Shown: one piece after another, positions 1 through 64,000 of the stretch
How the letters are laid out: the number at the start of each line of letters is the position of its first letter
How positions within the stretch are numbered: position 1 is the first letter of the stretch
Source: an uncultured Eubacteriales bacterium
GTDB taxonomy: Bacteria > Bacillota > Clostridia > Lachnospirales > Lachnospiraceae
Length of the DNA: 64,000 nt
Direction of reading: 5' to 3'
Assembly (NCBI GenBank): GCA_949294665.1
Contig: CASFID010000036.1
Location: 18,485-82,484 of the forward strand
Made by a program: the position numbers and the translations under genes
The notes under the pieces: generated by a model
What the model saw: only the letters and a program-made list of their open reading frames with translations
What the model was told of the DNA's origin: nothing
Databases searched by the model: none

Positions 1-267
1 TCTGAGCGTAAACTTGAGTTTCCCAAAATCCTGGAGGCTCACCACGATCTTGATTTCATCGTCAAACTTTATGCTCTTCCTGTATTCACATTCCGCATGG
101 AGCACAGGACTCATATATCCCATCTCTTCAAAACGCCGGTAAGGATATCCGAGCTGATCCAGCATGTCGATACGCGCTTCCTCCATCCAGCGGATATAGT
201 TGGAATGATGGATGATGCCCATCTGGTCTGTTTCATAGTATCTCGCTTTAAACATATAAGGCTTCAT
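1..267 (-). CDS. Acyl-CoA thioesterase, 4HBT/YbgC-like (3' part cut by window edge)
   Basis: The visible N-terminal 89 residues read as a hot-dog fold thioesterase: an opening YETDQMGIIHHSNYIRWMEE block holds the conserved Asp and the H-x-N-Y motif of the YbgC/FcbC family, which hydrolyses short acyl-CoA or acyl-ACP thioesters in the cytoplasm. The ATG at 267 follows AAGGAG at a normal distance. The stop and C-terminal half lie left of the window. It is the last visible member of the minus-strand run that includes radA, about 50 bp upstream. The substrate cannot be told from sequence. The fold assignment is firm, the specific name is not. Confidence 0.85.
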   Translation of the reverse strand, partial: MKPYMFKARYYETDQMGIIHHSNYIRWMEEARIDMLDQLGYPYRRFEEMGYMSPVLHAECEYRKSIKFDDEIKIVVSLQDFGKLKFTLR

Positions 268-314
268 TTTATCTCTCCTTCGACAGTTCTGTATTTTTTC
301 TGGTCTCTGTTCTT

Positions 315-1691
315 CTAGATCTCCCTGACAGCGTCCCCTATATTTTTTACCCCGACCAGCCGGATACCTTCTATCGCCTTTACCATTTTCAATGATACTG
401 CCGGCAAAATACAGGTCTCGAATCCCAGTTTCTTCGCTTCTGCCACTCTCTGTTCGGGCATATTGACCGCCCGCACCTCGCCGCTAAGTCCCACCTCGCC
501 GAACACGATTGTCTTCTCGTCGACCGGCCGGTTTCGGAAACTGGAGACGATCGCCATCACGATCCCGAGATCAATGGCGGGTTCACTGAGTCGTATGCCA
601 CCGGCAATATTTATGTATGCATCAGAATTTCCAAGCGCCATGCCCAGACGTTTCTCAAGGACAGCCATAAGCAGATTGACACGGTTATAGTCCGTTCCGG
701 CCGCCGTTCTCCTTGGCATGCCGAAATTACTCTGACAGACAAGAGCCTGTATCTCGATCAGGATCGGTCGTGTTCCCTCCATGGAACAGGTGACTACAGA
801 ACCGGAAGCATTCTCCGGCCTGCCGCTCAACATATATTCGGAGGGATTCTCCACCTCGACAAGCCCGTTCTGCTGCATTTCAAACACGCCTATCTCATTT
901 GTAGAGCCGAAACGGTTCTTCACAGCGCGCAGGATCCTGTATGACGCATGCCTGTCTCCCTCAAAATACAGCACGGTATCCACCATATGCTCCAGCACTC
1001 TGGGCCCTGCCACCGTGCCTTCTTTCGTCACGTGTCCTACAATAAAGATTGAAATGCAGAGTCCTTTGGCAAGCTGCATGAAGAGGTTCGTAGACTCACG
1101 GACCTGGGACACGCTTCCCGGCGCCGAAGATACATCCTCGCTGTACATCGTCTGGATAGAATCAATGATCACCAGTTCCGGCTTCTCTTTCTCTATCACT
1201 CCCCGGATAATATCAAGATTCGTCTCGCATAAAAGATACAGATTCGCAGAGAAATCTCCCATTCGGTTCGCACGGAGCTTTATCTGTGCCTGGGATTCCT
1301 CGCCTGATATGTAGAGTATTTTCCGGTCTGAAGCAAGCCGTCTGCATACCTGGAGGAGCAGCGTCGATTTCCCGATGCCGGGATCTCCGCCTACAAGCAC
1401 GAGAGAACCGGGTACGATACCTCCTCCCAGCACGCGGTCCAGTTCCTTGATCCCCGTCCTGCATCTTACCTTATCATCCGCCGTGACCTCTGTTAAAGGC
1501 ACGATTTTTGCTCCCCGGACAGATTCCCTGACCGCACGCGCAGCTGCTGTCGTTCCTTTTGTGATACCGCTGTCCAGTTTTTCTTCCACAAACGTATTCC
1601 ACTCTCCGCACATCGGGCACTGACCGAGCCATTTCGCCTCTTCATGCCCGCAGTTCTGACAGAAGAACACGCTTTTTTTCCCTTTTGCCAT
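315..1691 (-). CDS. radA: DNA repair protein RadA
   Basis: A 458-residue protein of the normal RadA length. An N-terminal C4 zinc finger (CQNCGHEEAKWLGQCPMCGEW region, about residues 10-32) is followed by a RecA-like ATPase with Walker A GGDPGIGKST and Walker B LVIIDSIQT, the RadA-specific KNRFG motif, and a C-terminal Lon-protease-like domain. RadA is a cytosolic helicase-like protein that processes recombination branches together with RecA. The pairing of clpC and radA on one strand is typical of Bacillota, although here a small conserved gene and a terminator lie between them. Confidence 0.97.
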   Translation of the reverse strand: MAKGKKSVFFCQNCGHEEAKWLGQCPMCGEWNTFVEEKLDSGITKGTTAAARAVRESVRGAKIVPLTEVTADDKVRCRTGIKELDRVLGGGIVPGSLVLVGGDPGIGKSTLLLQVCRRLASDRKILYISGEESQAQIKLRANRMGDFSANLYLLCETNLDIIRGVIEKEKPELVIIDSIQTMYSEDVSSAPGSVSQVRESTNLFMQLAKGLCISIFIVGHVTKEGTVAGPRVLEHMVDTVLYFEGDRHASYRILRAVKNRFGSTNEIGVFEMQQNGLVEVENPSEYMLSGRPENASGSVVTCSMEGTRPILIEIQALVCQSNFGMPRRTAAGTDYNRVNLLMAVLEKRLGMALGNSDAYINIAGGIRLSEPAIDLGIVMAIVSSFRNRPVDEKTIVFGEVGLSGEVRAVNMPEQRVAEAKKLGFETCILPAVSLKMVKAIEGIRLVGVKNIGDAVREI

Positions 1692-1760
1692 CTTCCGCTT
1701 CCCTCTCTCTTTTCACCTGGTACTGTCCCGGCTATCCGTTATCCCGTCCATTTTTCCCAG

Positions 1761-1790
1761 AATAAAACAGGGTGGATGCAATATCCACCC
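1761..1790 (-). terminator. Rho-independent terminator between the small conserved gene and radA
   Basis: The arms GGTGGAT and ATCCACC form a stem at 1771-1789, followed on the minus strand by TGTTTTATT. It sits just after the stop of the gene at 1812, so radA probably has its own promoter or depends on read-through. Confidence 0.7.
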
Positions 1791-1811
1791 CGGTCTTTTC
1801 ATCTGCGCATA

Positions 1812-2225
1812 TCAGCATCTGACAACCTTTACCTGTGCGCTTTTATCCGGCGAGAGTTCAACGCTTACGCTGAGCTTTCCACTCAGATTCGTGCTCATCT
1901 TCCCCGCTGATACGCTGTCAATAAACACCTCGTATTCGCTCTCCGGCTCCAGTTCAAGTGTGAACTGCACATCTCCGGGCGCAGACACCGAGAATGTAAC
2001 TTCTGTATCAGTCTCCAGGAAATTCTCTACCGAACTGCCCGGTACGGACTCGTAGACGAACATCCCATTTCTCTCCAGTTTTGTTATCTCCGAGAAAGTC
2101 TTCACCTTATAGATGTCGCCCTCGAACTCGTAGTTGTCTTTCTTTGTCTTCGTCTCGAGAGTATAATCCCCAAAACTAAGTGTCCCATCGCTTTCTGCAC
2201 GCAACAATTCTTTCACCGCTGCCAT
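1812..2225 (-). CDS. Conserved Lachnospiraceae protein, often mislabelled endosialidase
   Basis: A 137-residue protein. The ATG at 2225 is chosen over an upstream in-frame ATG because AGGAGGAAG lies 6-8 bases before it and the sequence MAAVKELLRAE is the usual start of this family as I remember it. It contains two all-beta stretches (a SFGDYTLETK opening and a VKTFSEITKLERNGMFVYES centre) and no membrane segment. Relatives in gut clostridia carry the automatic label endosialidase, but the protein is far too short for a sialidase and shows no catalytic motif, so I give no function. It lies between clpC and radA. Confidence 0.8.
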   Translation of the reverse strand: MAAVKELLRAESDGTLSFGDYTLETKTKKDNYEFEGDIYKVKTFSEITKLERNGMFVYESVPGSSVENFLETDTEVTFSVSAPGDVQFTLELEPESEYEVFIDSVSAGKMSTNLSGKLSVSVELSPDKSAQVKVVRC

Positions 2226-2338
2226 CTGATTCTTCCTCCTAAGTATTTCAGTAAATATGTCTCCGGCATTACCGCTATCGATATTATAATATAAAGCGTC
2301 CGTTTTTTCTAGCAGAACATCCACAAAAAATCGGCTGT

Positions 2339-4771
2339 CTATTTTACAATAAAACGGATCTCCTTTTTCGCAGCTCCCGCTTCCACCTGATCTCCTCTCT
2401 TGATTTCGCCGTTCAGTACAGCGTCTGCAAGCCTGTCTTCAAGCTCCGTCTGAAGGGCGCGCCGAAGCGGTCTGGCCCCGTATTTTGCATCCGTACCTTT
2501 TTCGACGATAAGGTTCCTGGCAGACTCCCGCAATTTCAGATGAATATCCATCTGCTCTTCCAGACGTTTTGTCAGATCTTTGCATAGAAGCGTCACGATT
2601 TTCTTCATATGCGTCTTATCCAGCGCATGGAATACGATCGTTTCATCGATACGGTTCAGGAATTCCGGTCGGAAGATCAGTTTCACCTCATCCATCACGT
2701 TCTGTTTCATCCGCTTATAGTCTCCGGCCGGATCGTCCTTTGCTGCAAATCCTAACTTCTTCGGTTCAATGATCGCTTTCGCTCCCGCATTGGAGGTCAT
2801 GATAATGACTGTATTCGAGAAATCCACCTTTCGTCCCTGAGAATCTGTTATATGTCCGTCATCAAGCACCTGGAGAAGGATATTGAACACATCGGGATGG
2901 GCTTTCTCTATCTCGTCAAAGAGGACCACCGAATAGGGATGAGTCCTCACCTGATCGCTCAGTTGTCCTCCTTCCTCATGTCCGACATATCCCGGCGGAG
3001 AACCTATCATCTTTGCGACAGAATGTTTTTCCATATATTCTGACATATCCACCCGGATCATAGAATCTTCGCTCCCGAAGAGCGCCTCCGCCAGAGCTTT
3101 GGACAGTTCCGTCTTGCCGACTCCCGTGGGACCGAGAAAGAGAAAGGAACCGATGGGACGCCGCGGATCCTTAAGTCCCACCCGGCCTCGCTTCACCGCT
3201 CTGGCCACTGCACTGACAGCTTCCTCCTGCCCGACAACGCGCCTGTGCAGAACACTTTCCAGCTTCTTGAGTCTCTCGGCGTCACTCTCTGCCAGCTTCT
3301 GCACCGGAACTTTCGTCCATGCGGAGACTACTTCCGCGATATCGTCCTCTGTTACCACAGGGGCAATGGACTGGCTTTTCTTCCGAAACCTCTTCTTTAT
3401 ATCTTCAAGCTTTGCCGCAGCCTGCTCCTGCTCTTTCTGGAGAAGGGCTGCCTCTGTAAAGTCTCCCCGCCGGATGCTCTCTTCTTTCTGCCGGGAGGTC
3501 TCTTTTAAAGACTCTTCCAGCGCAGTAAGATTTGCCGGTACGCTGTATCCTTTCAGACTTACCTTCGAGCAGGCCTCGTCCAGTACATCTATCGCTTTAT
3601 CCGGCAGATTGCGGTCTGTAATATACCGTGCCGACAGTTCCACTGCCGCTGTAAGCGCTTCCGGTCCTATCGCCACTTTGTGGTGAGTTTCATATTTTTC
3701 TTTTAATCCTTTCAGGATATCAAGACACTGGTCTTTCGTCGGTTCCTCGACAGATACCGGCTGGAACCGTCTCTCCAGCGCCGCGTCTTTCTCAATATAC
3801 TTCCGGTATTCAGAGATGGTGGTTGCCCCGATGAGCTGGAGTTCGCCTCTGGCAAGGGACGGCTTGAGTATACTGGATGCATCGATCGCCCCCTCAGCGC
3901 CTCCGGCCCCGATCATGGTATGGATCTCATCCAGAAACAGGATGACATTTCCGCTCGACTCAACTTCGGCAATGAGCCCTTTCATGCGCTCCTCAAATTC
4001 GCCGCGATATTTAGAACCGGCGATCAGTCCCGGCAGATCAAGGGTATATATCTTCTTCCCTTTCATTTTCTCAGGGACGACGCCGGAGGCAATCCTCTGC
4101 GACAGCCCCTCGATGACAGCGGTTTTTCCCACCCCAGGTTCTCCTACGAGACAGGGATTGTTCTTTGTCCTGCGGCTCAGCACCTGCATAAGGCGATGCA
4201 TCTCCTCTTCCCGGCCGATCACCGGATCGAGCTTTCCATCCAGGGCTCTCTGCGTCATATCCGTACAGAACTGCTCCATCATGGAGCGGCTGTTTCTGCT
4301 GTCCTCCTGAAGATCTTCCTGATATTCCTTCGCATCGGCTCCCACTGCGCTCATGATGTCCTGAAATATTTTCTGCAGATTAATATTCAGAGTAATGAGT
4401 ATCTTCGTTGCCACGCAGTCTACATCCCGAATCATGGCCAGAAGCAGATGCTCTGTGCCGACTTCCTGCATATGCAGACGCTGTGCCTCCTTCCGGCTGC
4501 TCTCAAGGATATCTTCATAGCGCGGGCTTCTTTCCGGCCTGCGGGCTGCAAGAACATCCTCCTGCGGAACGATCAGTTCGTCCATCAGCCGGAGCACCTG
4601 CTCCTCTTCCACGCCGTTTCGGGCAAGGACCTGCCCGGCCACTCCGGAATATTCCTGTCTGAGGCCCAGAAGCAGATGCTCTGTTCCAATGTACGGATGA
4701 TGCATCTCCCTCGCCTTCTTTGCAGCATAGCGGACAGATCTCTCCGCCTGTTTTGTAAATGATATATGCAT
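2339..4771 (-). CDS. clpC: ATP-dependent Clp protease ATP-binding subunit ClpC
   Basis: An 810-residue class I Clp/Hsp100 unfoldase. It has a double Clp-N domain (about 1-145), AAA1 with Walker A GEPGVGKTA, a middle domain with coiled-coil character (about 400-470), and AAA2 with Walker A GPTGVGKTE and DEIEKAH. An LGF tripeptide in AAA2 matches the ClpP-docking loop, so it should deliver unfolded substrates to a housekeeping ClpP. The usual ctsR-mcsA-mcsB genes are absent; instead a GntR-family gene ends 17 bp upstream and probably controls it. The length and both AAA modules are intact. Confidence 0.96.
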   Translation of the reverse strand: MHISFTKQAERSVRYAAKKAREMHHPYIGTEHLLLGLRQEYSGVAGQVLARNGVEEEQVLRLMDELIVPQEDVLAARRPERSPRYEDILESSRKEAQRLHMQEVGTEHLLLAMIRDVDCVATKILITLNINLQKIFQDIMSAVGADAKEYQEDLQEDSRNSRSMMEQFCTDMTQRALDGKLDPVIGREEEMHRLMQVLSRRTKNNPCLVGEPGVGKTAVIEGLSQRIASGVVPEKMKGKKIYTLDLPGLIAGSKYRGEFEERMKGLIAEVESSGNVILFLDEIHTMIGAGGAEGAIDASSILKPSLARGELQLIGATTISEYRKYIEKDAALERRFQPVSVEEPTKDQCLDILKGLKEKYETHHKVAIGPEALTAAVELSARYITDRNLPDKAIDVLDEACSKVSLKGYSVPANLTALEESLKETSRQKEESIRRGDFTEAALLQKEQEQAAAKLEDIKKRFRKKSQSIAPVVTEDDIAEVVSAWTKVPVQKLAESDAERLKKLESVLHRRVVGQEEAVSAVARAVKRGRVGLKDPRRPIGSFLFLGPTGVGKTELSKALAEALFGSEDSMIRVDMSEYMEKHSVAKMIGSPPGYVGHEEGGQLSDQVRTHPYSVVLFDEIEKAHPDVFNILLQVLDDGHITDSQGRKVDFSNTVIIMTSNAGAKAIIEPKKLGFAAKDDPAGDYKRMKQNVMDEVKLIFRPEFLNRIDETIVFHALDKTHMKKIVTLLCKDLTKRLEEQMDIHLKLRESARNLIVEKGTDAKYGARPLRRALQTELEDRLADAVLNGEIKRGDQVEAGAAKKEIRFIVK

Positions 4772-4788
4772 AGAATCCTCCTGAATCT

Positions 4789-5157
4789 TTATTCGTAGTC
4801 GTCAAATATCTCATCGACCAGATCATGTACTTCCTGGCGTGAGATATTCTTGCAGCAGCCCCGGGCGAGGACGATCTTAAGCTCGCGCCTCATCTGAGCA
4901 AGCTGCTCCATCTTATCCGCGTCGAGTGCGATCACAGCGCCCCGACGCTTATCAAGGCTGATATAGCCCTCCCTCTTAAGTACGCTGTACGCTTTATTTA
5001 CTGTGTGCATATTCACGCCGATCGTATCCGCAAGCTGACGCACAGACGGGAGAGAGTCCCCTTCCTGTATCACGGATGTGGCGATGCCCATAATGATCTG
5101 ATTACAGAGCTGGATATAGATAGCTTCATCACTGTCAAAATCAACTTCTATGATCAT
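4789..5157 (-). CDS. GntR-family transcriptional regulator (YtrA type)
   Basis: A 122-residue protein: an N-terminal winged helix with the signature PSVRQLADTIGVNMHTVNKAY (about residues 30-50) and a short C-terminal helical tail, the size of YtrA-subfamily GntR proteins that lack a large effector domain. The ATG at 5157 is preceded by AAGGAG; a longer in-frame reading has no ribosome site. It overlaps no gene and precedes clpC by 17 bp, so the two are an operon. A perfect palindrome in its promoter suggests autoregulation. Its effector is unknown. Confidence 0.92.
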   Translation of the reverse strand: MIIEVDFDSDEAIYIQLCNQIIMGIATSVIQEGDSLPSVRQLADTIGVNMHTVNKAYSVLKREGYISLDKRRGAVIALDADKMEQLAQMRRELKIVLARGCCKNISRQEVHDLVDEIFDDYE

Positions 5158-5175
5158 AGCAGACTCCTTTCTCTG

Positions 5176-5216
5176 ATGTGTTATACACATAATAGCACAA
5201 AGGAGGGCGTTTTCAA
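5176..5216 (-). promoter_or_regulatory. Promoter and palindromic operator of the gntR-clpC operon
   Basis: On the minus strand, TTGAAA (5211-5216), a 16-base spacer and TATTAT (5189-5194) form a sigma-70/SigA promoter. The palindrome ATGTGTTATACACAT at 5176-5190 has perfect 6-base arms and touches the downstream edge of the -10 box. Its position is that of a repressor site, and the adjacent GntR protein is the obvious candidate ligand. Confidence 0.7.
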
Positions 5217-5244
5217 AGCCCAATCTTCAAATAGGTCTGCGCTC

Positions 5245-6450
5245 CTATCTCTCCGGACATACCTGAAAGATATAAAACTTCAGATAATAGGAATCCCCCG
5301 CTCCCCACAGGATCGGATGGTCCGGCGCCTGTGTCCGAAATTCCACCTGTCTTAGCCTTTTATGCACGTTCTTTGCGGCCTGATCGATCGTCTTTGCAAA
5401 GAGTTCCTGGTCCATAAAGTGTGAACATGAGCAGGTTGCAAGGTATCCTCCGTCCTTTACCAGCTTCATTCCCCGCAGATTGATCTCACGATATCCTTTT
5501 ACTGCTTTTTTAACAGAACTTCTTGATTTTGTAAACGCCGGCGGATCCAGGATGACTACATCATATTTCTCCCCCTGTTTTTCCAGCCGCGGGAGCAGAT
5601 CGAAAACGTCCTCGCAGATAAACTCCACGCGGTCATCCAAACCGTTCAGAACGGCATTCTCCCTCGCCTGGGCAACGCCCAGTTCAGATGCATCCACGCC
5701 GGTCACATGTTCTGCCCCTGCCAGTCCCGCATTGAGCGCAAAGGAACCGGTATGGGTAAAGCAGTCCAGTACACGCACTCCTTTGCAGAGCTTTGCCACT
5801 GCGCGTCTGTTGTATTTCTGGTCAAGGAAGAATCCGGTCTTCTGTCCGTCCTTTACATCCACATAATAGCGTACTCCGTTCTCCACGATCTCCACTTTCG
5901 TGTCAAAAGGCTCTCCGATAAAGCCTTTATACCTTTCCATCCCCTCCTGTTCGCGTACTTTCGCGTCGCTCCGCTCATAGACGCCCCGGATGTGGATACC
6001 ATCCTTTTCCATCAGTTCTTTCAAAATATCCACGATCCTTTCTTTCAATCGGTCGATCCCCAGCGCAAGGGATTCCACAACCAGTACATCCGCGAACTTG
6101 TCCACCACAATGCCCGGCAGGAAATCCGCTTCACCGAATATCACACGGCAGCTCGATATGTCGTCTATGACTTTTTTCCGGTATTCCCACGCATTCTGCA
6201 CGCGCATGCGGATGAACGTATCGTCGATCTCTGTGTCCCGGTCTCTCGTCATCATGCGCACTGTCAGTTTGGAGTTCCGGTTGATAAATCCTCTTCCCAG
6301 CGGATAACCGTCGAAATCGTGGACGAGTACGATATCCCCCTCTTCAAAGCTTCCCATAATACTTTCTATCTCGTTGTCGTAAATCCACGGGCCTCCCTGT
6401 TTGAGTGTACGGCCCGCTCCCTTCTTTAATGTAACGATCGCGTCAGGCAT
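5245..6450 (-). CDS. Class I SAM-dependent rRNA cytosine-C5 methyltransferase, RlmI-like
   Basis: A 401-residue protein. The N-terminal PUA-like RNA-binding domain (about 1-75) is followed by a barrel and a Rossmann methyltransferase domain with motif I VLDCFTHTGSFALNAG and the catalytic-region motif DVVILDPPAFTKS. These match the RlmI/YccW family, which methylates 23S rRNA cytosine. The start is ATG 6450, which has AGGAGG 6 bases upstream; the same frame is open much further, but that part runs antisense into the next gene and has no start signal. It is divergent from the UvrA paralogue. Confidence 0.92.
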   Translation of the reverse strand: MPDAIVTLKKGAGRTLKQGGPWIYDNEIESIMGSFEEGDIVLVHDFDGYPLGRGFINRNSKLTVRMMTRDRDTEIDDTFIRMRVQNAWEYRKKVIDDISSCRVIFGEADFLPGIVVDKFADVLVVESLALGIDRLKERIVDILKELMEKDGIHIRGVYERSDAKVREQEGMERYKGFIGEPFDTKVEIVENGVRYYVDVKDGQKTGFFLDQKYNRRAVAKLCKGVRVLDCFTHTGSFALNAGLAGAEHVTGVDASELGVAQARENAVLNGLDDRVEFICEDVFDLLPRLEKQGEKYDVVILDPPAFTKSRSSVKKAVKGYREINLRGMKLVKDGGYLATCSCSHFMDQELFAKTIDQAAKNVHKRLRQVEFRTQAPDHPILWGAGDSYYLKFYIFQVCPER

Positions 6451-6612
6451 ATTATTCCTCCTGTGTAATATGATAACTTTTTGAATATACTCTTTCGGAC
6501 TATCATACCACAGATCCCGCCAAAACGGAAACGCTCCGGTCTGCAGTAAGAATTGATGTTTTCTGTGAAAGAGAGTATAATTACCATACTTTATCTGAAA
6601 GGAATGAGTCTC

Positions 6613-9087
6613 ATGATCGATAAAATACTGATCCGGGGCGCCAGAGTGCACAATCTGAAAAATATCGATGTCGATGTTCCGCTGAATAAGATCGTCGGGA
6701 TCGCCGGAGTGTCCGGTTCCGGCAAATCTTCCCTTGCTCTTGGCGTCCTGTACGCCGAGGGTTCCAGGCGCTATCTGGACGCACTGTCCACTTATACAAG
6801 AAGACGCATGACACAGGCGGCAAAAGCGGATGTGGACGACGTACTGTATGTCCCTGCGGCCCTTGCACTGCATCAGCGCCCGGGAGTGCCCGGCATCCGC
6901 AGCACATTCGGTACGGGGACGGAGCTCTTAAACAGTCTCCGCCTGATGTTCTCAAGACTTGCAGAACACAGATGTCCCAACGGACATTATCTCGCCCCTT
7001 CTCTGGCCGTCGCCGCCGGACGGGAACTGGTCTGCGACAGATGCGGCGTCCATTTCTATGCGCCTTCCGCCGAAGAACTCGCTTTTAACAGCCAGGGAGC
7101 GTGCCGTACCTGCGACGGGACCGGAACGGTACGGACCGTGGATCGTTCCACTCTCGTGCCCGACGACTCTCTTACGATCAAGGAGGGCGCTGTTGCTCCC
7201 TGGAATTCTCTGATGTGGTCCATCATGATAGACGTCTGCCGGGAGATGGGCGTACGCACTGACGTTCCTTTCCGCAATCTGACCGCCCGGGAAAAGGATA
7301 TCGTCTATAACGGCCCTGCGGAGAAAAAACATATTCTCTATCATTCTGCAAAGACCAATCAGGCAAGCGAGCTCGACTTTACTTTTTTTAACGCAGTTTA
7401 CACGGTGGAGAATGCTCTGTCAAAAGTCAAGGATGAAAAAGGCATGAAACGTGTGGAAAAATTCCTGAAACTGGAGACATGTCCGGACTGCGGGGGCACC
7501 CGGCTCTCTGAAAAGGCAAGAGCGCCCAGGCTGAGAGGGATCTCTCTCGACGAAGCATGCCGGATGACACTGTCCGATCTCACAAAGTGGGTTGCAAAAG
7601 TGCCTGCATCCCTGCCGGAAGAAATGCGTCCCATGGCAGAGAGTATCTGCGGATCATATCAGACCGTTGCAAAACGCCTGATGGATCTGGGGCTTGAATA
7701 TCTCACGCTGGACCGGGCCGCCTCCACCCTCTCTACCGGGGAACGCCAGAGAATGCAGCTTGCCCGGGCGGTGCGCAACCGCACTACAGGTGTTCTCTAC
7801 GTGCTGGACGAGCCGTCCATCGGACTGCACCCATCCAACATCGTGGGGCTGACCGGCGTGATGCACGATCTGATCGCAGACGGCAACTCCATCCTTCTGG
7901 TCGACCACGATACCCAGATCCTCTCGGGCGCGGACTGGATCATCGAACTGGGCCCGGGTGCCGGACTTGACGGCGGCCGCGTGATCGCCGAGGGGACAGT
8001 AGCGGATATCACTAAAAATCCATCTTCCATGATCGGACCGTTCCTTTCCGAGAGACCGATCCAGAACCAGACGGATTCCACCGGGATGTTCGACAACGGC
8101 AGGATCCATCTCTCCACCTCAGCCATCCACACGGTAAAACCGCTGGAGGTCGATATCCCGAGGGGCAGGCTGACCGTCGTTACCGGCGTATCCGGTTCCG
8201 GCAAGACAACGCTTATCCTCGAGAGCCTCATCCCCGGACTGGAAGCGGCGATCCACGGCAGACCGATGCCGGACCATGTACGTTCCGTCAGTGCGGACGG
8301 CATCACTCAGGTAAAACTGATCGACGCAACACCGATCGGCGTCAATGTCCGCTCTACCGTCGCCACGTATGCCAACGTACATGATGAACTGCGAAAGAAA
8401 TATGCAAAAACGCCGGATGCAAAAGAACTTGGCTATAAGGCCGGGGACTTCTCGTACAATACCGGCAGGCTCCGCTGTCCGGTATGTGACGGGACCGGTA
8501 TCATCAGCCTTGACGTACAGTTCCTGCCGGATGTGAAGATCACCTGCCCGGACTGTCGGGGTTCCAGATATTCCAGAAAGGCCGCGGACATCCGGTATGC
8601 GAATAAAAAAGGGCAGTCTTATTCTTTGCCGGAACTGATGGCAATGAACGTTTCCACTGCCCTGACCGCCTGCAGGGATATGAAGTCTGTTCATCAGAGA
8701 CTCCAGGTCCTTGAGGATCTCGGGCTCGGCTATCTTACCCTGGGAGAAGAGACGCCCAGTCTGTCCGGCGGGGAGGCGCAGCGCCTGAAACTGGCGGGCG
8801 AGATGGGGAAGGCACAGTCGGATTCTGTCTTCGTGTTCGACGAGCCTACGATCGGACTGCACCCGCTTGATGTGCAGACGCTGATCGGCGTATTCCAGAC
8901 ACTGATCGACCACGGAGCTACTGTCATCGTCATCGAGCATGATCTGGATCTTATCCGCAGCGCCGACTACATTATCGACATGGGCCCTGGCGGTGGCGAG
9001 GCCGGCGGCCGGATCGTCGCTGTCGGCACACCGGAAGAGATCATGGCTTCGGCCGATAGTATCACCGGAAGATATCTGACACGATGA
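6613..9087 (+). CDS. UvrA-family ABC ATPase (short UvrA paralogue)
   Basis: An 824-residue protein with two UvrA-type ABC cassettes: Walker A GVSGSGKSS and GVSGSGKTT, signatures LSTGERQRMQLA and LSGGEAQRLKLA, and zinc modules (CRTCDGTG, CPDCGGTR, CPVCDGTG, CPDCRGSR). Canonical UvrA is about 940 residues; after the first Walker A this one passes quickly into the zinc region, so the UvrB-binding insert appears to be missing. That places it with UvrA2/DrrC-like proteins implicated in drug or DNA-adduct tolerance. The start is ATG 6613, 10 bases after AAAGG; two upstream ATGs are less well placed. Confidence 0.9.
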   Translation: MIDKILIRGARVHNLKNIDVDVPLNKIVGIAGVSGSGKSSLALGVLYAEGSRRYLDALSTYTRRRMTQAAKADVDDVLYVPAALALHQRPGVPGIRSTFGTGTELLNSLRLMFSRLAEHRCPNGHYLAPSLAVAAGRELVCDRCGVHFYAPSAEELAFNSQGACRTCDGTGTVRTVDRSTLVPDDSLTIKEGAVAPWNSLMWSIMIDVCREMGVRTDVPFRNLTAREKDIVYNGPAEKKHILYHSAKTNQASELDFTFFNAVYTVENALSKVKDEKGMKRVEKFLKLETCPDCGGTRLSEKARAPRLRGISLDEACRMTLSDLTKWVAKVPASLPEEMRPMAESICGSYQTVAKRLMDLGLEYLTLDRAASTLSTGERQRMQLARAVRNRTTGVLYVLDEPSIGLHPSNIVGLTGVMHDLIADGNSILLVDHDTQILSGADWIIELGPGAGLDGGRVIAEGTVADITKNPSSMIGPFLSERPIQNQTDSTGMFDNGRIHLSTSAIHTVKPLEVDIPRGRLTVVTGVSGSGKTTLILESLIPGLEAAIHGRPMPDHVRSVSADGITQVKLIDATPIGVNVRSTVATYANVHDELRKKYAKTPDAKELGYKAGDFSYNTGRLRCPVCDGTGIISLDVQFLPDVKITCPDCRGSRYSRKAADIRYANKKGQSYSLPELMAMNVSTALTACRDMKSVHQRLQVLEDLGLGYLTLGEETPSLSGGEAQRLKLAGEMGKAQSDSVFVFDEPTIGLHPLDVQTLIGVFQTLIDHGATVIVIEHDLDLIRSADYIIDMGPGGGEAGGRIVAVGTPEEIMASADSITGRYLTR

Positions 9088-9100
9088 TCTGTTTCCGTCC

Positions 9101-9604
9101 TCAGAGCTGGTTGAACAGTCTCAATGTAGTATCCGGTCCTGTCTGCCCCTCCTGTTTTGGGACATTGCTTCCGATATAAGCATTCCCTGATACTCTCACG
9201 GTATATAATCTGTCCCGGAACAGAGGCGCAGCTTTTTCATTTATCACACAACAGGCAACACTCATATCCTGATCCAGTATCTTCTGAATTGTCTTTCCCG
9301 TGTTTATGACCGAATCGACCAGAATCACTTTTCTGGTTGCCGGTCTTAAGAATACTTCGTGTCTGGGATCATATGTCTGGAATTTACATCCCATTGTAAA
9401 ATACATTCCTTCCGCAAAGAAAATCCCTCCACGGAGTATCGCGACTATCGTGGTATCCGCAGGATCAAAGTCAGACATATAGCTTCCGAGTTTCATGCCC
9501 AGTTCCATATGAGTCCTTGCAAGTTCAGGACCGGAAATACCGGAATCAGACTTCGTTATCGCGATCAGTCTGCTGACATCTTCTACTTTTTTCAGCTCAA
9601 ACAA
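9101..9604 (-). CDS. Phosphoribosyltransferase-like protein (last gene of four-gene cassette)
   Basis: A 167-residue protein with a type I PRTase core: the PRPP-binding loop VILVDSVINTGKT (about residues 92-104) and an upstream AILRGG pyrophosphate loop. The loop has only one acidic residue where most relatives have two. Such enzymes move a ribose-5-phosphate between PRPP and a base or other nucleophile; the acceptor cannot be inferred. The start is TTG 9604, preceded by GGAGGGAC, and it overlaps the end of the kinase-HAD gene by 8 bp, so the two are translationally coupled. It ends 13 bp from the convergent UvrA paralogue. Confidence 0.8.
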   Translation of the reverse strand: MFELKKVEDVSRLIAITKSDSGISGPELARTHMELGMKLGSYMSDFDPADTTIVAILRGGIFFAEGMYFTMGCKFQTYDPRHEVFLRPATRKVILVDSVINTGKTIQKILDQDMSVACCVINEKAAPLFRDRLYTVRVSGNAYIGSNVPKQEGQTGPDTTLRLFNQL

Positions 9605-10649
9605 TCCCCAGTCCCTCCATATTTCTTCCTCTCAAAGACCTGTTAAAAGAGCCGTCCTTCCTGGTGACAAGATAACCTTCGTCCGCCTGCTTCAACATAA
9701 AATAATCATTCAGGCCATCCCCGTATGCAATTACATACTTACCCGCTTCCTGAAGATGCTTTGTGACAAATAATTTTGTTTCTGCCGACATTTCTTTCCC
9801 GCAATAAAAACCGATCCCCAGACGCTGTGAAAGAAAGCTCCACACTTTCTCATGACCGGAAGTTAATATAAACGAATCATCTGTGAGGGCATTCTTTACC
9901 TTTTCATTAAAATGGACCGGCATTTCTGTAATATCCGGGAAAATATACTTTCCAAACTCCCTGTCCTGTTTCCAGGACTGATATCCGGTGTAAAAGTTCC
10001 CATCATAGAGACAGGTTTTATATCCGAAAACCGCTTTACTGGTGTCTTCTGTCGTCAGTGTTTTGTCGCCGTCCAAAAGAAGGATCGTGTCGGACCGGGA
10101 TTTTCGGATTATGTCATCAGCGCATTCTCTGGCATAAGAGGCACAGCTATAGCCATTTACAATGTCCCTGATGAATTTTAATATACTGGAGACATCCTCA
10201 AATCTGTTCCCCGGCGGATCGTCCAATACATAGAAGTCTTTATTATTCTCATGGCAGTATGCTCTTAACCCTGAAATTTCTCTGTTCTGCCATTCCTCAA
10301 TGTCAAATCTCAGATACTTTCTGTTCTTTCCGGAAACAGCCATTCTTTCCTTTAAAAGCCCGGGAGATACATACAGATATAAAAATACATCGTACAGATC
10401 ACCGTCATCCTCTGTAAAGGCAGTCTCATCGCCGAATGCATAATGCCCGTCCATGATAAAGGTTTTCTTTTCTGTCAGCCGTCTGGCAACCGCTTTTCTG
10501 GCGCGTTCTCTCCCTGACTGATCCCGGATATCAAAATATGGATCATATTCTCTTAGAAGGCTGCTGCCTGCCGCCGTCTCCATAAAATCAATCAGATCCA
10601 GGACATAGCTTTTTCCCGCCGCGGGCATTCCATAGAATCCTATTCGCAT
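9597..10649 (-). CDS. P-loop kinase fused to HAD phosphatase
   Basis: A 350-residue two-domain protein. Residues 7-14 (GMPAAGKS) are a Walker A motif of a small nucleotide/sugar-type kinase, with a DGHYAFG core and an Arg-rich lid region near 130. Residues 190-350 are a HAD phosphatase with all four motifs: DGDKT (193-197), LTSG (262-265), K292 and YGDGLND (309-315). A kinase plus HAD in one chain recalls polynucleotide kinase-phosphatase architecture, but the HAD half looks more like the phosphoserine-phosphatase group, so that parallel is inference only. It overlaps the radical SAM gene by 10 bp upstream and the PRTase by 8 bp downstream. Confidence 0.82.
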   Translation of the reverse strand: MRIGFYGMPAAGKSYVLDLIDFMETAAGSSLLREYDPYFDIRDQSGRERARKAVARRLTEKKTFIMDGHYAFGDETAFTEDDGDLYDVFLYLYVSPGLLKERMAVSGKNRKYLRFDIEEWQNREISGLRAYCHENNKDFYVLDDPPGNRFEDVSSILKFIRDIVNGYSCASYARECADDIIRKSRSDTILLLDGDKTLTTEDTSKAVFGYKTCLYDGNFYTGYQSWKQDREFGKYIFPDITEMPVHFNEKVKNALTDDSFILTSGHEKVWSFLSQRLGIGFYCGKEMSAETKLFVTKHLQEAGKYVIAYGDGLNDYFMLKQADEGYLVTRKDGSFNRSLRGRNMEGLGIV

Positions 10650-11452
10650 AATAACTCCTTATAGCAACGGTTTCGGTCAAAATCTAATGAGATTTTTTCC
10701 AGTTCTTCAAATGACGTACTGCTTGGTCCCACAGACGGGAGGTCAATACAATTCCCACAGTAGTAAACTCTGCCGCTGGCAAAGAAATAGTTATTCCTGC
10801 CGGAACCGCACTGTCCGCCATACATCGTACAGTCCATACCTCCGCGTCTTACAGGAATCTCTTTTTCCGCTTCGCTCAAGAATCCTCTGTATTCCTGCAG
10901 CGAGATCCCATGCCGGCCGATCATTCTTGAAAAAGTCACCTTTGTCCCAAAGGGCTTGAAAAAGGCGATCACCCTCCCGGCATTCTCCAGGCTCTCCTTT
11001 CCGACTGTGGCGTTAAAAGTGGGGTAATGCCCTGTGATCTTCCTGTAGTATTCTACATTCTCGATCGCCCGGTCAAATGATCCGCATCTGTTCAGATCAT
11101 GCAGTTCCCTGTAGCCGTCTATGGAAAAACCGACATTGATCCCATGATCTTCCAGAAACATCCAGTCTTCAGCGGAAAGTCTTATCGTACCATTCGTTAT
11201 GATATAGACGCTGATATTTGAGGAATCTTCTAAATACTTTATGTAAGACTTCAGCAGCGGCCAGTCCAGAAGACTTTCTCCATTTCCCACAAACCCGATC
11301 TTGAATCTTTTACCGGCATAGTGTTTCACATTATCCAGGATTTCAAACACATCCATATGCTCGGCTTCAATCTGTCCTTTCTCGTGGAAATGACAATACC
11401 GGCAGGCGAGATTGCACCGGTTATTTATCGAAATACAGATCCTGTCGATCAT
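10640..11452 (-). CDS. Radical SAM protein with Cys-rich C-terminus
   Basis: A 270-residue protein. The iron-sulphur motif CNLACRYC (C13, C17, C20) sits near the N-terminus, followed by the radical SAM barrel with a GNGESLLD stretch and NGT/SIDG signatures. The C-terminus holds several cysteines (CTMYGGQCG and YYCGNC), as in SPASM-like auxiliary cluster domains but shorter. It should be an oxygen-sensitive cytoplasmic enzyme using S-adenosylmethionine to make a radical on an unknown substrate. No small peptide precursor gene is visible beside it, which argues against simple RiPP maturation. The ATG overlaps the previous stop in ATGA. Confidence 0.85.
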   Translation of the reverse strand: MIDRICISINNRCNLACRYCHFHEKGQIEAEHMDVFEILDNVKHYAGKRFKIGFVGNGESLLDWPLLKSYIKYLEDSSNISVYIITNGTIRLSAEDWMFLEDHGINVGFSIDGYRELHDLNRCGSFDRAIENVEYYRKITGHYPTFNATVGKESLENAGRVIAFFKPFGTKVTFSRMIGRHGISLQEYRGFLSEAEKEIPVRRGGMDCTMYGGQCGSGRNNYFFASGRVYYCGNCIDLPSVGPSSTSFEELEKISLDFDRNRCYKELLCE

Positions 11453-12795
11453 GACCGTCCCTTCTTTCCTCTCCTCTTCTGTTTTTTGTTGAAGTTGACA
11501 TTCTTCCTTCGCCCGGTCTCTAAAAATTCCTGATATCTGTCTTCGGCAGTGTAACCGTCCCGGTCTACGATCTTCTGGTCTGCGCCAGCTTTAAGGATTA
11601 CGTCTCTGCATTCAAGCCATCCCCAGTAACATGCCTTGATCAGAGCCGTGAATCCGTTACTGTCCTGTTGATTCAGACTGGTCCTTTCATCCGCGCACAG
11701 TTCTTTCACATATCGGATCTTATTCTCCCAGGCAGCGATCATCAGCGGCATATTCCCGTCATTTTTGATCGTCTTACCATTCTTTCTCTTTTGCATGAAT
11801 TTACCTGTATCATACGGATCCCTGCTTCCCACATTCGGATCTGCATTACATTCGTGGAGCAAGAACAGAAACATATCAAAATCATTATTCTGTATTGAAT
11901 GCGAGAGTGGCGGCAGATAATGCTGTCTGCTGTCTCTTCGATCGACATCTGCGCCATGTCTGATCAGCCATTTTATTTTCTCTTTTCTCTGGCGCATCGG
12001 CTTATGCCTGCTTCTGACGACTGAGATAATAAGTGTGTATCCGTTCGCAAGATATGCGTTGATATCTTTCTCATTGGGAATTGTGATTCCGAGCACGTCC
12101 TCTATATCATCGTAAGAATCCGCATAGTATTCATCAAGCTTCTTTATACTGTCAACATCCATCAGATCCTGTTTTGTAACATAATAGTTTTCCAGATACA
12201 GCGATCTTACACGCTCATCTCCACTCAGCCTTGCCGAGAAACCCGCGTCATTCGTTATGACGTCGACCTGACAGTTAAATTCTTCGGCCGCATTTCTCGC
12301 AACATCAACAATCTTACTGTCATTATTTCCAGCCCCGTCATCCGCTTTACAGTCTCTCCTGACAACATTGGGATATTCACCCACACTTTTCAGGATCTGC
12401 CATACCTTAGCTGCCAGATTATTTATATTATGATCCTTGATGTTGTCAAGTTCGTCGATCACAATCTGCGGGACGATCACCATACTGTATTCTTTGCTCA
12501 GTTCATTAATAAGCTGGACATTTTTCAGCAAGGCAGAAGTGTCTGTGACGACAACTCTTTCTCCCCGCAGAAAGAGCTCTTTTTGTTCCGGTGTAAGGCC
12601 GATCGCATCACAATACATCTCCGCATAGTTCAAAACATTTTTATAACTGGTGGGATCACCGACTTTTTCTACTCTGGAAAGCGTAGACTTATTGCAGTGG
12701 AGTATCTCAGCCATATCCGACTGAGACTTGTGATTCCTTTTTCTCAGCTCGATCATTCTCTTTCTCAAAAAATCCTTCCGGATCTGTTCGCTCAT
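11449..12795 (-). CDS. HTH-PIN nuclease-ankyrin repeat protein
   Basis: A 448-residue three-part protein. Residues about 10-60 form a Cro/C1-type helix-turn-helix. Residues about 80-215 form a PIN-domain nuclease with the acidic set D85 (VVTDTSAL), D114/E115 (VIDELD), D159/D164 (NNDSKIVD) and D183 (ITNDAGF). Residues about 255-425 hold ankyrin-like repeats (IKWLIRHGADVD, CNADPNVG, GNMPLMIAAWENK, GFTALIKACYWG). A basic tail follows. PIN domains usually cut RNA; the HTH suggests autoregulation and the ankyrins suggest sensing of a protein. ATG 12795 follows a G-rich ribosome site. It is the first gene of the cassette. Confidence 0.85.
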   Translation of the reverse strand: MSEQIRKDFLRKRMIELRKRNHKSQSDMAEILHCNKSTLSRVEKVGDPTSYKNVLNYAEMYCDAIGLTPEQKELFLRGERVVVTDTSALLKNVQLINELSKEYSMVIVPQIVIDELDNIKDHNINNLAAKVWQILKSVGEYPNVVRRDCKADDGAGNNDSKIVDVARNAAEEFNCQVDVITNDAGFSARLSGDERVRSLYLENYYVTKQDLMDVDSIKKLDEYYADSYDDIEDVLGITIPNEKDINAYLANGYTLIISVVRSRHKPMRQRKEKIKWLIRHGADVDRRDSRQHYLPPLSHSIQNNDFDMFLFLLHECNADPNVGSRDPYDTGKFMQKRKNGKTIKNDGNMPLMIAAWENKIRYVKELCADERTSLNQQDSNGFTALIKACYWGWLECRDVILKAGADQKIVDRDGYTAEDRYQEFLETGRRKNVNFNKKQKRRGKKGRS

Positions 12796-12823
12796 GACAG
12801 GCCCCCTGCACATTTGTCACTAT

Positions 12824-12840
12824 GTTTATATACTGTAAAC
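12824..12840. promoter_or_regulatory. Candidate operator upstream of the HTH-PIN-ankyrin gene
   Basis: The sequence GTTTATATACTGTAAAC is an imperfect palindrome with 5-base perfect arms, 29 bp before the start codon. It is a reasonable place for autoregulation by the HTH domain of the first gene, but the arms are short and no promoter hexamers can be fixed around it. Confidence 0.35.
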
Positions 12841-13126
12841 CATATACCTGTGTTGAGCGTATCACCCGTTTACATTTATATCAATATCAAATGCACATTT
12901 TGCAACTTTTATCCATATTTATGCAACAAAAAAGGGCCTCTCTTCCACCATTACTAATTAATCATTCTGGATCCATGGTCAGATTCGCCTGTAACTGTAA
13001 GTTTATCTGCGCTGCCCCGGTAGCACAATATCACAAGATGTTCATTGGGAAGTGGTATCTTGTCCTTTATCAACTCCAAGATGATACAGTCTAGGTAGAA
13101 CATATCCTTGACTGACGCAAGAATAA
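12841..13126. other. Intergenic stretch with one doubtful 49-codon reading frame
   Basis: Between the cassette and the XRE gene there is no convincing gene. A minus-strand frame at 12954-13103 encodes 49 residues starting MFYLDCIILELIKDK, but it has no proper ribosome site and sits immediately downstream of the XRE gene terminator. It may be the remnant of a deleted gene at the island border. The rest, 12841-12953, is AT-rich and presumably holds the promoter of the cassette. Confidence 0.35.
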
Positions 13127-13163
13127 AAAGTGCTGCCGCACTAATTATTTAGTGCGACAGCCC
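13125..13163 (-). terminator. Rho-independent terminator after the XRE membrane regulator
   Basis: The arms GCTGCCGCACTAA and TTAGTGCGACAGC pair with one mismatch over 13132-13161 and are followed on the minus strand by ACTTTTTATTC. This ends transcription of the gene at 13244. Confidence 0.8.
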
Positions 13164-13243
13164 CCTCTTGATAAATTATCCTGAATTTCCGCTTTTAAAT
13201 ATTGAAACACTGGCTTTTTTACTTTACCTTTTTAAAATAGTCC

Positions 13244-13660
13244 TCAATCTTTCTGGCTCATATACGTTACAGCAAACGCAATGCCTATGCCCAAAATTAT
13301 CCATTGTATGGCTTCTGCACAGAAATCATAAAATGCACCGCCTACAAAAGTACTTACTAAATATATTATTACAGCTACAAAAAGCAGAATTACTGTCGTT
13401 AATATTAGTCTCTTATTGTCTCTTGCATCCTTTACGTCTTTTTCTATTTTTTCCCTCATCTTTTTGTCTCCTTTCAGCAAATCATCTAAACTTATTTGAT
13501 AAAGGTCACTCAACTTTATGATACTAACGATATCTGGCAAGGATTTTCCATTTTCCCAATTTGATATAGTTTGCCTTGAAACCATAATTTTCTCAGCAAG
13601 CTGTTCCTGAGTTAAACCGGCATTTACTCTGGCATCTTTTAATTTCTTCTCAATTTCCAT
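13244..13660 (-). CDS. XRE-family regulator with C-terminal membrane segments
   Basis: A 138-residue protein. Residues 7-60 form an XRE helix-turn-helix (LTQEQLAEKIMVSRQTISNW). After a charged linker, two hydrophobic stretches (about 84-105 and 113-130) should cross the membrane. This layout is common in Bacillota for DNA-binding proteins tethered to the membrane and sensing envelope state. The ATG has GGAGG 5 bases before it. Two matching 18-bp inverted repeats lie in the upstream region, consistent with autoregulation. It stands at the edge of the prophage remnant and may be native or part of the island. Confidence 0.85.
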   Translation of the reverse strand: MEIEKKLKDARVNAGLTQEQLAEKIMVSRQTISNWENGKSLPDIVSIIKLSDLYQISLDDLLKGDKKMREKIEKDVKDARDNKRLILTTVILLFVAVIIYLVSTFVGGAFYDFCAEAIQWIILGIGIAFAVTYMSQKD

Positions 13661-13706
13661 ATGACCTCCATCTGAAAGAAATATAACTGATTTCTAATGC
13701 TATTTC

Positions 13707-13756
13707 TATCAAAAGACTTTGACATATACTAAAAACACTGTCAAAAAACTTTGACA
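13707..13756. promoter_or_regulatory. Paired operators for the XRE membrane regulator
   Basis: TATCAAAAGACTTTGACA (13707-13724) and TGTCAAAAAACTTTGACA (13739-13756) are two copies of one 18-bp inverted repeat with TCAAA and TTTGA arms, 32 bp apart centre to centre (three helical turns). They begin 47 bp upstream of the start codon and include TTGACA hexamers, so binding would cover a -35 element. Confidence 0.6.
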
Positions 13757-13859
13757 CCCATACCTTTCGATTTGTTTTCTCAAATATATCACAATTTATG
13801 GTAAAAAAGAATATTGTTTCAGAACTCCTTCAGCGTTCTCTTAGAGTAAAACTCACTGT

Positions 13860-15864
13860 CTATAGCCCCCTCATGGAAGTATCCTTCACCAGAACTGCTT
13901 TATATCCTTCCACATACATTTCTGCCGTCTTCACCGTCAATGTCTCTGTATCGAAATATCCCACCGTGATCTTTTCCTGCTGCTTAAACTCCGTCAGAAT
14001 CTTCAGCCACTTTGCCGAAACAGAAAGGATCACATTTTTCAGCATTTCAAAAGCGCCGGAGGCAATCTGGCAAATTCCCGACCAGATCCCCTGCAGAGTA
14101 TTTTTCGCATTCTCCCACAAAGAAGTAATCGTTGTCACCACCAGCTGGACAATGGGATTCTGCAGGATTGCGTTCCAGGTATTCGCGAAAAACGCGGATA
14201 CCTGTGACCACAGGCCGCTCCACCAGTCCGGGATGGTAGAAAAAAAGCTGATGAAGATCTGGAACGCTGCCGGGATCGTCTCCGTAAAAAAGACTGCCAG
14301 CCCGTTCCATAATTCCATCAGCTTTTGGGATACCGTCTGCCACAGATTCCCGAACCATTCTGTAATCGTTCCCCAGTTTTTGACGATAGCGATGATCCCG
14401 GCAATGGCCGCCGCCACTCCGGAAATAATGCTGATCACGGGAAGCAGGGAGATGTTCAGTGCCCCGAAGGACACCGCCAGGGCCGCGATTACCGGCGTCA
14501 ATGCGGTAAACGCCACCAGCAAAGCCCCAAGGATCACCACAAAATTCTGCACAGGCTCCGGCAACATGCCGAATACCTCGCTCACTGCCGTAATAATGGC
14601 CACCAAAGGCGGCAGTACCACATTGGCCAGCTCCACGATCTTTTCCCCCAGAGGAACCAGCGCCTGCTGCAGCTTCCCCGTTCTGCCATGCCAGGAACAG
14701 GGACTGTGTTTTCTGGGAATACAGATCAATGGAGTCCCCGATGGTTCCATCCGCCAGACGGGTGGTCACCTCATTGATCGCGTCATTGACCTTGTCCAGA
14801 TTATATGCTCCGCCTTCCAGGCCATTCTGCAGAAGCTGGAAATACTCAGAAGCCGAATACCCTGCCTGCTCAAATTTTCCGGCATACTCGGACAGGTTAT
14901 CCCCCAGTTCATTAGTCTTATCTAAGCCGTTCTGGGTACCCCGGACAATATAATCCATGGCCTCCTGTGCGGTCAGGCCATACTGCTTCATCAGAGACTT
15001 GACACCCCGGAGGGTCTCATTCATGTCAATCCCGTACAGTTCTTCTAAAGTCAGCGCCTGCTTCGTCAGGTTGGTCAGATCGGTATCTCCTAGATCCCCC
15101 AGGTTCTTCTTGACCATGATGACCGCTTCCGCCACTGCATCCATGCTCTGGCCTACGCCGGAGCCGTACACGTTTTTCACGATTTCAGCGCTGGCTTCCG
15201 CCGCCTCCCCGATTTCTCCGAAATAAGCGTTCACCTTAGAAACAACAGTCTCTGTCTCCGCATAAGTAGATACCGTCTTATCGCCCACATCCTGGATCTT
15301 ATCCCCCACCACAGATAACTGGTCAGCGGCTTCCATAAGCGCTGCACCCTTGGTGGCCTAGGCAATCTACCTGATGTCATCCTCAGCGCCCTGGGCAGCA
15401 TCCCCCACATCATTCAGATCATTGATCAGGTTTCGTACCGCCTGCCCGTCATCTACCGTATCCAAGGCGTCTGCCAGCTGCTTAATGTCTGCATTCCCGC
15501 CGGTGACCGCCTTCGCGATCTTCTCCACAGCGGTTTTCAGCTGATCAGAAGAAGCCGTCCCGTTCCGGATTGCTGTCACCAGGCGGCTCCCCAGGTCGCC
15601 CCTCTCAAAGGCTTTCGCTACATCCTCCTGGGCCTGTTCCAGAGCTTCCAGCTTCTTTTCCGTATCCCCGATGGCCAACTGCAGAAGTTCCTGCTTTTGC
15701 GCCAGAAGGATGGTGTTGGACGGATTCAGTTTCAAAAGGTTGTTCACATCCCGAAGCTGGCTCTGGGTCTTCTTTATGGAATTGTTCACTGCACTCAGCG
15801 ACTTTTCCAGTCCGCTGGTATCGCCGTCGATCACCACTGTAGTGCCCTTGATCCGGCTTGCAAT
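13860..15864 (-). pseudogene. Phage tail tape measure protein, degraded
   Basis: Three minus-strand open segments belong to one tape measure gene. 15367-15864 is the N-terminal coiled region (SGLEKSLSAVNNSIKKTQSQL). It ends in two in-frame TAG codons, after which the same frame resumes (about 15336 to 14680). A frameshift near 14680-14700 moves the reading to another frame, which holds the hydrophobic tape measure core (PPLVAIITAVSEVFGMLPEP) and WWSGLW-type repeats down to 13860. The natural N-terminus seems to begin at ATT 15864 behind AGGAGG, probably a mutated TTG. The last 40 residues look unlike tape measure and probably come from another phage gene joined by deletion. Non-functional. 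Confidence 0.85.
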
Positions 15865-15991
15865 GTGTCACCACCTCCTGAAAATGGCCATAGAAAATAC
15901 CCGGATCACTCCGGGCGGAATCTTTGCATATTTTCTTCTTTCTTTGAATACAATAATCAAAGGACAAAGCCGCCGGATTTGCTAAAAGCCA

Positions 15992-16020
15992 TTGACTTTT
16001 GAGTAGCTCCGTGCTAGACT
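15992..16020 (+). promoter_or_regulatory. Promoter of the Abi-linked small RNA
   Basis: TTGACT (15992-15997), a 17-base spacer and TAGACT (16015-16020) form a good SigA promoter. Transcription should begin near 16025-16028, exactly at the first arm of a stem-loop and about 75 bases before a strong terminator. Confidence 0.7.
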
Positions 16021-16022
16021 CT

Positions 16023-16100
16023 GTCTCAGTGATCAGGTTTCAGATACTCGCGAGGACTGAGACCGGGGGAGGACCTGCGGGCCCTCCTTTTTTTATTCTG
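16023..16100 (+). ncRNA. Candidate structured small RNA upstream of the Abi_2 gene (abiF-motif-like)
   Basis: The region has a promoter directly in front, an outer stem GTCTCAGT (16023-16030) with ACTGAGAC (16056-16063), an inner CTCGCGAG palindrome, and a terminator with arms GGAGGACC and GGCCCTCC followed by TTTTTTT ending near 16098. No reading frame of note is present. Comparative RNA work (the abiF motif) has described structured RNAs in just this place, upstream of Abi_2-family genes, so I infer that this is a member or relative; the match to the published consensus could not be checked. The Abi_2 start lies about 25 bases further on. Confidence 0.6.
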
Positions 16101-16122
16101 AAAACAGGAAGAGGAGAAAGTT

Positions 16123-17057
16123 TTGTCAAAACCGTTTCTTACATACGACCAGCAGATTGATAAACTGCAGAACGAAAAAAACTTCAAATTCATGACCGGG
16201 CAACTGCAAAAGAAATCCTAAAAAATATCGGATATTTTTCCTTGATCGGAGGATACAAAACACCGTTCATCAACCCCATGACCCGTATTTACCAGAACAA
16301 TACTTCTTTTGAGGATATCTATGCCCTGTATCAGTTTGATCTTTCCCTGCGTGAACTTGTTTTCAAATATTTGTGTGAAATAGAATGTAAAATCCGGCAG
16401 CTTGTTTCCTACCATTTTTGCAGTCTCCATGGCGAACAGCAGACCGCATACCTCACTCCTGGGAATTATAATCATACAAAAAAGAATGCTGCTGATATCA
16501 CCCGCCTGATCCAGATCTTATCCTACCAGGCAAATAAAAACACGGAACATAATTATGTTGTCCACCAACGGAAGGTTTACCATGATGTTCCTCTATGGGT
16601 GCTGACCAACACCTTGACCTATGGACAGATTTCCAGGTTTTACGCCTTGCTCCCCTTCCAGCTGCAAAGCGGTATCAGCAAAGATTTTCCAGGCGTAAAT
16701 GAAAAGAACCTGGAACGTTATCTGAAAATTCTTACCCTGTTCCGAAACGTATGCGCACATAACGAGCGGCTTTATTCTTTCCGGACCCAGATTGATTTTC
16801 CAGATACAATGCTTCATCAGAAACTGAATATATCAAAAAAAGGGAATCAATATCTTTCTGGAAAACGGGATTTGTTCGGTCTGGTCATCGCTTTCCGTTA
16901 CCTGCTCCCCAAACAGGACTTTCTGGAATTTAAACGCATATTAATCGGCATTATCAATAAATACATAAAAAACAGCGGGCAGATCAGCGAATCTTCCCTT
17001 TTAGATATAATGGGATTCCCTGCAAACTGGAAAGATATCACCCGATACCGCATTTAA
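16123..17057 (+). pseudogene. Abi_2 family abortive infection protein (AbiD/AbiF type), N-terminal frameshift
   Basis: The gene starts at TTG 16123 behind GAGGAG and reads MSKPFLTYDQQIDKL, then loses frame near 16186-16188, where a run of A appears one base short, and hits a stop. The next frame continues directly with IHDRATAKEILKNIGYF and runs open to 17057, covering the Abi_2 domain with the RNVCAHNERLY motif (R-x4-6-H HEPN-type catalytic motif). Abi_2 proteins block phage growth by RNA cleavage and are thought to be relatives of the Cas13 HEPN lineage. With one base restored the protein would be about 311 residues and complete. It is antisense to the phage tail genes on both sides. Confidence 0.85.
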
Positions 17058-17084
17058 GACGGCCTCACAATCCAGTAAAAGCAC

Positions 17085-17424
17085 TCAAAACTTGTCAAAA
17101 TCCTCCTGCATTGCTACCACAGCATACTTATGCTCATCGTTCCGGCTTCCATATACATATCATTCACCATTCCGATGGTCAGCAGATCCAGGTCCCAGAC
17201 GGACAGCCCCAATTGCACACACCACAGGAGGAACAGGGGTGTTGTCATTTCCCGGTCAGTCGGGCGAAGTTTTTTTAGCCTGCACATCCGTCTGTATGTC
17301 AGCCCCCACAGTTCAATGATCTGGGGCAGCATCTGATAAATGGAAAAGGTGTTGAACCCATCCAGCCATTCCTCCGGTATATCCGGGATGAGACTAAATG
17401 TAAACAGCCCTTGCTTTCTGTCAA
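17085..17424 (-). pseudogene. Phage tail assembly protein, frameshifted
   Basis: The main frame reads FSLIPDIPEEWLDGFNTFS, then LRPTDREMTTPLFLLWCVQL and GLSVWDLDLLTIGMVNDMY, a pattern I associate with the small protein encoded just before the tape measure gene in Lachnospiraceae siphophages. Near 17140-17150 one base is missing; after it the other frame gives NDEHKYAVVAMQEDFDKF and a natural stop at 17085. The start is unclear: TTG 17424 fits by position but would need a second small frame correction. It lies upstream of the tape measure pseudogene in the expected phage order, with the Abi_2 gene inserted between in opposite orientation. Confidence 0.65.
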
Positions 17425-17582
17425 CGGCTCCCGTATCCTTTCTCCTTGGTGGTCTTCCTGTCATGTTGGCAGAGAATTTTGTGTTCTTCACGGTACATGG
17501 TGCCGTAGGGAACCAGCTTGCCACAGCCCGGATGCTTTCTCTTTAAATACGACAGTGCTACCCGCATCTTCTCTGTATCCAT
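17421..17582 (-). CDS. Small phage-remnant protein of unknown function
   Basis: A 53-residue frame starts at ATG 17582 behind AAGGGAG and reads MDTEKMRVALSYLKRKHPGC. It is Lys/Arg rich and ends where the tail assembly pseudogene begins. I do not recognise it. Its placement and codon style fit a short tail-module gene, but it could also be a fragment. Confidence 0.4.
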   Translation of the reverse strand: MDTEKMRVALSYLKRKHPGCGKLVPYGTMYREEHKILCQHDRKTTKEKGYGSR

Positions 17583-17641
17583 ACGTTTCCACTCCCTTCT
17601 ATGTGCAGACGGGTGAAAGGATAAAGCCCCGTTCGGCCACG

Positions 17642-17672
17642 AAAAAGGGCCTGGAGTTCTCACTCCAAGCCC
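17642..17672 (-). terminator. Rho-independent terminator in the phage tail remnant
   Basis: GGGCTTGGAGT and ACTCCAGGCCC pair around a GAGA loop and are followed by TTTTTC on the minus strand. In siphophage modules such a terminator commonly follows the major tail protein gene, which here has been lost. Confidence 0.75.
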
Positions 17673-17764
17673 CGTATTATTTCTACTATTTTATTCCACT
17701 CATATAAATTATCTTTATGAATTAAGATGCAAACCAAAAACCTTACTAAACAAAAAGAAAGCAT

Positions 17765-18400
17765 TCTGTCAGTGTTTTTTCCAGGATCCCTTCTTCTGCT
17801 GAGAAGGACTATAAATCTGTAAACACCATCTCGTTTGACGCGATCAAACAGGCAGCTGCTCTTTTCAGAAAGGCCATCTTTGTTATGGACCGCGATTATG
17901 ATGACAATAAGATATTTCTCATCCCCGACCATCTGAAGCAGGATTACGTGATCTGTCTGAAATCCAACCGAAAACTTCTTTATCACAACAAATGGGCAAA
18001 GGCAACGGAACTGCGGAATCGGAGGAAAGGAAAAGTAAAAGCGAATGTTTTCTATAAGGGAAAAGAACATATCGCATATCTTTCCCACGTAAAAGTTCAG
18101 ATCACTGTCTACCGGAAGGATATTTATCTGTTTCTGGTCTATAGGATCACGGAACATCCCATGATGCTTGCCACAAACAAAGGAAACTGGAAGCCATTAA
18201 CGCTCTTAACTTTTATATGACTTTAGCCATGGCATTTTTAGCTCAGGAAGAATTAAGTTCTGAGACAAACGCCCTGAAAGTTGCAATATGCAGGAAGCAA
18301 ATCTTATCAAGGAAAGGAGAAAGTCAGTTTCTGCTATTATCAGCTGGCAAAAGGCATCTCCGGCATACTGTCATATGCCAAAGAGGGTACCTTTGATTTA
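17765..18400 (+). pseudogene. IS4-like DDE transposase remnant
   Basis: The readable part begins at a truncated SVFSRIPSSAEKDYKSVNT segment, continues through FVMDRDYDDNKIFLIPDHLK (a DDE-transposase core with the second catalytic Asp) and HKWAKATELRNRRKGKVKA to ATNKG. There an internal deletion and frameshift occur; the next frame resumes at EAINALNFYMTLAMAFLAQEE before decaying close to the end of rlmD. Neither end of an insertion sequence nor terminal repeats could be found. It is an inactive fragment of an element of the IS4 superfamily; the exact family is not certain. Confidence 0.75.
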
Positions 18401-19768
18401 CTGGGCTTTTCTCGTCAGCAGAGCGACTGTCTCCACATGCACTGTCTCACAGAACTGATCTACAGCCGCCATTCTCTCCACTCTGTACCCTGCAAGCTGC
18501 ATCATCTCGAGATCTCTCGCCAGGCTTGTCATCTTACATGAGATATACACGATTCTGTCCACGCCGTAGCTTAAAATCTTCGGCAGTGCTTTCGGGTGGA
18601 TTCCGTCTCTCGGCGGATCGAGAACAATGACATCCGGCTTTTCCTGCAACTCATCCAGCACCCGAAATACATCGCCTGCTATGAATTTACAATTGGAAAT
18701 ACCGTTCCTTGCAGCATTTTCTTTTGCAGCCTCCACCGCTTCTTCGACAATCTCCACGCCCACCACCTGCTTTGCCACAGGAGCCAGCGCCTGACTGATC
18801 GTTCCTGTCCCGCTGAAGAGATCAAACACAGTCATATCACGGATATCGCCGATATAGTCGCGTACCGTCTCGTAGAGCACTTCTGCGCCCCGGGTATTGG
18901 GCTGGAAGAAAGAGAACGGAGTGATCTTGAATTCCAGGCCGAGCAACTTTTCATAGAAGTAATCCTTCCCCCAGAGGATACGCGTCTCATCGCTTTTTAC
19001 CACATCGGAAAGAGAGTCGTTAAGGATATGCAGGATACCTACAATCTTCCCATCCAGTTCCAGGTTCAGAAGTTCCTCGATAAGCGGCTGCAGGTCGTGC
19101 TCCTCCTGCGTGGTGGTCACCAGATTTACCAGGATCTCGCCTGTCGTATCGCCGCGTCTTAAGAGCAGATGACGCAGATATCCGGTGTGCTGCATTTTCC
19201 TGTAATAGCTTACATTTCTCCCACGGAAATATTCCAGCACACAGACAAGGATCTTATTCATGTCTTCATGGACAAGACGGCAGTCCGAGGCCGTCAGTAT
19301 GTCGTATGTGCTGCCTTTTTTGTGGAGTCCCAGTGAAAGTGGTCCGTCTTTATATTCATCTCCAAAGGAGAACTCCATCTTATTCCGGTAGCCGAACTCT
19401 TTCGTGCTTGCCTTCACACCCTCGAAGACATACTCGCCGTTTACTGCCTCATCCATGATCCGGAGTATCTGCCCTTCCTTCATCTTCATCTGCTCTTCGT
19501 ACGGCATCGTCTGGTACATACATCCGCCGCATGCCGGGAAGATGCTGCACGCCGGCTCTCTCGTTTCTAGGGGAGACTTTTCCAGCACTTCCAGAAGACG
19601 TCCCTCCGCATTTCCCTTCTTGAATTTATTGATCACGAAGCGGACTTTCTGACCGGGAATTCCATTTTTGACTGTAACATATCTGTCTTCCTCTGGAAGA
19701 TATACAAGCCCTTTGTTTGGAAAATCCACCCGCTCTATGATTCCTTCAAATGTCTGTCCTTTTTTCAT
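18398..19768 (-). CDS. rlmD: 23S rRNA (uracil-C5)-methyltransferase, RlmD/RumA family
   Basis: A 456-residue protein: an N-terminal TRAM domain (about 1-60), a four-cysteine iron-sulphur cluster region (CSIFPACGGCMYQ), and a SAM-binding methyltransferase domain with FDLFSGTGTISQALAP, VLDPPRDG and the catalytic-Cys motif VYISCKMTSLARDL. It methylates a uracil in 23S rRNA or is the clostridial RlmCD-type dual enzyme. ATG 19768 with GAGGA seven bases before it is preferred; the frame is open for 37 more codons without a ribosome site. The transposase remnant abuts its stop codon and has probably replaced its terminator. Confidence 0.95.
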   Translation of the reverse strand: MKKGQTFEGIIERVDFPNKGLVYLPEEDRYVTVKNGIPGQKVRFVINKFKKGNAEGRLLEVLEKSPLETREPACSIFPACGGCMYQTMPYEEQMKMKEGQILRIMDEAVNGEYVFEGVKASTKEFGYRNKMEFSFGDEYKDGPLSLGLHKKGSTYDILTASDCRLVHEDMNKILVCVLEYFRGRNVSYYRKMQHTGYLRHLLLRRGDTTGEILVNLVTTTQEEHDLQPLIEELLNLELDGKIVGILHILNDSLSDVVKSDETRILWGKDYFYEKLLGLEFKITPFSFFQPNTRGAEVLYETVRDYIGDIRDMTVFDLFSGTGTISQALAPVAKQVVGVEIVEEAVEAAKENAARNGISNCKFIAGDVFRVLDELQEKPDVIVLDPPRDGIHPKALPKILSYGVDRIVYISCKMTSLARDLEMMQLAGYRVERMAAVDQFCETVHVETVALLTRKAQ

Positions 19769-19877
19769 ATAATTCCTCATATCTTTACTATACAAATAAT
19801 ATCCGTTACCCTTCAGATCAGTCACATTTCGCAGAATCTCCGGAATACCCGAAGAAAGAGTACCGGGATTATCGCGC

Positions 19878-19910
19878 AAAAAAGCAGGGTGCAGTATACC
19901 TACATCCTGC
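19878..19910 (-). terminator. Rho-independent terminator after the small acidic membrane protein
   Basis: Arms GCAGGATG and CACCCTGC with one mismatch, followed by TTTTTTG on the minus strand, 40 bases after the stop of the gene at 19950. Confidence 0.65.
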
Positions 19911-19949
19911 CTGTCTATTTTGTTTGTCTCTCTATTTCATCCGTCGGTC

Positions 19950-20189
19950 CTATACCTGATCGTCCTCGTTGAAATAATCGTCAAAGTCATCGTCAAAATC
20001 ATCTTCAAAGTCTTCCAGATAATCCGGTGTGAAGAAACGGTATACAGCATATGCGATCGCCGCCACTGCTGCAACTGCCCCGATGATAGCCAGTACCCAG
20101 ATCACTGTATTTTTCTGTTTTTCCGCCTCATTTTTGTGGAGAAGTTCACTTAATTTTGATTCTGCGATAAGCTCTTCTACTTTGCTCAT
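19950..20189 (-). CDS. Small single-pass membrane protein with acidic C-terminus
   Basis: A 79-residue protein. A charged N-terminal helix is followed by one hydrophobic segment (about 29-49, VIWVLAIIGAVAAVAAIAYAV) and a tail made almost only of Asp, Glu and Phe/Tyr. It has the size and shape of the short DUF4366-like proteins common in Lachnospiraceae; that resemblance is from memory. ATG 20189 has GGAAAGGA upstream. It lies between rlmD and pcrA on the same strand. Function unknown. Confidence 0.75.
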   Translation of the reverse strand: MSKVEELIAESKLSELLHKNEAEKQKNTVIWVLAIIGAVAAVAAIAYAVYRFFTPDYLEDFEDDFDDDFDDYFNEDDQV

Positions 20190-20264
20190 AATGCACGTCC
20201 TTTCCCTGTCACTGAGACAGCGCTTACTTTCTAATATTATAACACTATCAATTTCAGATTACTA

Positions 20265-22529
20265 CTAAATTTTCACTAATTTTGCAAACATGGCAAACAT
20301 TTTCCGTACACCTGCATTGTCGAACTCGACGGTCACTTCAAAATCCCGTCCCCCTTCCCTGATATCAAGGACGGTTCCTTCGCCGAATTTTACATGACGG
20401 ACGCGGTCTCCCACGCCATAGGAAAGTGTTTCATTTCTCTCGGCGGTAAGCTGGCTGCCTTTTCTTAGTGCGGAAAATGACTGGCCGCCGGTATATTTTC
20501 TTTCCGCTCCGGTGATATCTGTTTTTTTCTCTTCTTTTCCAACCGTCGCGCCCCCGGCTGAATATGTATTTTTTCCGCTCCCGGTGTCCAGCAGTTCCGG
20601 AGGAATTTCTCCGATAAATCTGGATATTCTGTTGTAATGTATCTCCCCCCGCGTCATGCGGCTCCGTGCACAGGTCAGCGTCAGTTTCTGTTCCGCCCGG
20701 GTGATCCCTACATAACAGAGACGGCGTTCTTCCTCGAGTTCCTCAGGATCATCTCCCACAACTGTCATATAGCTTGGAAACAGACCGTCCTCCATCCCTG
20801 CCATATAGACATGGGGGAACTCGAGTCCTTTCGCACTGTGAAGCGTCATAAGCACCACATAGTCCTGATCTTCCTCCAGCGTATCGATGTCTGCAACGAG
20901 GGCCACTTCCTCAAGGAAACCGCTCAGAGTCGCTTTTTCATCGCGATCCTCGCAGTCCTCCTCGTAAGCCGCCGCCTTGTTCACAAGCTCTTCTATGTTC
21001 TGCAGACGACTTTCCGCGTCTACCTCGTCATCCGCCTCGAGCTCTCTCGCATATCCGGTCATATCAATGATCTCATTCAAAAGATCGCTCACGCTCTCTC
21101 TTTCCGCCTGCCCTTTGAAATACTCGATCATCGCGGCAAAGGAATCCAGTTTCGCCGCGCTCCTCCCTGCTCCCGGTATCATTTCAGGCGCCATGAGCGC
21201 TTCATAAAATCCGATCCCTCTTGCATCCGCCGACTCCTGGATGCGATTGATCGTCGTAAGACCGATCCCACGTTTAGGGACATTTATGATCCGGCGCACC
21301 GCAAGGTCATCCTGTCCGTTATCTACGGTCTTCAAGTATGCCAGAATATCCTTGATCTCCCTGCGTGCATAGAAGTTAATGCCCCCTACGATCTTATAGG
21401 GAATGTTCATGGCAATAAATTTTTCTTCCAAAAGACGGGACTGCGCATTCGTCCTGTACAATACGGCGTTGTCATTATAAGCGGAACCATTCCTCACTTC
21501 TCTGCTGATATCTTCTGCTATAAACTCCGCCTCGTCATATCCGGTATCAAACTGTCTCAGACTTATCTTGTCTCCCTCTCCGTTAGATGTCCAGAGTGTC
21601 TTGTCTTTCCGCCCTTTATTGTTTTGGATAACGCCATTTGCCGCATTCAGGATATTTCCTGTCGAGCGGTAATTCTGCTCCAGCCTTACTACTTTCGCAT
21701 CCGGATATTCCTTTTCAAAATCCAGGATATTTCTGATGTTGGCGCCGCGGAACTTATAGATTGACTGATCGTCATCCCCTACCACGCAGAGATTCCTGTA
21801 TTTTCCTGCCAGAAGACTTACGAGTTTAAACTGCACTGTGTTCGTGTCCTGATACTCGTCTACCATGATATAGCGGAATCTTTCCTGGTAATTCTCCCTC
21901 ACGTCGGGCTGTGTCTGGAGAAGCTGGACCGTCTTTACAAGAAGGTCGTCAAAATCAAGGGCATTATTGGCCTTGAGCTGCGCTTCATACTCATGGTATG
22001 CTTTTGCGATCTTAAGCTGATTAAAATCTCCTCCTGCATTCAGCTCATATTCATTCGGCAGAATCATCTCGTTTTTCGCCGAAGATATCACAGAGAGAAG
22101 CATCCTCTCTTTATATTTTTTTGTATCGATATTGACTTTCCGGCATACCTGCCGCATAAGGGTTTTCTGGTCATCCGTATCATAGATCGTAAAACGATTA
22201 TCGTACCCCAGCCGGTCTATATATCTGCGGAGGATACGCACGCACATAGAATGAAATGTACTTACCCATATGCTCTCGGAACCGAATCCAACCAGATGGT
22301 CTACTCTCTGGCGCATCTCTCCTGCGGCTTTGTTTGTAAATGTTATCGCCAGGATATTCCAGGGATTGACTCCGCATTCTTCGATAAGATATGCAATGCG
22401 GTGTGTCAATACTCTCGTCTTTCCCGAGCCCGCGCCCGCAAGGATCAGGAGAGGCCCTTCCGTATAGCAGACCGCCTCTCTCTGAGGTTCGTTTAATGTA
22501 TCATACATGCTTTTATTCTGATTATCCAC
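20265..22529 (-). CDS. pcrA: ATP-dependent 3'-5' DNA helicase PcrA (UvrD family)
   Basis: A 754-residue SF1A helicase with the full motif set: LILAGAGSGKTRVLT (motif I), ITFTNKAAGEM (Ia), MVDEYQDTN (II), VVGDDDQSIYKFRGA (III), RLEQNYRS (IV), MTLHSAKGLEFPHVY (V) and RRLCYVGITRA (VI). A C-terminal tudor-like tail (VGDRVRHVKFGEGTVLDI) is the RNA polymerase-binding module of Gram-positive PcrA. It acts in nucleotide excision repair and clears recombination and replication blocks. The start is GTG 22529 with AGGAG upstream. Confidence 0.97.
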   Translation of the reverse strand: MDNQNKSMYDTLNEPQREAVCYTEGPLLILAGAGSGKTRVLTHRIAYLIEECGVNPWNILAITFTNKAAGEMRQRVDHLVGFGSESIWVSTFHSMCVRILRRYIDRLGYDNRFTIYDTDDQKTLMRQVCRKVNIDTKKYKERMLLSVISSAKNEMILPNEYELNAGGDFNQLKIAKAYHEYEAQLKANNALDFDDLLVKTVQLLQTQPDVRENYQERFRYIMVDEYQDTNTVQFKLVSLLAGKYRNLCVVGDDDQSIYKFRGANIRNILDFEKEYPDAKVVRLEQNYRSTGNILNAANGVIQNNKGRKDKTLWTSNGEGDKISLRQFDTGYDEAEFIAEDISREVRNGSAYNDNAVLYRTNAQSRLLEEKFIAMNIPYKIVGGINFYARREIKDILAYLKTVDNGQDDLAVRRIINVPKRGIGLTTINRIQESADARGIGFYEALMAPEMIPGAGRSAAKLDSFAAMIEYFKGQAERESVSDLLNEIIDMTGYARELEADDEVDAESRLQNIEELVNKAAAYEEDCEDRDEKATLSGFLEEVALVADIDTLEEDQDYVVLMTLHSAKGLEFPHVYMAGMEDGLFPSYMTVVGDDPEELEEERRLCYVGITRAEQKLTLTCARSRMTRGEIHYNRISRFIGEIPPELLDTGSGKNTYSAGGATVGKEEKKTDITGAERKYTGGQSFSALRKGSQLTAERNETLSYGVGDRVRHVKFGEGTVLDIREGGRDFEVTVEFDNAGVRKMFAMFAKLVKI

Positions 22530-22664
22530 GTCCTGATTACTCCTAAATCTCGCCCGCTTCTGCGGCTGGCGTTCGTTTTCTCCTGTGCGTCATTATAAAT
22601 GGATAGAATCTTCCTGTCAATCCGGGACATTGTTACAGGCAGCGTCAAACATGCGATTTTCCGC

Positions 22665-22693
22665 TTGTCATCTGGTTTTTGATACTATATAAT
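22665..22693 (+). promoter_or_regulatory. Promoter of the DUF1836 gene
   Basis: TTGTCA (22665-22670), a 17-base spacer and a perfect TATAAT (22688-22693), 20 bases before the start codon. Confidence 0.8.
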
Positions 22694-22713
22694 AGAGACA
22701 CTGAGGTGATAAT

Positions 22714-23325
22714 ATGAAAATCGATACAAACGATATCCTGAACAGTATATTTGAAAGTCTCGATCACGTGGATTATATCAAACCGGAGGAAATCCCCAAT
22801 ATCGATCTGTATATGGATCAGGTTACAACTTTCATGGATGATCATTTTTCTTCAACCAAGCGTTACAGCGAAGATAAGATACTGACTAAAACGATGATCA
22901 ACAATTATACAAAGAATAATCTGCTCCCTCCGTCCGTAAAGAAAAAATATTCCAGGGAGCATGTCCTTTTGCTCATACTGATCTACTATTTTAAGAATAT
23001 TCTTTCTATCAAAGATATAGAGACTGTATTAAGACCGCTCAGAGAAAAGTATTTCCCGGAGGATGGTTCGCTCGTTCTCTCAGAACTGTACAAGAAAATC
23101 TGTGAGATGGAGAAAACGCGCATTGAACCGATGAAAGCTTCCGTCAAAGAAGCCTATGAAAAATCACAGGCGGCTTTCGACGATCTGCCCGAAGGAGAAG
23201 ATCAGGACGAGCTGAAGCTCTTCGCTTTCATCTGCAGTCTGAGTTTTGACGTATATCTTAAGAAAATGATGATAGAAAAGATCATCGATGAACTCGCGGC
23301 AAGAGAGACTAACAAAGAAAAATAG
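22714..23325 (+). CDS. DUF1836 domain protein
   Basis: A 203-residue soluble protein. A central winged-helix-like segment (MINNYTKNNLLPPSVKKKYS) resembles MerR-type HTH wings and is the hallmark of DUF1836, a family restricted mainly to Bacillota and presumed to regulate transcription. The C-terminal half is helical and acidic (EGEDQDELKLF). The ATG is preceded by GAGGTGATA. A consensus promoter directly upstream and a terminator directly downstream show it is a single-gene unit. No target is evident. Confidence 0.85.
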   Translation: MKIDTNDILNSIFESLDHVDYIKPEEIPNIDLYMDQVTTFMDDHFSSTKRYSEDKILTKTMINNYTKNNLLPPSVKKKYSREHVLLLILIYYFKNILSIKDIETVLRPLREKYFPEDGSLVLSELYKKICEMEKTRIEPMKASVKEAYEKSQAAFDDLPEGEDQDELKLFAFICSLSFDVYLKKMMIEKIIDELAARETNKEK

Positions 23326-23336
23326 ACTGAATCACT

Positions 23337-23373
23337 ACAGCCGGATCCACTTTTCACAGTGTTCACCGGCTGT
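23337..23373. terminator. Terminator between DUF1836 gene and the YerC-type gene
   Basis: Perfect 8-base arms ACAGCCGG (23337-23344) and CCGGCTGT (23366-23373) followed by TCTTATT on the plus strand. The two flanking genes converge on it. Confidence 0.6.
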
Positions 23374-23378
23374 TCTTA

Positions 23379-23678
23379 TTACTCTTCTGTATTCTTGTTT
23401 ATGCGCTCAAAGACCATATCATAACCGTCATTTCCATAGTTGAGAGAACGGTTCACTCTGCTGATCGTAGCAGTGGATGCGCCGGTCTTCTCCGCGATCT
23501 CAAGATATGTCTTCTGATCACGGAGCATTTTAGCCACCTCGAACCGCTGCGACAGTGACAACAGTTCGTTGATCGTACAGATATCTTCAAAAAATATATA
23601 ACATTCTTCTTTATTTTTCAGGCTGAGTACGGCTTCAAAAAGGCTGTCAACCGCCTCTGTTCTTATTTTCTTACTCAT
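23379..23678 (-). CDS. YerC/YecD-type TrpR-like transcriptional regulator
   Basis: A 99-residue protein of the Trp repressor fold: EECYIFFEDICTINELLSLS is the family block and TYLEIAEKTGASTATISRVN is the recognition HTH. YerC-type proteins are conserved in Bacillota; their ligand is not well established. ATG 23678 is preferred because AAGGAG lies 11 bases upstream, while the first in-frame ATG is only two bases from it. It is a lone gene between the terminator and the PHP hydrolase. Confidence 0.88.
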   Translation of the reverse strand: MSKKIRTEAVDSLFEAVLSLKNKEECYIFFEDICTINELLSLSQRFEVAKMLRDQKTYLEIAEKTGASTATISRVNRSLNYGNDGYDMVFERINKNTEE

Positions 23679-23831
23679 AATACCCATGTCTCCTTTTCAA
23701 CCTGTAGCATAAATCTGTCTGAAACATCATTCCCGCCTCGGAACACCTGTTTCAGACTACTGTTATATTTTAGCACATTAAATTTTTAAAGTCCACCACT
23801 TTATTTCGCACTGTGAAACACGTCCGTTACT

Positions 23832-24560
23832 TTACTCCGTTCTCTTGAAACAGTTCAGATATGGTTTCAGTTTTTCTATATCTGTCGTCACAACAAGCTC
23901 CTGAGGAAACGCGCAGTGTCGGAGTATCTCGTCCACATAGGTGAATTTCCCCGCGTCCGCATCTACGTGAGCGTCGCTGCCTGTCGTCACCGGGACCTCG
24001 TACTGCCTGCACAGATCGAGCATTGTCAGGATATTTTCCCGTGTATTCGCTCTGCTGCTGGCAGGACGCATAGAGGAATTATTGACTTCAAGAAGTGTTC
24101 CCGTCTCTTTCGCAGTTTTCACCAGCATTTCATAATCAAATGGAAAACGACCGTCGTCCGGGTGCCCTATAATATTGATATATGGTTTCTTCATCGCCTC
24201 CACATATGCTCTGATATTCTCTTCGGGCGTATGATCCGTACCGTAGCACGGAGTATGGATGCTCGCTACCACGATATCCAGATCCATGCACGTATCCTCC
24301 GGGAGATCGACAGTTCCATCTGGATCCATGATGTTTACCTCCGCTCCCATCAGCAGACGCACGCCGTACACTTCCCGCGGCACGACGTCCATATTTTGAA
24401 AATAAAACAGCCCGCATGTCCCCGGCATCTTGGGAGCATGTTCCGTGATCGCAAGGGCTTCGATCCCTCTCTCTTTTGCAGCGGCGGCCATTTCTTTTAT
24501 CGTACTGTATGCATGTCCGCTGGCCAACGTATGCGAATGTGTATCTGCAATAAATTTCAT
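23832..24560 (-). CDS. PHP-domain phosphatase (YcdX family)
   Basis: A 242-residue PHP-fold metalloenzyme with the four metal motifs: DTHSHT near the N-terminus, ITEHAP, SIHTPCYG and HPDDGRFPF, with GSDAHV near the C-terminus. YcdX-type proteins use a trinuclear metal site and act as phosphatases; the physiological substrate is not known. The length is typical. It is a single gene, minus strand, with its start 8 residues before the first metal-binding His. Confidence 0.9.
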   Translation of the reverse strand: MKFIADTHSHTLASGHAYSTIKEMAAAAKERGIEALAITEHAPKMPGTCGLFYFQNMDVVPREVYGVRLLMGAEVNIMDPDGTVDLPEDTCMDLDIVVASIHTPCYGTDHTPEENIRAYVEAMKKPYINIIGHPDDGRFPFDYEMLVKTAKETGTLLEVNNSSMRPASSRANTRENILTMLDLCRQYEVPVTTGSDAHVDADAGKFTYVDEILRHCAFPQELVVTTDIEKLKPYLNCFKRTE

Positions 24561-24680
24561 AGTCTGTTCACCTCATCTTATCGGGCGGACTTTCTGCTCC
24601 GCCATGTTTTTCGATTCCTGAACATTATATCATATTTCTTCCAGAATACAATTTTTCTCCCGGGAAAGAATATTCAGATA

Positions 24681-24717
24681 GTAACAGTTCAGATATCAGA
24701 GGTATACTGAACTGTTG
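24681..24717. repeat. Inverted repeat of the GTAACAGTTCAG family, copy A
   Basis: GTAACAGTTCAG (24681-24692) faces CTGAACTGTTG (24707-24717) across a 14-base loop in the intergenic space before a small gene. The same arm sequence occurs in two more intergenic hairpins at 53.2 and 54.7 kb. Confidence 0.65.
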
Positions 24718-24764
24718 TCTCAGAAAAATATAGATCAGAAATTACAGATTGCGAGGTGAAGATT

Positions 24765-24977
24765 TTGAAAGACAATAAAGATAACGCTGTCAAAGGGAAC
24801 GAAGATGATTTTGACTATCTTGCAAATGCGGCGTCCGCTACCGAATTTACCGGGCTTATCCCGTCTCTTCCGCAGAGCGATGATGAACTCGAATCGTACA
24901 ATGACGTCTGCCAGTTCCTCCCGCGGACGGAATCTGCGGCATCTGAAAAGAAATACCGCGGCCAAAACAATAAATGA
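24765..24977 (+). CDS. Small conserved acidic protein, Lachnospiraceae
   Basis: A 70-residue soluble protein, acidic, with a central DYLANAASATEFTGLIPSLP block and a Lys/Arg-rich end. I remember similar short proteins sharing FDYLxxAASATxxTGLIP across Lachnospiraceae, but no function. The TTG at 24765 is preferred because GAGGTG lies 8 bases before it; the frame also contains a GTG nine bases upstream that overlaps that ribosome site. Confidence 0.65.
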   Translation: MKDNKDNAVKGNEDDFDYLANAASATEFTGLIPSLPQSDDELESYNDVCQFLPRTESAASEKKYRGQNNK

Positions 24978-25056
24978 TCCGCTGCGACAAGGTTCTCCCA
25001 TACAGTATGAACTGCAACTGTATCGACAAAATTCGAGCATATCTTGTATTTTTTCA

Positions 25057-25085
25057 TTGTTCTTATGTCCTCATGATGTTATAAT
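25057..25085 (+). promoter_or_regulatory. Promoter of the zinc-ribbon membrane protein
   Basis: TTGTTC (25057-25062), 17-base spacer, TATAAT (25080-25085); the start codon follows 45 bases later. Confidence 0.7.
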
Positions 25086-25130
25086 AGGGATGTTGTAAAT
25101 TCTGGTCAACACAAGAGAGGAGTATATACG

Positions 25131-26306
25131 ATGAAGTGTCCAATATGTGGAAAAGAGCTCGAATTGCGGAACAAGCAGATTGGCACCACTGAGAGCGGTG
25201 ATCCGATCTTTAATAAATATGCGATCTGCCGCGATTGTCGGAAACAGTGGAATCTGGATAAACAAAGAGCAAAGAAAACAGCTCAGAAAAAGGCGGATCC
25301 GACAGATGAAAAGCCGCAAAAGCCATCCCCCACTGTCCATAAAAAGGAAACTGTAAAGCCAAAAGCGCCGGTAAAGACCGCATCTGATAAACAGGACGCA
25401 CAGGTCAGAAAGGCGGCTCAGGAAAAGAAAGATCCGGCAAAAACTCCTGTCCGGAAGAAAAAAGCTCCGGCGAAAGCATCCGGTGAGATCGATAAGACTA
25501 CCACCCCAAAACGTCGTCCGAGGCCTGAGTCGGGAGACGCCGCTGCTCCTGCAAAGAAACCGGTCAGGAGACGCCGTCCGGAAGGTTCCGAATCAAACGA
25601 GGAAAAGCGTTACAGCAATATTCCACCGGAAAAGGTCCGCAGCAAACGCGAGAAAGCTGCCCGCAAAAGCTATGAAGATATGCTTGCGACAGGTTCTATA
25701 GACAAGGCAGCTGTAAGGAAGAAAAAGAGACAGCTTGAGGATGAAACCGGCGAGATCAGACGCTCATCCCCTGTCAAATCCTCGCCGGATAAGCGAAATA
25801 ATACCGCCAAAAGTTCTCCAAGGAAATATGAACCGGAAATAGACGATTACGATGATGATGATTACTATGACGACGAACCAAGATTTCGTCCGATGCGCAT
25901 CGTACTCGGTATCATTTCTCTCGCAGGATTCGCATATTTTATCTACAGAGGCTTTGTGACAGGTCTTGCAGATACAACAGAAGGCGGAAGCGTATCTTCC
26001 GGTACGACTTTTATCATCCTGGCGCTTTGTATGCTTGTTTGTGCTCTTCTGTATTTTATCATGCAGAAAAGGAATACGATCTTTGCTTTCCTGCTGCCAA
26101 TGGTCTTCTATCTTGGCGGCGCAGTGTTTGCATTTATCCAGCGTGGGGACGAACTGCAGCTTCTCATCGCTGCTATCGCAGGAGCCGTGCTCGCCGTCAT
26201 CTCTCTCATACTTGCCATTACCTCCCGGGGCGATGGATATGACGACGAAGATGATTACGACGAAGCATTTGAGGATGACTACGCCGACGATGATTATGAC
26301 GACTGA
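25131..26306 (+). CDS. Zinc-ribbon protein with long basic linker and membrane segments
   Basis: A 391-residue protein. Residues 3-37 form a zinc ribbon (CPICGKEL and CRDCRK). Residues about 40-230 are low-complexity, rich in Lys, Pro and Ala. After an acidic patch (DDYDDDDYYDDEP) come four hydrophobic stretches (about 260-370) and an acidic tail. The architecture suggests a membrane protein with a disordered cytoplasmic arm; no enzymatic motif is visible. A clear promoter and GAGAGGAG ribosome site precede it and a strong terminator follows. Function unknown. Confidence 0.8.
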   Translation: MKCPICGKELELRNKQIGTTESGDPIFNKYAICRDCRKQWNLDKQRAKKTAQKKADPTDEKPQKPSPTVHKKETVKPKAPVKTASDKQDAQVRKAAQEKKDPAKTPVRKKKAPAKASGEIDKTTTPKRRPRPESGDAAAPAKKPVRRRRPEGSESNEEKRYSNIPPEKVRSKREKAARKSYEDMLATGSIDKAAVRKKKRQLEDETGEIRRSSPVKSSPDKRNNTAKSSPRKYEPEIDDYDDDDYYDDEPRFRPMRIVLGIISLAGFAYFIYRGFVTGLADTTEGGSVSSGTTFIILALCMLVCALLYFIMQKRNTIFAFLLPMVFYLGGAVFAFIQRGDELQLLIAAIAGAVLAVISLILAITSRGDGYDDEDDYDEAFEDDYADDDYDD

Positions 26307-26314
26307 ACCGAACA

Positions 26315-26350
26315 GAGAAAGGGGCAAGTGCTATGACTTGTCCCTTTCTC
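26315..26350. terminator. Bidirectional terminator between convergent genes
   Basis: GAGAAAGGGGCAAGT (26315-26329) pairs with ACTTGTCCCTTTCTC (26336-26350), one mismatch, followed by TTTCTATTCT on the plus strand and TGTTCGG on the minus strand. It overlaps the 3' end of the VirD4-like gene, whose stop lies inside the stem. Confidence 0.8.
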
Positions 26351-27677
26351 TTTCTATTCTGTTTTCCTCTGCATAAGGTGTGATCTTGTCGACCAGTTCT
26401 CCCCGGCCCCCTTTTTCGATCAGATAGGCCTTATCTCTCGGCATGAGCAGAACAGTCTCGGCCGTCCTGCTGGAACGCATTCCGATATACTCTGCTGTCT
26501 CGATGTCCTGTCCTCCCAGATACAGGATATGATCACAGTTGTTCAGTATCGTAGCGGCTTCTGCTTTTGAATACAGAGAGTAGAGCTGTGTTATATTCTG
26601 CAGGATCACGCTGACGGAGATATTGCGCGAACGTATCACGGATATCAGTTTATCGAAGTTTTCTATATAAGCATTCGCAGCGAAATCGTCCATGATAAAC
26701 CGGATCGGTATCCGGAGCCGCCCCGTCGGCCGTATGTGGTCCGCATCTTCGCAGAGTATCTGCATTGCCTGTGTATAGAACAGGTTGACCAGTTCATCCG
26801 CGTATCGGTTCGTATCACTGATATTCAGGAACACAGCGCTCTTCTCCCGGCCGATCTTGTGCAGGTTCAAAAGCTTTTCTCTGTCCTCACTGCTGAACAT
26901 CGGAATGACCTCATCAAAGTCAAAGGGCTGAAGCGCCTCGGATACAAACTGCTGGACACATGCCCATGTCCTGTCCGCGTCATAGACTCCGCAGAACATT
27001 TTGTATTTCCTTGCCGCAAAGGACTCCGGATTATCATCGCACCACTGTTCGATCGCCTTTCTTCCCGACGGAACGCTCAACTGGCGGAAAATATCTACGA
27101 CGGAAAGCATATTATGCTCTTCCGGGACCAGCGCTTCCAGCGTAAAGCCGACCATAAAGGCGATCACCGTCTGCGCAGTCTGCCGCCAGAACGGATCTCT
27201 GTCATCCTGTCTGACAGGGCACAGAAGATGCGCCATGGATACAATATCTCTCGTATTGTATGCGCTTCCATTCTTTTTCTCGTTTTGCTTCCTGTTCGGT
27301 TTTTTCCGAATGTATTCCAATGGGTTATATCCCACAGAATATTCCGGATTGATGAAATCAAGCAGGTATACTTTATACCCGGCGGCCGCGAGATCTTTTC
27401 CAAGCCTGTTATAAAGCTGGCCTTTCGTGTCAGTGATGACCATGCTGCCATGACCGCGCCGGATATTGGGGATTACATATCCCCCGGTCTTACCGCTTCC
27501 GGAACAGCCGATGATAAGATCGTTGTTATTCATCCCGGAGCTGATATCATCATCGCTTACATAGTGGCCGGCGGCCAGGCGCCGTCCTTTTTTCATCGAC
27601 TCCGAACGGGATCCAGGCTGTTTCCCGGTTAATACGCTCAGTTTCATCTTTGTGGAGTTCTTAGTCAAATTATTCAT
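26331..27677 (-). CDS. VirD4/TraG-like ATPase without membrane domain
   Basis: A 448-residue protein of the type IV coupling protein superfamily: Walker A GCSGSGKTG (about 58-66), VITDTKGQLY, a DPFWRQTAQT block typical of VirD4/TcpA ATPases, Walker B RFIMDDFAANAYIENFDK and a motif III region SVILQNITQLYSLY. No N-terminal transmembrane helices are present, unlike conjugative coupling proteins of roughly 600 residues. No relaxase, mating-pair or integrase gene is nearby, so a conjugation role is unlikely. It is the last gene of the unit headed by the 128-residue protein and follows clpP by 72 bp. The best-placed ribosome site is distant, so the start is uncertain. Confidence 0.85.
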   Translation of the reverse strand: MNNLTKNSTKMKLSVLTGKQPGSRSESMKKGRRLAAGHYVSDDDISSGMNNNDLIIGCSGSGKTGGYVIPNIRRGHGSMVITDTKGQLYNRLGKDLAAAGYKVYLLDFINPEYSVGYNPLEYIRKKPNRKQNEKKNGSAYNTRDIVSMAHLLCPVRQDDRDPFWRQTAQTVIAFMVGFTLEALVPEEHNMLSVVDIFRQLSVPSGRKAIEQWCDDNPESFAARKYKMFCGVYDADRTWACVQQFVSEALQPFDFDEVIPMFSSEDREKLLNLHKIGREKSAVFLNISDTNRYADELVNLFYTQAMQILCEDADHIRPTGRLRIPIRFIMDDFAANAYIENFDKLISVIRSRNISVSVILQNITQLYSLYSKAEAATILNNCDHILYLGGQDIETAEYIGMRSSRTAETVLLMPRDKAYLIEKGGRGELVDKITPYAEENRIERERDKS

Positions 27678-27749
27678 AGCTGTTCTAATTCTAATTCCTT
27701 TCTGTGAGTGAAATTGACTGTGAAATGTGACGTTGACTGTACTGTTCGA

Positions 27750-28382
27750 TCAAAATGTGGACACGCCGCCCTTCCCTTTGTGGGATCCGTCTGTACAGAG
27801 GGATTGAGAGCCCTCCAGGATCTGTGTCGCCAGTCCTTCTCTGAGGGCCTGTCCGGCATTAAAATATGTATCCTTCTTTGTAAGTTTCAGCACATGCTTT
27901 CTGGACATACCGGTCCTTGAGACGATCACGCCGGCAAGGATATTCCGCAGCTCCATCAGCCTGTCAAGCTGTTCCTGCATCTCAAGAGGCTTCTGAGTTC
28001 CGCTGCCTCCAAGATACGGATCGTGGATCATGATCCTCGAATGAGGCAGGATCATTCGTTCCTCGCCTGCCAGGAACAGGATCGCTCCCATACTGGCTGC
28101 CTGACCAATGCAGACGGTATTTACCTGCGACTGCATCACGCCGATATAGTCGTATATCGCCATACCGCTCATAACGCTTCCTCCCGGACTGCTGATATAC
28201 AGAGTGACAGGCTCCGAAGACCTGCCGTCCAGATACATCAGCTGGCTGATGATCTCCGCTGCGGATTCCTCATTGATCTCTCCTGCCAGAAAGATCTCCC
28301 TGTTTCTGAGCATGGAATCCTGTATTGTAAACGACTGTATCCCCTTGGATGTTTCTTCAATAATATTAGGTGCAGCGAGCAT
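27750..28382 (-). CDS. ClpP-family serine protease (accessory copy)
   Basis: A 210-residue ClpP. The catalytic Ser lies in GQAASMGAI, the His in HSRIMIHDP and the Asp in KKDTYFNAGQAL, so the triad is complete. It is somewhat longer and more divergent than housekeeping ClpP, ending in a short Gly/Lys-rich tail. The ATG follows AAAGGAGGG. It is embedded between an unrecognised protein and a VirD4-like ATPase rather than beside clpX or tig, and a ClpX-like unfoldase gene lies 9 kb upstream in the same block, which suggests an accessory protease dedicated to this locus. Confidence 0.9.
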   Translation of the reverse strand: MLAAPNIIEETSKGIQSFTIQDSMLRNREIFLAGEINEESAAEIISQLMYLDGRSSEPVTLYISSPGGSVMSGMAIYDYIGVMQSQVNTVCIGQAASMGAILFLAGEERMILPHSRIMIHDPYLGGSGTQKPLEMQEQLDRLMELRNILAGVIVSRTGMSRKHVLKLTKKDTYFNAGQALREGLATQILEGSQSLCTDGSHKGKGGVSTF

Positions 28383-28416
28383 GTATAATGCCCTCCTTTC
28401 TTTTACAACAAATTTT

Positions 28417-28968
28417 CTAATTATCTGTGTCCATATCCGCGTCCGGCTGATTGTCCGCCTGACTGCAGGAACACATTTTTGCTACAACGGATTCACGGCT
28501 TAATCTGTACTTGTCCAGCATCGGCTGAAAAGTATCTATGAAGAAGAGCTTTGCCAGTCTTTTCCCTTTGCTTATATCCTGCATATGCTGCTTCTCGTCT
28601 ATGGCTTCAGACTTCTTCGATTCCATACAGTTTCCGTTAATATAGCGCAGGAACTGGCCGATCGTCATGCGTTCGGCCCCCGGAACGGACAGCGTGATCA
28701 TCGAATATATCCTCTTATATCTGGCCGCTCTTTCCGGATCTTTCCCCTTGTTTGTCGCCAGGCACTCTTTGAACATCACAGTGTAGAATTTCTTCAGACT
28801 GATATTCAAAAACAGCGCGGGAACATGTTCCTCCTTCCCGTCGTCTGTACTCCCGAAGATAATATCAGTCAGTACCCGGCTGGCTTCCTCCCGGCTTCGC
28901 ACATGCCTCTCTTTGTACAAACGTGAAGCTGTGTTTTCAGACAATGTTTTTAACGATAACTTTTGCAT
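28417..28968 (-). CDS. Unrecognised protein of the clpP-virD4 unit
   Basis: A 183-residue protein, predicted helical and soluble, with a positively charged first third (TASRLYKERHVRSREEASRVL) and an acidic end (QADNQPDADMDTDN). The ATG at 28968 is chosen because AAAGGAG precedes it by 8 bases; the overlapping upstream ATG at the previous stop lacks one. It lies 34 bp before clpP. I cannot assign a family. The position in a four-gene unit with ClpP suggests an adaptor or substrate, which is inference from context only. Confidence 0.7.
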   Translation of the reverse strand: MQKLSLKTLSENTASRLYKERHVRSREEASRVLTDIIFGSTDDGKEEHVPALFLNISLKKFYTVMFKECLATNKGKDPERAARYKRIYSMITLSVPGAERMTIGQFLRYINGNCMESKKSEAIDEKQHMQDISKGKRLAKLFFIDTFQPMLDKYRLSRESVVAKMCSCSQADNQPDADMDTDN

Positions 28969-28988
28969 TGCAGATCTCCTTTCTCTCA

Positions 28989-29375
28989 TTACATACTGCC
29001 GTCACTTTTCAGATAGCCTACATAGAGAGCCACATACTCTTTGAGAAGCACATCTATAAAGCCCTCTGTCTCCATCTGCTCTCGTCTCTTTGGAATATCC
29101 AGGTCTGCTCTGAGCAGTACCAGAGATTCCGCGTAGCTGAGTTCAGCGATACTCGTACTGCATTTTTCAGGTATCAGCCCGTCTTTGCGGTAAAGGTCAT
29201 CTGGATAGGAAGCGGCTGTAAATCCGGATTCATTCCAACTGGGATGATAGACTTTGCAGAAAGGCATATCCAGCAGGTCTTTTGTAAGTCTCAGGATTGT
29301 TTCCTCATCCTCTATAAATGCAAATGAATGATTATTCCGGAATGTCCTCAGACTGATCTTTTCTCCTTTATACAC
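28989..29375 (-). CDS. Unrecognised small protein, first gene of the clpP-virD4 unit
   Basis: A 128-residue soluble protein starting at GTG 29375 with AAAGGAGG about 12 bases before it. It mixes beta-like segments (HSFAFIEDEETILRLTKDLL) with helices near the C-terminus (YAESLVLLRADLDIPKRREQ). No known motif is seen. It ends 21 bp before the next gene start. Function unknown. Confidence 0.65.
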   Translation of the reverse strand: MYKGEKISLRTFRNNHSFAFIEDEETILRLTKDLLDMPFCKVYHPSWNESGFTAASYPDDLYRKDGLIPEKCSTSIAELSYAESLVLLRADLDIPKRREQMETEGFIDVLLKEYVALYVGYLKSDGSM

Positions 29376-29665
29376 AGCGGGGACACACCTCCTTTCTCCG
29401 TAACGTAATGAACTTAATTTTGTAACTTAATGTACATATATAGTCAGTATTATGTCTGACTCATAATATCTCCCGGGGAGCGCAGCTCCCTTTTACTTTT
29501 TTGTTGTGTTTTGTTTTTTGTTGTGGGTAAATCTGATAATCTTGATTTTTTGCAGAAAAAATCCCTGCCCTTTCTGAAAAGGACAGGGATAGAAGATTTA
29601 TAGTATTTAGAAATTTCCCTGAAATCACGCATAAATCGATATTATTTTTTCAAAAACGCTCATTT
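29376..29665. other. Intergenic region between the two halves of the ClpP/McrBC block
   Basis: This 290-bp gap contains the terminator after the RecQ-like gene (29560-29592), a short GGGAGCGCAGCTCCC hairpin at 29474-29488, and AT-rich sequence before the 128-residue gene where its promoter must lie. No gene is seen. Confidence 0.6.
29560..29592 (-). terminator. Rho-independent terminator after the RecQ-like gene
   Basis: TCCCTGTCCTTTT and AAAGGGCAGGGA pair with one mismatch, then TTTTTTCTG on the minus strand. It separates the ClpX-McrBC-RecQ transcript from the ClpP-VirD4 transcript. Confidence 0.8.
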
Positions 29666-31888
29666 TTAAAGAAAGAATTGAATACCCAGACTGATATTCC
29701 CTTCCTCCCCTCCTGTGTACTCATCTTCATAGAACTTGTATCCGCTGGCACCGTACATCCGGCGCCGCATATAATACTCCAGGATCGTGCAGATCTTTTT
29801 CTCCAGAGCTTCCCGCTTTCTTTTCTTCCTGTAAAGATCATCCGGAAATTCCAGTCCCAGGATCTCATACATGCCCGGCTGTTCTCTTTCTCCCTGCTGC
29901 AGACGGATCCTCGGCTTCCATCCCATCTTCTCCTGAGTGCAGTGTCTTACGATCAGCCGGATCCGCCGCGCCAGGAAATGACGGAGTTTCAGATTCTCTA
30001 TAGAGTTCGGCATCTTGACCGCTTTCTCATTCCTGACAGAGAGCCAGCTCCCCGGGATCTTATAGAACTGGCTGTCTGTCAGCTCTGCATACCGGTAAAG
30101 CGGAGGCGTGTCCGTGATCCTGTATCCGTTCTTTCCCTCTTTCCTGATCGGAAGAAAGGGCCCTCTTAATTCCGTCTGCTCTTTCTCATCCGCGAAGATC
30201 GATCCGAACGGTCCCCGTTTCCTGTTGATATAGATCTCCGTAAGGGCCATACGTTCCAGACTCTGCGCAAACATCGTGCGTTTATCCTGCTTTTCCTCTC
30301 CTGCAGCACCTCGCTCCGGTTTCAATGTCGCGGACGGATCCCCTGACAGGAGCTCCAGGATATTTTTGATATATATCTTGGTCTTTCCGAGAAAATACAG
30401 AGTATAAACCGCATCCGCAACCATCATGTCAAAATAGTCAAGCCTGTTGCTCAGGCAGAATGTGTGCACGAGCGGAGCGCCGTTTTTCCTGTCTATCCTT
30501 ATTTCTTCGTTCACACCCGGGACATAGCATCCTTTCCGTATCTGCTGCGCCATCTTGGTTTCATTCGTGTACAGTTCCCGGATATCCCGCTGCTTTTCCC
30601 GGATTGACTGACGGATTCGTACGCCTTCTTCCAGCAGTTCCCTTTCTGTCTCATTTTCTCCGGGATATCCGCTGAGATGGTCTGACACTCTCTCCTGGAG
30701 CGTACCGGAATCTGCGCCCGCCCCCTCCCTTGCATATTCTGCCATTGCCCGAAAGCGCTTCATCCCCGCCCGAAAAAGAAAATCTGCCGCTTCACTGTCC
30801 AGTCTCTGCAGACTTTCTGTTCTTTTCTGGCCGAGCATCTTCCGGAACAGATCCTCATCCTGAGGCGCATAATACAGAATACACTCTGTACTTTTTCCAT
30901 CCCGGCCGGCGCGGCCGATCTCCTGCCAGTAACTCTCCAGATCTTTCGCCATATGGAAATGGATCACATATCTGATATCTTCCTTGTTTACTCCCATGCC
31001 AAAAGCATTCGTCGCCACCATGACTTTTTTCTGGCCGGACATAAAGGCCTGCATATTCTCTTTTCTGTCGTCCGCCGAAAGTTTGCCGTGATATCTCGCC
31101 GCCGGACACGCTCTGTCATTCAGACATTGATACAGATCGTCAACTGTCTCTGTAGTCGCGCAGTATATGATCCCGGCCTGATCCGCATGGTTCTTCAGAT
31201 ACCGGTACAGATGTTGACGCTTCCTGCCGTCCGTCTTATAACTTCGGACCGAAAGGCGGAGATTCTCCCGACGATGCCCGGTATCGACGCAGAATATATC
31301 AGTAAGGCCCAGAGTCTCCCTCACATCATCCTTCACATACATCGACGCCGTGGCCGTAAATGCTGCGATGGCCGGCCGTTTCCCCACCTGGTCAAGAAAC
31401 TCCTGTATCCTCAGATAATCCGGGCGGAAATCATAGCCCCACAGAGAAATGCAGTGAGCCTCGTCCACAACAAGAAGAGAGAGATCCTCCCGTCTTGCAA
31501 AACGTATAAATTCCAGAGACGCCAGACGCTCCGGAGAAACATAGAGCAGTTTGCACTTTCCGGCATCCACTGCCTGCATGATCCGCTGGCGCTCTCTGGA
31601 TGTGACCGCACTGTTCAGACACGCAGCGCATATCCCGTCTTCCCTCAGATGCCCGACCTGATCCTGCATAAGCGCGATCAGGGGCGATACGACCAGTGTG
31701 ATTCCCGGAAGTTTCATAGCGGGATACTGATAACAGACGGATTTTCCGCTTCCTGTAGGCATGACCGCAAACACATCCCGTCCGGATAAAACTGCCCGGA
31801 TCACCGCCTCCTGCCCTTCCCTGAAACTCTGAAACCAGGGGAAATATGCTCTTATATCTTCCAGCAGACTATCTCTTTTGTGCTCCAC
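29666..31888 (-). CDS. RecQ-like DEAH-box DNA helicase with atypical C-terminus
   Basis: A 740-residue protein. Residues 1-340 contain a complete RecQ helicase core: FREGQEAVIRAVLSGRDVF, MPTGSGKSVCYQYPA (motif I), VDEAHCISLWGYDFRPDY (II and the aromatic-rich loop), FTATAS, and VATNAFGMGVNKEDIRYVIH with HQ-type HFHMAKDLESYWQEIGRAGRDG. The four-cysteine zinc module and HRDC domain of standard RecQ cannot be found; instead about 350 residues of unfamiliar sequence follow. The start is GTG 31888 behind GGGAGGTG. It is the last gene of the ClpX-McrBC unit, so a role in the same pathway is likely. Confidence 0.88.
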   Translation of the reverse strand: MEHKRDSLLEDIRAYFPWFQSFREGQEAVIRAVLSGRDVFAVMPTGSGKSVCYQYPAMKLPGITLVVSPLIALMQDQVGHLREDGICAACLNSAVTSRERQRIMQAVDAGKCKLLYVSPERLASLEFIRFARREDLSLLVVDEAHCISLWGYDFRPDYLRIQEFLDQVGKRPAIAAFTATASMYVKDDVRETLGLTDIFCVDTGHRRENLRLSVRSYKTDGRKRQHLYRYLKNHADQAGIIYCATTETVDDLYQCLNDRACPAARYHGKLSADDRKENMQAFMSGQKKVMVATNAFGMGVNKEDIRYVIHFHMAKDLESYWQEIGRAGRDGKSTECILYYAPQDEDLFRKMLGQKRTESLQRLDSEAADFLFRAGMKRFRAMAEYAREGAGADSGTLQERVSDHLSGYPGENETERELLEEGVRIRQSIREKQRDIRELYTNETKMAQQIRKGCYVPGVNEEIRIDRKNGAPLVHTFCLSNRLDYFDMMVADAVYTLYFLGKTKIYIKNILELLSGDPSATLKPERGAAGEEKQDKRTMFAQSLERMALTEIYINRKRGPFGSIFADEKEQTELRGPFLPIRKEGKNGYRITDTPPLYRYAELTDSQFYKIPGSWLSVRNEKAVKMPNSIENLKLRHFLARRIRLIVRHCTQEKMGWKPRIRLQQGEREQPGMYEILGLEFPDDLYRKKRKREALEKKICTILEYYMRRRMYGASGYKFYEDEYTGGEEGNISLGIQFFL

Positions 31889-31936
31889 GCTCTCACCTCC
31901 CGGTCATTTCTGTTTCTGACGCCGGCATACAGATGA

Positions 31937-33127
31937 TCAGATCCATTTTTTCTGCTTCCTGATATCAGGGGACAGATAGTCGTGAACGATCTTATCCAAC
32001 TGATCACATATCTCTCCAAAATCTGTATTCAGATCCAGAGTATCCAGCCCGATCGTGCTGCCGGTCAGATCGTATCTTATGTCTGACGGAACACTTTCCT
32101 CATCCGTTTTGGCATATAGGAGCATTCCGCTCACTTCGCCGCATTTCCCGGATCTTATTTCCATCTCCTCTTTGTTTTTCACATAGGCGAATATCTGATA
32201 AATATTATCCTCATCAATGCACGGCTTATCGTTTTTGTACGTTGTTTCCCTGTCAATATCGTCTCTATTATCTTTTTCGATCCCGCGATAATACTTGGTG
32301 TCGATGATCAGTATTTTTCTGATGTCCTCCCTGTCGCAGGTCAGTGTGATATCCGTATGCATCCTCGGCAGCCTCCATGCCGCATCTCCGTTTTTCTTCA
32401 TATCGCCCTGCCATTCCATCCACTCATCATCAACAGAGAAGCCATAAGTTGCCTCATACTCCTTCCTGTAATAATTCCGTACAAAGGCCTCGTACACTTT
32501 ACTCATCTTCTTCTGCCAGTATTTCTCAGCCTCCTTTAGAGATGGCAGGCTGAAAGCGCCCCGCTTTATTGTCGGGAGTTCGATCCCATCAAGGATAAAT
32601 CTGCACAATTCGAGCAGCAGCCGGTAATTCCGATTGTTTCTGTCATAGCGGATACGATTCCAGCGGATCGTATTCGGATCGATACGGTCCACATTTTCAA
32701 AATACATCATTTTCTGCTTCAGCCTGCTCTTATACCTCCTGTCCACTTCCGGTCGTTTCAGAAACAGGAAAGCAGTTGTCTTGATGATCTGATTGAAAAG
32801 ATTATTTTCCGAATACTCATCTACCTCACAGGTCACTGTATATCGTCTCTGGATCCGGCTGCGGACTGTTCCGGGCATATCCAGTTTTCCCCGCAGCACT
32901 GTCATCTCTTCCGTACGGCTCCGATATTCCCTGTGGAGCCCCCGTCTCAGCTGGAATGAGATCCTCTGTTCCAGCGCCGAGGCAAACATATCATAAATAT
33001 TCTTAAAGTCCGCTTCCCTCTCCACACTTTTAAACTCCGACAAGGTCAGAGCGTCACAGGCATAGGCCAGCATGTAATAGATGTTTTTTATCCAGATCTT
33101 AGCTATTTTCTTCTTTGTTGAACACAT
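31937..33127 (-). CDS. McrC-like nuclease subunit
   Basis: About 396 residues. The N-terminus IKNIYYMLAYACDAL is the signature of McrC/LlaJI-type subunits. The C-terminal PD-(D/E)xK nuclease shows HTDITLT, then ILIIDTKYY and NIYQIFAYV, which supply the acidic residues and catalytic Lys. With McrB it should form a GTP-driven restriction complex on modified or specific DNA. It overlaps mcrB by 29 bp if ATG 33127 is used; the frame is open further upstream inside mcrB and the family start might also lie slightly downstream, so the start is uncertain. Confidence 0.85.
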   Translation of the reverse strand: MCSTKKKIAKIWIKNIYYMLAYACDALTLSEFKSVEREADFKNIYDMFASALEQRISFQLRRGLHREYRSRTEEMTVLRGKLDMPGTVRSRIQRRYTVTCEVDEYSENNLFNQIIKTTAFLFLKRPEVDRRYKSRLKQKMMYFENVDRIDPNTIRWNRIRYDRNNRNYRLLLELCRFILDGIELPTIKRGAFSLPSLKEAEKYWQKKMSKVYEAFVRNYYRKEYEATYGFSVDDEWMEWQGDMKKNGDAAWRLPRMHTDITLTCDREDIRKILIIDTKYYRGIEKDNRDDIDRETTYKNDKPCIDEDNIYQIFAYVKNKEEMEIRSGKCGEVSGMLLYAKTDEESVPSDIRYDLTGSTIGLDTLDLNTDFGEICDQLDKIVHDYLSPDIRKQKKWI

Positions 33128-35087
33128 CTTCAAATCTGTCTTTCCATATCTTGAATCTGTTATCCCCTTCATCATCGATCCAGTACTCTTTCAGCATGGG
33201 GAAAATGTCATACTTTAATATCGAGCGGATCCATCCGTCCGTACATTTCTCAGGCGTACAGTCGCAAAAATAACTGTGTCCGATGCAGAATCCTGCTCCC
33301 AGCAGCGGATCCTTTCTGATCTTATCATTTAACTTTTTCAGTTCTTTGATCACGCCGTTAAAGTGCTCGTTTGCCAGACTCTGCGCATATTTTTTAAATC
33401 CCTCCGAATCAAATCCCGGTTCAACGTCAAAAAAGCTGAATCTTCTCCTCAGAGCATAATCGAGCATGGCCAGGCTCCGGTCCGCCGTGTTCATCATCCC
33501 TATAATATACAGATTTTCCGGAACGGAGAATTCCTCACCGGTATAGCCCAGCGTGATCTTCTCTCCACGATACTCCTTCTCGATCAGCATGAGAAGCTCC
33601 CCGAATATCTTGCTGATATCGCCGCGGTTGATCTCATCGATAATAAAGAAATACTTATGTTCGGAATCGCCTGCGGCTTTTTTGCAGAACTTGTAAAATA
33701 TGCCTTCTCTAAGCTCAAAACCATCTCCATCCGGCCTGTATCCCATCACAAAGTCCTCATATGTATAATTCTGATGGAACTGGACGAACTGGATCCGTTC
33801 GTCATCTTTCCATCCTGTCATAGAATAGGCAAGCCTTTTGGCCATAAAAGTTTTCCCTACCCCGGGCGGTCCCTGGAGGATAATATTCATTTTCCTTTCC
33901 AGCAGATTTTTTAACTCATCATACTTTTCTGATGCACTGTTTTCCCGGCCGCCATCGCCAATATATATTTTTGAAAGGAAATTGTCTTTTGTATATTTAT
34001 TTTTCAAAGCATAGATCGCTCTGGCCAGTGAGTCTCTCAGCCTGTAAGTGACTTCACCGTCGTTATCTCTTTCAACGTACAGCACCAACTGGATTCCGGA
34101 CTCGCCCTTCTGCCTGGGAGCCGGACTGCCGGCTTTGTGCACGAGCCGCCACATAAGTGATCCTCCCGCAGTGAAAATATTTGTGTTGTTATTAGATTGT
34201 CTTTGATACTCTCTTGTAAGTCCGCCGAACTCCCTGCGCTGCCATTCTTCCCTGCCATGCAGATACATCAGTACATTTATATTATCCTGTGTAAACACAT
34301 CTTCGTCTTCCATTACCCGCAGCCAGTCATCCACAGACAAACTGTCAAAAAAGCGTTTCGTTATCTCGATCTTATCTTCCGAATCCGTAGCATACATGCT
34401 CAATGCTGATACGATATCCGCGGTAAGAATGCGCCGCTCCCTGTCATATTTCCCATAGTCTTCCTGCTTTTCAAGCAATTCGGTCAATTCTTTGTCTCCG
34501 ATGATCTCTTCCCTGATCTCATCATACAGCCGGTAACAGTTTTTTATATTTTCTCTGTCCGCTCCGACCTTGAAACAATACTTTTTCCCAAGCACTTCCG
34601 AAACTGTCTGCGCCTCCCAGAATCTGTAGATATAATACTTTTCCGGGCAATATAGCCACAGATAAATACTGGCTGCTGTCTCTGACGTATAATTCTTGTC
34701 GGACCAGAAATCATCTCCGGGGAAAGTGAGGAAATGACGCATATCTTTCTGAAATCCTTCGATCCGATCCCACATATCATAAGTTTCATCAAACAATCGC
34801 TCAAATACTGTCTTCGCTCTCCCGGGAACATTTCTGATAAACCTCAGTACATTTGTAAAATAATCTTTATTTGTATCCGTCATCTCTGATAAGGCTTCCA
34901 CTTTTCCCGGATCTTCCTTTAATTTATCCAAGAATCCGGAAACATCCGTCTTCCCGTCCTTTTGGAAAAATTTTATGCAGTCCAGTCTGAACTGAATATT
35001 TTTCCAGTGTCCTGCAGCTGTTGAATCATTTTCCAGTTCATCTCTCAGCTCTCTTTTGTATCGCTCCAACGCTTCGTATATCCGCAT
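33099..35087 (-). CDS. McrB-like GTP-dependent AAA+ restriction motor
   Basis: A 662-residue protein. The C-terminal AAA+ domain has Walker A LQGPPGVGKTF, Walker B YFFIIDEINRGD and the McrB-specific MNTADRS motif used for GTP recognition. The N-terminal 380 residues contain an alpha-rich region followed by a segment resembling a specificity domain (QLVLYVERDNDGEVTYRL), which should recognise the DNA target; it is not one I can name. It pairs with the overlapping mcrC gene. The protein is intact. Its unusual operon partners are discussed under findings. Confidence 0.9.
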   Translation of the reverse strand: MRIYEALERYKRELRDELENDSTAAGHWKNIQFRLDCIKFFQKDGKTDVSGFLDKLKEDPGKVEALSEMTDTNKDYFTNVLRFIRNVPGRAKTVFERLFDETYDMWDRIEGFQKDMRHFLTFPGDDFWSDKNYTSETAASIYLWLYCPEKYYIYRFWEAQTVSEVLGKKYCFKVGADRENIKNCYRLYDEIREEIIGDKELTELLEKQEDYGKYDRERRILTADIVSALSMYATDSEDKIEITKRFFDSLSVDDWLRVMEDEDVFTQDNINVLMYLHGREEWQRREFGGLTREYQRQSNNNTNIFTAGGSLMWRLVHKAGSPAPRQKGESGIQLVLYVERDNDGEVTYRLRDSLARAIYALKNKYTKDNFLSKIYIGDGGRENSASEKYDELKNLLERKMNIILQGPPGVGKTFMAKRLAYSMTGWKDDERIQFVQFHQNYTYEDFVMGYRPDGDGFELREGIFYKFCKKAAGDSEHKYFFIIDEINRGDISKIFGELLMLIEKEYRGEKITLGYTGEEFSVPENLYIIGMMNTADRSLAMLDYALRRRFSFFDVEPGFDSEGFKKYAQSLANEHFNGVIKELKKLNDKIRKDPLLGAGFCIGHSYFCDCTPEKCTDGWIRSILKYDIFPMLKEYWIDDEGDNRFKIWKDRFEDVFNKEENS

Positions 35088-35134
35088 TTATCTGTCCTCC
35101 ATATTATCTGTCCGTTCAGTGCAGACGCTCAGAC

Positions 35135-36454
35135 TCACCGCTTTGCACGGGAGAACTCGCGTGCTAATCTTGTTTCGTACTCTTTCTGCAGAGCTTCCAT
35201 ATCTTTCCATATGTTTTCTCCCTCTTCCGGAGTATTGAAATATTTTCTGTATTCGGCAGGGATCAGTTCCAGGCTTTCCGGTTTATCCAGCTGATTGACC
35301 AGATGAAAATTTTCATAAAGTATATTCCCTGACCTCACTCCAAGCTGCCCCTGATATATGTTCAGCGCTTTCTCAAGGTCGGAAAAAAGAATATTCTCCG
35401 GGTTTGTATCGCTGCTCTCATAAACCATGTCCACAATAGAATACGGGCTCCACAGATAAGTATCGTCAATCTGTGCATCCAGATTCAGAAATTTCACGAT
35501 TGCATAACAGCAGCACCGGTTTCCCAGAATATCTTTTACTTTTCTGCGCATTCGGACGTTCCCGTTCCAGCTCTTCAGATAAGCTTTCCCGATGATATAC
35601 AGACCGCTTCCCGAATCATTGTCCACCAGCAGCGGGACAACTGCCGTATCCATTCTGTTTTCACAGGCAAACTGATAAACTTCCTCTATCTCTTCCTTCA
35701 TATCCACATTGCGGGAGACCTGTCGGGGATCTGTGCGATTGATGGCTGAGAGTTTCCGGAAAGGCAGGTCTTTTCTGGAAAAATACAGGTCCAGAAGTCC
35801 CATCGGAATAGTCTTGATCCTGGATCTTTCAAGTTTTATCAGGCGGGGCTTCTCCTCCCTCTCCCACTCCGGACCATACTCACGGTCTGTTTCCCGCGGC
35901 AGCGGGTATCCGGCATTGTACAGAAACTGCGCGGCCTCCGCATAGAGATAGAGATCCATTATCTGCTCCACCAGCCGCTCTGTCCTGTTGTGCCGGTAGG
36001 TTTTTTCCATCTGTTCCAATTCTTCCAGGACGGGCTGTTTTCTTCTTTTTCCCACTTTCGCTTCATTGGCCAGACGTCTCATCTCCTGTATAAAAGCCCT
36101 TGTTCTCCCGGCTCTGCCCTCCGGATCACGCTGCCTTCGCATGACTTCATACTCTGCAAGGAAATCGTAATACAGACAGAGGATCTCTATCGCCGGCTGA
36201 TGCCCTGCAGGCCGCCGCCCCGACTTAGACGCGCTTTCCGCGGATATCTTTCGTCCTTTCTCTTCTATGGGAGGCGTCGGAGGACCGTAAACCGCCGTTT
36301 TCTCATATACCTGTTTCCTTTTTCTCACCGTCTCATGATTTCTCTTTTCTTCCCGAAAATAGCTGCACAATACGGAATGGCCTTCATAAAACATTACCCC
36401 GCTCCGCAAATCTTCAAAAAACCCTTCATGAAAGTGGCTGTAACTATCCTTCAC
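35135..36454 (-). CDS. Unrecognised 439-residue protein, McrBC block
   Basis: Starts at GTG 36454 with AGGAG 8 bases before, overlapping the end of the previous gene by 11 bp, so translation is coupled. The first 200 residues are highly charged and helical (EVMRRQRDPEGRAGRTRAFI), the second half is mixed. A stretch DLYFSRKDLPFRKLSAINRT followed by VVPLLVDNDSGSGLYIIGKAY resembles the ligand-binding half of WYL-type regulators in outline only. No catalytic motif is seen. I do not assign a family; its coupling to the upstream 355-residue gene suggests that the two act together. Confidence 0.75.
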   Translation of the reverse strand: MKDSYSHFHEGFFEDLRSGVMFYEGHSVLCSYFREEKRNHETVRKRKQVYEKTAVYGPPTPPIEEKGRKISAESASKSGRRPAGHQPAIEILCLYYDFLAEYEVMRRQRDPEGRAGRTRAFIQEMRRLANEAKVGKRRKQPVLEELEQMEKTYRHNRTERLVEQIMDLYLYAEAAQFLYNAGYPLPRETDREYGPEWEREEKPRLIKLERSRIKTIPMGLLDLYFSRKDLPFRKLSAINRTDPRQVSRNVDMKEEIEEVYQFACENRMDTAVVPLLVDNDSGSGLYIIGKAYLKSWNGNVRMRRKVKDILGNRCCCYAIVKFLNLDAQIDDTYLWSPYSIVDMVYESSDTNPENILFSDLEKALNIYQGQLGVRSGNILYENFHLVNQLDKPESLELIPAEYRKYFNTPEEGENIWKDMEALQKEYETRLAREFSRAKR

Positions 36455-37511
36455 AAGACTTTCTCCTATCTTCCACCGCCGATTTTTTCAGCTGTTTTTC
36501 TGCTCTCCTGAGCAGCGTCAGCGCAGTAAAATATGTGTTGTCATCCTGCAGATGGGCAATCCCTCTCTTTTCGGAAAATAATTGAACCGCAGCTTTTACA
36601 TACTCCCCCAGGCTGGCTGCAATGTGGATCCTGTCGAGATCCTCTGAAGTTAATCCTTCAATATCAACATCGCAGTGCGGATCATATTTGTCAGACCGGA
36701 ATGAGAGATAGCTTTCCACAAACTTTTCCGGCTCAACAAACTGATTTTTTATCTGTTCCGCCCATCTCTGCACCTCTTCTGAAAGAAATATCCCCTCCCA
36801 GAATTCATGAAAAAATTCTGACGGAGTGCAGTCCATCTCTTCCATCTCTCCACGTATCTCCCGGGGAAGATAATGAAAATACTCCCTTTGAAGTTCCTCC
36901 GGATAAAGAGCTGACAGAGCCTTTCCGGTAAGGATATGGACCAGCCAGGAAGCCGGCCGGTATATTCCTTTCATATCTGCATAATCATTTCCGGACGCCT
37001 CCGATAACGCCTCCTGGACATACAGTTCTTCCGGACTCTCATAGTGATCGCCGGAATACCACAGGAAATCGTGGAATGTCTGCGTTGCCCCGGATATGTC
37101 CTTTCCCTCCGTGTCGCAAAGTGCGTCCATCTCGGAAATCCGGATAGCACAATAGAGAAAATTTCTGAAAAAGGTTTCCACATCCCGACTGAATTCAGGA
37201 TAAAAGGTTAATTCCTCCTCCGCCTCCTCATCAGACTTTCCTGATTTCTCAAGCTTTTGCCGGTACTCTTCTCTTTCATATTTCGAGTAAATGATGGCAT
37301 ATTCTGTCAGTTCATCGATAAACTCGCATGTTTTCTTTTCGCTGTACATACCGTCTTCGTCTCTCACATACGGGAGAATACTCTCGTATTCCCCCGTAAG
37401 TCCGGCCCTGTACTGCTCCAGCTCTTCCAGAAAAAGTTTCTCCCGAAACTTTAAAAGAGCAATATCTTCTGTTTCTTTCCGGTGTGTTTTTCTATATTCT
37501 TCCTTTTTCAT
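36444..37511 (-). CDS. Unrecognised 355-residue acidic protein, McrBC block
   Basis: A soluble, mostly helical and very acidic protein (for example KSDEEAEEELTFYPEFSRDVE) with several aromatic-rich helices (ETFFRNFLYCAIRISEMDAL, REYFHYLPREIRGEMEEMD). It begins at ATG 37511, 36 bp after the ClpX-like gene, and overlaps the following gene. The ribosome site is weak (AAGGGAACG about 10 bases away). No known fold or motif could be recognised. Its acidity would suit a DNA mimic or an adaptor, but that is speculation. Confidence 0.72.
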   Translation of the reverse strand: MKKEEYRKTHRKETEDIALLKFREKLFLEELEQYRAGLTGEYESILPYVRDEDGMYSEKKTCEFIDELTEYAIIYSKYEREEYRQKLEKSGKSDEEAEEELTFYPEFSRDVETFFRNFLYCAIRISEMDALCDTEGKDISGATQTFHDFLWYSGDHYESPEELYVQEALSEASGNDYADMKGIYRPASWLVHILTGKALSALYPEELQREYFHYLPREIRGEMEEMDCTPSEFFHEFWEGIFLSEEVQRWAEQIKNQFVEPEKFVESYLSFRSDKYDPHCDVDIEGLTSEDLDRIHIAASLGEYVKAAVQLFSEKRGIAHLQDDNTYFTALTLLRRAEKQLKKSAVEDRRKSCEG

Positions 37512-37546
37512 ATTTCAAATCGTTCCCTTTCTACATGTCAAGTATA

Positions 37547-38965
37547 TCACATCCTTTCTTCCAAAGAAACACGGTCATTCAACCAGTATTCCTTCCTGTC
37601 ACAGTCGCCAAACATCTCCTCGTCCAGATATTCCTGGAGACGGCTCTGGAGATATCTTACACCAAATCCCGTTTCCGCGGCCTCCGCGGCCAGCCGCTTT
37701 TCCATTTCTCCGTTCAGATGGATCGTAACTCCATACTGCTTCTCCAGAGTGTGGACCGGTGAAATATACTCATCCCGCAGAATGGACCGAAAATCATTCT
37801 CCGTCATGGGATGGAGCTGTACGATCTGGTGGATCCGTCCGGCGATCTCCTGTCGGATCCCCGCATAGGCCACCAGATCTTGCGGGGTGATCGTATCCAG
37901 ATATTGAAGATTGCTGTCCGCCTTCTGACAGTCTCTCCCGAATCCGATCGTCTCTTTCTCTTCATATGCAGTTTTTTCCTTTACCAGTCTTTCAAAACTC
38001 CCGCAGAATACAAAACTGATACGGGAGCTGTCGAATTCAAGAGCATCCTTTTCTTTATCCTTCGGGAAGCACATCCGGGCCCCCTCGATCATTTTTAAAA
38101 GTTCGCTCTGACTCGCCGTAGCGTAATTCGTCCCGCCGGATCCGATCTTCGGTTCGCAGAATTTATCAAATTCGTCAAACACGATAATAGAACGTTCTAT
38201 CTCATCACGGCTCATGCCCTGAAAGATATCCTGGAGCTTAAAGCTGCCGCTCCATCCCTGCATCGTGATGAACGTGCTGTCGATGATACGGACAGGGGGA
38301 TAAACTTTCTGGAGAGTTCTCCATATCTCTGTTTTTCCGCAGCCGGTAGGCCCTACAAAGAGGAGATTCCTCTTCCTTCCTCTTATATGATTGTACAGAA
38401 GGAGTGACGCCGCCCTCACCGCCTCTTCCTGCCCGTATATCCTCGGGGAAAGATATCTGTAGATCATCCGGGGACTTGTCGCCAGATTCGGATCGAATGC
38501 TTTCGTCGCCTCGTCTTCTTCAATACGGGAGGCCTTTGGAAAACTGTCCGCATGCTGTCTTTTGTTTTCCCGGGAAAATCCATATATATCCGGTATCATA
38601 TTCCCGTGCGGATCTCTCAGCGGTATCTTCTCTTCCGCCGTGAATCCCCCGTGAGAAGCAGCATAGCGGTCGGCAAGAATCTCTGCAAGAGAGCGGATAC
38701 CCTTATCGTCCATCTTCAATTCAGATATAAAGTTGATCAGAAGCTGTCCGGCCGTTTTTGACGGCTCCTTCCCCCAGGGAGCAGAGAGTTCCTCCGCCTC
38801 AGCCAGGAGCTCATTATACTCATCGTCGTCAATATCATTGTACGTTCCTTCTTTGGCGTGCTCGCAAAACAGGACGCAGGGATTCTGATGTCTGACGCTG
38901 TCTCTTTGTTCAGAAACTTCTTTTACATATTTTTCAACCCACTTTAAACACATTGATCTTCTCAT
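37547..38965 (-). CDS. ClpX-like AAA+ unfoldase without zinc-binding domain
   Basis: A 472-residue protein. The first 150 residues are unfamiliar and lack the ClpX zinc finger. The AAA+ domain has Walker A FVGPTGCGKTE, Walker B SIIVFDEFDKF and a C-terminal lid (TGFGVRYLQSRLQEYLDEEM). An IGFG tetrapeptide (in KETIGFGRD) lies between Walker B and sensor regions, where ClpX carries its IGF loop for docking to ClpP. It is the first gene of the McrBC unit; ATG 38965 follows AAAGGAAGG. I infer a locus-specific unfoldase for the ClpP encoded at 27750. Confidence 0.85.
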   Translation of the reverse strand: MRRSMCLKWVEKYVKEVSEQRDSVRHQNPCVLFCEHAKEGTYNDIDDDEYNELLAEAEELSAPWGKEPSKTAGQLLINFISELKMDDKGIRSLAEILADRYAASHGGFTAEEKIPLRDPHGNMIPDIYGFSRENKRQHADSFPKASRIEEDEATKAFDPNLATSPRMIYRYLSPRIYGQEEAVRAASLLLYNHIRGRKRNLLFVGPTGCGKTEIWRTLQKVYPPVRIIDSTFITMQGWSGSFKLQDIFQGMSRDEIERSIIVFDEFDKFCEPKIGSGGTNYATASQSELLKMIEGARMCFPKDKEKDALEFDSSRISFVFCGSFERLVKEKTAYEEKETIGFGRDCQKADSNLQYLDTITPQDLVAYAGIRQEIAGRIHQIVQLHPMTENDFRSILRDEYISPVHTLEKQYGVTIHLNGEMEKRLAAEAAETGFGVRYLQSRLQEYLDEEMFGDCDRKEYWLNDRVSLEERM

Positions 38966-39053
38966 AGAGCCTTCCTTTCTTTGAGCGTATTGAATTGTAC
39001 CTGATCCATAACTGCCCGATGGATAACTCTATGATACACCTTTTCTATATTCC

Positions 39054-39070
39054 CTCGTAAATTATACGAG
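39054..39070. promoter_or_regulatory. Palindrome in the ClpX-McrBC promoter region
   Basis: CTCGTAAATTATACGAG has perfect 6-base arms. On the minus strand it includes TATAAT, so a protein bound here could block transcription of the block at 38965. No matching -35 was found, so the promoter itself is uncertain. Confidence 0.45.
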
Positions 39071-39106
39071 CAACGCTTCTTTCCGGACTATAGTGTTACA
39101 TATACA

Positions 39107-39135
39107 TTGTTTTTGCTGTTTGCAGGATGTATAAT
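39107..39135 (+). promoter_or_regulatory. Promoter of the membrane/coiled-coil protein
   Basis: TTGTTT (39107-39112), 17-base spacer and TATAAT (39130-39135), 45 bases before the start codon. Confidence 0.65.
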
Positions 39136-39179
39136 GTATAGCAACGGATATAGACAAAATGCGCAAACGGAGGTATTTT

Positions 39180-39656
39180 ATGAAATCTTTATTGCTGACT
39201 TCTCTCACTCATCCATGGAAATTCATATGGCGCTATATCGTTTTGGCATGTATTGTTTTTCCTCTCATTTTTACACTTTCAGGTCTGATTTCCTCATTTG
39301 ATTCAAGTCTCGGCACGGTCTTCTATGTACTTATAATAATACCCACACTGTTTTGGGTGCGCAGCAACGTACGTTCTGAAGAAGAAGCGCGTATACGTGA
39401 GCTGAATAAATCACCAGAAGAAAAAGAACGGGAAAGACAAGAGAAAAAGAAACAGGCACAATTCTGGGCAAGACATTTCGCATACCGTGCGGCTCAGAGA
39501 CACTACGAGGAACAACAGGCAGAATATGAACGCCAGCAACGAGCAAGGAGTAACGTCATGTATTACGAAACACAGGCAAGATGGGCGGAAAAAGAAGGAA
39601 ACTATTCAGCCGCTGAGGAATACCGGCGGGAAGCCGATTTATGGAAATATCTTTAA
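39180..39656 (+). CDS. Membrane protein with charged coiled-coil tail
   Basis: A 158-residue protein. Two hydrophobic segments (about 14-36 and 42-58) near the N-terminus are followed by a long Glu/Arg/Gln-rich helix (SPEEKEREREQ-type repeats to the C-terminus), likely a cytoplasmic coiled coil. ATG 39180 follows CGGAGG by six bases. It is divergent from the ClpX-McrBC block and a single-gene unit with its own promoter. Function unknown. Confidence 0.75.
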   Translation: MKSLLLTSLTHPWKFIWRYIVLACIVFPLIFTLSGLISSFDSSLGTVFYVLIIIPTLFWVRSNVRSEEEARIRELNKSPEEKERERQEKKKQAQFWARHFAYRAAQRHYEEQQAEYERQQRARSNVMYYETQARWAEKEGNYSAAEEYRREADLWKYL

Positions 39657-39768
39657 GCTGCCATAAAGTTCTGGACTTTACCGGCTCGTTTTGTCCCTCC
39701 GCACATTTTCTGTTTCCCATACATATATTATAAAGAATTTATTGATATCTTTAGTTTATGGAGGAATT

Positions 39769-40830
39769 ATGAAAAAGCGGATCTTAGCCGGTCTCACTGC
39801 TGCTCTTCTCTGTATCTCCCTGTTTTCCGGCTGTTCACAAAAAGCCGGAACAGAATCTCCCGCTGCTGAAAAAGGCGCATCGGAAGAAGATACAGAAGAG
39901 CCTGCTGCCGAGCCGGAACTTACCCATGTAACATTGAACGAAGTGGCTCATTCCATCTTCTATGCCCCCATGTATGTGGCAATAGAAGAAGGATATTTTG
40001 AAGAAGAAGGGATCAGCCTGGAACTCGTATGCGGGTTTGGAGCCGACAAGACTATGACTGCCGTTATCTCAGGCGAAGCGGACATCGGATTTATGGGATC
40101 TGAAGCTTCCATCTACACTTATGCCGAAGGCGCCACCGATTACGTCGTCAATTTTGCCCAGCTTACCCAGCGCGCCGGCAATTTCCTTGTGGCGCGCGAG
40201 GAAATGTCTGATTTCACATGGGATGACTTAAAAGGCCATCTTGTCCTCGGCGGCCGCAAGGGCGGAATGCCTGAAATGGTGTTTGAGTATATCCTGAAAC
40301 AAAACGACATTGATCCTCAGACAGATCTTGAGATCAATCAGAATATTGACTTCGGCTCTACAGCCGCTGCATTCGCAGAAGGCCAGGGGGATTTCACCGT
40401 CGAGTTTGAACCTGGAGCGACAACTCTCGAATCGGAAGGCTCAGGATACGTTGTTGCTTCTCTCGGCGAGGACAGCGGCTATGTCCCATACACGGCTTTC
40501 AGCGCGAAAAAGAGCTATATCGACGAGAATCCCGAGGTTATCCAGGGATTCACCAATGCACTTCAAAAAGGTATGGATTATGTCCAGGAACATACCCCGG
40601 AGGAAATCGCAGCAGTCATAGAACCACAATTCCCGGAGACAGATCTGGAGACGATCACTACGATCGTTACACGCTACTATGATCAGGATACGTGGAAGAG
40701 CAATCTGATCTTTGAAAAGAGCAGTTTCGAGCTCCTTCAGGATATCCTGGAGAGCGCAGACGAACTGGAAGAGCGCGTGCCGTATGAGGATCTTGTGACC
40801 ACAGAATTTGCAGCAATCGCCGCTCAGTGA
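39769..40830 (+). CDS. NMT1/SsuA-type ABC substrate-binding lipoprotein
   Basis: A 353-residue secreted lipoprotein. A signal peptide with lipobox LFSGC (Cys at about 21) is followed by a low-complexity acidic linker and an NMT1/THI5-like binding domain (ITLNEVAHSIFYAPMYVAIEEGYF-type opening, GEADIGFMGSEAS). This family binds thiamine precursors, taurine/sulphonates or related small molecules. No permease or ATPase lies next to it, so it either works with a transporter elsewhere or is an orphan. ATG 39769 is preceded by GGAGGAATT. The ligand is not predictable here. Confidence 0.88.
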   Translation: MKKRILAGLTAALLCISLFSGCSQKAGTESPAAEKGASEEDTEEPAAEPELTHVTLNEVAHSIFYAPMYVAIEEGYFEEEGISLELVCGFGADKTMTAVISGEADIGFMGSEASIYTYAEGATDYVVNFAQLTQRAGNFLVAREEMSDFTWDDLKGHLVLGGRKGGMPEMVFEYILKQNDIDPQTDLEINQNIDFGSTAAAFAEGQGDFTVEFEPGATTLESEGSGYVVASLGEDSGYVPYTAFSAKKSYIDENPEVIQGFTNALQKGMDYVQEHTPEEIAAVIEPQFPETDLETITTIVTRYYDQDTWKSNLIFEKSSFELLQDILESADELEERVPYEDLVTTEFAAIAAQ

Positions 40831-40908
40831 TATAATAGCAACTGGCACAACAGCGGTATTCTGGCGATACGAAAGAAAATAAATATGTTATGACAGACAC
40901 AGATACCG

Positions 40909-40950
40909 TATCAGCCTGGCGTCTTTATCTTGGAAAACACCAGGCTGATA
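40909..40950. terminator. Strong hairpin after the substrate-binding protein gene
   Basis: TATCAGCCTGG (40909-40919) and CCAGGCTGATA (40940-40950) make an 11-bp perfect stem 80 bases after the stop. There is no good U-run on the plus strand, so termination is probable but not certain. Confidence 0.45.
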
Positions 40951-40991
40951 TACTCTGCTAATTCAGGCAATGAAAGGATATCTGATTCACT

Positions 40992-41291
40992 ATGATCGAT
41001 AAGAGACTTATTCCCTACAAAGGATTGATGAAGGAGCCGTTTTCAGGAAGTCACCACGGTATGCGATATCTTCTCTCGGGCGATGACGGCAAGAACAGCA
41101 CTACTTTCACAGTCTGGATATATCCCGAACCCTGGTGCTTTGAACAAACGTCCCCGGAGCAACGTGAAAGCGCATCGTTTCCCCTCTCGGAAGAAGGACT
41201 TGACCAGGCGATGGACTGGCTCAGAGAACGCTATGAATCAGAAAAAGAGCGGTGGACGAAAGCCGCCCAGAATATGATGCACATCACCTGA
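40992..41291 (+). CDS. Small conserved protein of unknown function
   Basis: A 99-residue soluble protein with a conserved-looking core (GSHHGMRYLLSGDDG, WIYPEPWCFEQTSPEQ) and a helical C-terminus (DQAMDWLRERYESEKERW). I have a recollection of similar short proteins in other Lachnospiraceae, with no function. The ribosome site AAGGAT is a little far from the ATG. It follows the hairpin after the NMT1 gene and may be its own unit. Confidence 0.7.
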   Translation: MIDKRLIPYKGLMKEPFSGSHHGMRYLLSGDDGKNSTTFTVWIYPEPWCFEQTSPEQRESASFPLSEEGLDQAMDWLRERYESEKERWTKAAQNMMHIT

Positions 41292-41491
41292 GAGCAATGC
41301 TTTATCCCCGCTCTTTGAGGAGTTTATTTTCTTTTAATATTTTTTAAATTTTCTTCCATATATTGTCACAATGGATTCACATTTCCCTGTTATTCTTAGG
41401 CTATGAAATAAAGAAGACAATGGCTGTATGGACAGCTGTTCGTATGGCCATTGGACTTCGCCTAAAAACTACAGCTTTTAATAAAGCGTTC

Positions 41492-42865
41492 TCATACATC
41501 ATTCCCGGCGTTCCTGCCCGGGAATATTTTTTTGAGATTGACCTTCACAATATAGTAATACATAACGATCAGGAGGGCCGACGCCAGAATCCATGCAGCA
41601 GGGCTGGCAAGGCACACCCCGAGGTAACTCTTCTGTCCCGCGGCGATCACTGCGACTACGCCTCTTCCGACGAGTTCGGCAACACCGGCCATCATAGGCA
41701 GAATTCCATATCCCAGCCCCTGTATCCCGTTTCTGTAAATATTGACAATGGCAAGCGGGATAAAGAAGATTCCCACACATTTCAGATAAATATCTACCGA
41801 GCCCATGATCAGTTCCACATCTTCTGACACAAACAGGTAGGTCATATATTTTCCCACTGTCATCACGAGCGCTGCCGCAATAAACGAATAAACGATTCCA
41901 ATGAGCGTACATGCCTTAAATCCCTGGCGGATACGCGGCACGTCGCCTGCACCCATATTCTGTGCTCCATATGTAGCCATCGTTGTTCCCAGCGCCACGT
42001 ACGCCTGTGTCACGACCTGTTCGATCTTGCTGGCCGCAGTATACGCAGCGACAAGAGTGGATCCCAGTATATTCAGCGAAGACTGCACCATCATTGTACC
42101 GACAGCAGTGATCGAATACTGCAGTGCCATAGGAATGCCAATCCCGATCTGCGTTTTCAGCAGGCTGACAGACACACGCCAGTCCTCCCGAACCATATGG
42201 AGCATCGGTACTTTCTTCATGATGTATACCAGGCACAGAAGGCCGGACACTCCCTGGGAGATCACGGTCGCAACAGCGGCTCCTGCCGCTCCCATATGGA
42301 ATGCAATGATGAGCACAAGGTCCAGCACAATATTAAGAAGAGCCGAGAGAATCAGAAAATACAACGGCACCTTACTGTTTCCAAGCGCTCTCAGAATACT
42401 GGCCAGCAGATTATACAGCATCTGAGCCAGAATGCCACCGCTGATGATCATAATATATGCATATGCGTCCGCAAAAATATCCGAAGGCGTGTTCATCACA
42501 ATGAGCCATGGCTCCATGAACAGCATAAACGCCGCCGTCAGGATTACTCCGATGATCAGCGACAAAATAGAAGCACCTGCCACAGTACGCCTCATAGCGG
42601 ACATATCCCCGGCCCCGAATTTCTGCGCAGTAAGGACAGTAAATCCGGCTGTCATGCCTACGACGAAGCCATAGATCAGAAACATGATGGTGCCTGTACT
42701 GCCCACTGCCGCAAGCGCCTCTGTGCCGACAAATTTCCCTACGATCACCGCGTCCGCCATGTTATAAAACTGCTGAAATACATTTCCGATAAAGATTGGG
42801 AGTGTAAAATCAAATATGATCTTCATCGGTTTTCCGGATGTCATATCATGCTGAACTGCTTTCAT
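41492..42865 (-). CDS. MATE-family multidrug efflux transporter
   Basis: A 457-residue integral membrane protein with about twelve hydrophobic segments and the MATE sequence style: TLPIFIGNVFQQFYNMADAVIVGK at the N-terminus, GTEALAAVGSTG and a repeat of the same layout in the second half (IGIPMALQYSITAVGTMMVQ). MATE proteins exchange cationic drugs or metabolites for H+ or Na+. ATG 42865 follows GAGGTG; the frame extends eight codons upstream without a ribosome site. Single gene, convergent with the small protein at 40992. Confidence 0.93.
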   Translation of the reverse strand: MKAVQHDMTSGKPMKIIFDFTLPIFIGNVFQQFYNMADAVIVGKFVGTEALAAVGSTGTIMFLIYGFVVGMTAGFTVLTAQKFGAGDMSAMRRTVAGASILSLIIGVILTAAFMLFMEPWLIVMNTPSDIFADAYAYIMIISGGILAQMLYNLLASILRALGNSKVPLYFLILSALLNIVLDLVLIIAFHMGAAGAAVATVISQGVSGLLCLVYIMKKVPMLHMVREDWRVSVSLLKTQIGIGIPMALQYSITAVGTMMVQSSLNILGSTLVAAYTAASKIEQVVTQAYVALGTTMATYGAQNMGAGDVPRIRQGFKACTLIGIVYSFIAAALVMTVGKYMTYLFVSEDVELIMGSVDIYLKCVGIFFIPLAIVNIYRNGIQGLGYGILPMMAGVAELVGRGVVAVIAAGQKSYLGVCLASPAAWILASALLIVMYYYIVKVNLKKIFPGRNAGNDV

Positions 42866-42983
42866 AAAAACACCTCTTCTGTCACACAAAACTTAAGGGA
42901 TTATATAACAGAAGAGGCTCCTTGTAAATACTGTTTTTCAAATTTTAACCAATAATTTTCATTTCTGCAAAAACACGTTTTTC

Positions 42984-44057
42984 TCACCTGAGAAACAGCA
43001 GTTTTCCCTCGTCAAATGCCAGATAATCCGGCATTCCTTTTTCCTCCAGTTCCTGCATGCGCTCTCTCTGCACGAACCAGCACACCGTCACTTTTGTTTT
43101 GATGTAATAATTCTTTTCAAAGGGCAGTTCGGCTCTGCTCTCCAGTTCGAACGGCAGCATGCCGCATGGACTGCCGTCACTGTCTGTTCTGTTCTTCCCG
43201 GTACGTTCTGTGTTCCAGACCGGGATAAAATCGTGCGCCCGGTAACCGATATACTCCGTGTACTCCGGTATCTCCCGCCGGGTAGTAAGCGTAACGCCCC
43301 AATCTTCTGCTTCTGCCGTATGGGCGTCGATCCGGCGGGCTTTCGAGAAGTTCTTGCACCCGGTCAGACGAGCTGCTTCTCTGCTCACGGGATTGCGGAA
43401 GATTTCTTTTGTCTCTCCTGCCGCTTCAATCTTCCCTTGATCGATAACGAGCAGCTCCTCGCTGAATCGGTAGACCTCGTCCCTGTTATGAGATACCATG
43501 ATCACCGTTCCCCCATAATCCTCAAGCATCTCTGCGAGCTCTCTCTGGAGCTGGTCTTTCAAATACATATCAAGAGCAGAGAAAGGCTCGTCCAGAAGGA
43601 TCATCTCCGGCTCATAGGCCATGATACGGGCCAGCGCGGCTCTCTGCTGCTGTCCGCCGGAGAGTTGTCCGGGCAGTCTCTTTTCCAGCCCCTGAAGGCG
43701 GAACTTCTCCACCATCTCACGGACACGTGCTTCTTTCTCCTGTCTGCTGCCCTTTAATCCAGCAGTTATATTTTTCTCCACTGTCATTGTCGGAAACAGG
43801 GCGTAATTCTGGAACAGATATCCTACATTTCTCAACTGCGGCTTCAGGTTGATCTTCTTTTCCTTGTCGAAAAATGTCCTGCCTTCCACCTCGATATGGC
43901 CTTCATCCGGTAGTTCAATTCCCGCGATGCTTTTCAGCGTCATGCTCTTTCCGCAACCGGAAGCGCCGAGAATTCCGATCCGGCGTGCCTCACTGCGAAA
44001 GCTGATATCCAGCCGGAAATTATCCAGTTTCTTTTTAATCTCTACTGTGACCGCCAT
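42984..44057 (-). CDS. modC: Molybdate ABC transporter ATP-binding protein ModC
   Basis: A 357-residue ABC ATPase: Walker A GASGCGKSM, Q-loop FQNYALFP, signature LSGGQQQRAALAR, Walker B MILLDEPFSALD and H-loop VSHNRDE. After residue 220 comes a C-terminal extension that would correspond to the TOBE/MOP regulatory domain of ModC, although it is diverged. It energises molybdate import through ModB. It starts three bases after the modB stop, so modABC is one operon transcribed A, B, C. Confidence 0.92.
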   Translation of the reverse strand: MAVTVEIKKKLDNFRLDISFRSEARRIGILGASGCGKSMTLKSIAGIELPDEGHIEVEGRTFFDKEKKINLKPQLRNVGYLFQNYALFPTMTVEKNITAGLKGSRQEKEARVREMVEKFRLQGLEKRLPGQLSGGQQQRAALARIMAYEPEMILLDEPFSALDMYLKDQLQRELAEMLEDYGGTVIMVSHNRDEVYRFSEELLVIDQGKIEAAGETKEIFRNPVSREAARLTGCKNFSKARRIDAHTAEAEDWGVTLTTRREIPEYTEYIGYRAHDFIPVWNTERTGKNRTDSDGSPCGMLPFELESRAELPFEKNYYIKTKVTVCWFVQRERMQELEEKGMPDYLAFDEGKLLFLR

Positions 44058-44060
44058 GAC

Positions 44061-44765
44061 CTACCACCTCCCGATATGCTTCATCTTCTTTCCTGATATA
44101 AGGTCCATCAGGAAGATTACAAGAAATGCTATGATCATCACAACCACCACCCAGATTCCGGCGGTGAGGTAGTCTCCGTCCTGAATGACCATGGCGATCT
44201 TCTGCGAAATGGTCCCGGTCTTACCCGGTATATTTCCGGCCAGCATGGAAGTAGCACCGTATTCGCCCAGCGCTCTCGCAAATGTAAGAATAGTGCCCGA
44301 TGCGATACCCGGCCCTGCCGTCGGCACAATGACCGTCCAGAATATCTTTGTGTCCGACATGCCAAGTGTACGCCCCGCATAGACAAGGTTCATGTCGATC
44401 TGCTCCATGGCCGCGCGGGCATTTCTGTACATGAGCGGAAATGCAATGACCGTCGCCGCGATCACACATCCGAGCCATGTCTGCACAACCTTAAAATCAA
44501 ACTGTTCAAACAGAAATTCCCCAAGCGGTCTTCTCCTGCTGAACAGAAGAAGCAGGAAGAAACCGGCCACTGTAGGAGGCAGCACCATGGGCAGGGTGAG
44601 AATGCCGTCAATGACCGCCTTCTTTCCCGGCGTCGCCTTAACTACTTTCCTGGCGGCAAATATCCCGAGGAAAAACGAGATAAACGTCGCCACCACTCCG
44701 GTCTTCAGTGATATAAAAAGCGGGCTCCAGTCCAGATCTTTTACTATCCGCATGATTTCTTCCAT
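44061..44765 (-). CDS. modB: Molybdate ABC transporter permease ModB
   Basis: A 234-residue permease with five hydrophobic segments and the conserved ABC coupling loop around EYGATSMLAGNIPGKT and the ModB phrase LPMVLPPTVAGFFLLLLF. The start follows GGGGAG. It lies between modA and modC, 47 bp from modA. Confidence 0.93.
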   Translation of the reverse strand: MEEIMRIVKDLDWSPLFISLKTGVVATFISFFLGIFAARKVVKATPGKKAVIDGILTLPMVLPPTVAGFFLLLLFSRRRPLGEFLFEQFDFKVVQTWLGCVIAATVIAFPLMYRNARAAMEQIDMNLVYAGRTLGMSDTKIFWTVIVPTAGPGIASGTILTFARALGEYGATSMLAGNIPGKTGTISQKIAMVIQDGDYLTAGIWVVVVMIIAFLVIFLMDLISGKKMKHIGRW

Positions 44766-44793
44766 AACTTCTCCCCTTGTACACCATTTTTAT

Positions 44794-44830
44794 TTATACG
44801 TTAGTATCAAACTTATACGTTAGTATCAAA
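44794..44830. repeat. Tandem duplication across the modA stop codon
   Basis: TTATACGTTAGTATCAAA occurs twice with a 19-bp period (44794-44811 and 44813-44830). On the minus strand this repeats the last codons and stop of modA immediately downstream of the real stop. Confidence 0.85.
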
Positions 44831-45709
44831 ATAGTAGGACTCAAATACAGCTTTCGCTTTATCTGAAAGAATAAACTCGAGAAACTCTTCTGCCGCTGCC
44901 GTCTGAGCGTCGTCCGCCTCCTCGTTTACCACGCGTGCGATCGGATAGATCACGTCGCCTGTCAGGGCGTAGCTTACAGTCTGAAGGATGTCAAGCTGAT
45001 CCTCATATCCGTATGTATCAGAATAATAAGTCGTTCCCACTTCACAGGATCCCTCTGCGACTGCCGTCAGCACTTTGCTCACATTGTCCTGCTCGCTGAT
45101 TTCCACACCGCCGAGCGTCTCCGAGACTTCCTCCGTTGTAATAGAAGCCGGATCATCTGTCTTTGGCAGTATACCGAGATTAATAAGCGCCTGTCTCGTA
45201 TACCTTCCCACCGGCACACTGCCTCCTGCCAGAGCGACACTCTCCGCCTCGCCCAGATTCTCAAGTCCCGTCACTTTCGTTCCGCTGTCTTTTAATGAAA
45301 CTACAACGACCTGATTGTTGACCACATCAGCTCTTGTACCTTCGACCATCAGACCGTCCGCCTCAAGATCGTCCATCTGCTTCTGGGCTGCTGAGAAGAA
45401 AATATCGCACTCATATCCTTCCTCGATCTGTGTCAGCAGTGTGCCGGAACTGTCCGGGTTGTATGTAATCTTTACTTCCGGATGTTCCTCGTTGTACATA
45501 TCAGCAAGCTCTGTCATTACAGTATTAAGGCTTGCCGCGATAAACACCTGAATTTCTGTCTCTTCTGCCTCTGTGTCAGTGCCGCTTCCGGAAGATGCAT
45601 CCTCAGAAGTCCCTGTGTCGTCACTGCCGCTGTCGGAACTTCCGGCACATCCTGCCGTCGACAATACCATCACGCCTGCAAGCATTGCCGTTATAATCTT
45701 TTTCTTCAT
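44813..45709 (-). CDS. modA: Molybdate-binding lipoprotein ModA
   Basis: A 298-residue lipoprotein: signal peptide with lipobox STAGC (about residue 21), Ser/Asp-rich linker, then a periplasmic-binding type II fold with IQVFIAASLNTVMTELADMY and NPDSSGTLLTQIEEG, the serine-containing pocket that binds molybdate or tungstate, and ends YYFDTNV. It captures the oxyanion outside the membrane for ModBC. An operator overlapping the promoter is described separately. Confidence 0.93.
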   Translation of the reverse strand: MKKKIITAMLAGVMVLSTAGCAGSSDSGSDDTGTSEDASSGSGTDTEAEETEIQVFIAASLNTVMTELADMYNEEHPEVKITYNPDSSGTLLTQIEEGYECDIFFSAAQKQMDDLEADGLMVEGTRADVVNNQVVVVSLKDSGTKVTGLENLGEAESVALAGGSVPVGRYTRQALINLGILPKTDDPASITTEEVSETLGGVEISEQDNVSKVLTAVAEGSCEVGTTYYSDTYGYEDQLDILQTVSYALTGDVIYPIARVVNEEADDAQTAAAEEFLEFILSDKAKAVFESYYFDTNV

Positions 45710-45760
45710 ACTTTTGGCCCTCCTGATTTCCTATAATCCAAACGCGCACCTTCCTCCTTT

Positions 45761-45795
45761 TTAGTATATCCGATTATTTTTTTAAAAACAATCGG
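45761..45795 (-). promoter_or_regulatory. modA promoter with overlapping ModE-type operator
   Basis: On the minus strand TTGTTT, a 17-base spacer and TATACT form the promoter. The palindrome CCGATT (45770-45775) and AATCGG (45790-45795) with an A/T-rich centre covers the -35 to just before the -10. ModE operators in other bacteria have the same plan (ATCG-type ends around an A/T centre). The MobA-ModE fusion gene encoded next door is the natural candidate to bind it. Confidence 0.6.
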
Positions 45796-45824
45796 TAATC
45801 AATAAAAACTGCCTGTCTGATTTC

Positions 45825-46736
45825 TTAAAAAAATATCTCCCTGTATCTCTGTTCAGCAAATTCTATGATCTCCCGCTCCAGCCTTTCATACCGCTCCATA
45901 AGCCTGTGCCCCTCCGGGCTCACCTGTGCCATTCCGCCGCTTTTCCCGCCGGGGCTTCGCTCCACCACCGGACGCCCCAGTTCTTTCTCCGCGGTACGGA
46001 TCAGGGACCAGCCCTTGCTGTAAGACATGCCGGCTTTCTCACAGGCGTCGCGCACATTCCCCAGTACATCAATCTGTTTTAAGAGCACCATCATACCCGG
46101 TCCGAAAAAAGGCTCATTGCGCATAAGCTGCAGTTTCACTTTCGGATGGATATCCGCCCGCATCTCTGTCACCGCCACTTCTTCAAAGCGGTCCTCCCGC
46201 CGGGCACGCAGAAACACTCCTTCATCCTCAACAGGAAGAAGACAGATCTCCGCTCCCGACGCATCAAGGGCTCCTTTCAGCCCCCGCTCTCCCTGATAAT
46301 GCGCAATGCCCTCCGTAAGGCGCGCATCGATCAGAACCGGATGTCCTTTCCTGCCTTTGCACACCGGGATCACAACAGACGCCGGCTGTGCAAGCATCTC
46401 CCGCAATGTATCTTCCGTAAAAAGAGGCACATCTGCCGGGCAGAAAAAGATCCGTTCACAGTTCTTCAGATAACAAAACCCTTTGACCGCAAGATCCAGC
46501 ATCTGAACATGCTCGTAATCCTCGCATCTTAAGAATGCCGCTCCCAGCTTCGCAAGACTCTTCTCTGTCTCCTTTGCGCGATATCCCGTTACCACAGCCA
46601 CATCTTCTACGCCCGCCCGGCGGAACGTATAGATCATCCTTCTCAGCATGGCGCCGGCGTCTGTATTTTCCAATTTGTCATATGCTCGGAAGCCGCCCGG
46701 CGTTCCCGCGGCAGCGATCACTGCTCCGGCTCTCAT
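45825..46736 (-). CDS. MobA-like NTP-transferase domain fused to ModE-type HTH
   Basis: A 303-residue protein. Residues 1-200 follow the MobA/MocA nucleotidyltransferase fold (AGAVIAAAG, a VAVVTGYR strand and the metal-binding CPADVPLF), but the canonical LAAGxGxRMG loop is replaced by IAAAGTPGGFRAY, so catalysis may be lost. Residues about 210-303 are the N-terminal winged helix of ModE (LLKQIDVLGNVRDACEKAGMSYSKGW and RSPGGKSGGMAQVSPEG). It should control modABC, whose operator lies 50-80 bp beyond its 3' end, and perhaps the hydroxylase genes. The start is ATG 46736 with GGAGAG upstream. Confidence 0.85.
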   Translation of the reverse strand: MRAGAVIAAAGTPGGFRAYDKLENTDAGAMLRRMIYTFRRAGVEDVAVVTGYRAKETEKSLAKLGAAFLRCEDYEHVQMLDLAVKGFCYLKNCERIFFCPADVPLFTEDTLREMLAQPASVVIPVCKGRKGHPVLIDARLTEGIAHYQGERGLKGALDASGAEICLLPVEDEGVFLRARREDRFEEVAVTEMRADIHPKVKLQLMRNEPFFGPGMMVLLKQIDVLGNVRDACEKAGMSYSKGWSLIRTAEKELGRPVVERSPGGKSGGMAQVSPEGHRLMERYERLEREIIEFAEQRYREIFF

Positions 46737-46786
46737 ACAGCTCTCTCCTCTCCTTCGGTCTCCTTTCATACGTGTCTGGTTAATTT

Positions 46787-47356
46787 TTAATCTGCGTCTT
46801 TTACAAGTTTTATACTCAGGATTCCCTTCTTTACTTTTGCCGCATATTTTAATTCATATGATGGTTTCCCCGTTTCTATGGCTGCAACAATATCCGCAGT
46901 CTCTTTCTGCACGCTTTCTTCGTCTGCATACCAGCCCAGTATCTCCCTGTTCTCACCCCAGAATGATGAACTGTCCACTCCGTACAGAACATAGTTCGGA
47001 ACGTCCATACTGTCGGAAAGATGCATGGAGATCACTTTATAGCAATTGACAAGCTGTTTGCCGTCATGACTTCTGATCAGAATCCTGCCCGTTGGTATTA
47101 CGGCAGAAGTCTTCGGCTGTTCTCCCTGAATGGTCTCCTCTCCGGTTTCATCAGATATCTTATGCTCTGATACCAGATTATCAAGGGTAACATTCAATAA
47201 TTTTGACAGTGCGATCATTTTCTCCATTTCAGGGTAACCATTATTCTGCTCCCAGCGCGAAACAGCCTGCCGGCTGACATTCAGCCTCTCCGCTAATTCC
47301 TCCTGAGATATATTTTTCTTCCTCCTTATTGCGCGAAGATTTTCTCCAAATCCCAT
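46787..47356 (-). CDS. XRE-family transcriptional regulator
   Basis: A 189-residue protein with an N-terminal XRE helix-turn-helix (ISQEELAERLNVSRQAVSRWE, about 15-36) and a C-terminal beta-rich domain (about 90-189) without membrane segments that may bind a ligand. ATG 47356 has AAGGAGAAGG before it; a longer in-frame reading is not supported. It precedes the MobA-ModE gene by 50 bp on the same strand. Confidence 0.88.
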   Translation of the reverse strand: MGFGENLRAIRRKKNISQEELAERLNVSRQAVSRWEQNNGYPEMEKMIALSKLLNVTLDNLVSEHKISDETGEETIQGEQPKTSAVIPTGRILIRSHDGKQLVNCYKVISMHLSDSMDVPNYVLYGVDSSSFWGENREILGWYADEESVQKETADIVAAIETGKPSYELKYAAKVKKGILSIKLVKDAD

Positions 47357-47562
47357 AGATACCTTCTCCTTTCTGTGAACGAATATCTGCGGCACCATTC
47401 ATCATCTGTTATGGTATTCCGTTTTTCAGCATTCGTCTGCTCCTGTAATATGTTGTAGTATGTTCAGAGTATAACGGCATCAACAGAAGCATTCCACCAC
47501 AGTAGAGTTGCATATGCGCAAGTTCAGCTTGCAATCTAAGTTTACGGCAATTTGGATTGTTT

Positions 47563-47916
47563 TCATGGTTCCTTCCAGAAGCCTCCCGTGTGAAAATTCT
47601 CATTTCCAAGCGGTCTGGCCGTCAACCGAAACATCATGCATCCGTCAGGACATACAATCGTTTTACTGTATTTTCCGTCCCCGCCGAGATTTTCCAGATT
47701 CCCACCGCTTCTGACTGCTTCCATCAAAGGATAGAGCATCATCATTGTTTTTGAACAGATACCATATCCCTCCTTGTTGACAGGACATCCGTAAGTACAC
47801 GTATATTTATCTCCGACTTCTTCGCCATTTCTGCAGTAATGTTCCGTATGATCCCCTCTGAGAAAACCGGTAACTTCGATTTCAAATTCATATTCCTCGT
47901 CATACCATTTCTTCAT
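47563..47916 (-). CDS. TIGR04076-family Cys-rich protein
   Basis: A 117-residue protein with the TIGR04076 pattern: FEIEVTGFLRGDHTEHYC, a CTYGCPVN segment, ICSKTMMMLYPLMEAVRSGG and IVCPDGCMMFRLTA. The paired cysteines suggest metal or cluster binding. The family is conserved in gut anaerobes without a known function. Single gene, minus strand. Confidence 0.85.
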   Translation of the reverse strand: MKKWYDEEYEFEIEVTGFLRGDHTEHYCRNGEEVGDKYTCTYGCPVNKEGYGICSKTMMMLYPLMEAVRSGGNLENLGGDGKYSKTIVCPDGCMMFRLTARPLGNENFHTGGFWKEP

Positions 47917-47958
47917 GCCAGATTTCCTTTCTGCTCCAGATTCTCAAAATTTACTGCA

Positions 47959-48300
47959 CTAATACTTACTTTCATATTTCATATATTTCTTAGAATTGAT
48001 CTTCGGTATTATGATTGACAGAATGACCATCAAAGCAATAATCCCAAGACCGGCACACAAAATATAGTCATTATAGTTAAAACTTCCATATAACAATAGA
48101 AATACACCAATTCCACAAAATACAACGCATCTTCCGTACAAATGACACAATGCCGCTTCATTATAGGCTGCTTTTTCTTCTTTGCTCATTGTATTCCATC
48201 CGGAAAGGAACCTTGTGCCTTTTTGGTGATAAATATTAACACCCCATATTACTGCTGCCAAAGGGATTACCAGAGTAAGGGTATACTCAAAAATACTCAT
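47959..48300 (-). CDS. DUF3784 membrane protein
   Basis: A 113-residue protein with three hydrophobic segments (about 8-24, 57-74, 80-100) and the family phrase FLSGWNTMSKEEKAAYNEAAL between the first two. DUF3784 proteins are small integral membrane proteins of Bacillota with no known role. ATG 48300 follows AGAGGAG. It is 35 bp after the next membrane protein gene in the same direction. Confidence 0.85.
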   Translation of the reverse strand: MSIFEYTLTLVIPLAAVIWGVNIYHQKGTRFLSGWNTMSKEEKAAYNEAALCHLYGRCVVFCGIGVFLLLYGSFNYNDYILCAGLGIIALMVILSIIIPKINSKKYMKYESKY

Positions 48301-48335
48301 AGATATGGTCTCCTCTCTTCTCACGATTCGCTGGT

Positions 48336-48842
48336 CTAAGATTTTCTAAATCTAATATACAGATATACTGCACTGATCACATCAAAAACAAATAAAAACT
48401 GGCAGATTCCGTTTATCACTATTTCCGCTTTCGAAGACTTTCCCATCTTTGATAAACTTCTAAGCCCGCTGATACCGTACATGGTCGATGGCAGTAATAG
48501 AAAATAATCAAAAATAATCAAAAAGGGAATCAGCATAATTCCAAGGATCATGCTGACAGCAAAAACACCGGCTGCGAACACCAACACATAGATTGGAATA
48601 TTGCATATTTTGATCAGCATATTCCAAAAGAATAACTTTTGATACCCGTATCCGTATCGTTTTAATATAAACGCATAGATCATATTTGGGAACAAAATCA
48701 GCAGAAACATTCCCATGAATGTCCATCCGATCATCTCAATCGCATCTGCCGTAAATCCATTTTCTTCCACACATATGCCGATGTCTATAAGAAGAAAAAT
48801 ATACGGAGCCAGTAATAATATGATCATAGGTATTTTCTTCAT
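48336..48842 (-). CDS. Multi-pass membrane protein of unknown function
   Basis: A 168-residue protein with four to five hydrophobic helices (about 5-24, 38-58, 78-110, 145-165) and a Tyr-rich short loop (LKRYGYGYQKLFFWN). No family could be named. It is co-directional with the DUF3784 gene and a putative HTH gene upstream, so the three may form a small regulator-membrane operon. Confidence 0.7.
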   Translation of the reverse strand: MKKIPMIILLLAPYIFLLIDIGICVEENGFTADAIEMIGWTFMGMFLLILFPNMIYAFILKRYGYGYQKLFFWNMLIKICNIPIYVLVFAAGVFAVSMILGIMLIPFLIIFDYFLLLPSTMYGISGLRSLSKMGKSSKAEIVINGICQFLFVFDVISAVYLYIRFRKS

Positions 48843-48879
48843 AGTTACCCCTTTACTTTACAAACTTGAAAATTACAAT

Positions 48880-49308
48880 TTACAATTCCGGTTCGCAATC
48901 TTTTAAGAAAAAGCGCAACGCCATAGATGTAACTGCTATTCTATATTTTGCATCCTCCGGCACTTCGTTTGACGAATTAATTAAAACCCTTTCAACATCC
49001 TCTATTTTTACCCCTGCCATTTTTGCAATCGTTGTTTTAGATAAGCCGTGATATGAAATAAGTACTTCCAGAAAACCGCTTGATTTTAAATCTTTATCTT
49101 CTGTTGCACATAAATAAAGAAACGCGATTTTATTAAATAGTTGAAATCTATATAACGGTTCGTCCGGCAGAAAATCAATATTCCCTTCAGCTATACATTC
49201 CACCTGATCCAATGGCAAGTCCAAATACCGTGAAAGTGTATTCTTATTAAAATCATATACAGAAATAAGCTCTTTCAATTGTTCTGTCACATTATCTTTT
49301 TCTTCCAT
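48880..49308 (-). CDS. Helix-turn-helix protein, phage-repressor-like
   Basis: A 142-residue soluble helical protein. Two segments look like HTH units: NKNTLSRYLDLPLDQVECIA and SYHGLSKTTIAKMAGVKIED. The duplication suggests a tandem DNA-binding or degenerate HTH protein. It heads a likely three-gene unit with two membrane proteins. The ATG follows GGAGGAGCAG. Confidence 0.65.
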   Translation of the reverse strand: MEEKDNVTEQLKELISVYDFNKNTLSRYLDLPLDQVECIAEGNIDFLPDEPLYRFQLFNKIAFLYLCATEDKDLKSSGFLEVLISYHGLSKTTIAKMAGVKIEDVERVLINSSNEVPEDAKYRIAVTSMALRFFLKDCEPEL

Positions 49309-49448
49309 TTCTGCTCCTCCATTTTCGCCTGTCTCAATAGGATCAAATTAAACCGTAAGCATGGCTGATCTCAGCTAAAAACAGAAAAATTATGATACCA
49401 TCTATACACTAATTATACTGAACGTCCGTTAAAATGTTTTGGAATAAG

Positions 49449-49784
49449 TCAATAAGAGAATCTGATTTCATAATTAAAATATTGCTCCTGAAAAGAGACC
49501 TGCGCCTCAATTTCTTCCGCTGAGTAAGATTTTCCCACAGGCGCCACTACCCATTTTTCTTCTATATCATCATAGCGGTGGATAACAGCAATCACCCTGC
49601 CTGTAAATTCATCTACCGGATAATCTACGCCTAAGATATATGCATCCTGCTCCTCTCCGTCCGGTGACATTATACCTTTTATGTATCCATAATTCACTCG
49701 ATAACATATATCCCGGTGTTTTGGATGGCGGCTTCCCATAGGTCTGTCAACTGTTACTTTTACTATTTCCCCTATCACGCCCAC
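49449..49784 (-). CDS. Inorganic pyrophosphatase-like protein (short)
   Basis: A 111-residue protein that keeps the class I pyrophosphatase pattern in short form: GSRHPKHRDICYRVNYGYIK, then SPDGEEQDAYILGVD and RVIAVIHRYDDIEEKWVVAP. The metal-binding DGDPLD-type motif appears as DGEEQDA, so activity is plausible but not sure. Bacterial class I enzymes are about 170 residues. The start is GTG 49784. It is a lone gene. Confidence 0.75.
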   Translation of the reverse strand: MGVIGEIVKVTVDRPMGSRHPKHRDICYRVNYGYIKGIMSPDGEEQDAYILGVDYPVDEFTGRVIAVIHRYDDIEEKWVVAPVGKSYSAEEIEAQVSFQEQYFNYEIRFSY

Positions 49785-50006
49785 TCTCTCAACGTGCTCC
49801 TGTTCTTATAAATTCTATTAATGCTTCCATATCATCAAAATCATCATAGTCACCATTGATACCCTCTCGATGATAATCCTTCTGTCACCATTATACCTTT
49901 TTCACCTTATATTGAGAAGATATTTTCCCCGTCACATCATAAGAAAAGGGATTATGACTTCCCCAAATCATAATCCCCTTCTCTATTTTAAATTGCTGCT
50001 TCTATT
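49785..50006. other. Intergenic region with a gene-end fragment and terminator
   Basis: A minus-strand fragment INGDYDDFDDMEALIEFIRT ends at a stop just before the pyrophosphatase-like gene but has no start, so it looks like the tail of a deleted gene. The region also holds the terminator of the hydroxylase operon. Confidence 0.5.
49947..49985 (-). terminator. Terminator of the hydroxylase/purine operon
   Basis: Arms of about 12 bases (GGGGATTATGA and TCATAATCCC) at 49951-49980 followed on the minus strand by TTTTCTT. It ends the transcript containing the xanthine dehydrogenase gene. Confidence 0.75.
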
Positions 50007-52601
50007 TCATTTCACTGCTTTCTGTTTCTTTGAATAATACGTATTCTCCATCGGCAGTTTTGTCCTGAGCACATGATCCATCGCGTAATACGCTCCCTGC
50101 GCTGCCGGTGCGGTGGGGATAGTAGCAATCTCCCCGATACCTTTTGCGCCGTATGCGAACGGCAGGAGCTCTTCTTTCTCCACATATATCGCATGGATAT
50201 CCGGAATCTGGGTGGAACGCATAAGTCCGAGTGTTCCGTATCTCGCCTGAGGCACGCCGTCCTTAAGCGGAAAATCCTCGGTCAGGGCATAGCCCAGTCC
50301 CATGAGCACGCCGCCCTCGATCTGCCCCTGTATGGAGATCGGATTGACAACTTTACCGGAATCGTGGGCTGCATATACTTCTTTCACCCGGCCGTCCTCG
50401 TCCAGAATAACTACATGAGTGGCGAATCCGTATGCCACATGGCTCTTCGGATTAGGTACATCAGCGCCCAACTTATCTGTCGGATCAAAGAATTCCGCAA
50501 AGTATTCCTTTCCCTCCAGTTTGGTCAGATCTCCGCCTGTATCCTGCAGATCCTTATTCAGGTCAGCGGAAGCCATCCGGACTGCTTCGCCGGTGATGAG
50601 CGTCTGTCTGGAACCGGACGTGGTGCCGGAATCCGGAGCCACCTCGGAGTTGGCTCCTCTATTTATGATCTGTTCTTTCCCAAGTCCCGTCGTCTCGGCC
50701 ACCATCTGCACAAACACTGTCGCGCAGCCCTGCCCGATATCGGACGCCGCGCTGTACAGCTCGACTTTTCCGTCATGCACTACCAGTTTCGCACGGCCTT
50801 TGTCCGGAAGTCCCACACCGACGCCGGCATTCTTCATGGCACATGCAATTCCCGCTCTTCCCGGATTGCTCTCATAGACGTCTTTTACTGCAAGGAGCGT
50901 CTCTTTCAACGCTGTGGAGCAGTCTGCAATCTGACCGTTTGGCAGTACCTTGCCCGGCTCGATGGCGTTGCGGTAGCGGATCTCCCACGGGGAAATCCCG
51001 ACTTTCTCCGCCAGTAAGTTGATATTGGACTCCAGGGCAAATTCACTCTGGCACACGCCGAATCCCCGGAAAGCCCCGGCCGGCGGATTATTTGTATAAT
51101 ATCCGTATCCCCGGATATCTGTATTCTGGTAACAGTACGGGCCTACAGAGTGGGTGCAGGCTCTCTCAAGGACAGGTCCGCACAGAGATGCGTACGCCCC
51201 TGTGTCAAAGTATATTTCGCAGTCCAGTCCCGTGAAAATACCGTTCTCATCGCACCCGAGGGTAAATGTTCCTTCCATTGCATGGCGTTTCGGATGGAAG
51301 TTGATGGACTCCTGTCTGGAAAATGTGACTTTGACCGGCCGGTTTACTTTCAGCGCCGCAAGCGCCGCGATGTGCTGGGCAGATACGTCTTCCTTCCCGC
51401 CGAATCCGCCGCCTACCAGCTTATTCTCCACCACAACCCGCTCAGGATCCCAGCCAAGCATGATCGAGATTTCCTTTCTTGTGTCATAGACACCCTGATC
51501 GGATGAGAGCACCTTGACTCCATCCTTATATGGAAAGGCAACTGCCGACTCCGGCTCCAGGAACGCATGTTCCGTAAATGGCGTCTTATAAGTCTGTGTC
51601 ACCACATATTTTGACTCCGCCAGAGCTTTCTTCGCATCTCCTCTCGTCACATGGCGGCTCTGACAGAGATTGCCTTTGGAATGGACTTTCGGCGCGTCCT
51701 CCGCCATTGCTTCTGTTATCGAAGTAACAGGTTTTAACTCTTCATAATCGATTTTTATCAGCTTCTTAGCTTTCTCAAGGATATCTCTTGTCTCGGCTAC
51801 CACAAGACAGATGGCGTCGCCCACACATCTGGTAATGCTTCCTTTTGCGATCATTACATCCCAGTCCTGCTGCAGATGTCCCACCTTATTGTTGGGGACG
51901 TCGTCAGCTGTCAGAACTGCAAGGACTCCCGGAAGCGCCAGCGCCTTCTCCGCGTGAATATCCAGAATCCGTGCCCGCGGGTACTTTGAGCGGACTGCCG
52001 ATGCATAGACCATTCCTTCCATCTCTACATCATCCGGATACTCCCCGTATCCCAGAACTTTTTCCCTTACGTCAAGACGGAATGCGTGCTGTCCCACTCC
52101 GTATACATCGCCTTTCTCCAAGCCCGGTTCAATCTGCGCATCTCCCCGAAGTATCGCGGCAGTGAGCTGGATTCCCTCAATGATCTTCTTGTATCCGGTA
52201 CAGCGGCATACATTTCCCTTTAACGCCACTTTGATCTCTTCCTCTGTCGGATCCGGAACGCGGTCGATCAGGGCTTTCCCCGACATGACCATGCCCGGAA
52301 TACAGAATCCGCACTGGACAGCCCCCTTGGAACCGAACGCATAGACAAATGCTTCTTTTTCCCTGTCGCTGAGCCCCTCTGTGGTAACGATATTCTTTCC
52401 CACAGCCCGTTTCGTCGTCAGGACACAGGACTTTACGGCCCTGCCGTCCACAATGATGGTACACGTTCCGCAGGCTCCTTCGCTGCATCCGTCCTTCACC
52501 GAATGCAGGTGCAGGTCATCCCGCAGATACCTCAGCAATGGTTTATCTTCTGTAGTGGTTCTTTCCACACCGTTTACGGTAAATGTGTATGTTTCTTTCA
52601 T
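50007..52601 (-). CDS. Selenium-dependent xanthine dehydrogenase, fused 2Fe-2S and molybdopterin subunits
   Basis: An 864-residue molybdenum hydroxylase. The N-terminal 160 residues bind two 2Fe-2S clusters (CSEGACGTCTI with a further Cys, then CGFCIPGMVM and CRCTGYKKI). The rest is the molybdopterin domain with LVGGGFGGKEDV, NPPAGAFRGFG and AYGAKGIGEI. No FAD domain is present. The form matches the selenium-dependent xanthine dehydrogenase family (TIGR03311), in which a labile selenium on molybdenum is required. It hydroxylates xanthine or related purines. It is the last gene of the operon and overlaps the ferredoxin gene by 4 bp. No UGA-selenocysteine is involved. Confidence 0.93.
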   Translation of the reverse strand: MKETYTFTVNGVERTTTEDKPLLRYLRDDLHLHSVKDGCSEGACGTCTIIVDGRAVKSCVLTTKRAVGKNIVTTEGLSDREKEAFVYAFGSKGAVQCGFCIPGMVMSGKALIDRVPDPTEEEIKVALKGNVCRCTGYKKIIEGIQLTAAILRGDAQIEPGLEKGDVYGVGQHAFRLDVREKVLGYGEYPDDVEMEGMVYASAVRSKYPRARILDIHAEKALALPGVLAVLTADDVPNNKVGHLQQDWDVMIAKGSITRCVGDAICLVVAETRDILEKAKKLIKIDYEELKPVTSITEAMAEDAPKVHSKGNLCQSRHVTRGDAKKALAESKYVVTQTYKTPFTEHAFLEPESAVAFPYKDGVKVLSSDQGVYDTRKEISIMLGWDPERVVVENKLVGGGFGGKEDVSAQHIAALAALKVNRPVKVTFSRQESINFHPKRHAMEGTFTLGCDENGIFTGLDCEIYFDTGAYASLCGPVLERACTHSVGPYCYQNTDIRGYGYYTNNPPAGAFRGFGVCQSEFALESNINLLAEKVGISPWEIRYRNAIEPGKVLPNGQIADCSTALKETLLAVKDVYESNPGRAGIACAMKNAGVGVGLPDKGRAKLVVHDGKVELYSAASDIGQGCATVFVQMVAETTGLGKEQIINRGANSEVAPDSGTTSGSRQTLITGEAVRMASADLNKDLQDTGGDLTKLEGKEYFAEFFDPTDKLGADVPNPKSHVAYGFATHVVILDEDGRVKEVYAAHDSGKVVNPISIQGQIEGGVLMGLGYALTEDFPLKDGVPQARYGTLGLMRSTQIPDIHAIYVEKEELLPFAYGAKGIGEIATIPTAPAAQGAYYAMDHVLRTKLPMENTYYSKKQKAVK

Positions 52602-53152
52602 GATCCCACCTGCGCTTCCCGGACCGTAAAGATCCCGTTATAATCTCTGATCGCTCCCCGCGGACATTTCATTGCGCACATGCCGCAGGCAATACATTTT
52701 TCCTCATCGATCACTGCGTGGTTATTCTCGATGCTTACCGCTCCCATTGGGCAGTTCCTGACACAGATGCCGCAGGCGATACAGCCGGTTTCACAGTTCT
52801 TTCTCGTCTGCGCTCCTGCATCTTCACTGACACACGCGGAGTAGATATTATACTCTGCATCAGTGATCCGGATCAGGCTCCGGGGACAGGCTTTCGCACA
52901 CAGTCCGCATCCCGCACATTTCTCCGGATCCACCTCAGCGGCGCCCTTTGCATTGATATAGATTGCATGGAGCCGGCATGCTTCTATACAGCTCCCGCCG
53001 CCTAAGCATCCATATTCGCAGGACACTGCGTCCGCTTTCGTCTCAAGTATCTGCTGACATCTGTTTCCTGCTGCTTTGCTTATCTCTGTCTGACGGCGGC
53101 ACCCTCCTGTACACTGAACGACCGCCACTTTCTTTTTCCGTACCCGCGCCAT
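52598..53152 (-). CDS. 4Fe-4S ferredoxin, RnfB-like
   Basis: A 184-residue protein. It begins with a short basic segment and two Cys groups (CTGGCRRQ, CEYGCLGGGSCIEAC), then carries three ferredoxin motifs (CAGCGLCAKACPRS, CETGCIACGICVRNCP, CIACGMCAMKCPRG). It is probably the electron carrier for the adjacent dehydrogenase, replacing a FAD subunit. ATG 53152 is preferred because GGAG lies 9 bases before it; the overlapping ATG at 53161 is only a few bases from it. The stop overlaps the xanthine dehydrogenase start in ATGA. Confidence 0.88.
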   Translation of the reverse strand: MARVRKKKVAVVQCTGGCRRQTEISKAAGNRCQQILETKADAVSCEYGCLGGGSCIEACRLHAIYINAKGAAEVDPEKCAGCGLCAKACPRSLIRITDAEYNIYSACVSEDAGAQTRKNCETGCIACGICVRNCPMGAVSIENNHAVIDEEKCIACGMCAMKCPRGAIRDYNGIFTVREAQVGS

Positions 53153-53181
53153 ACCATCCATCTCCTCTCGGTTAGTTTTTT

Positions 53182-53269
53182 GTAACAGTTCAGCCATGGA
53201 ACTGACCGTGAGAGAAAATCATGCTCGCATGATTTTTCGAGTGGGCTGTTCCATGAGCTGAACTGTTAC
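53182..53269. repeat. Long nested inverted repeat of the GTAACAGTTCAG family, copy B
   Basis: Outer arms GTAACAGTTCAG (from 53182) and CTGAACTGTTAC (to 53269) enclose a second near-perfect stem: AAAATCATGC and GCATGATTTT around a TC loop. The whole 88-bp unit lies between the ferredoxin and yqeB-mocA genes and has no coding potential. Confidence 0.75.
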
Positions 53270-53285
53270 TATCTTCTTGTTATAT

Positions 53286-54641
53286 TTATCTCAGGTCTTC
53301 CCGTCTGTCAATATCTTTTAGTTCCTCCGGATCCACCTGTACGATCCTCACCTTTTCCTTATATTTTCTCATGATCTGTCTTCCGCCTTCATCACCGGTC
53401 AGGGCAAGCAGCTCCGGGAAAAAGTTTTCATCCCAGCACACCGGATTTCCGGTTCTCCCGCTGTTTCCCGCGCATACAATGCTCCCCGGATGCAGATACG
53501 CCGTACAGAAGATCTGCTGCATAGTTGAAGTATCAAGCCCCGGCTGGTCACAGACAGAGAACATGACTCCTTTTAAATCCGGCCTGCACTCCAGCGCTTT
53601 CTTAAGCCCCAGCGTAAGGGAGAGGGATATTCCCCTTTCCGGCTCTTTATTCCACACCGGATTAATGCCTCTCTTTTCTGCTTCCTGTGCGATTTCTTCG
53701 GAGCCGGTAACAATAAATGCCGGAAATGATCCGAATGCCTGTACACGGTCCAGCGTATATTCATAGAGCGGTCTGTTTTTCACAAGCGCATTCAGTTTAT
53801 TTCCCCCAAACCTTGTACCTGCTCCCGCTGCGAGAATTACTATGGCAAACCGGTCTTTCATCCGCTCGAATCCGGTGACTGCTTCCAGTACGCCTCCCCC
53901 GATGGCTCTCGCCTTGTCGGAAATCGTATAGCAGTGGGATACTTCCGCCCTTGCATCGATATCTCCGATCTTCAGATTCTTATTCACCTGTACGCCGGCC
54001 TGAAGCATGCCTCTCACGATACCGGACATCTGTGCATATACCGGAACACCTCCAGTGACAGCGACAACAGAGCCTTTCTCCACATAATCCCCGATCTGTG
54101 CCCGCGGCTCCAGTATTCCATCCGCTCCTGCACGGATCAGCCGCTCAATCGTATAGCCCGCTACATTTCCCGGTACACCGGTATTGGGGATCGCGCTTCC
54201 CCGCCGGATGATATTTCCCAGCGTATGCCCGCGCTTTGTCTCAACCACACAGTTGCAGTCAGCTCCCGCCGTAAATCCGGGGCCGACTCCGATAACAAAC
54301 GGCGCGTCCGTGATCTTTGTCCCGAGGTTTCTCTTTGCGAGGATCGCGTCCACGATCACATCCGGGCGGAACCACTCCCGGCAGGATGCTGTTTCATCCA
54401 CCATGACCGCGATATCTCCCGCCGCCATAGTCTGTTCAGCGTCTGCCTGATCTTTCACAAGAACACCCAGCATCTCCTCCACCTGGGCACTTCCCTCATA
54501 GACCGCTCTTGACAGCGCAACGGTACGCCTTACAGTAAGCGGTACCTCTATCTCAGTCATCAGGATCTGATGTCCCGCTCCATAGAGTCTGGATGCGATT
54601 CCTGTCGCCAGATCTCCGGCGCCTCTGATCAATATCTTCAT
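53286..54641 (-). CDS. yqeB: YqeB-type selenium-dependent molybdenum hydroxylase maturation protein fused to MocA cytidylyltransferase
   Basis: A 451-residue fusion. Residues 1-260 are the YqeB family (KILIRGAGDLATGIASRLYG, VIVDAILAKRNLGT, IGVGPGFTAGADCN), found next to selenium-dependent hydroxylases and needed for their cofactor. Residues about 263-451 are a MocA-like nucleotidyltransferase (IVILAAGAGTRFGGNKL and SVCDQPGLDTSTM), which would add CMP to molybdopterin. In E. coli these functions sit on separate genes (yqeB, mocA). It lies between a palindromic repeat on each side and the yqeC and ferredoxin genes. Confidence 0.88.
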   Translation of the reverse strand: MKILIRGAGDLATGIASRLYGAGHQILMTEIEVPLTVRRTVALSRAVYEGSAQVEEMLGVLVKDQADAEQTMAAGDIAVMVDETASCREWFRPDVIVDAILAKRNLGTKITDAPFVIGVGPGFTAGADCNCVVETKRGHTLGNIIRRGSAIPNTGVPGNVAGYTIERLIRAGADGILEPRAQIGDYVEKGSVVAVTGGVPVYAQMSGIVRGMLQAGVQVNKNLKIGDIDARAEVSHCYTISDKARAIGGGVLEAVTGFERMKDRFAIVILAAGAGTRFGGNKLNALVKNRPLYEYTLDRVQAFGSFPAFIVTGSEEIAQEAEKRGINPVWNKEPERGISLSLTLGLKKALECRPDLKGVMFSVCDQPGLDTSTMQQIFCTAYLHPGSIVCAGNSGRTGNPVCWDENFFPELLALTGDEGGRQIMRKYKEKVRIVQVDPEELKDIDRREDLR

Positions 54642-54660
54642 TTCTTTCTGCCTTCCTGTT

Positions 54661-54691
54661 ATAACAGTCCGGTCATGGACTGAACTGTTAT
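54661..54691. repeat. Inverted repeat of the GTAACAGTTCAG family, copy C
   Basis: ATAACAGTCC and the opposing ACTGTTAT (54684-54691) form a palindrome between yqeC and yqeB-mocA, sharing the AACAGT/ACTGTT core with copies A and B but with a more diverged middle (GGTCATGGAC). Confidence 0.55.
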
Positions 54692-54702
54692 GATCTGTTA
54701 AA

Positions 54703-55461
54703 TTAGAATTTTTCTCTGCCTGTGACGATCACCTGCCGGATTCCCCTGTCATCCAGCAAACGGCATATGGCAAGTGCCGTTTTTCTTAGTTTTTCATCAT
54801 CTGCTTTATTCAAAACGACTGTGTAAACGGCCGTCTCTGGACATCCTTTTCTCCCCGCGAGATCCGATGCCGCGAGCCGGGCAATGTCCTTTTCCGTCAC
54901 ACATTCTGTTCTTTTCTTCTTTAAAAGTATCTCCGCCAGTTCCGGGCGGAATACCGTATCTTCTATCTTCTTTCCCACACTGTCCAGCCCGTATACGGAC
55001 AATACGTGAGTCGTACAGGGCAGGATCACCGGTTCGTGTTCTGCAGGTACTTTGACCGGCAGCCGCCTGGCTCCATCCGCCTCGATGAGCACCGGAACAT
55101 CCCGCTTCAGAAGTTTCTCAAGCGCGGCGTCTGAAAGTCTCCCCAGCTTGCCGCCATAAGCCGGCTCTCCTACCCATACCTGTCCTGACTTTTGCAGCTG
55201 CTCTTCTACCTTCTCTTCCGAGAAGCCGGACAGGAACCATTCCCCGTCTTCTTTCATGATGTGCGTCGTGGTTGTCACGAGCACCGGTACACCAGACCGG
55301 ACATACTCGTCGGCAAGCCGGTGCAGTGTCGTTGTCTTGCCCCCTGCGCCGACCGCGGATACGACCGGGCGCTGTCCCCGGAGCTCTTCTTTCTCCAGTT
55401 TCAGCGCCTGTCTCAGAGAGTCTGTCTTATGCAGCCTGTCTCCACTGTAAATATAGATCAT
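54703..55461 (-). CDS. yqeC: YqeC-type selenium-dependent hydroxylase accessory ATPase
   Basis: A 252-residue protein of the YqeC family: P-loop SAVGAGGKTTTL (about 36-47), a VLVTTTTHIM strand, IEADGARRLPVK and VVLNKADDEKLR, a P-loop GTPase/ATPase-like pattern. Haft and Self linked YqeC to selenium-dependent molybdenum hydroxylases together with SelD; its reaction is not established. The start ATG follows the hydantoinase stop by one base and has no clear ribosome site, so it is translated by coupling. Confidence 0.88.
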   Translation of the reverse strand: MIYIYSGDRLHKTDSLRQALKLEKEELRGQRPVVSAVGAGGKTTTLHRLADEYVRSGVPVLVTTTTHIMKEDGEWFLSGFSEEKVEEQLQKSGQVWVGEPAYGGKLGRLSDAALEKLLKRDVPVLIEADGARRLPVKVPAEHEPVILPCTTHVLSVYGLDSVGKKIEDTVFRPELAEILLKKKRTECVTEKDIARLAASDLAGRKGCPETAVYTVVLNKADDEKLRKTALAICRLLDDRGIRQVIVTGREKF

Positions 55462-55462
55462 T

Positions 55463-56830
55463 TTATTCCACGCCGTGACGGACATACACGCCGGACTTCT
55501 CCTCAAGGATTTTTCCGTTTTCCGCCACAAGCCTGCCTCTCAAATATACCTGTTCTGCCCTTCCGCAGATCTTCGTTCCTTCCATCGGACAGTAGTCACA
55601 TGCCGACTGCTGGTTCTCTGCCGTCATCGTCCATTCGGTGTCCGGATTCCACACAACAATATCCGCGTCACTTCCGGGAACGAGCGCTCCTTTCCACGGA
55701 TACAGCTTATAAAGCTTGGCCGGATTCTCCGACAGATAGATACACATCTGCTCTGCCGTGATCCTCTCTCCATTTACACCGAACTGCCAGATCAGAGCCG
55801 GGCGTTCCTCTGCCCCCGGCATACCGCATGGCGTCTTCGAGAAATCTTCCGCTCCCGCCATTTTCTGCTCTTTTGTAAAACTGCAGTGATCTGTAGCTAT
55901 AGTCTGAATGCGTCCTTCTTTGAGCGCCTGCCAGAGTACTTCCTGATTTTTCTTTTTACGGAGCGGCGGGGCGATCATATAATGCCTTGCCTCCTCTGCC
56001 GGAAGAGAATACTTGCTCTCATCCATAAGCAGATACTGCGGGCACGTCTCCACATATACGGTCTGTCCCTCTTCCCGTGCCCTGAGAATCTCACGGTATC
56101 CTGCCGCGGTGCTCAAATGTACCACGACAACCGGTGTATCTACACATTTGGCGATCTTTAAGAGACGTGCCACTGCTTCCGCCTCCGCCTCTTTCGGCCG
56201 CGTCCACGGATAATCCGATACGTCTGTCCTTCCGCCCTTTGTCTTCTCCAGTTCTTTGAGCCTTGCCTGAATGATGCCGTTATTCTCACAGTGTACGCCG
56301 GCGATTCCGCCCAGTTCTTTCAGACGGGAGAGGATTTCATACATGGTCTCGTCGTCTACCATCGTATCATAGGTCATGTACAGCTTGAACGAACACGTCT
56401 CTTTCTGAACAATTTCCTCCAGCTCACGGCTGATTTCCTCGTTCCAGTCTGTCAGAGCCAGATGAAATGCATAATCACAGGAAGACTGTCCGTCCGCCTT
56501 CTTATGCCAGTTGTTGAGCGCCTCTCTCAGACTCTCCCCCTTATACTGTGTGGCATAATCCACAATACATGTAGTTCCGCCGGCAAGCTCCGCTTTTGTT
56601 CCGGTCTCGAACTTGTCCGCCGTGACCGTATTGCTCACTTCCAGCGCCATATGAGTATGCGCATCGATAAAGCCGGGGAAGAGGAGCTTTCCGCGGACGT
56701 CCACGATCTGGGCGTCGCGGAATTCCAGATCCTCGCCCGCCGCAAGGATCTTCTCGCCTTTTACCAGTAGATCAAGTTTCTTCATACCGTCTCCGCTTAC
56801 AACCGTGCCGCCTTTAAATAAAAGTTTCAT
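55463..56830 (-). CDS. hydA: Hydantoinase/dihydropyrimidinase-family amidohydrolase (hydA)
   Basis: A 455-residue amidohydrolase: FPGFIDAHTHM metal site, the lysine to be carbamylated in CSFKLYMTYD, VHCEN, VVVHLSTAAG and IATDHCSF. It matches D-hydantoinase/dihydropyrimidinase proteins that open five- or six-membered cyclic amide rings. In gut anaerobes this gene belongs to the uric acid and purine degradation cluster. It is encoded between ygfK and yqeC and coupled to the latter. Confidence 0.9.
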   Translation of the reverse strand: MKLLFKGGTVVSGDGMKKLDLLVKGEKILAAGEDLEFRDAQIVDVRGKLLFPGFIDAHTHMALEVSNTVTADKFETGTKAELAGGTTCIVDYATQYKGESLREALNNWHKKADGQSSCDYAFHLALTDWNEEISRELEEIVQKETCSFKLYMTYDTMVDDETMYEILSRLKELGGIAGVHCENNGIIQARLKELEKTKGGRTDVSDYPWTRPKEAEAEAVARLLKIAKCVDTPVVVVHLSTAAGYREILRAREEGQTVYVETCPQYLLMDESKYSLPAEEARHYMIAPPLRKKKNQEVLWQALKEGRIQTIATDHCSFTKEQKMAGAEDFSKTPCGMPGAEERPALIWQFGVNGERITAEQMCIYLSENPAKLYKLYPWKGALVPGSDADIVVWNPDTEWTMTAENQQSACDYCPMEGTKICGRAEQVYLRGRLVAENGKILEEKSGVYVRHGVE

Positions 56831-56869
56831 GCCGACTCCCTCTTTCTGTAATAAAATTCTGCTGTTTTG

Positions 56870-59863
56870 TTACCTCAAAAGATATGCATAATCCGTGCAG
56901 ACAGTCTCCATCAGTTTCTGCAGTCCTTCCGGGATCCTTGTCTCTTCTCCCTTTGTCCAGACAGAGGTCTCTCCGAAGAAGCGTACCATGCATTTTACCT
57001 GATCTTTGTCAAGAACCGCAAAGCCCTGATTCTTGCTGTCTTCCATATCCTTCTCATCTGCAAATAATGTGAACTTGTCAAGATACGGTGCGCTGTCATA
57101 CGGACAGAAGCTCTTGCAGTTGCCACACTCATTACACATATAATCCACGTGGATGATCTGGTGTTTCTCCATGCCCGGCACGCGGATGGAAATATTCGCC
57201 CGGTTCGGACATACTTCCACACAGTTCTCGCAGATGCCGGAGCATCCGAGGCATCTTCCGCTCTCCTCTTTGTCTTCTTTCATATCGGAGAGATTTCCTT
57301 TTCTTCCGTAGATCGTATCTTCATCTGTCTCCGGCTCAAAGTCTCTTACAAGAGTGCCGCCGGTCACGGCCTGAGCAGCTCTCAGGGCGTCTGCAATACC
57401 TTCCACAACTGTCGCCGGACCGCCAAGTCCGTCTCCTGCAAGATATACGCCCGGACGGCTCGTCTCGCAGTTCTCCTCATTGACAATGGCGCGTCCTCTC
57501 TCATTTACATTAATGCCGCAGGACTTATAGAATGCCGTCGGCACTCTCTCGCCTACCGCTGCAATGACCGTATCCGCCGGAATCTCTTTCTCTTCGCCGG
57601 TCTCCACCACGCCTCTTCTTCCGGACGCGTCGTAGTCTCCCAGTTTCATTACTTTGCAGAGCAGTTTTCCGTCTTCCAGTTTCACAGGTGAGAGCAGTTC
57701 CATGAACTCCACGCCGTCTTCCACCGCCATGACAAGTTCTTCCTCATCCGCCGGCATATAACGCTTCGTTCTTCTGTATACAAGATACGCGTGTTCCACG
57801 CCTTTCGTGCGCTTGGCCGCTCTCGCCGTATCCATGGCCGTATTTCCGCCGCCGATGATCACAACGTTCTTTCCGATATCAAGATCCCCGTCTTTTGCCT
57901 TGAAGTCCGCAAGGAATTCAAGCGCATTGACCGGCTCGCCTTTTTCCAGTCTGAGCACCCCAGGTTCATAGGCTCCCACAGCAAGGATAACCGCCGTGTA
58001 TCCTGCATTTTTCAACATATCCAGATCCGTGATCTCGCTGTTCAGACAGATGTTGACGCCAACCTTTTCAAGAAGCGCCGCGTCTTTGTCAATGGCACTT
58101 CCGGGGATACGGAACTCAGGGATCACGTGGCGCACCACGCCTCCGAGGGCATCCGTTTTCTCAAACAATGTAGTCTCCATGCCTGAGCGTCTCAGGAAAT
58201 ATGCCGCAGCCATTCCTGCCGGGCCGCCGCCGATGACAGCCGCTTTCCCGCTCTTTGTTATCGGTGAAGCAGTGATCTTGTCCATGAGCGCGTCATATCC
58301 GTTCTCTGCGGCAATCAGTTTCATACCGCGGATGTAGACGGACTCTTCATAGAAATTACGGGTACATTTATTCATACATGGATGTGCGCAGATCGTTCCT
58401 GTAATAAACGGAAGCGGGTTCTTCTCCGTGATGACTTTCATGGCTTCCTCATATTTTCCCGCTTTTACAAGTTGAAGATATGCAGGAATATCCTGATGGA
58501 TCGGACATCCTTCCTTGCACGGAGCTGCGAAGCAGTCCAGAAGCGGAACCTGTTTCTTCATCTTTCTGGACGGAAGAGGTTTCACCGCTTTTACGTGGTG
58601 CGGATCTGTCTTTGCCTTCTCCACGAGTCTGTTCACCGCGCCGGCATCTACTCCTGCAAATACCGCTCCCTCTTTCTCAAGAAGGGACGCCATCTGTGAC
58701 ATTCTGTCATAACCGCCGGGCTTCAGAAGCGTAGTCGCCACAGTCACCGGCCAGATTCCTGCCTCTACGATATCTTTAATATTGTAGAAGTCCGCTCCTC
58801 CGGAATAAGAGATGCGCAGCTTTCCGCCAAAATCTTTCGCCAGCTTCGCCGCCACGGAGATAGACAGCGGATACAGAGATTTCCCCGACATATACATCTC
58901 TTCACTTGGCAGCTCGTTCTGCTTCACATCTACGGGGAATGTATTCGTGATCTTAACGCCGAACTCGAGATTTCTCTCCTCGCAGACCTTCATCAGTCTT
59001 GTCAGCATGGGAACCGCGTCCTCATACTGCAGGTCGTCTTTGAAATGAAAATCTCCGAACGCCACATAGTCGTATCCCATATCATCCATCATCTTTCTGG
59101 CATACTCATATCCGAGCAGTGTCGGATTGCATTTAATAAAAGTATGGAATCCCTTTTCCGTGATCAGATACATGGCAATGCGCTCAATCTCCTGCGGAGG
59201 ACATCCGTGCAGTGTGGAAATCGTAACGGAATTACAGATATCCCCCGAGATACTCTCAATATCTTCCTTTGTCACATGTTCAAACAGATCTGTGTGCGCC
59301 AGAAGATATTCCCTGCACGTCCTGAAAATATCGGAATCCTGCGCATGCTGCATTGTGTTGAGGAAGTTGTCGATCTTCTCTGATTTGATTCCTTCCAGAT
59401 CGTAGCCGACACTGATATTGAACTGGAAGCCGTCCATGCTCCCCAGAGAAAACTCTTTGGCGATAACTTTGCACAGGAACCATGCTTTAATGTACTCTTC
59501 CATAGCCTGCGGCACATAGAGCTCCGTGGACCACTCACAGTTATAACACTCATCATCAGCCTTGATGCACGGCTTATTCACACAGGCTGACAACTCCGCT
59601 CCGTCCATGACCTGTACGGTCTTCAGTTCAAAGAAACGGCTGCCTGTATAGTACGCGGCCACGATATTCTGCGCCAGCTGGGTGTGCGGTCCCGCCGCCG
59701 GGCCTACAGGCGTCTCAAGTGTTCTCTCAAAAATCATCCGGTTATATTTTTCATCCGCATGATAAGGATGATGCTCTCCGAATACAGTTCCACTCTTCTT
59801 ATACTCTGTCAATGTCCAGTTTAAGAGCTGTTCAAAAGACATCGGTCTCATAATATCACTCAT
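56870..59863 (-). CDS. ygfK: YgfK-type putative selenate reductase/purine-cluster oxidoreductase
   Basis: A 997-residue flavo-iron-sulphur protein. The first 400 residues resemble the dihydropyrimidine dehydrogenase pyrimidine domain (SGGADFYNIKDIVEAGIWPV). A Cys-rich segment (CAAPCKEGCPIHQDIPAY) and two dinucleotide-binding folds (AVIGGGPAGMAAAYFL and VVIIGGGNTAMDTARAA) give a glutamate synthase small-subunit-like FAD/NAD(P) module. The C-terminus has two 4Fe-4S motifs (CLGCSGICENCVEVCP, CNECGNCKSFCP). The selenate reductase label comes from E. coli phenotype work; in gut anaerobes the gene is part of the uric-acid-inducible purine cluster, where a reductive role is more plausible. Confidence 0.92.
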   Translation of the reverse strand: MSDIMRPMSFEQLLNWTLTEYKKSGTVFGEHHPYHADEKYNRMIFERTLETPVGPAAGPHTQLAQNIVAAYYTGSRFFELKTVQVMDGAELSACVNKPCIKADDECYNCEWSTELYVPQAMEEYIKAWFLCKVIAKEFSLGSMDGFQFNISVGYDLEGIKSEKIDNFLNTMQHAQDSDIFRTCREYLLAHTDLFEHVTKEDIESISGDICNSVTISTLHGCPPQEIERIAMYLITEKGFHTFIKCNPTLLGYEYARKMMDDMGYDYVAFGDFHFKDDLQYEDAVPMLTRLMKVCEERNLEFGVKITNTFPVDVKQNELPSEEMYMSGKSLYPLSISVAAKLAKDFGGKLRISYSGGADFYNIKDIVEAGIWPVTVATTLLKPGGYDRMSQMASLLEKEGAVFAGVDAGAVNRLVEKAKTDPHHVKAVKPLPSRKMKKQVPLLDCFAAPCKEGCPIHQDIPAYLQLVKAGKYEEAMKVITEKNPLPFITGTICAHPCMNKCTRNFYEESVYIRGMKLIAAENGYDALMDKITASPITKSGKAAVIGGGPAGMAAAYFLRRSGMETTLFEKTDALGGVVRHVIPEFRIPGSAIDKDAALLEKVGVNICLNSEITDLDMLKNAGYTAVILAVGAYEPGVLRLEKGEPVNALEFLADFKAKDGDLDIGKNVVIIGGGNTAMDTARAAKRTKGVEHAYLVYRRTKRYMPADEEELVMAVEDGVEFMELLSPVKLEDGKLLCKVMKLGDYDASGRRGVVETGEEKEIPADTVIAAVGERVPTAFYKSCGINVNERGRAIVNEENCETSRPGVYLAGDGLGGPATVVEGIADALRAAQAVTGGTLVRDFEPETDEDTIYGRKGNLSDMKEDKEESGRCLGCSGICENCVEVCPNRANISIRVPGMEKHQIIHVDYMCNECGNCKSFCPYDSAPYLDKFTLFADEKDMEDSKNQGFAVLDKDQVKCMVRFFGETSVWTKGEETRIPEGLQKLMETVCTDYAYLLR

Positions 59864-59901
59864 AGTTATTTCCTCCTGTTATTCCAGCCGGCCTTTCTAT
59901 C

Positions 59902-61332
59902 TTACTGTGCGTCCGGCTTGTCTTTCGGCAGAATCAGATTCAGAATTACTGCAAATATCGTAGCCAGTACAACCGGCGATGATGCAAATGTGTTGTTAAT
60001 GATGGACTGGAAGCTCTCCAGGCTCATGCTCATATTCAGAGCGCTGTGGATGCTCTGTGTCATCTGATTTAAGCATCCGTCGTTCAGCGTCACGCCCATG
60101 CCGATGGCAATGGCAAGACCTGCGACTGTCGTATTTCTGTATGTCAGTTTCTCCGTCACCAGAAGTTTGATTCCTGTCATGGCGATAGATGCAAACACCG
60201 ATGCAACCGCGCCTCCGAGTACACACTGCGGGATTGTCCTGAGCAGTGCGGAGAATTTCGGGATCAGGCCCGCGATAAGCAGGATCACTGCCGAAGCGGT
60301 AAATACTTTTCTCGCCACAACTCTTGTGGAACCGACAATGCCGACATTCTGGCTGTATGTAGCTGTCGGAGGGCATCCGAAGAATGCTCCGACGATATTG
60401 CTTACACCGTAACCGATAATACCGCCGTTGAGCTCATCGTCTGTCGGAAGTCTGTCCATACCGCCTGTCGTTGTAGCGGAGAAATCTCCCATCGCCTGAA
60501 TCGAGTTGACCAAAAACAGAATACCAAGCGGCAGGATCGCCGAGACGTCAAACTTCATTCCGAACGCAAGCGGCATCGGAATCTGGAACCATCCTGCACT
60601 TGACAGCGCCGAGAAGTCAACCATGCCGAAGCACAGTGCCACCACATATCCGCACAGAAGCCCGATCAGGATGGATGCCAGCTTGAAGAGCCCTTTTCCG
60701 TAATGATTGAGCAGAACAACGATCGCCAGTGTAATGAACGCCACCAGCCAGTTCTGCCATGAGCCGTAAACTAAAGCCTCGATTTTACCCTGCTGCTCCA
60801 CGATCACTTCATATGTATTTGAAGAATTTCCCGCCATATAGTTGACTGCAGTACTGTAAAGCGACAGCCCGATCGCCAGAATAACTGTTCCGATCACAAG
60901 CGGCGGGAACACCCGGCGGATCTGTCTGATAAACAGGCCTACGAGTATGGCTACGACACCGCCGATGACCATAGCGCCGAATATTGTATTCACATCTTTT
61001 GCCTGTGCTGCGATGGCCGTCATCGTCGGCACATATGCGAAGCTGACGCCGATGATGACCGGAAGTCCGCTTCCCAGTTTGATCTTCTTTGCATATAACT
61101 GTAATAATGTAGACAGTGCTGCAAACACAAGGGATACCTGTATCAGAAGTCCCATATCCACATTTCCGCCCGCATTGTTTGCGGCGTTTGCTACAAGGAT
61201 AGCCGGAGTCACACAGCCGACTACCGCGGCAAGCACATGCTGCGCCGCAAGCGGGAGTATCTGTCCGAACGACGGATTTCCGTCCCATTTAAATAATTCT
61301 GAGTTGTCCTTTTTCTGCTTTGTATCATTCAT
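59902..61332 (-). CDS. Uracil/xanthine NCS2-family permease
   Basis: A 476-residue transporter with about 14 hydrophobic segments and the NCS2 signature GAFFGCPPTATYSQNVG near residue 325. NCS2 proteins import nucleobases by proton symport; in this operon a purine such as xanthine, uric acid or hypoxanthine is the likely cargo, but residues alone do not separate xanthine from uracil transport. It lies between ssnA and ygfK, minus strand, with AGGAGG-type spacing upstream not well defined. Confidence 0.93.
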   Translation of the reverse strand: MNDTKQKKDNSELFKWDGNPSFGQILPLAAQHVLAAVVGCVTPAILVANAANNAGGNVDMGLLIQVSLVFAALSTLLQLYAKKIKLGSGLPVIIGVSFAYVPTMTAIAAQAKDVNTIFGAMVIGGVVAILVGLFIRQIRRVFPPLVIGTVILAIGLSLYSTAVNYMAGNSSNTYEVIVEQQGKIEALVYGSWQNWLVAFITLAIVVLLNHYGKGLFKLASILIGLLCGYVVALCFGMVDFSALSSAGWFQIPMPLAFGMKFDVSAILPLGILFLVNSIQAMGDFSATTTGGMDRLPTDDELNGGIIGYGVSNIVGAFFGCPPTATYSQNVGIVGSTRVVARKVFTASAVILLIAGLIPKFSALLRTIPQCVLGGAVASVFASIAMTGIKLLVTEKLTYRNTTVAGLAIAIGMGVTLNDGCLNQMTQSIHSALNMSMSLESFQSIINNTFASSPVVLATIFAVILNLILPKDKPDAQ

Positions 61333-61419
61333 TTTTATTCACCCTATATTGCCCCCGGCCGATACATCGCCGGGCCCTTCCTTATACTGATTCAGTCGTT
61401 TCTTATGCAGCTCTCCTGC

Positions 61420-62751
61420 TCAGTCGTTGATCCGGCCGGCAAGCTCTTTCGCTGCCTGTCTGCAGTCGGCCATCACTTTCGCCGTATCGATCTTCGTAAG
61501 CCTCCTGTCTTTCATCAGGACTTCGCCGTTGGCTACTGTCGTCATTACATCATGCCCTGTTACACCGAATAAGAGATGGCTGTTTATATTGTTCTCATTC
61601 ATCGGTGTAAGCGGATCATAGTCGACGATGATCACATCGCCCGCCGCGCCCTCTTTCAGGACGCCCAGTTCCTGCTTGAGGTATCTTCCCGCAATCTTTG
61701 CGTTATTCTCAAAGAGCATCTGCGGCACTTCTCCCCATGCTGCGTTCGGATCACAGAGGTGATGTTTGTGCAGAATATTTGCCACTTTCCACGATTCCAT
61801 CATGTCATGTGTATATCCGTCCGTACCGAGGCCGGTCAGGATTCCCCTGTGCACCAGCTCCATAGTCGGCGGGCATCCGCACGCGTTGCCCATATTGGAC
61901 TCCGGATTGTGGACTACCATAGTTCCTGTTTCCTTTATTAAGTCCATTTCATGAGGATTGATGTAAATACAGTGTCCGAGAAGCGTCTTTTCTCCGAGGA
62001 TTCCGTGATCCATCAGACGATCAACGATCCGTTTCCCGTAATGCTTCAGACAGTGATGCAAGTCTTCGATCCCCTCTGCCACATGAATGTGATATCCCAC
62101 TTCATCCGGTTTATTGGCAGCCGCCAATGCAAACGTTTCATCAGAGATCGTAAACTGTGCATGCATACCCATCATCCCGGCGATCATCCCGGAATCATCC
62201 TGAAGTGCATGACGGATAAACTCCGCATTCTCCATAACAGATTCTCTCGCTTTGTCCATCCCGTCTCTGTCAGAAATCTCGTAGCAGAGGCAGGAACGTA
62301 CTCCTGTCTCTTTTGCCGCTTTCTCAATTTCAAAAAGAGAGCCCCTTATCGAGCCGAAACTTGCATGGTGGTCAAAAATCGTGGTCACGCCGTTTCTGAT
62401 ACAGTCGATATAAGTAGCCATGGCACTTAAATATGTATCATGCAGTGTGAGGCTGCGGTCGATCGTCCACCACTGTCCGTCAAGGATGTCCAAAAATCCT
62501 TTCGGATCGTAGCCCTTTATGGAAAGCCCTCTTGCAAATGCGCTGTAAATATGCTCGTGTACATTGATAAAGCCGGGCATGATCAGACCGCCTTTTGCAT
62601 CGATGTACTCTGCTTCGGGATATGCTTTTCTGACTTCCTCTGCAGAACCCACTTTACAGATTGCAGTGCCGTCGATCGCGACTGCGCCATTCTCGATCAG
62701 CGGGCACGCGGCGTCTCTTGTGATAACTTTTCCATTACCTAAAACAAGCAT
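61420..62751 (-). CDS. ssnA: SsnA-type aminohydrolase
   Basis: A 443-residue amidohydrolase of the SsnA family: GFINVHEHIYSAFARG, HIHVAEGIEDLHHC, HCIYINPHEMD and LGTDGYTHDMME form the metal site of deaminases acting on cyclic substrates (guanine deaminase relatives). In several bacteria ssnA lies with selenium-dependent hydroxylase genes and purine degradation genes. It is the first gene after the regulatory region and 88 bp before the permease. Confidence 0.9.
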   Translation of the reverse strand: MLVLGNGKVITRDAACPLIENGAVAIDGTAICKVGSAEEVRKAYPEAEYIDAKGGLIMPGFINVHEHIYSAFARGLSIKGYDPKGFLDILDGQWWTIDRSLTLHDTYLSAMATYIDCIRNGVTTIFDHHASFGSIRGSLFEIEKAAKETGVRSCLCYEISDRDGMDKARESVMENAEFIRHALQDDSGMIAGMMGMHAQFTISDETFALAAANKPDEVGYHIHVAEGIEDLHHCLKHYGKRIVDRLMDHGILGEKTLLGHCIYINPHEMDLIKETGTMVVHNPESNMGNACGCPPTMELVHRGILTGLGTDGYTHDMMESWKVANILHKHHLCDPNAAWGEVPQMLFENNAKIAGRYLKQELGVLKEGAAGDVIIVDYDPLTPMNENNINSHLLFGVTGHDVMTTVANGEVLMKDRRLTKIDTAKVMADCRQAAKELAGRIND

Positions 62752-62843
62752 GTTAATTTCTCCTTTTTATTCATTTTACACATACCGCCCTCAGTGCGCC
62801 ATCGCTGATTTCTGTGCAATTCGCACACTAAGTCCTGTCACTG

Positions 62844-62872
62844 ATTATAGAATACCATTAATAATGTATAAA
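62844..62872 (-). promoter_or_regulatory. Promoter of the purine/hydroxylase operon
   Basis: A perfect TATAAT (62844-62849 on the minus strand) and a poor -35 TTTATA (62867-62872) with a 17-base spacer. The weak -35 with operator boxes 14-48 bp further upstream is the layout expected when an activator is needed. Confidence 0.6.
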
Positions 62873-62885
62873 TGCAACATGAATT

Positions 62886-62920
62886 CTAAATATTTTTTAG
62901 AGCATCTAAAAATTTTTTAG
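62886..62920. promoter_or_regulatory. Operator pair 1, upstream of ssnA
   Basis: CTAAATATTTTTTAG (62886-62900) and CTAAAAATTTTTTAG (62906-62920) are two near-palindromic 15-bp boxes with a 20-bp period. The same two sequences, in the same order and spacing, recur in front of the divergent regulator gene. Confidence 0.75.
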
Positions 62921-62972
62921 GTATTTAAAAACAGCTTTTTTACCTCCTGCGCAGATTAAATAATTTTATATG

Positions 62973-63006
62973 CAAAAAGGCGCCTGATCCGTAAATCAAG
63001 CGCCTT
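62973..63006 (-). terminator. Hairpin with U-run between the two operator pairs
   Basis: AAGGCGCTTGAT and ATCAGGCGCCTT pair around a six-base loop, one G-T type mismatch, and are followed by TTTTTGC on the minus strand. No minus-strand gene lies upstream within the divergent region, so it may trim transcripts started near the regulator promoter or insulate the operon. Confidence 0.6.
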
Positions 63007-63052
63007 GCTTCGTGAGTTAATATAACCTTTTTTCGCACATCTGTCAATATCC

Positions 63053-63087
63053 CTAAATATTTTTTAGATTGCCTAAAAATTTTTTAG
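63053..63087. promoter_or_regulatory. Operator pair 2, upstream of the regulator gene
   Basis: CTAAATATTTTTTAG (63053-63067) and CTAAAAATTTTTTAG (63073-63087), again a 20-bp period. The pair ends 8 bp before the -35 of the regulator promoter. Confidence 0.75.
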
Positions 63088-63095
63088 AAAAAGTA

Positions 63096-63123
63096 TTGAC
63101 TCTATATTTTTTTATGCTATGAT
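63096..63123 (+). promoter_or_regulatory. Promoter of the YheO/DauR-like regulator
   Basis: TTGACT (63096-63101), a 16-base spacer and TATGAT (63118-63123). The start codon at 63174 has AGGTG seven bases before it, which leaves a leader of about 45 bases. Confidence 0.7.
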
Positions 63124-63173
63124 GAGTTTAGAGACACATGACAGACATGCTTACTAAAAAGGCAGGTGAAGCA

Positions 63174-63821
63174 ATGGAGCAGATACTTCATTTTCTTAAG
63201 CAGCTTGCACACGGACTCGCAGCCCAGTTCGGGAATTCCTGCGAAGTCGTCATCCACGATCTGACAAAAAAAGACCTTGACAAATCCATCGTCTATATTG
63301 AAAACGGACATGTCTCCAACCGCCATACCGGCGACGGCCCGTCAGGCATCGTGCTGGAGACTCTGAGATCCGATCCCGGCAGACTCAAGGATAAACTCGC
63401 TTATCTGACAAGAACAGATGACGGCAGGATCTTAAAATCCAGTACACTTTACATCCGTAATGAAGAAGGAAAGATCGTATATATCTTTTCCATGAATTAC
63501 GACATAACTACCCTGCTCGCGGCAGAGAACTCCATCCGCGGACTGGTTCAGACCGAACCCGAGGACAGCCATGGAGAGGATGCTTCAGACTCTCCGCAGA
63601 GGATCACCCATAATGTGACCGAACTCCTCGATCTGCTCATTGAACAGGCAATCGCCAGAGTAGGCAAGCCCGTCGCGATGATGAATAAAGACGATAAAGT
63701 CGCCGTAGTGCAGTATTTGAATAACGCCGGAGCATTTCTCATCACCAAATCCGGCGACAAAGTCTCGTCCCTGCTGGGGATATCAAAATTTACATTATAT
63801 AGCTACATGGACAAAGGATGA
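63174..63821 (+). CDS. YheO/DauR-like PAS-HTH transcriptional regulator
   Basis: A 215-residue protein. The N-terminal 120 residues match the YheO-like PAS domain (CEVVIHDLTKKDLDKSIVYIENGH, KSSTLYIRNEEGKIVYIFSMNYD), and the C-terminal 60 residues are a HTH (NNAGAFLITKSGDKVSSLLG and SKFTLYSYMD). Proteins of this group respond to small molecules such as amino acid isomers or purine intermediates. The start is ATG 63174, supported by a ribosome site; two earlier in-frame ATGs at 63138 and 63147 lack one and would leave almost no leader. It is divergent from ssnA and should bind the operator pairs. Confidence 0.88.
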   Translation: MEQILHFLKQLAHGLAAQFGNSCEVVIHDLTKKDLDKSIVYIENGHVSNRHTGDGPSGIVLETLRSDPGRLKDKLAYLTRTDDGRILKSSTLYIRNEEGKIVYIFSMNYDITTLLAAENSIRGLVQTEPEDSHGEDASDSPQRITHNVTELLDLLIEQAIARVGKPVAMMNKDDKVAVVQYLNNAGAFLITKSGDKVSSLLGISKFTLYSYMDKG

Positions 63822-63952
63822 ACATGCGCCGAAATCGGCAGTATATGCCGTGCAAGCTTGCTTGCAGGCGGCAGATAATGGCGATACCGGCATATGGCGG
63901 ACGCCATCAGCGAGAAGCAGCCACGAAGGGGCGGATTCGAGCTGGCATGTTC
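63820..63952 (+). other. Structured element, four-way-junction-like
   Basis: Closing arms GAACATGC (63820-63827) and GCATGTTC (63945-63952) enclose three smaller stems: GCCG/CGGC (63828-63839), TGCCG...CGGCA with an inner GCAAG/CTTGC, and TGGCG/CGCCA. The first arm overlaps the regulator stop codon. No protein is encoded. It could be a structured RNA leader, a terminator-like unit or a repeat; nothing here decides. Confidence 0.5.
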
Positions 63953-63985
63953 TCAATATCGTAAATCAATAACATTTCATATATT

Positions 63986-63992
63986 AAGGAGG
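63986..63992 (+). promoter_or_regulatory. Ribosome binding site for a gene starting beyond the window
   Basis: AAGGAGG eight bases before the right edge of the window; the start codon should lie immediately after position 64000. It shows that a plus-strand gene follows the structured element. Confidence 0.6.
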
Positions 63993-64000
63993 TTCCACAA

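Follow-up and report, generated by a model that had tools for sequence, protein, structure and literature searches.

ClpP peptidases are viewed as being served by ATPase rings of the Clp/Hsp100 type, and the IGF loop of ClpX serves for docking on ClpP. McrBC enzymes cut DNA, modified DNA in the known cases, and HerA/FtsK-type defence pumps are hexameric pumps found beside an effector enzyme. The window analysed here, a 64,000-nucleotide stretch of DNA from a Mediterraneibacter-like gut bacterium, holds at 26331-38965 a block in which Clp-type, McrBC, RecQ-like and VirD4-like genes lie together. An ORF check confirmed all ten genes at the coordinates predicted for them, on the minus strand and in two units, and family scans backed the names that the original prediction had given to the ClpX-like, McrB, McrC, RecQ-like, ClpP and VirD4-like proteins (PADLOC matches to block proteins are to motor domains, and PADLOC lacks curated cut-offs). 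The four proteins left without a name (at 36444, 35135, 28989 and 28417) had no match at E < 0.02 in Pfam, PADLOC, NCBIfam or PHROGs. The combination had been called no known published defence type, and the literature searches brought to light no description of ClpXP-type, McrBC, RecQ-like and VirD4-like genes together. McrBC type IV restriction, CoCoNuTs included, shares the McrB motor and the McrC nuclease with the block, which has Clp, RecQ and VirD4 genes in addition; none of these three words appears in the main text of the census in question (PMC11090510). Our tentative reading, made from sequence, is a composite anti-invader locus of separable modules around a private ClpP peptidase, which is quite possibly, though not yet probably, correct.

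The ClpX-like AAA+ ATPase g1 (472 aa; 37547..38965, minus strand) was assigned by family scans and by a PDB profile match. It matched NF003745 at 4e-31, yet with 108 bits against a cut-off of 359, and its ClpX-type AAA+ core matched the PDB ClpX 6sfw at 2.6e-22 over residues 158-454. Walker A (GPTGCGKT) and the IGF loop are present, and GWSG sits at the position of the ClpX pore loop; the Cys4 zinc-binding motif and RKH are absent. The same script found the N-terminal Cys4 motif in 22 of 23 canonical ClpX candidates; among the 30 rows of the g1 set only L036 has it, and this row clusters with canonical ClpX. Absence of RKH is a weak difference, because just 13/23 canonical candidates carry it. 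An IGF-type tripeptide was called in 27/30 rows of this set, the exceptions being L034, L059 and the fragment L063 (L047 was scored IFF although its alignment reads IGF). The canonical candidates had been selected for an IGF-type loop and so provide no control for it. The block peptidase g9 (27750..28382, minus strand) is a non-canonical ClpP with both the Clp_protease fold match (CLP_protease, 7.5e-50) and the Ser-His-Asp triad, which is kept in 19/20 ClpP rows. The locus shares with ClpXP a ClpX-type motor with Walker motifs and IGF-type loop and a ClpP with full triad, and differs from it in the missing Cys4 motif, in the two genes g2 and g3 behind g1, and in the canonical clpP and clpX genes, which adjoin each other elsewhere in the genome (G000:C2). 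Hence both Clp genes of the block are extra copies, as had been claimed; the partner that this ClpP usually has is the VirD4-like protein and not the ClpX-like one. The protein g1 also resembles DolB of the Dodola system (PADLOC, 2.9e-11), and Dodola membership was rejected, with no DolA model among the matches listed for the ten proteins (for the RecQ-like protein, the best 25 of 50).

The second and third genes of the conserved triad that g1 opens encode proteins without an assigned family, the all-alpha g2 (355 aa; 36444..37511, minus strand) and g3 (439 aa; 35135..36454, minus strand). Their AF2 models (pLDDT 73.7 and 61.0) gave no PDB fold match at E <= 0.001, and sequence profiles searched against PDB returned nothing for g2 and two chance-level matches for g3 (E 0.45 and 0.71). 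The order ClpX-like, g2, g3 is constant in nine loci, and in six of these the fetched stretch gave no match to ClpP or VirD4 (E <= 1e-3). A divergent small membrane-type protein, g0 (39159..39656, plus strand), is a tentative block member: L044 (33% identical) and L043 each have a relative upstream of g1, and the C-terminal motif of g0 reappears in L041 and L045, within an ORF of 64 aa that follows VirD4.

Behind the triad, the McrB motor gene g4 (33099..35087, minus strand; AAA_5, 4.1e-25) and the McrC nuclease gene g5 (31937..33175, minus strand) adjoin. The motor part of g4 matched the solved E. coli McrB 6hz4 at 2.4e-84 over residues 395-640, and residues 1-348 had no match in Pfam, PADLOC or NCBIfam; g5 matched PF10117 (McrBC) at 1.1e-30 and NF007277 at 2.8e-87, with 293 bits against a cut-off of 338. 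The helicase g6 (29666..31888, minus strand) has an SF2 RecQ core (TIGR00614, 371 bits against a cut-off of 219.8) and a divergent C-terminal half; Pfam gave no RQC or HRDC match up to E 1. Membership of the Dpd system (DpdF) was rejected, with 200 bits for NF041063 against a curated cut-off of 550. A terminator-like hairpin of 13 pairs (29561..29590, minus strand) separates the helicase from the last four genes; it is purely a pattern match, from a scan that gave 21 patterns versus 11.8 in shuffles. Downstream come the small proteins g7 (128 aa; 28989..29375, minus strand) and g8 (190 aa; 28417..28989, minus strand), both without an assigned family, g8 being immediately 5′ of ClpP. Profiles of g7 and g8 end at six members each, in the window, in genomes G302, G264 and G253, and twice in G622; other small genes before ClpP were suspected as diverged relatives and were not recruited by these profiles. 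Homologues of g8 and close RecQ-like homologues (E <= 1e-160) occur in the same 4/58 genus genomes, own included, more often together than chance would give (hypergeometric 2.4e-6, without correction for kinship).

Two further Mediterraneibacter species carry the full set of ten genes at a different chromosomal site, with VirD4 moved: G302 carries them on one contig, together with DUF488 and DuOB genes, and G264 on two contigs, with McrB cut by a contig end. The flanks of this site have no synteny with the window, so that three species carry the ten genes at two unrelated sites, two of the three being near copies. Outside these species the block breaks into modules, namely ClpX-g2-g3 (A), ClpP-VirD4 (B), McrB (C) and the RecQ-like helicase (D). 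In 391 other genomes of the order, g1-like proteins occur in six and VirD4 of the ClpP-linked kind in seven, with both in two. The original prediction had held that the block would be an accident of this genome if homologues of its two units were usually apart; they are usually apart, but because the ten genes recur in two other species at another site, the block is not an accident of one genome. Its claim of a single modular system is only partly supported, because ClpX-g2-g3 and ClpP-VirD4 usually stand apart outside the genus. These observations bear on defence-island clustering, in which McrBC-RecQ, ClpX-g2-g3 and ClpP-VirD4 would be independent systems sharing an accessory site. The separation of modules in most genomes, the shifting position of VirD4 and the extra genes in G302 are consistent with it, and it is the strongest alternative, although we regard it as doubtful: it accounts poorly for a ten-gene set that has stayed together at both sites, and RecQ-g7-g8 stay joined on a 5.6 kb contig of G253 (with McrBC and g1 not on that contig), as do RecQ-g7-g8-ClpP-VirD4 in G622, a genome of another genus. 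The AAA26 gene (L043:13883-15367) was rejected as a block member; it is present at full or near full length in 44/58 genus genomes by best E-value, and hence was treated as a host locus beside which modules insert. Matches to g3 and g8 were not found in plasmid or phage records, nor matches to g3 in viral contigs.

The last gene, g10 (26331..27677, minus strand; T4SS-DNA_transf, 8.4e-40), encodes a VirD4-like ATPase with Walker B FIMDDFA. ClpP lies immediately 5′ of the VirD4-like gene in 18 of 20 genome loci outside the window, which were picked by likeness to the window VirD4 alone, ignoring ClpP; the remaining two are the G302 and G264 blocks, where ClpP is elsewhere within the block. Such VirD4 proteins share the Pfam T4SS-DNA_transf and TraG-D_C domains with the VirD4/TraG coupling proteins, CD1115 included. 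Unlike these, they adjoin ClpP, are short (395-454 aa in 15 rows, against 589-620 aa in five conjugative controls), read DDFA where four of the five controls read DEFA, and lack a predicted membrane segment by a hydropathy rule (0/15 rows tested, against one or two segments in 5/5 controls). Moreover, relaxase, MobC, PcfB, PrgI, VirB4 and VirB6 gave no match at E <= 1e-5 in the window and 357 kb of fetched, partly overlapping module stretches. Four of the five control loci supplied the queries; besides themselves, these queries matched in L153-L156 (L153 by PcfB only), L152 was matched only by its own queries, and MobC matched only itself. As in HerA/FtsK-type defence pumps, a pump gene stands beside an enzyme gene; in the block the neighbour is a ClpP peptidase and the pump belongs to the VirD4 branch. 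A profile of ClpP-linked VirD4 found four loci in viral contigs, L157 with ClpP upstream and L158 (36%), L159 and L160 with no ClpP match, and the best plasmid and phage matches listed for g10 were at most 33.3% identical. By eye, the neighbours of stand-alone ClpP-VirD4 pairs look mostly like housekeeping or unnamed genes. A GrpE-like gene stands behind one pair, an arrangement that suits stress control no less than defence.

A role in the maintenance of chromosomal DNA or of proteins, in which ClpP-VirD4 with RecQ or RNase H would clear stalled protein-DNA or RNA-DNA structures and have no particular anti-invader function, would suit the many housekeeping-like neighbours, the RecQ-like gene found upstream of ClpP on the same strand in 6/17 loci with enough sequence (window included), and the RNase H-like gene seen by eye behind all six genus paralogues (Pfam RNase_H, 8e-42 in L111, the only one scanned). 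However, this kind of VirD4 is patchy, occurring in 5/250 genomes of the family (one per genus) and 8/392 of the order, own included, and it is associated with McrBC in the window lineage; we consider maintenance improbable. Equally hard to favour is proteolytic restraint, whereby the ClpX-like protein and ClpP would break down McrC, McrB or the helicase as long as the cell is uninfected and free them on infection. There is a precedent, as passages of PMC12707154 describe, in the destruction of HsdR of type I enzymes by ClpXP during restriction alleviation; the shared idea is a Clp protease acting on a DNA motor-nuclease, but type I control uses housekeeping ClpXP, whereas the block has Clp genes beside restriction genes. 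In the neighbourhood survey of the ClpX-like protein with McrB, which had been suggested, McrB lies within 5 kb of g3 in 4/9 triad loci, in three arrangements, which favours restraint; against it, the fetched stretches of the other five contain neither McrB nor McrC. At E <= 1e-10, the 18 stand-alone ClpP-VirD4 genome loci also showed no McrB or McrC, a further point against restraint, and no ClpX-like protein. Finally, although g10 passes the CD1115 conjugal model NF045973 (272 bits against a cut-off of 250), an integrative conjugative element remnant with VirD4 as leftover coupling protein is very unlikely, given the lack of matches to the queried transfer genes, the motor motifs (Walker A and DDFA) kept in 21/21 VirD4 rows and a 100/100 branch that parts ClpP-linked from conjugative rows, of which there were five.

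In the composite anti-invader locus that we favour, the core would be the ClpP-VirD4 pair, the most recurrent part of the block. The VirD4-like protein may be a soluble pump akin to type IV coupling proteins, freed from conjugation, that captures protein or protein-DNA substrates and hands them to ClpP; g7 and g8 may serve as substrate adaptors or as brakes. In the Mediterraneibacter-like genus a second motor, the ClpX-like unfoldase with g2 and g3, would have been added, and McrBC, for cutting DNA, and the RecQ-like helicase, for opening it, would also have joined. The presence of McrBC and RecQ-like genes points to a setting of nucleic-acid defence; we infer contact between ClpP and VirD4, use of the private ClpP by the ClpX-like protein, the adaptor roles of g7 and g8 and the defence purpose. 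A bolder proposal, which we think unlikely, is that ClpP-VirD4 might form a new class of energy-dependent protease with a coupling-protein pump instead of a Clp/Hsp100 AAA+ ring. The soluble VirD4 would then be a decoy that takes in, for destruction by ClpP, the protein-DNA cargo which phage motors or genuine coupling proteins handle (relaxase-DNA, pilot or replication proteins), and McrBC and RecQ would attack the leftover DNA.

That ClpP and VirD4 genes recur as a closely packed pair, with no conjugation genes detected, suggests a further motor family as partner of ClpP, and the pair offers a compact test case of two genes. Should the ten-gene block prove defensive, a single locus of gut bacteria would unite proteolysis, type IV restriction and DNA unwinding.

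The original prediction had placed a block of ten genes at 26331-38965, and this observation is confirmed: all ten open reading frames were found on the minus strand, and family scans backed the names VirD4/TraG-like, ClpP, RecQ-like, McrC, McrB and ClpX-like (g1), with four proteins (g2, g3, g7 and g8) staying nameless. A terminator-like hairpin at 29590-29561 separates six genes from four; the scan gave 21 hairpins of this kind where shuffled sequence gave 11.8, so this boundary counts as a hint. The window showed no tRNA, the ten flank proteins that were scanned are chiefly metabolic or housekeeping, and the G+C of the block (0.43-0.52 per kb) lies inside the window range. The window (G000:C36:18485-82484) comes from a genome of 3.59 Mb in 75 contigs (95.9% complete, 5.05% contaminated), whose genus relatives, where matched to named records, are Candidatus Mediterraneibacter species of the family Lachnospiraceae. 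It also encodes a protein with PIN and ankyrin domains (11449-12813).

The gene g1 was present at E <= 1e-28 in 5 of 58 genus genomes, own genome included. In G302 (Ca. M. surreyensis, DWYB01000069.1) all ten genes lie on a single contig in the order g1, g2, g3, VirD4, inserted genes, McrB, McrC, RecQ, g7, g8, ClpP, and G264 (Ca. M. intestinigallinarum) has the same genes split between two contigs, whose ends fall at McrB and McrC; block proteins of both are 62-83% identical to those of the window. DuOB and DUF488 genes lie on the opposite strand within the G302 block (L041:14787-16510). Within 7 kb, the flanks of these two copies showed no synteny with the window flanks (two 29% matches were to common transporter types), and the gene set therefore occupies at least two chromosomal sites; because G302 and G264 are near copies at one site, we count two sites and not three. 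Hence the block is no accident of this genome, as the set recurs in two others at another chromosomal site.

The Clp genes of the block, which had been called private, are extra copies, because four ClpP-like genes are present in G000, the genome of the window (the canonical gene at C2, which adjoins ClpX, that of the window, and those at C73 and C46); the canonical ClpP and ClpX are 36% and 30% identical to the block proteins. The C73 gene has a second VirD4 directly after it, and this pair (L110:9768-12097), followed by an RNase H-like gene, has kin in five other genus genomes. VirD4 homologues were picked solely on likeness to g10, the VirD4-like protein of the block, all listed places were fetched, and, counting own genome and repeats, they occur at nine places in 6 of 58 genomes of the genus (E <= 1e-60), in 5 of 250 of the family (E <= 1e-70) and in 8 of 392 of the order (E <= 1e-65). 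With the window excluded, ClpP stands directly upstream of VirD4 on the same strand in 18 of 20 genome loci, their stop-to-stop frames overlapping or at most 17 bases apart; in the remaining two, the blocks of G302 and G264, ClpP stands elsewhere inside the block. Six of the 18 pairs are close kin from one genus, each followed by an RNase H-like gene (Pfam-scanned in one), so that independent cases number about a dozen. Behind the pair in L138:7320-12000 come a gene that Pfam marks as GrpE-like (2.7e-14) and one that by eye resembles DnaK.

The ClpP triad is intact in 19 of 20 aligned sequences; in the exception, from G598 (L140:7104-7763), its His and Asp are Cys and Ala, and the VirD4 neighbour retains its motifs. 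Walker A and DDFA are present in all 21 VirD4 sequences, and membrane segments were predicted in none of the 15 of these that were tested, whereas five conjugative controls, drawn from best plasmid matches, have 589-620 aa, one or two membrane segments, and DEFA in the four cases in which such a pattern was detected. Moreover, a 100/100 branch splits the ClpP-linked VirD4 proteins from the conjugative group. Queries for relaxase, MobC, PcfB, PrgI, VirB4 and VirB6 yielded no match either in the window or in the module stretches, which total 357 kb with some overlap. These queries, derived from all but one of the five control loci, made detections beyond self-matches in four controls (L153 via PcfB only), L152 being detected only by its own queries and MobC only by itself, and distant transfer genes could be missed.

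Both ClpP copies of G622 are preceded by g7 and g8 relatives, one of them with a RecQ-like gene upstream (48% identical to g6), and in G253 RecQ-g7-g8 form a group that reaches the end of a contig of 5.6 kb, which carries no McrBC or g1. Of 22 loci, 17 offered more than 2.1 kb of sequence upstream and five offered less; in six of the 17, the window, G302 and G264 among them, a RecQ-like gene precedes ClpP on the same strand, and in one it is on the opposite strand. The genes of G508 and G013, at 249 and 437 bits respectively, may be ordinary RecQ. At L043:13883-18039, an AAA+ protein that 44 of the 58 genus genomes possess is accompanied by a Lon protease (Pfam) and a small protein of membrane type; g1-g2-g3 adjoin this locus in G277 and G284, as do RecQ-g7-g8 in G253.

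With one genome scanned per species, g1 relatives turned up at 24 loci. In nine loci (the window and L041-L048) g2 and g3 come after g1, and these two were not found in the other 16 or in six further stretches (E <= 1e-3; ten also by profile), a negative limited in L049, L061 and L032 by sequence that stops just past g1. An McrB relative lies less than 5 kb from g3 in four of the nine (window, L041, L045 and L042), the McrBC of L042 being on the opposite strand and ~45% identical. In a tree of 27 g1-set sequences and 15 of 23 canonical candidates, made without the incomplete L055, L061 and L063 and with a broken or shifted frame in L034, 25 of the 27 group together and L036 and L064 join the canonical sequences, the deep order being unsure owing to long branches. 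g1 keeps an IGF-type loop and is missing the Cys4 motif and RKH; because RKH is likewise missing from 10 of 23 canonical ClpX candidates, only Cys4 is a clear difference. A distant ClpX-like relative (L031:9291-14762) lies beside genes that by eye are protein kinase-like and PP2C phosphatase-like, and related kinase-like genes are also near ClpP-VirD4 in L141.

The genes first proposed as a single system are combined in Mediterraneibacter, where G302 and G264 keep the whole set, but the neighbourhood survey found g1-g2-g3 and ClpP-VirD4 apart in most loci elsewhere: g1 was near none of the 18 stand-alone ClpP-VirD4 pairs (E <= 1e-10), and both ClpP and VirD4 were missing from the fetched stretch in six of the nine g1-g2-g3 loci. 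Ignoring kinship throughout, among 58 genus genomes g1 occurs in 5, ClpP-VirD4 in 6 and both in 4 (hypergeometric 1.7e-4; 1.3e-3 without the own genome), and among 391 genomes of the order, own excluded, g1-like genes occur in 6, VirD4 in 7 and both in 2 (4.0e-3). A small protein directly behind g3 in L046-L048 (L046:5943-6305) also lies downstream of ClpP-VirD4 in four genomes (L111:12310-12657; 53-58% identity), and another stands after g1 in L050 and before ClpP in G129 (29%, 2.5e-11). We conclude that the modules are separable, tend to some degree to come together, and are merged in one locus in Mediterraneibacter.

VirD4-type rings are pumps for DNA or protein-DNA cargo. Because membrane segments and transfer genes were not found, the motor motifs are conserved and the ClpP neighbour is fixed, the comparison suggests that the VirD4-like ring would hand its cargo to ClpP rather than across a membrane, feeding the protease instead of exporting. 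The ClpX-like protein may dock through its IGF-type loop on the block ClpP, or on the housekeeping one, and McrBC and RecQ would supply the attack on nucleic acid; contacts among the ClpP, VirD4-like and ClpX-like proteins are putative. Proteolysis has a known part in the control of defence: ClpXP degrades HsdR in restriction alleviation (PMC12707154), and in the CmdTAC system the antitoxin CmdA is degraded by ClpP (PMC11618068). Clp-like proteases occur in another conflict system (PMC7159879), the word VirD4 being absent from that paper, and such terms appear nowhere in PMC12839542. No description of ClpP with a VirD4-like ATPase, or of McrBC with private Clp genes, was found in openly licensed papers, and because the search covered these only, with bioRxiv preprints outside it, this silence is weak evidence that such combinations are undescribed. 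The evidence is comparative throughout, many of the compared genomes being metagenome-assembled, and the interpretation in the original prediction is partly supported. Of greatest value is the ClpP-VirD4 pair, whose occurrence extends beyond this block.
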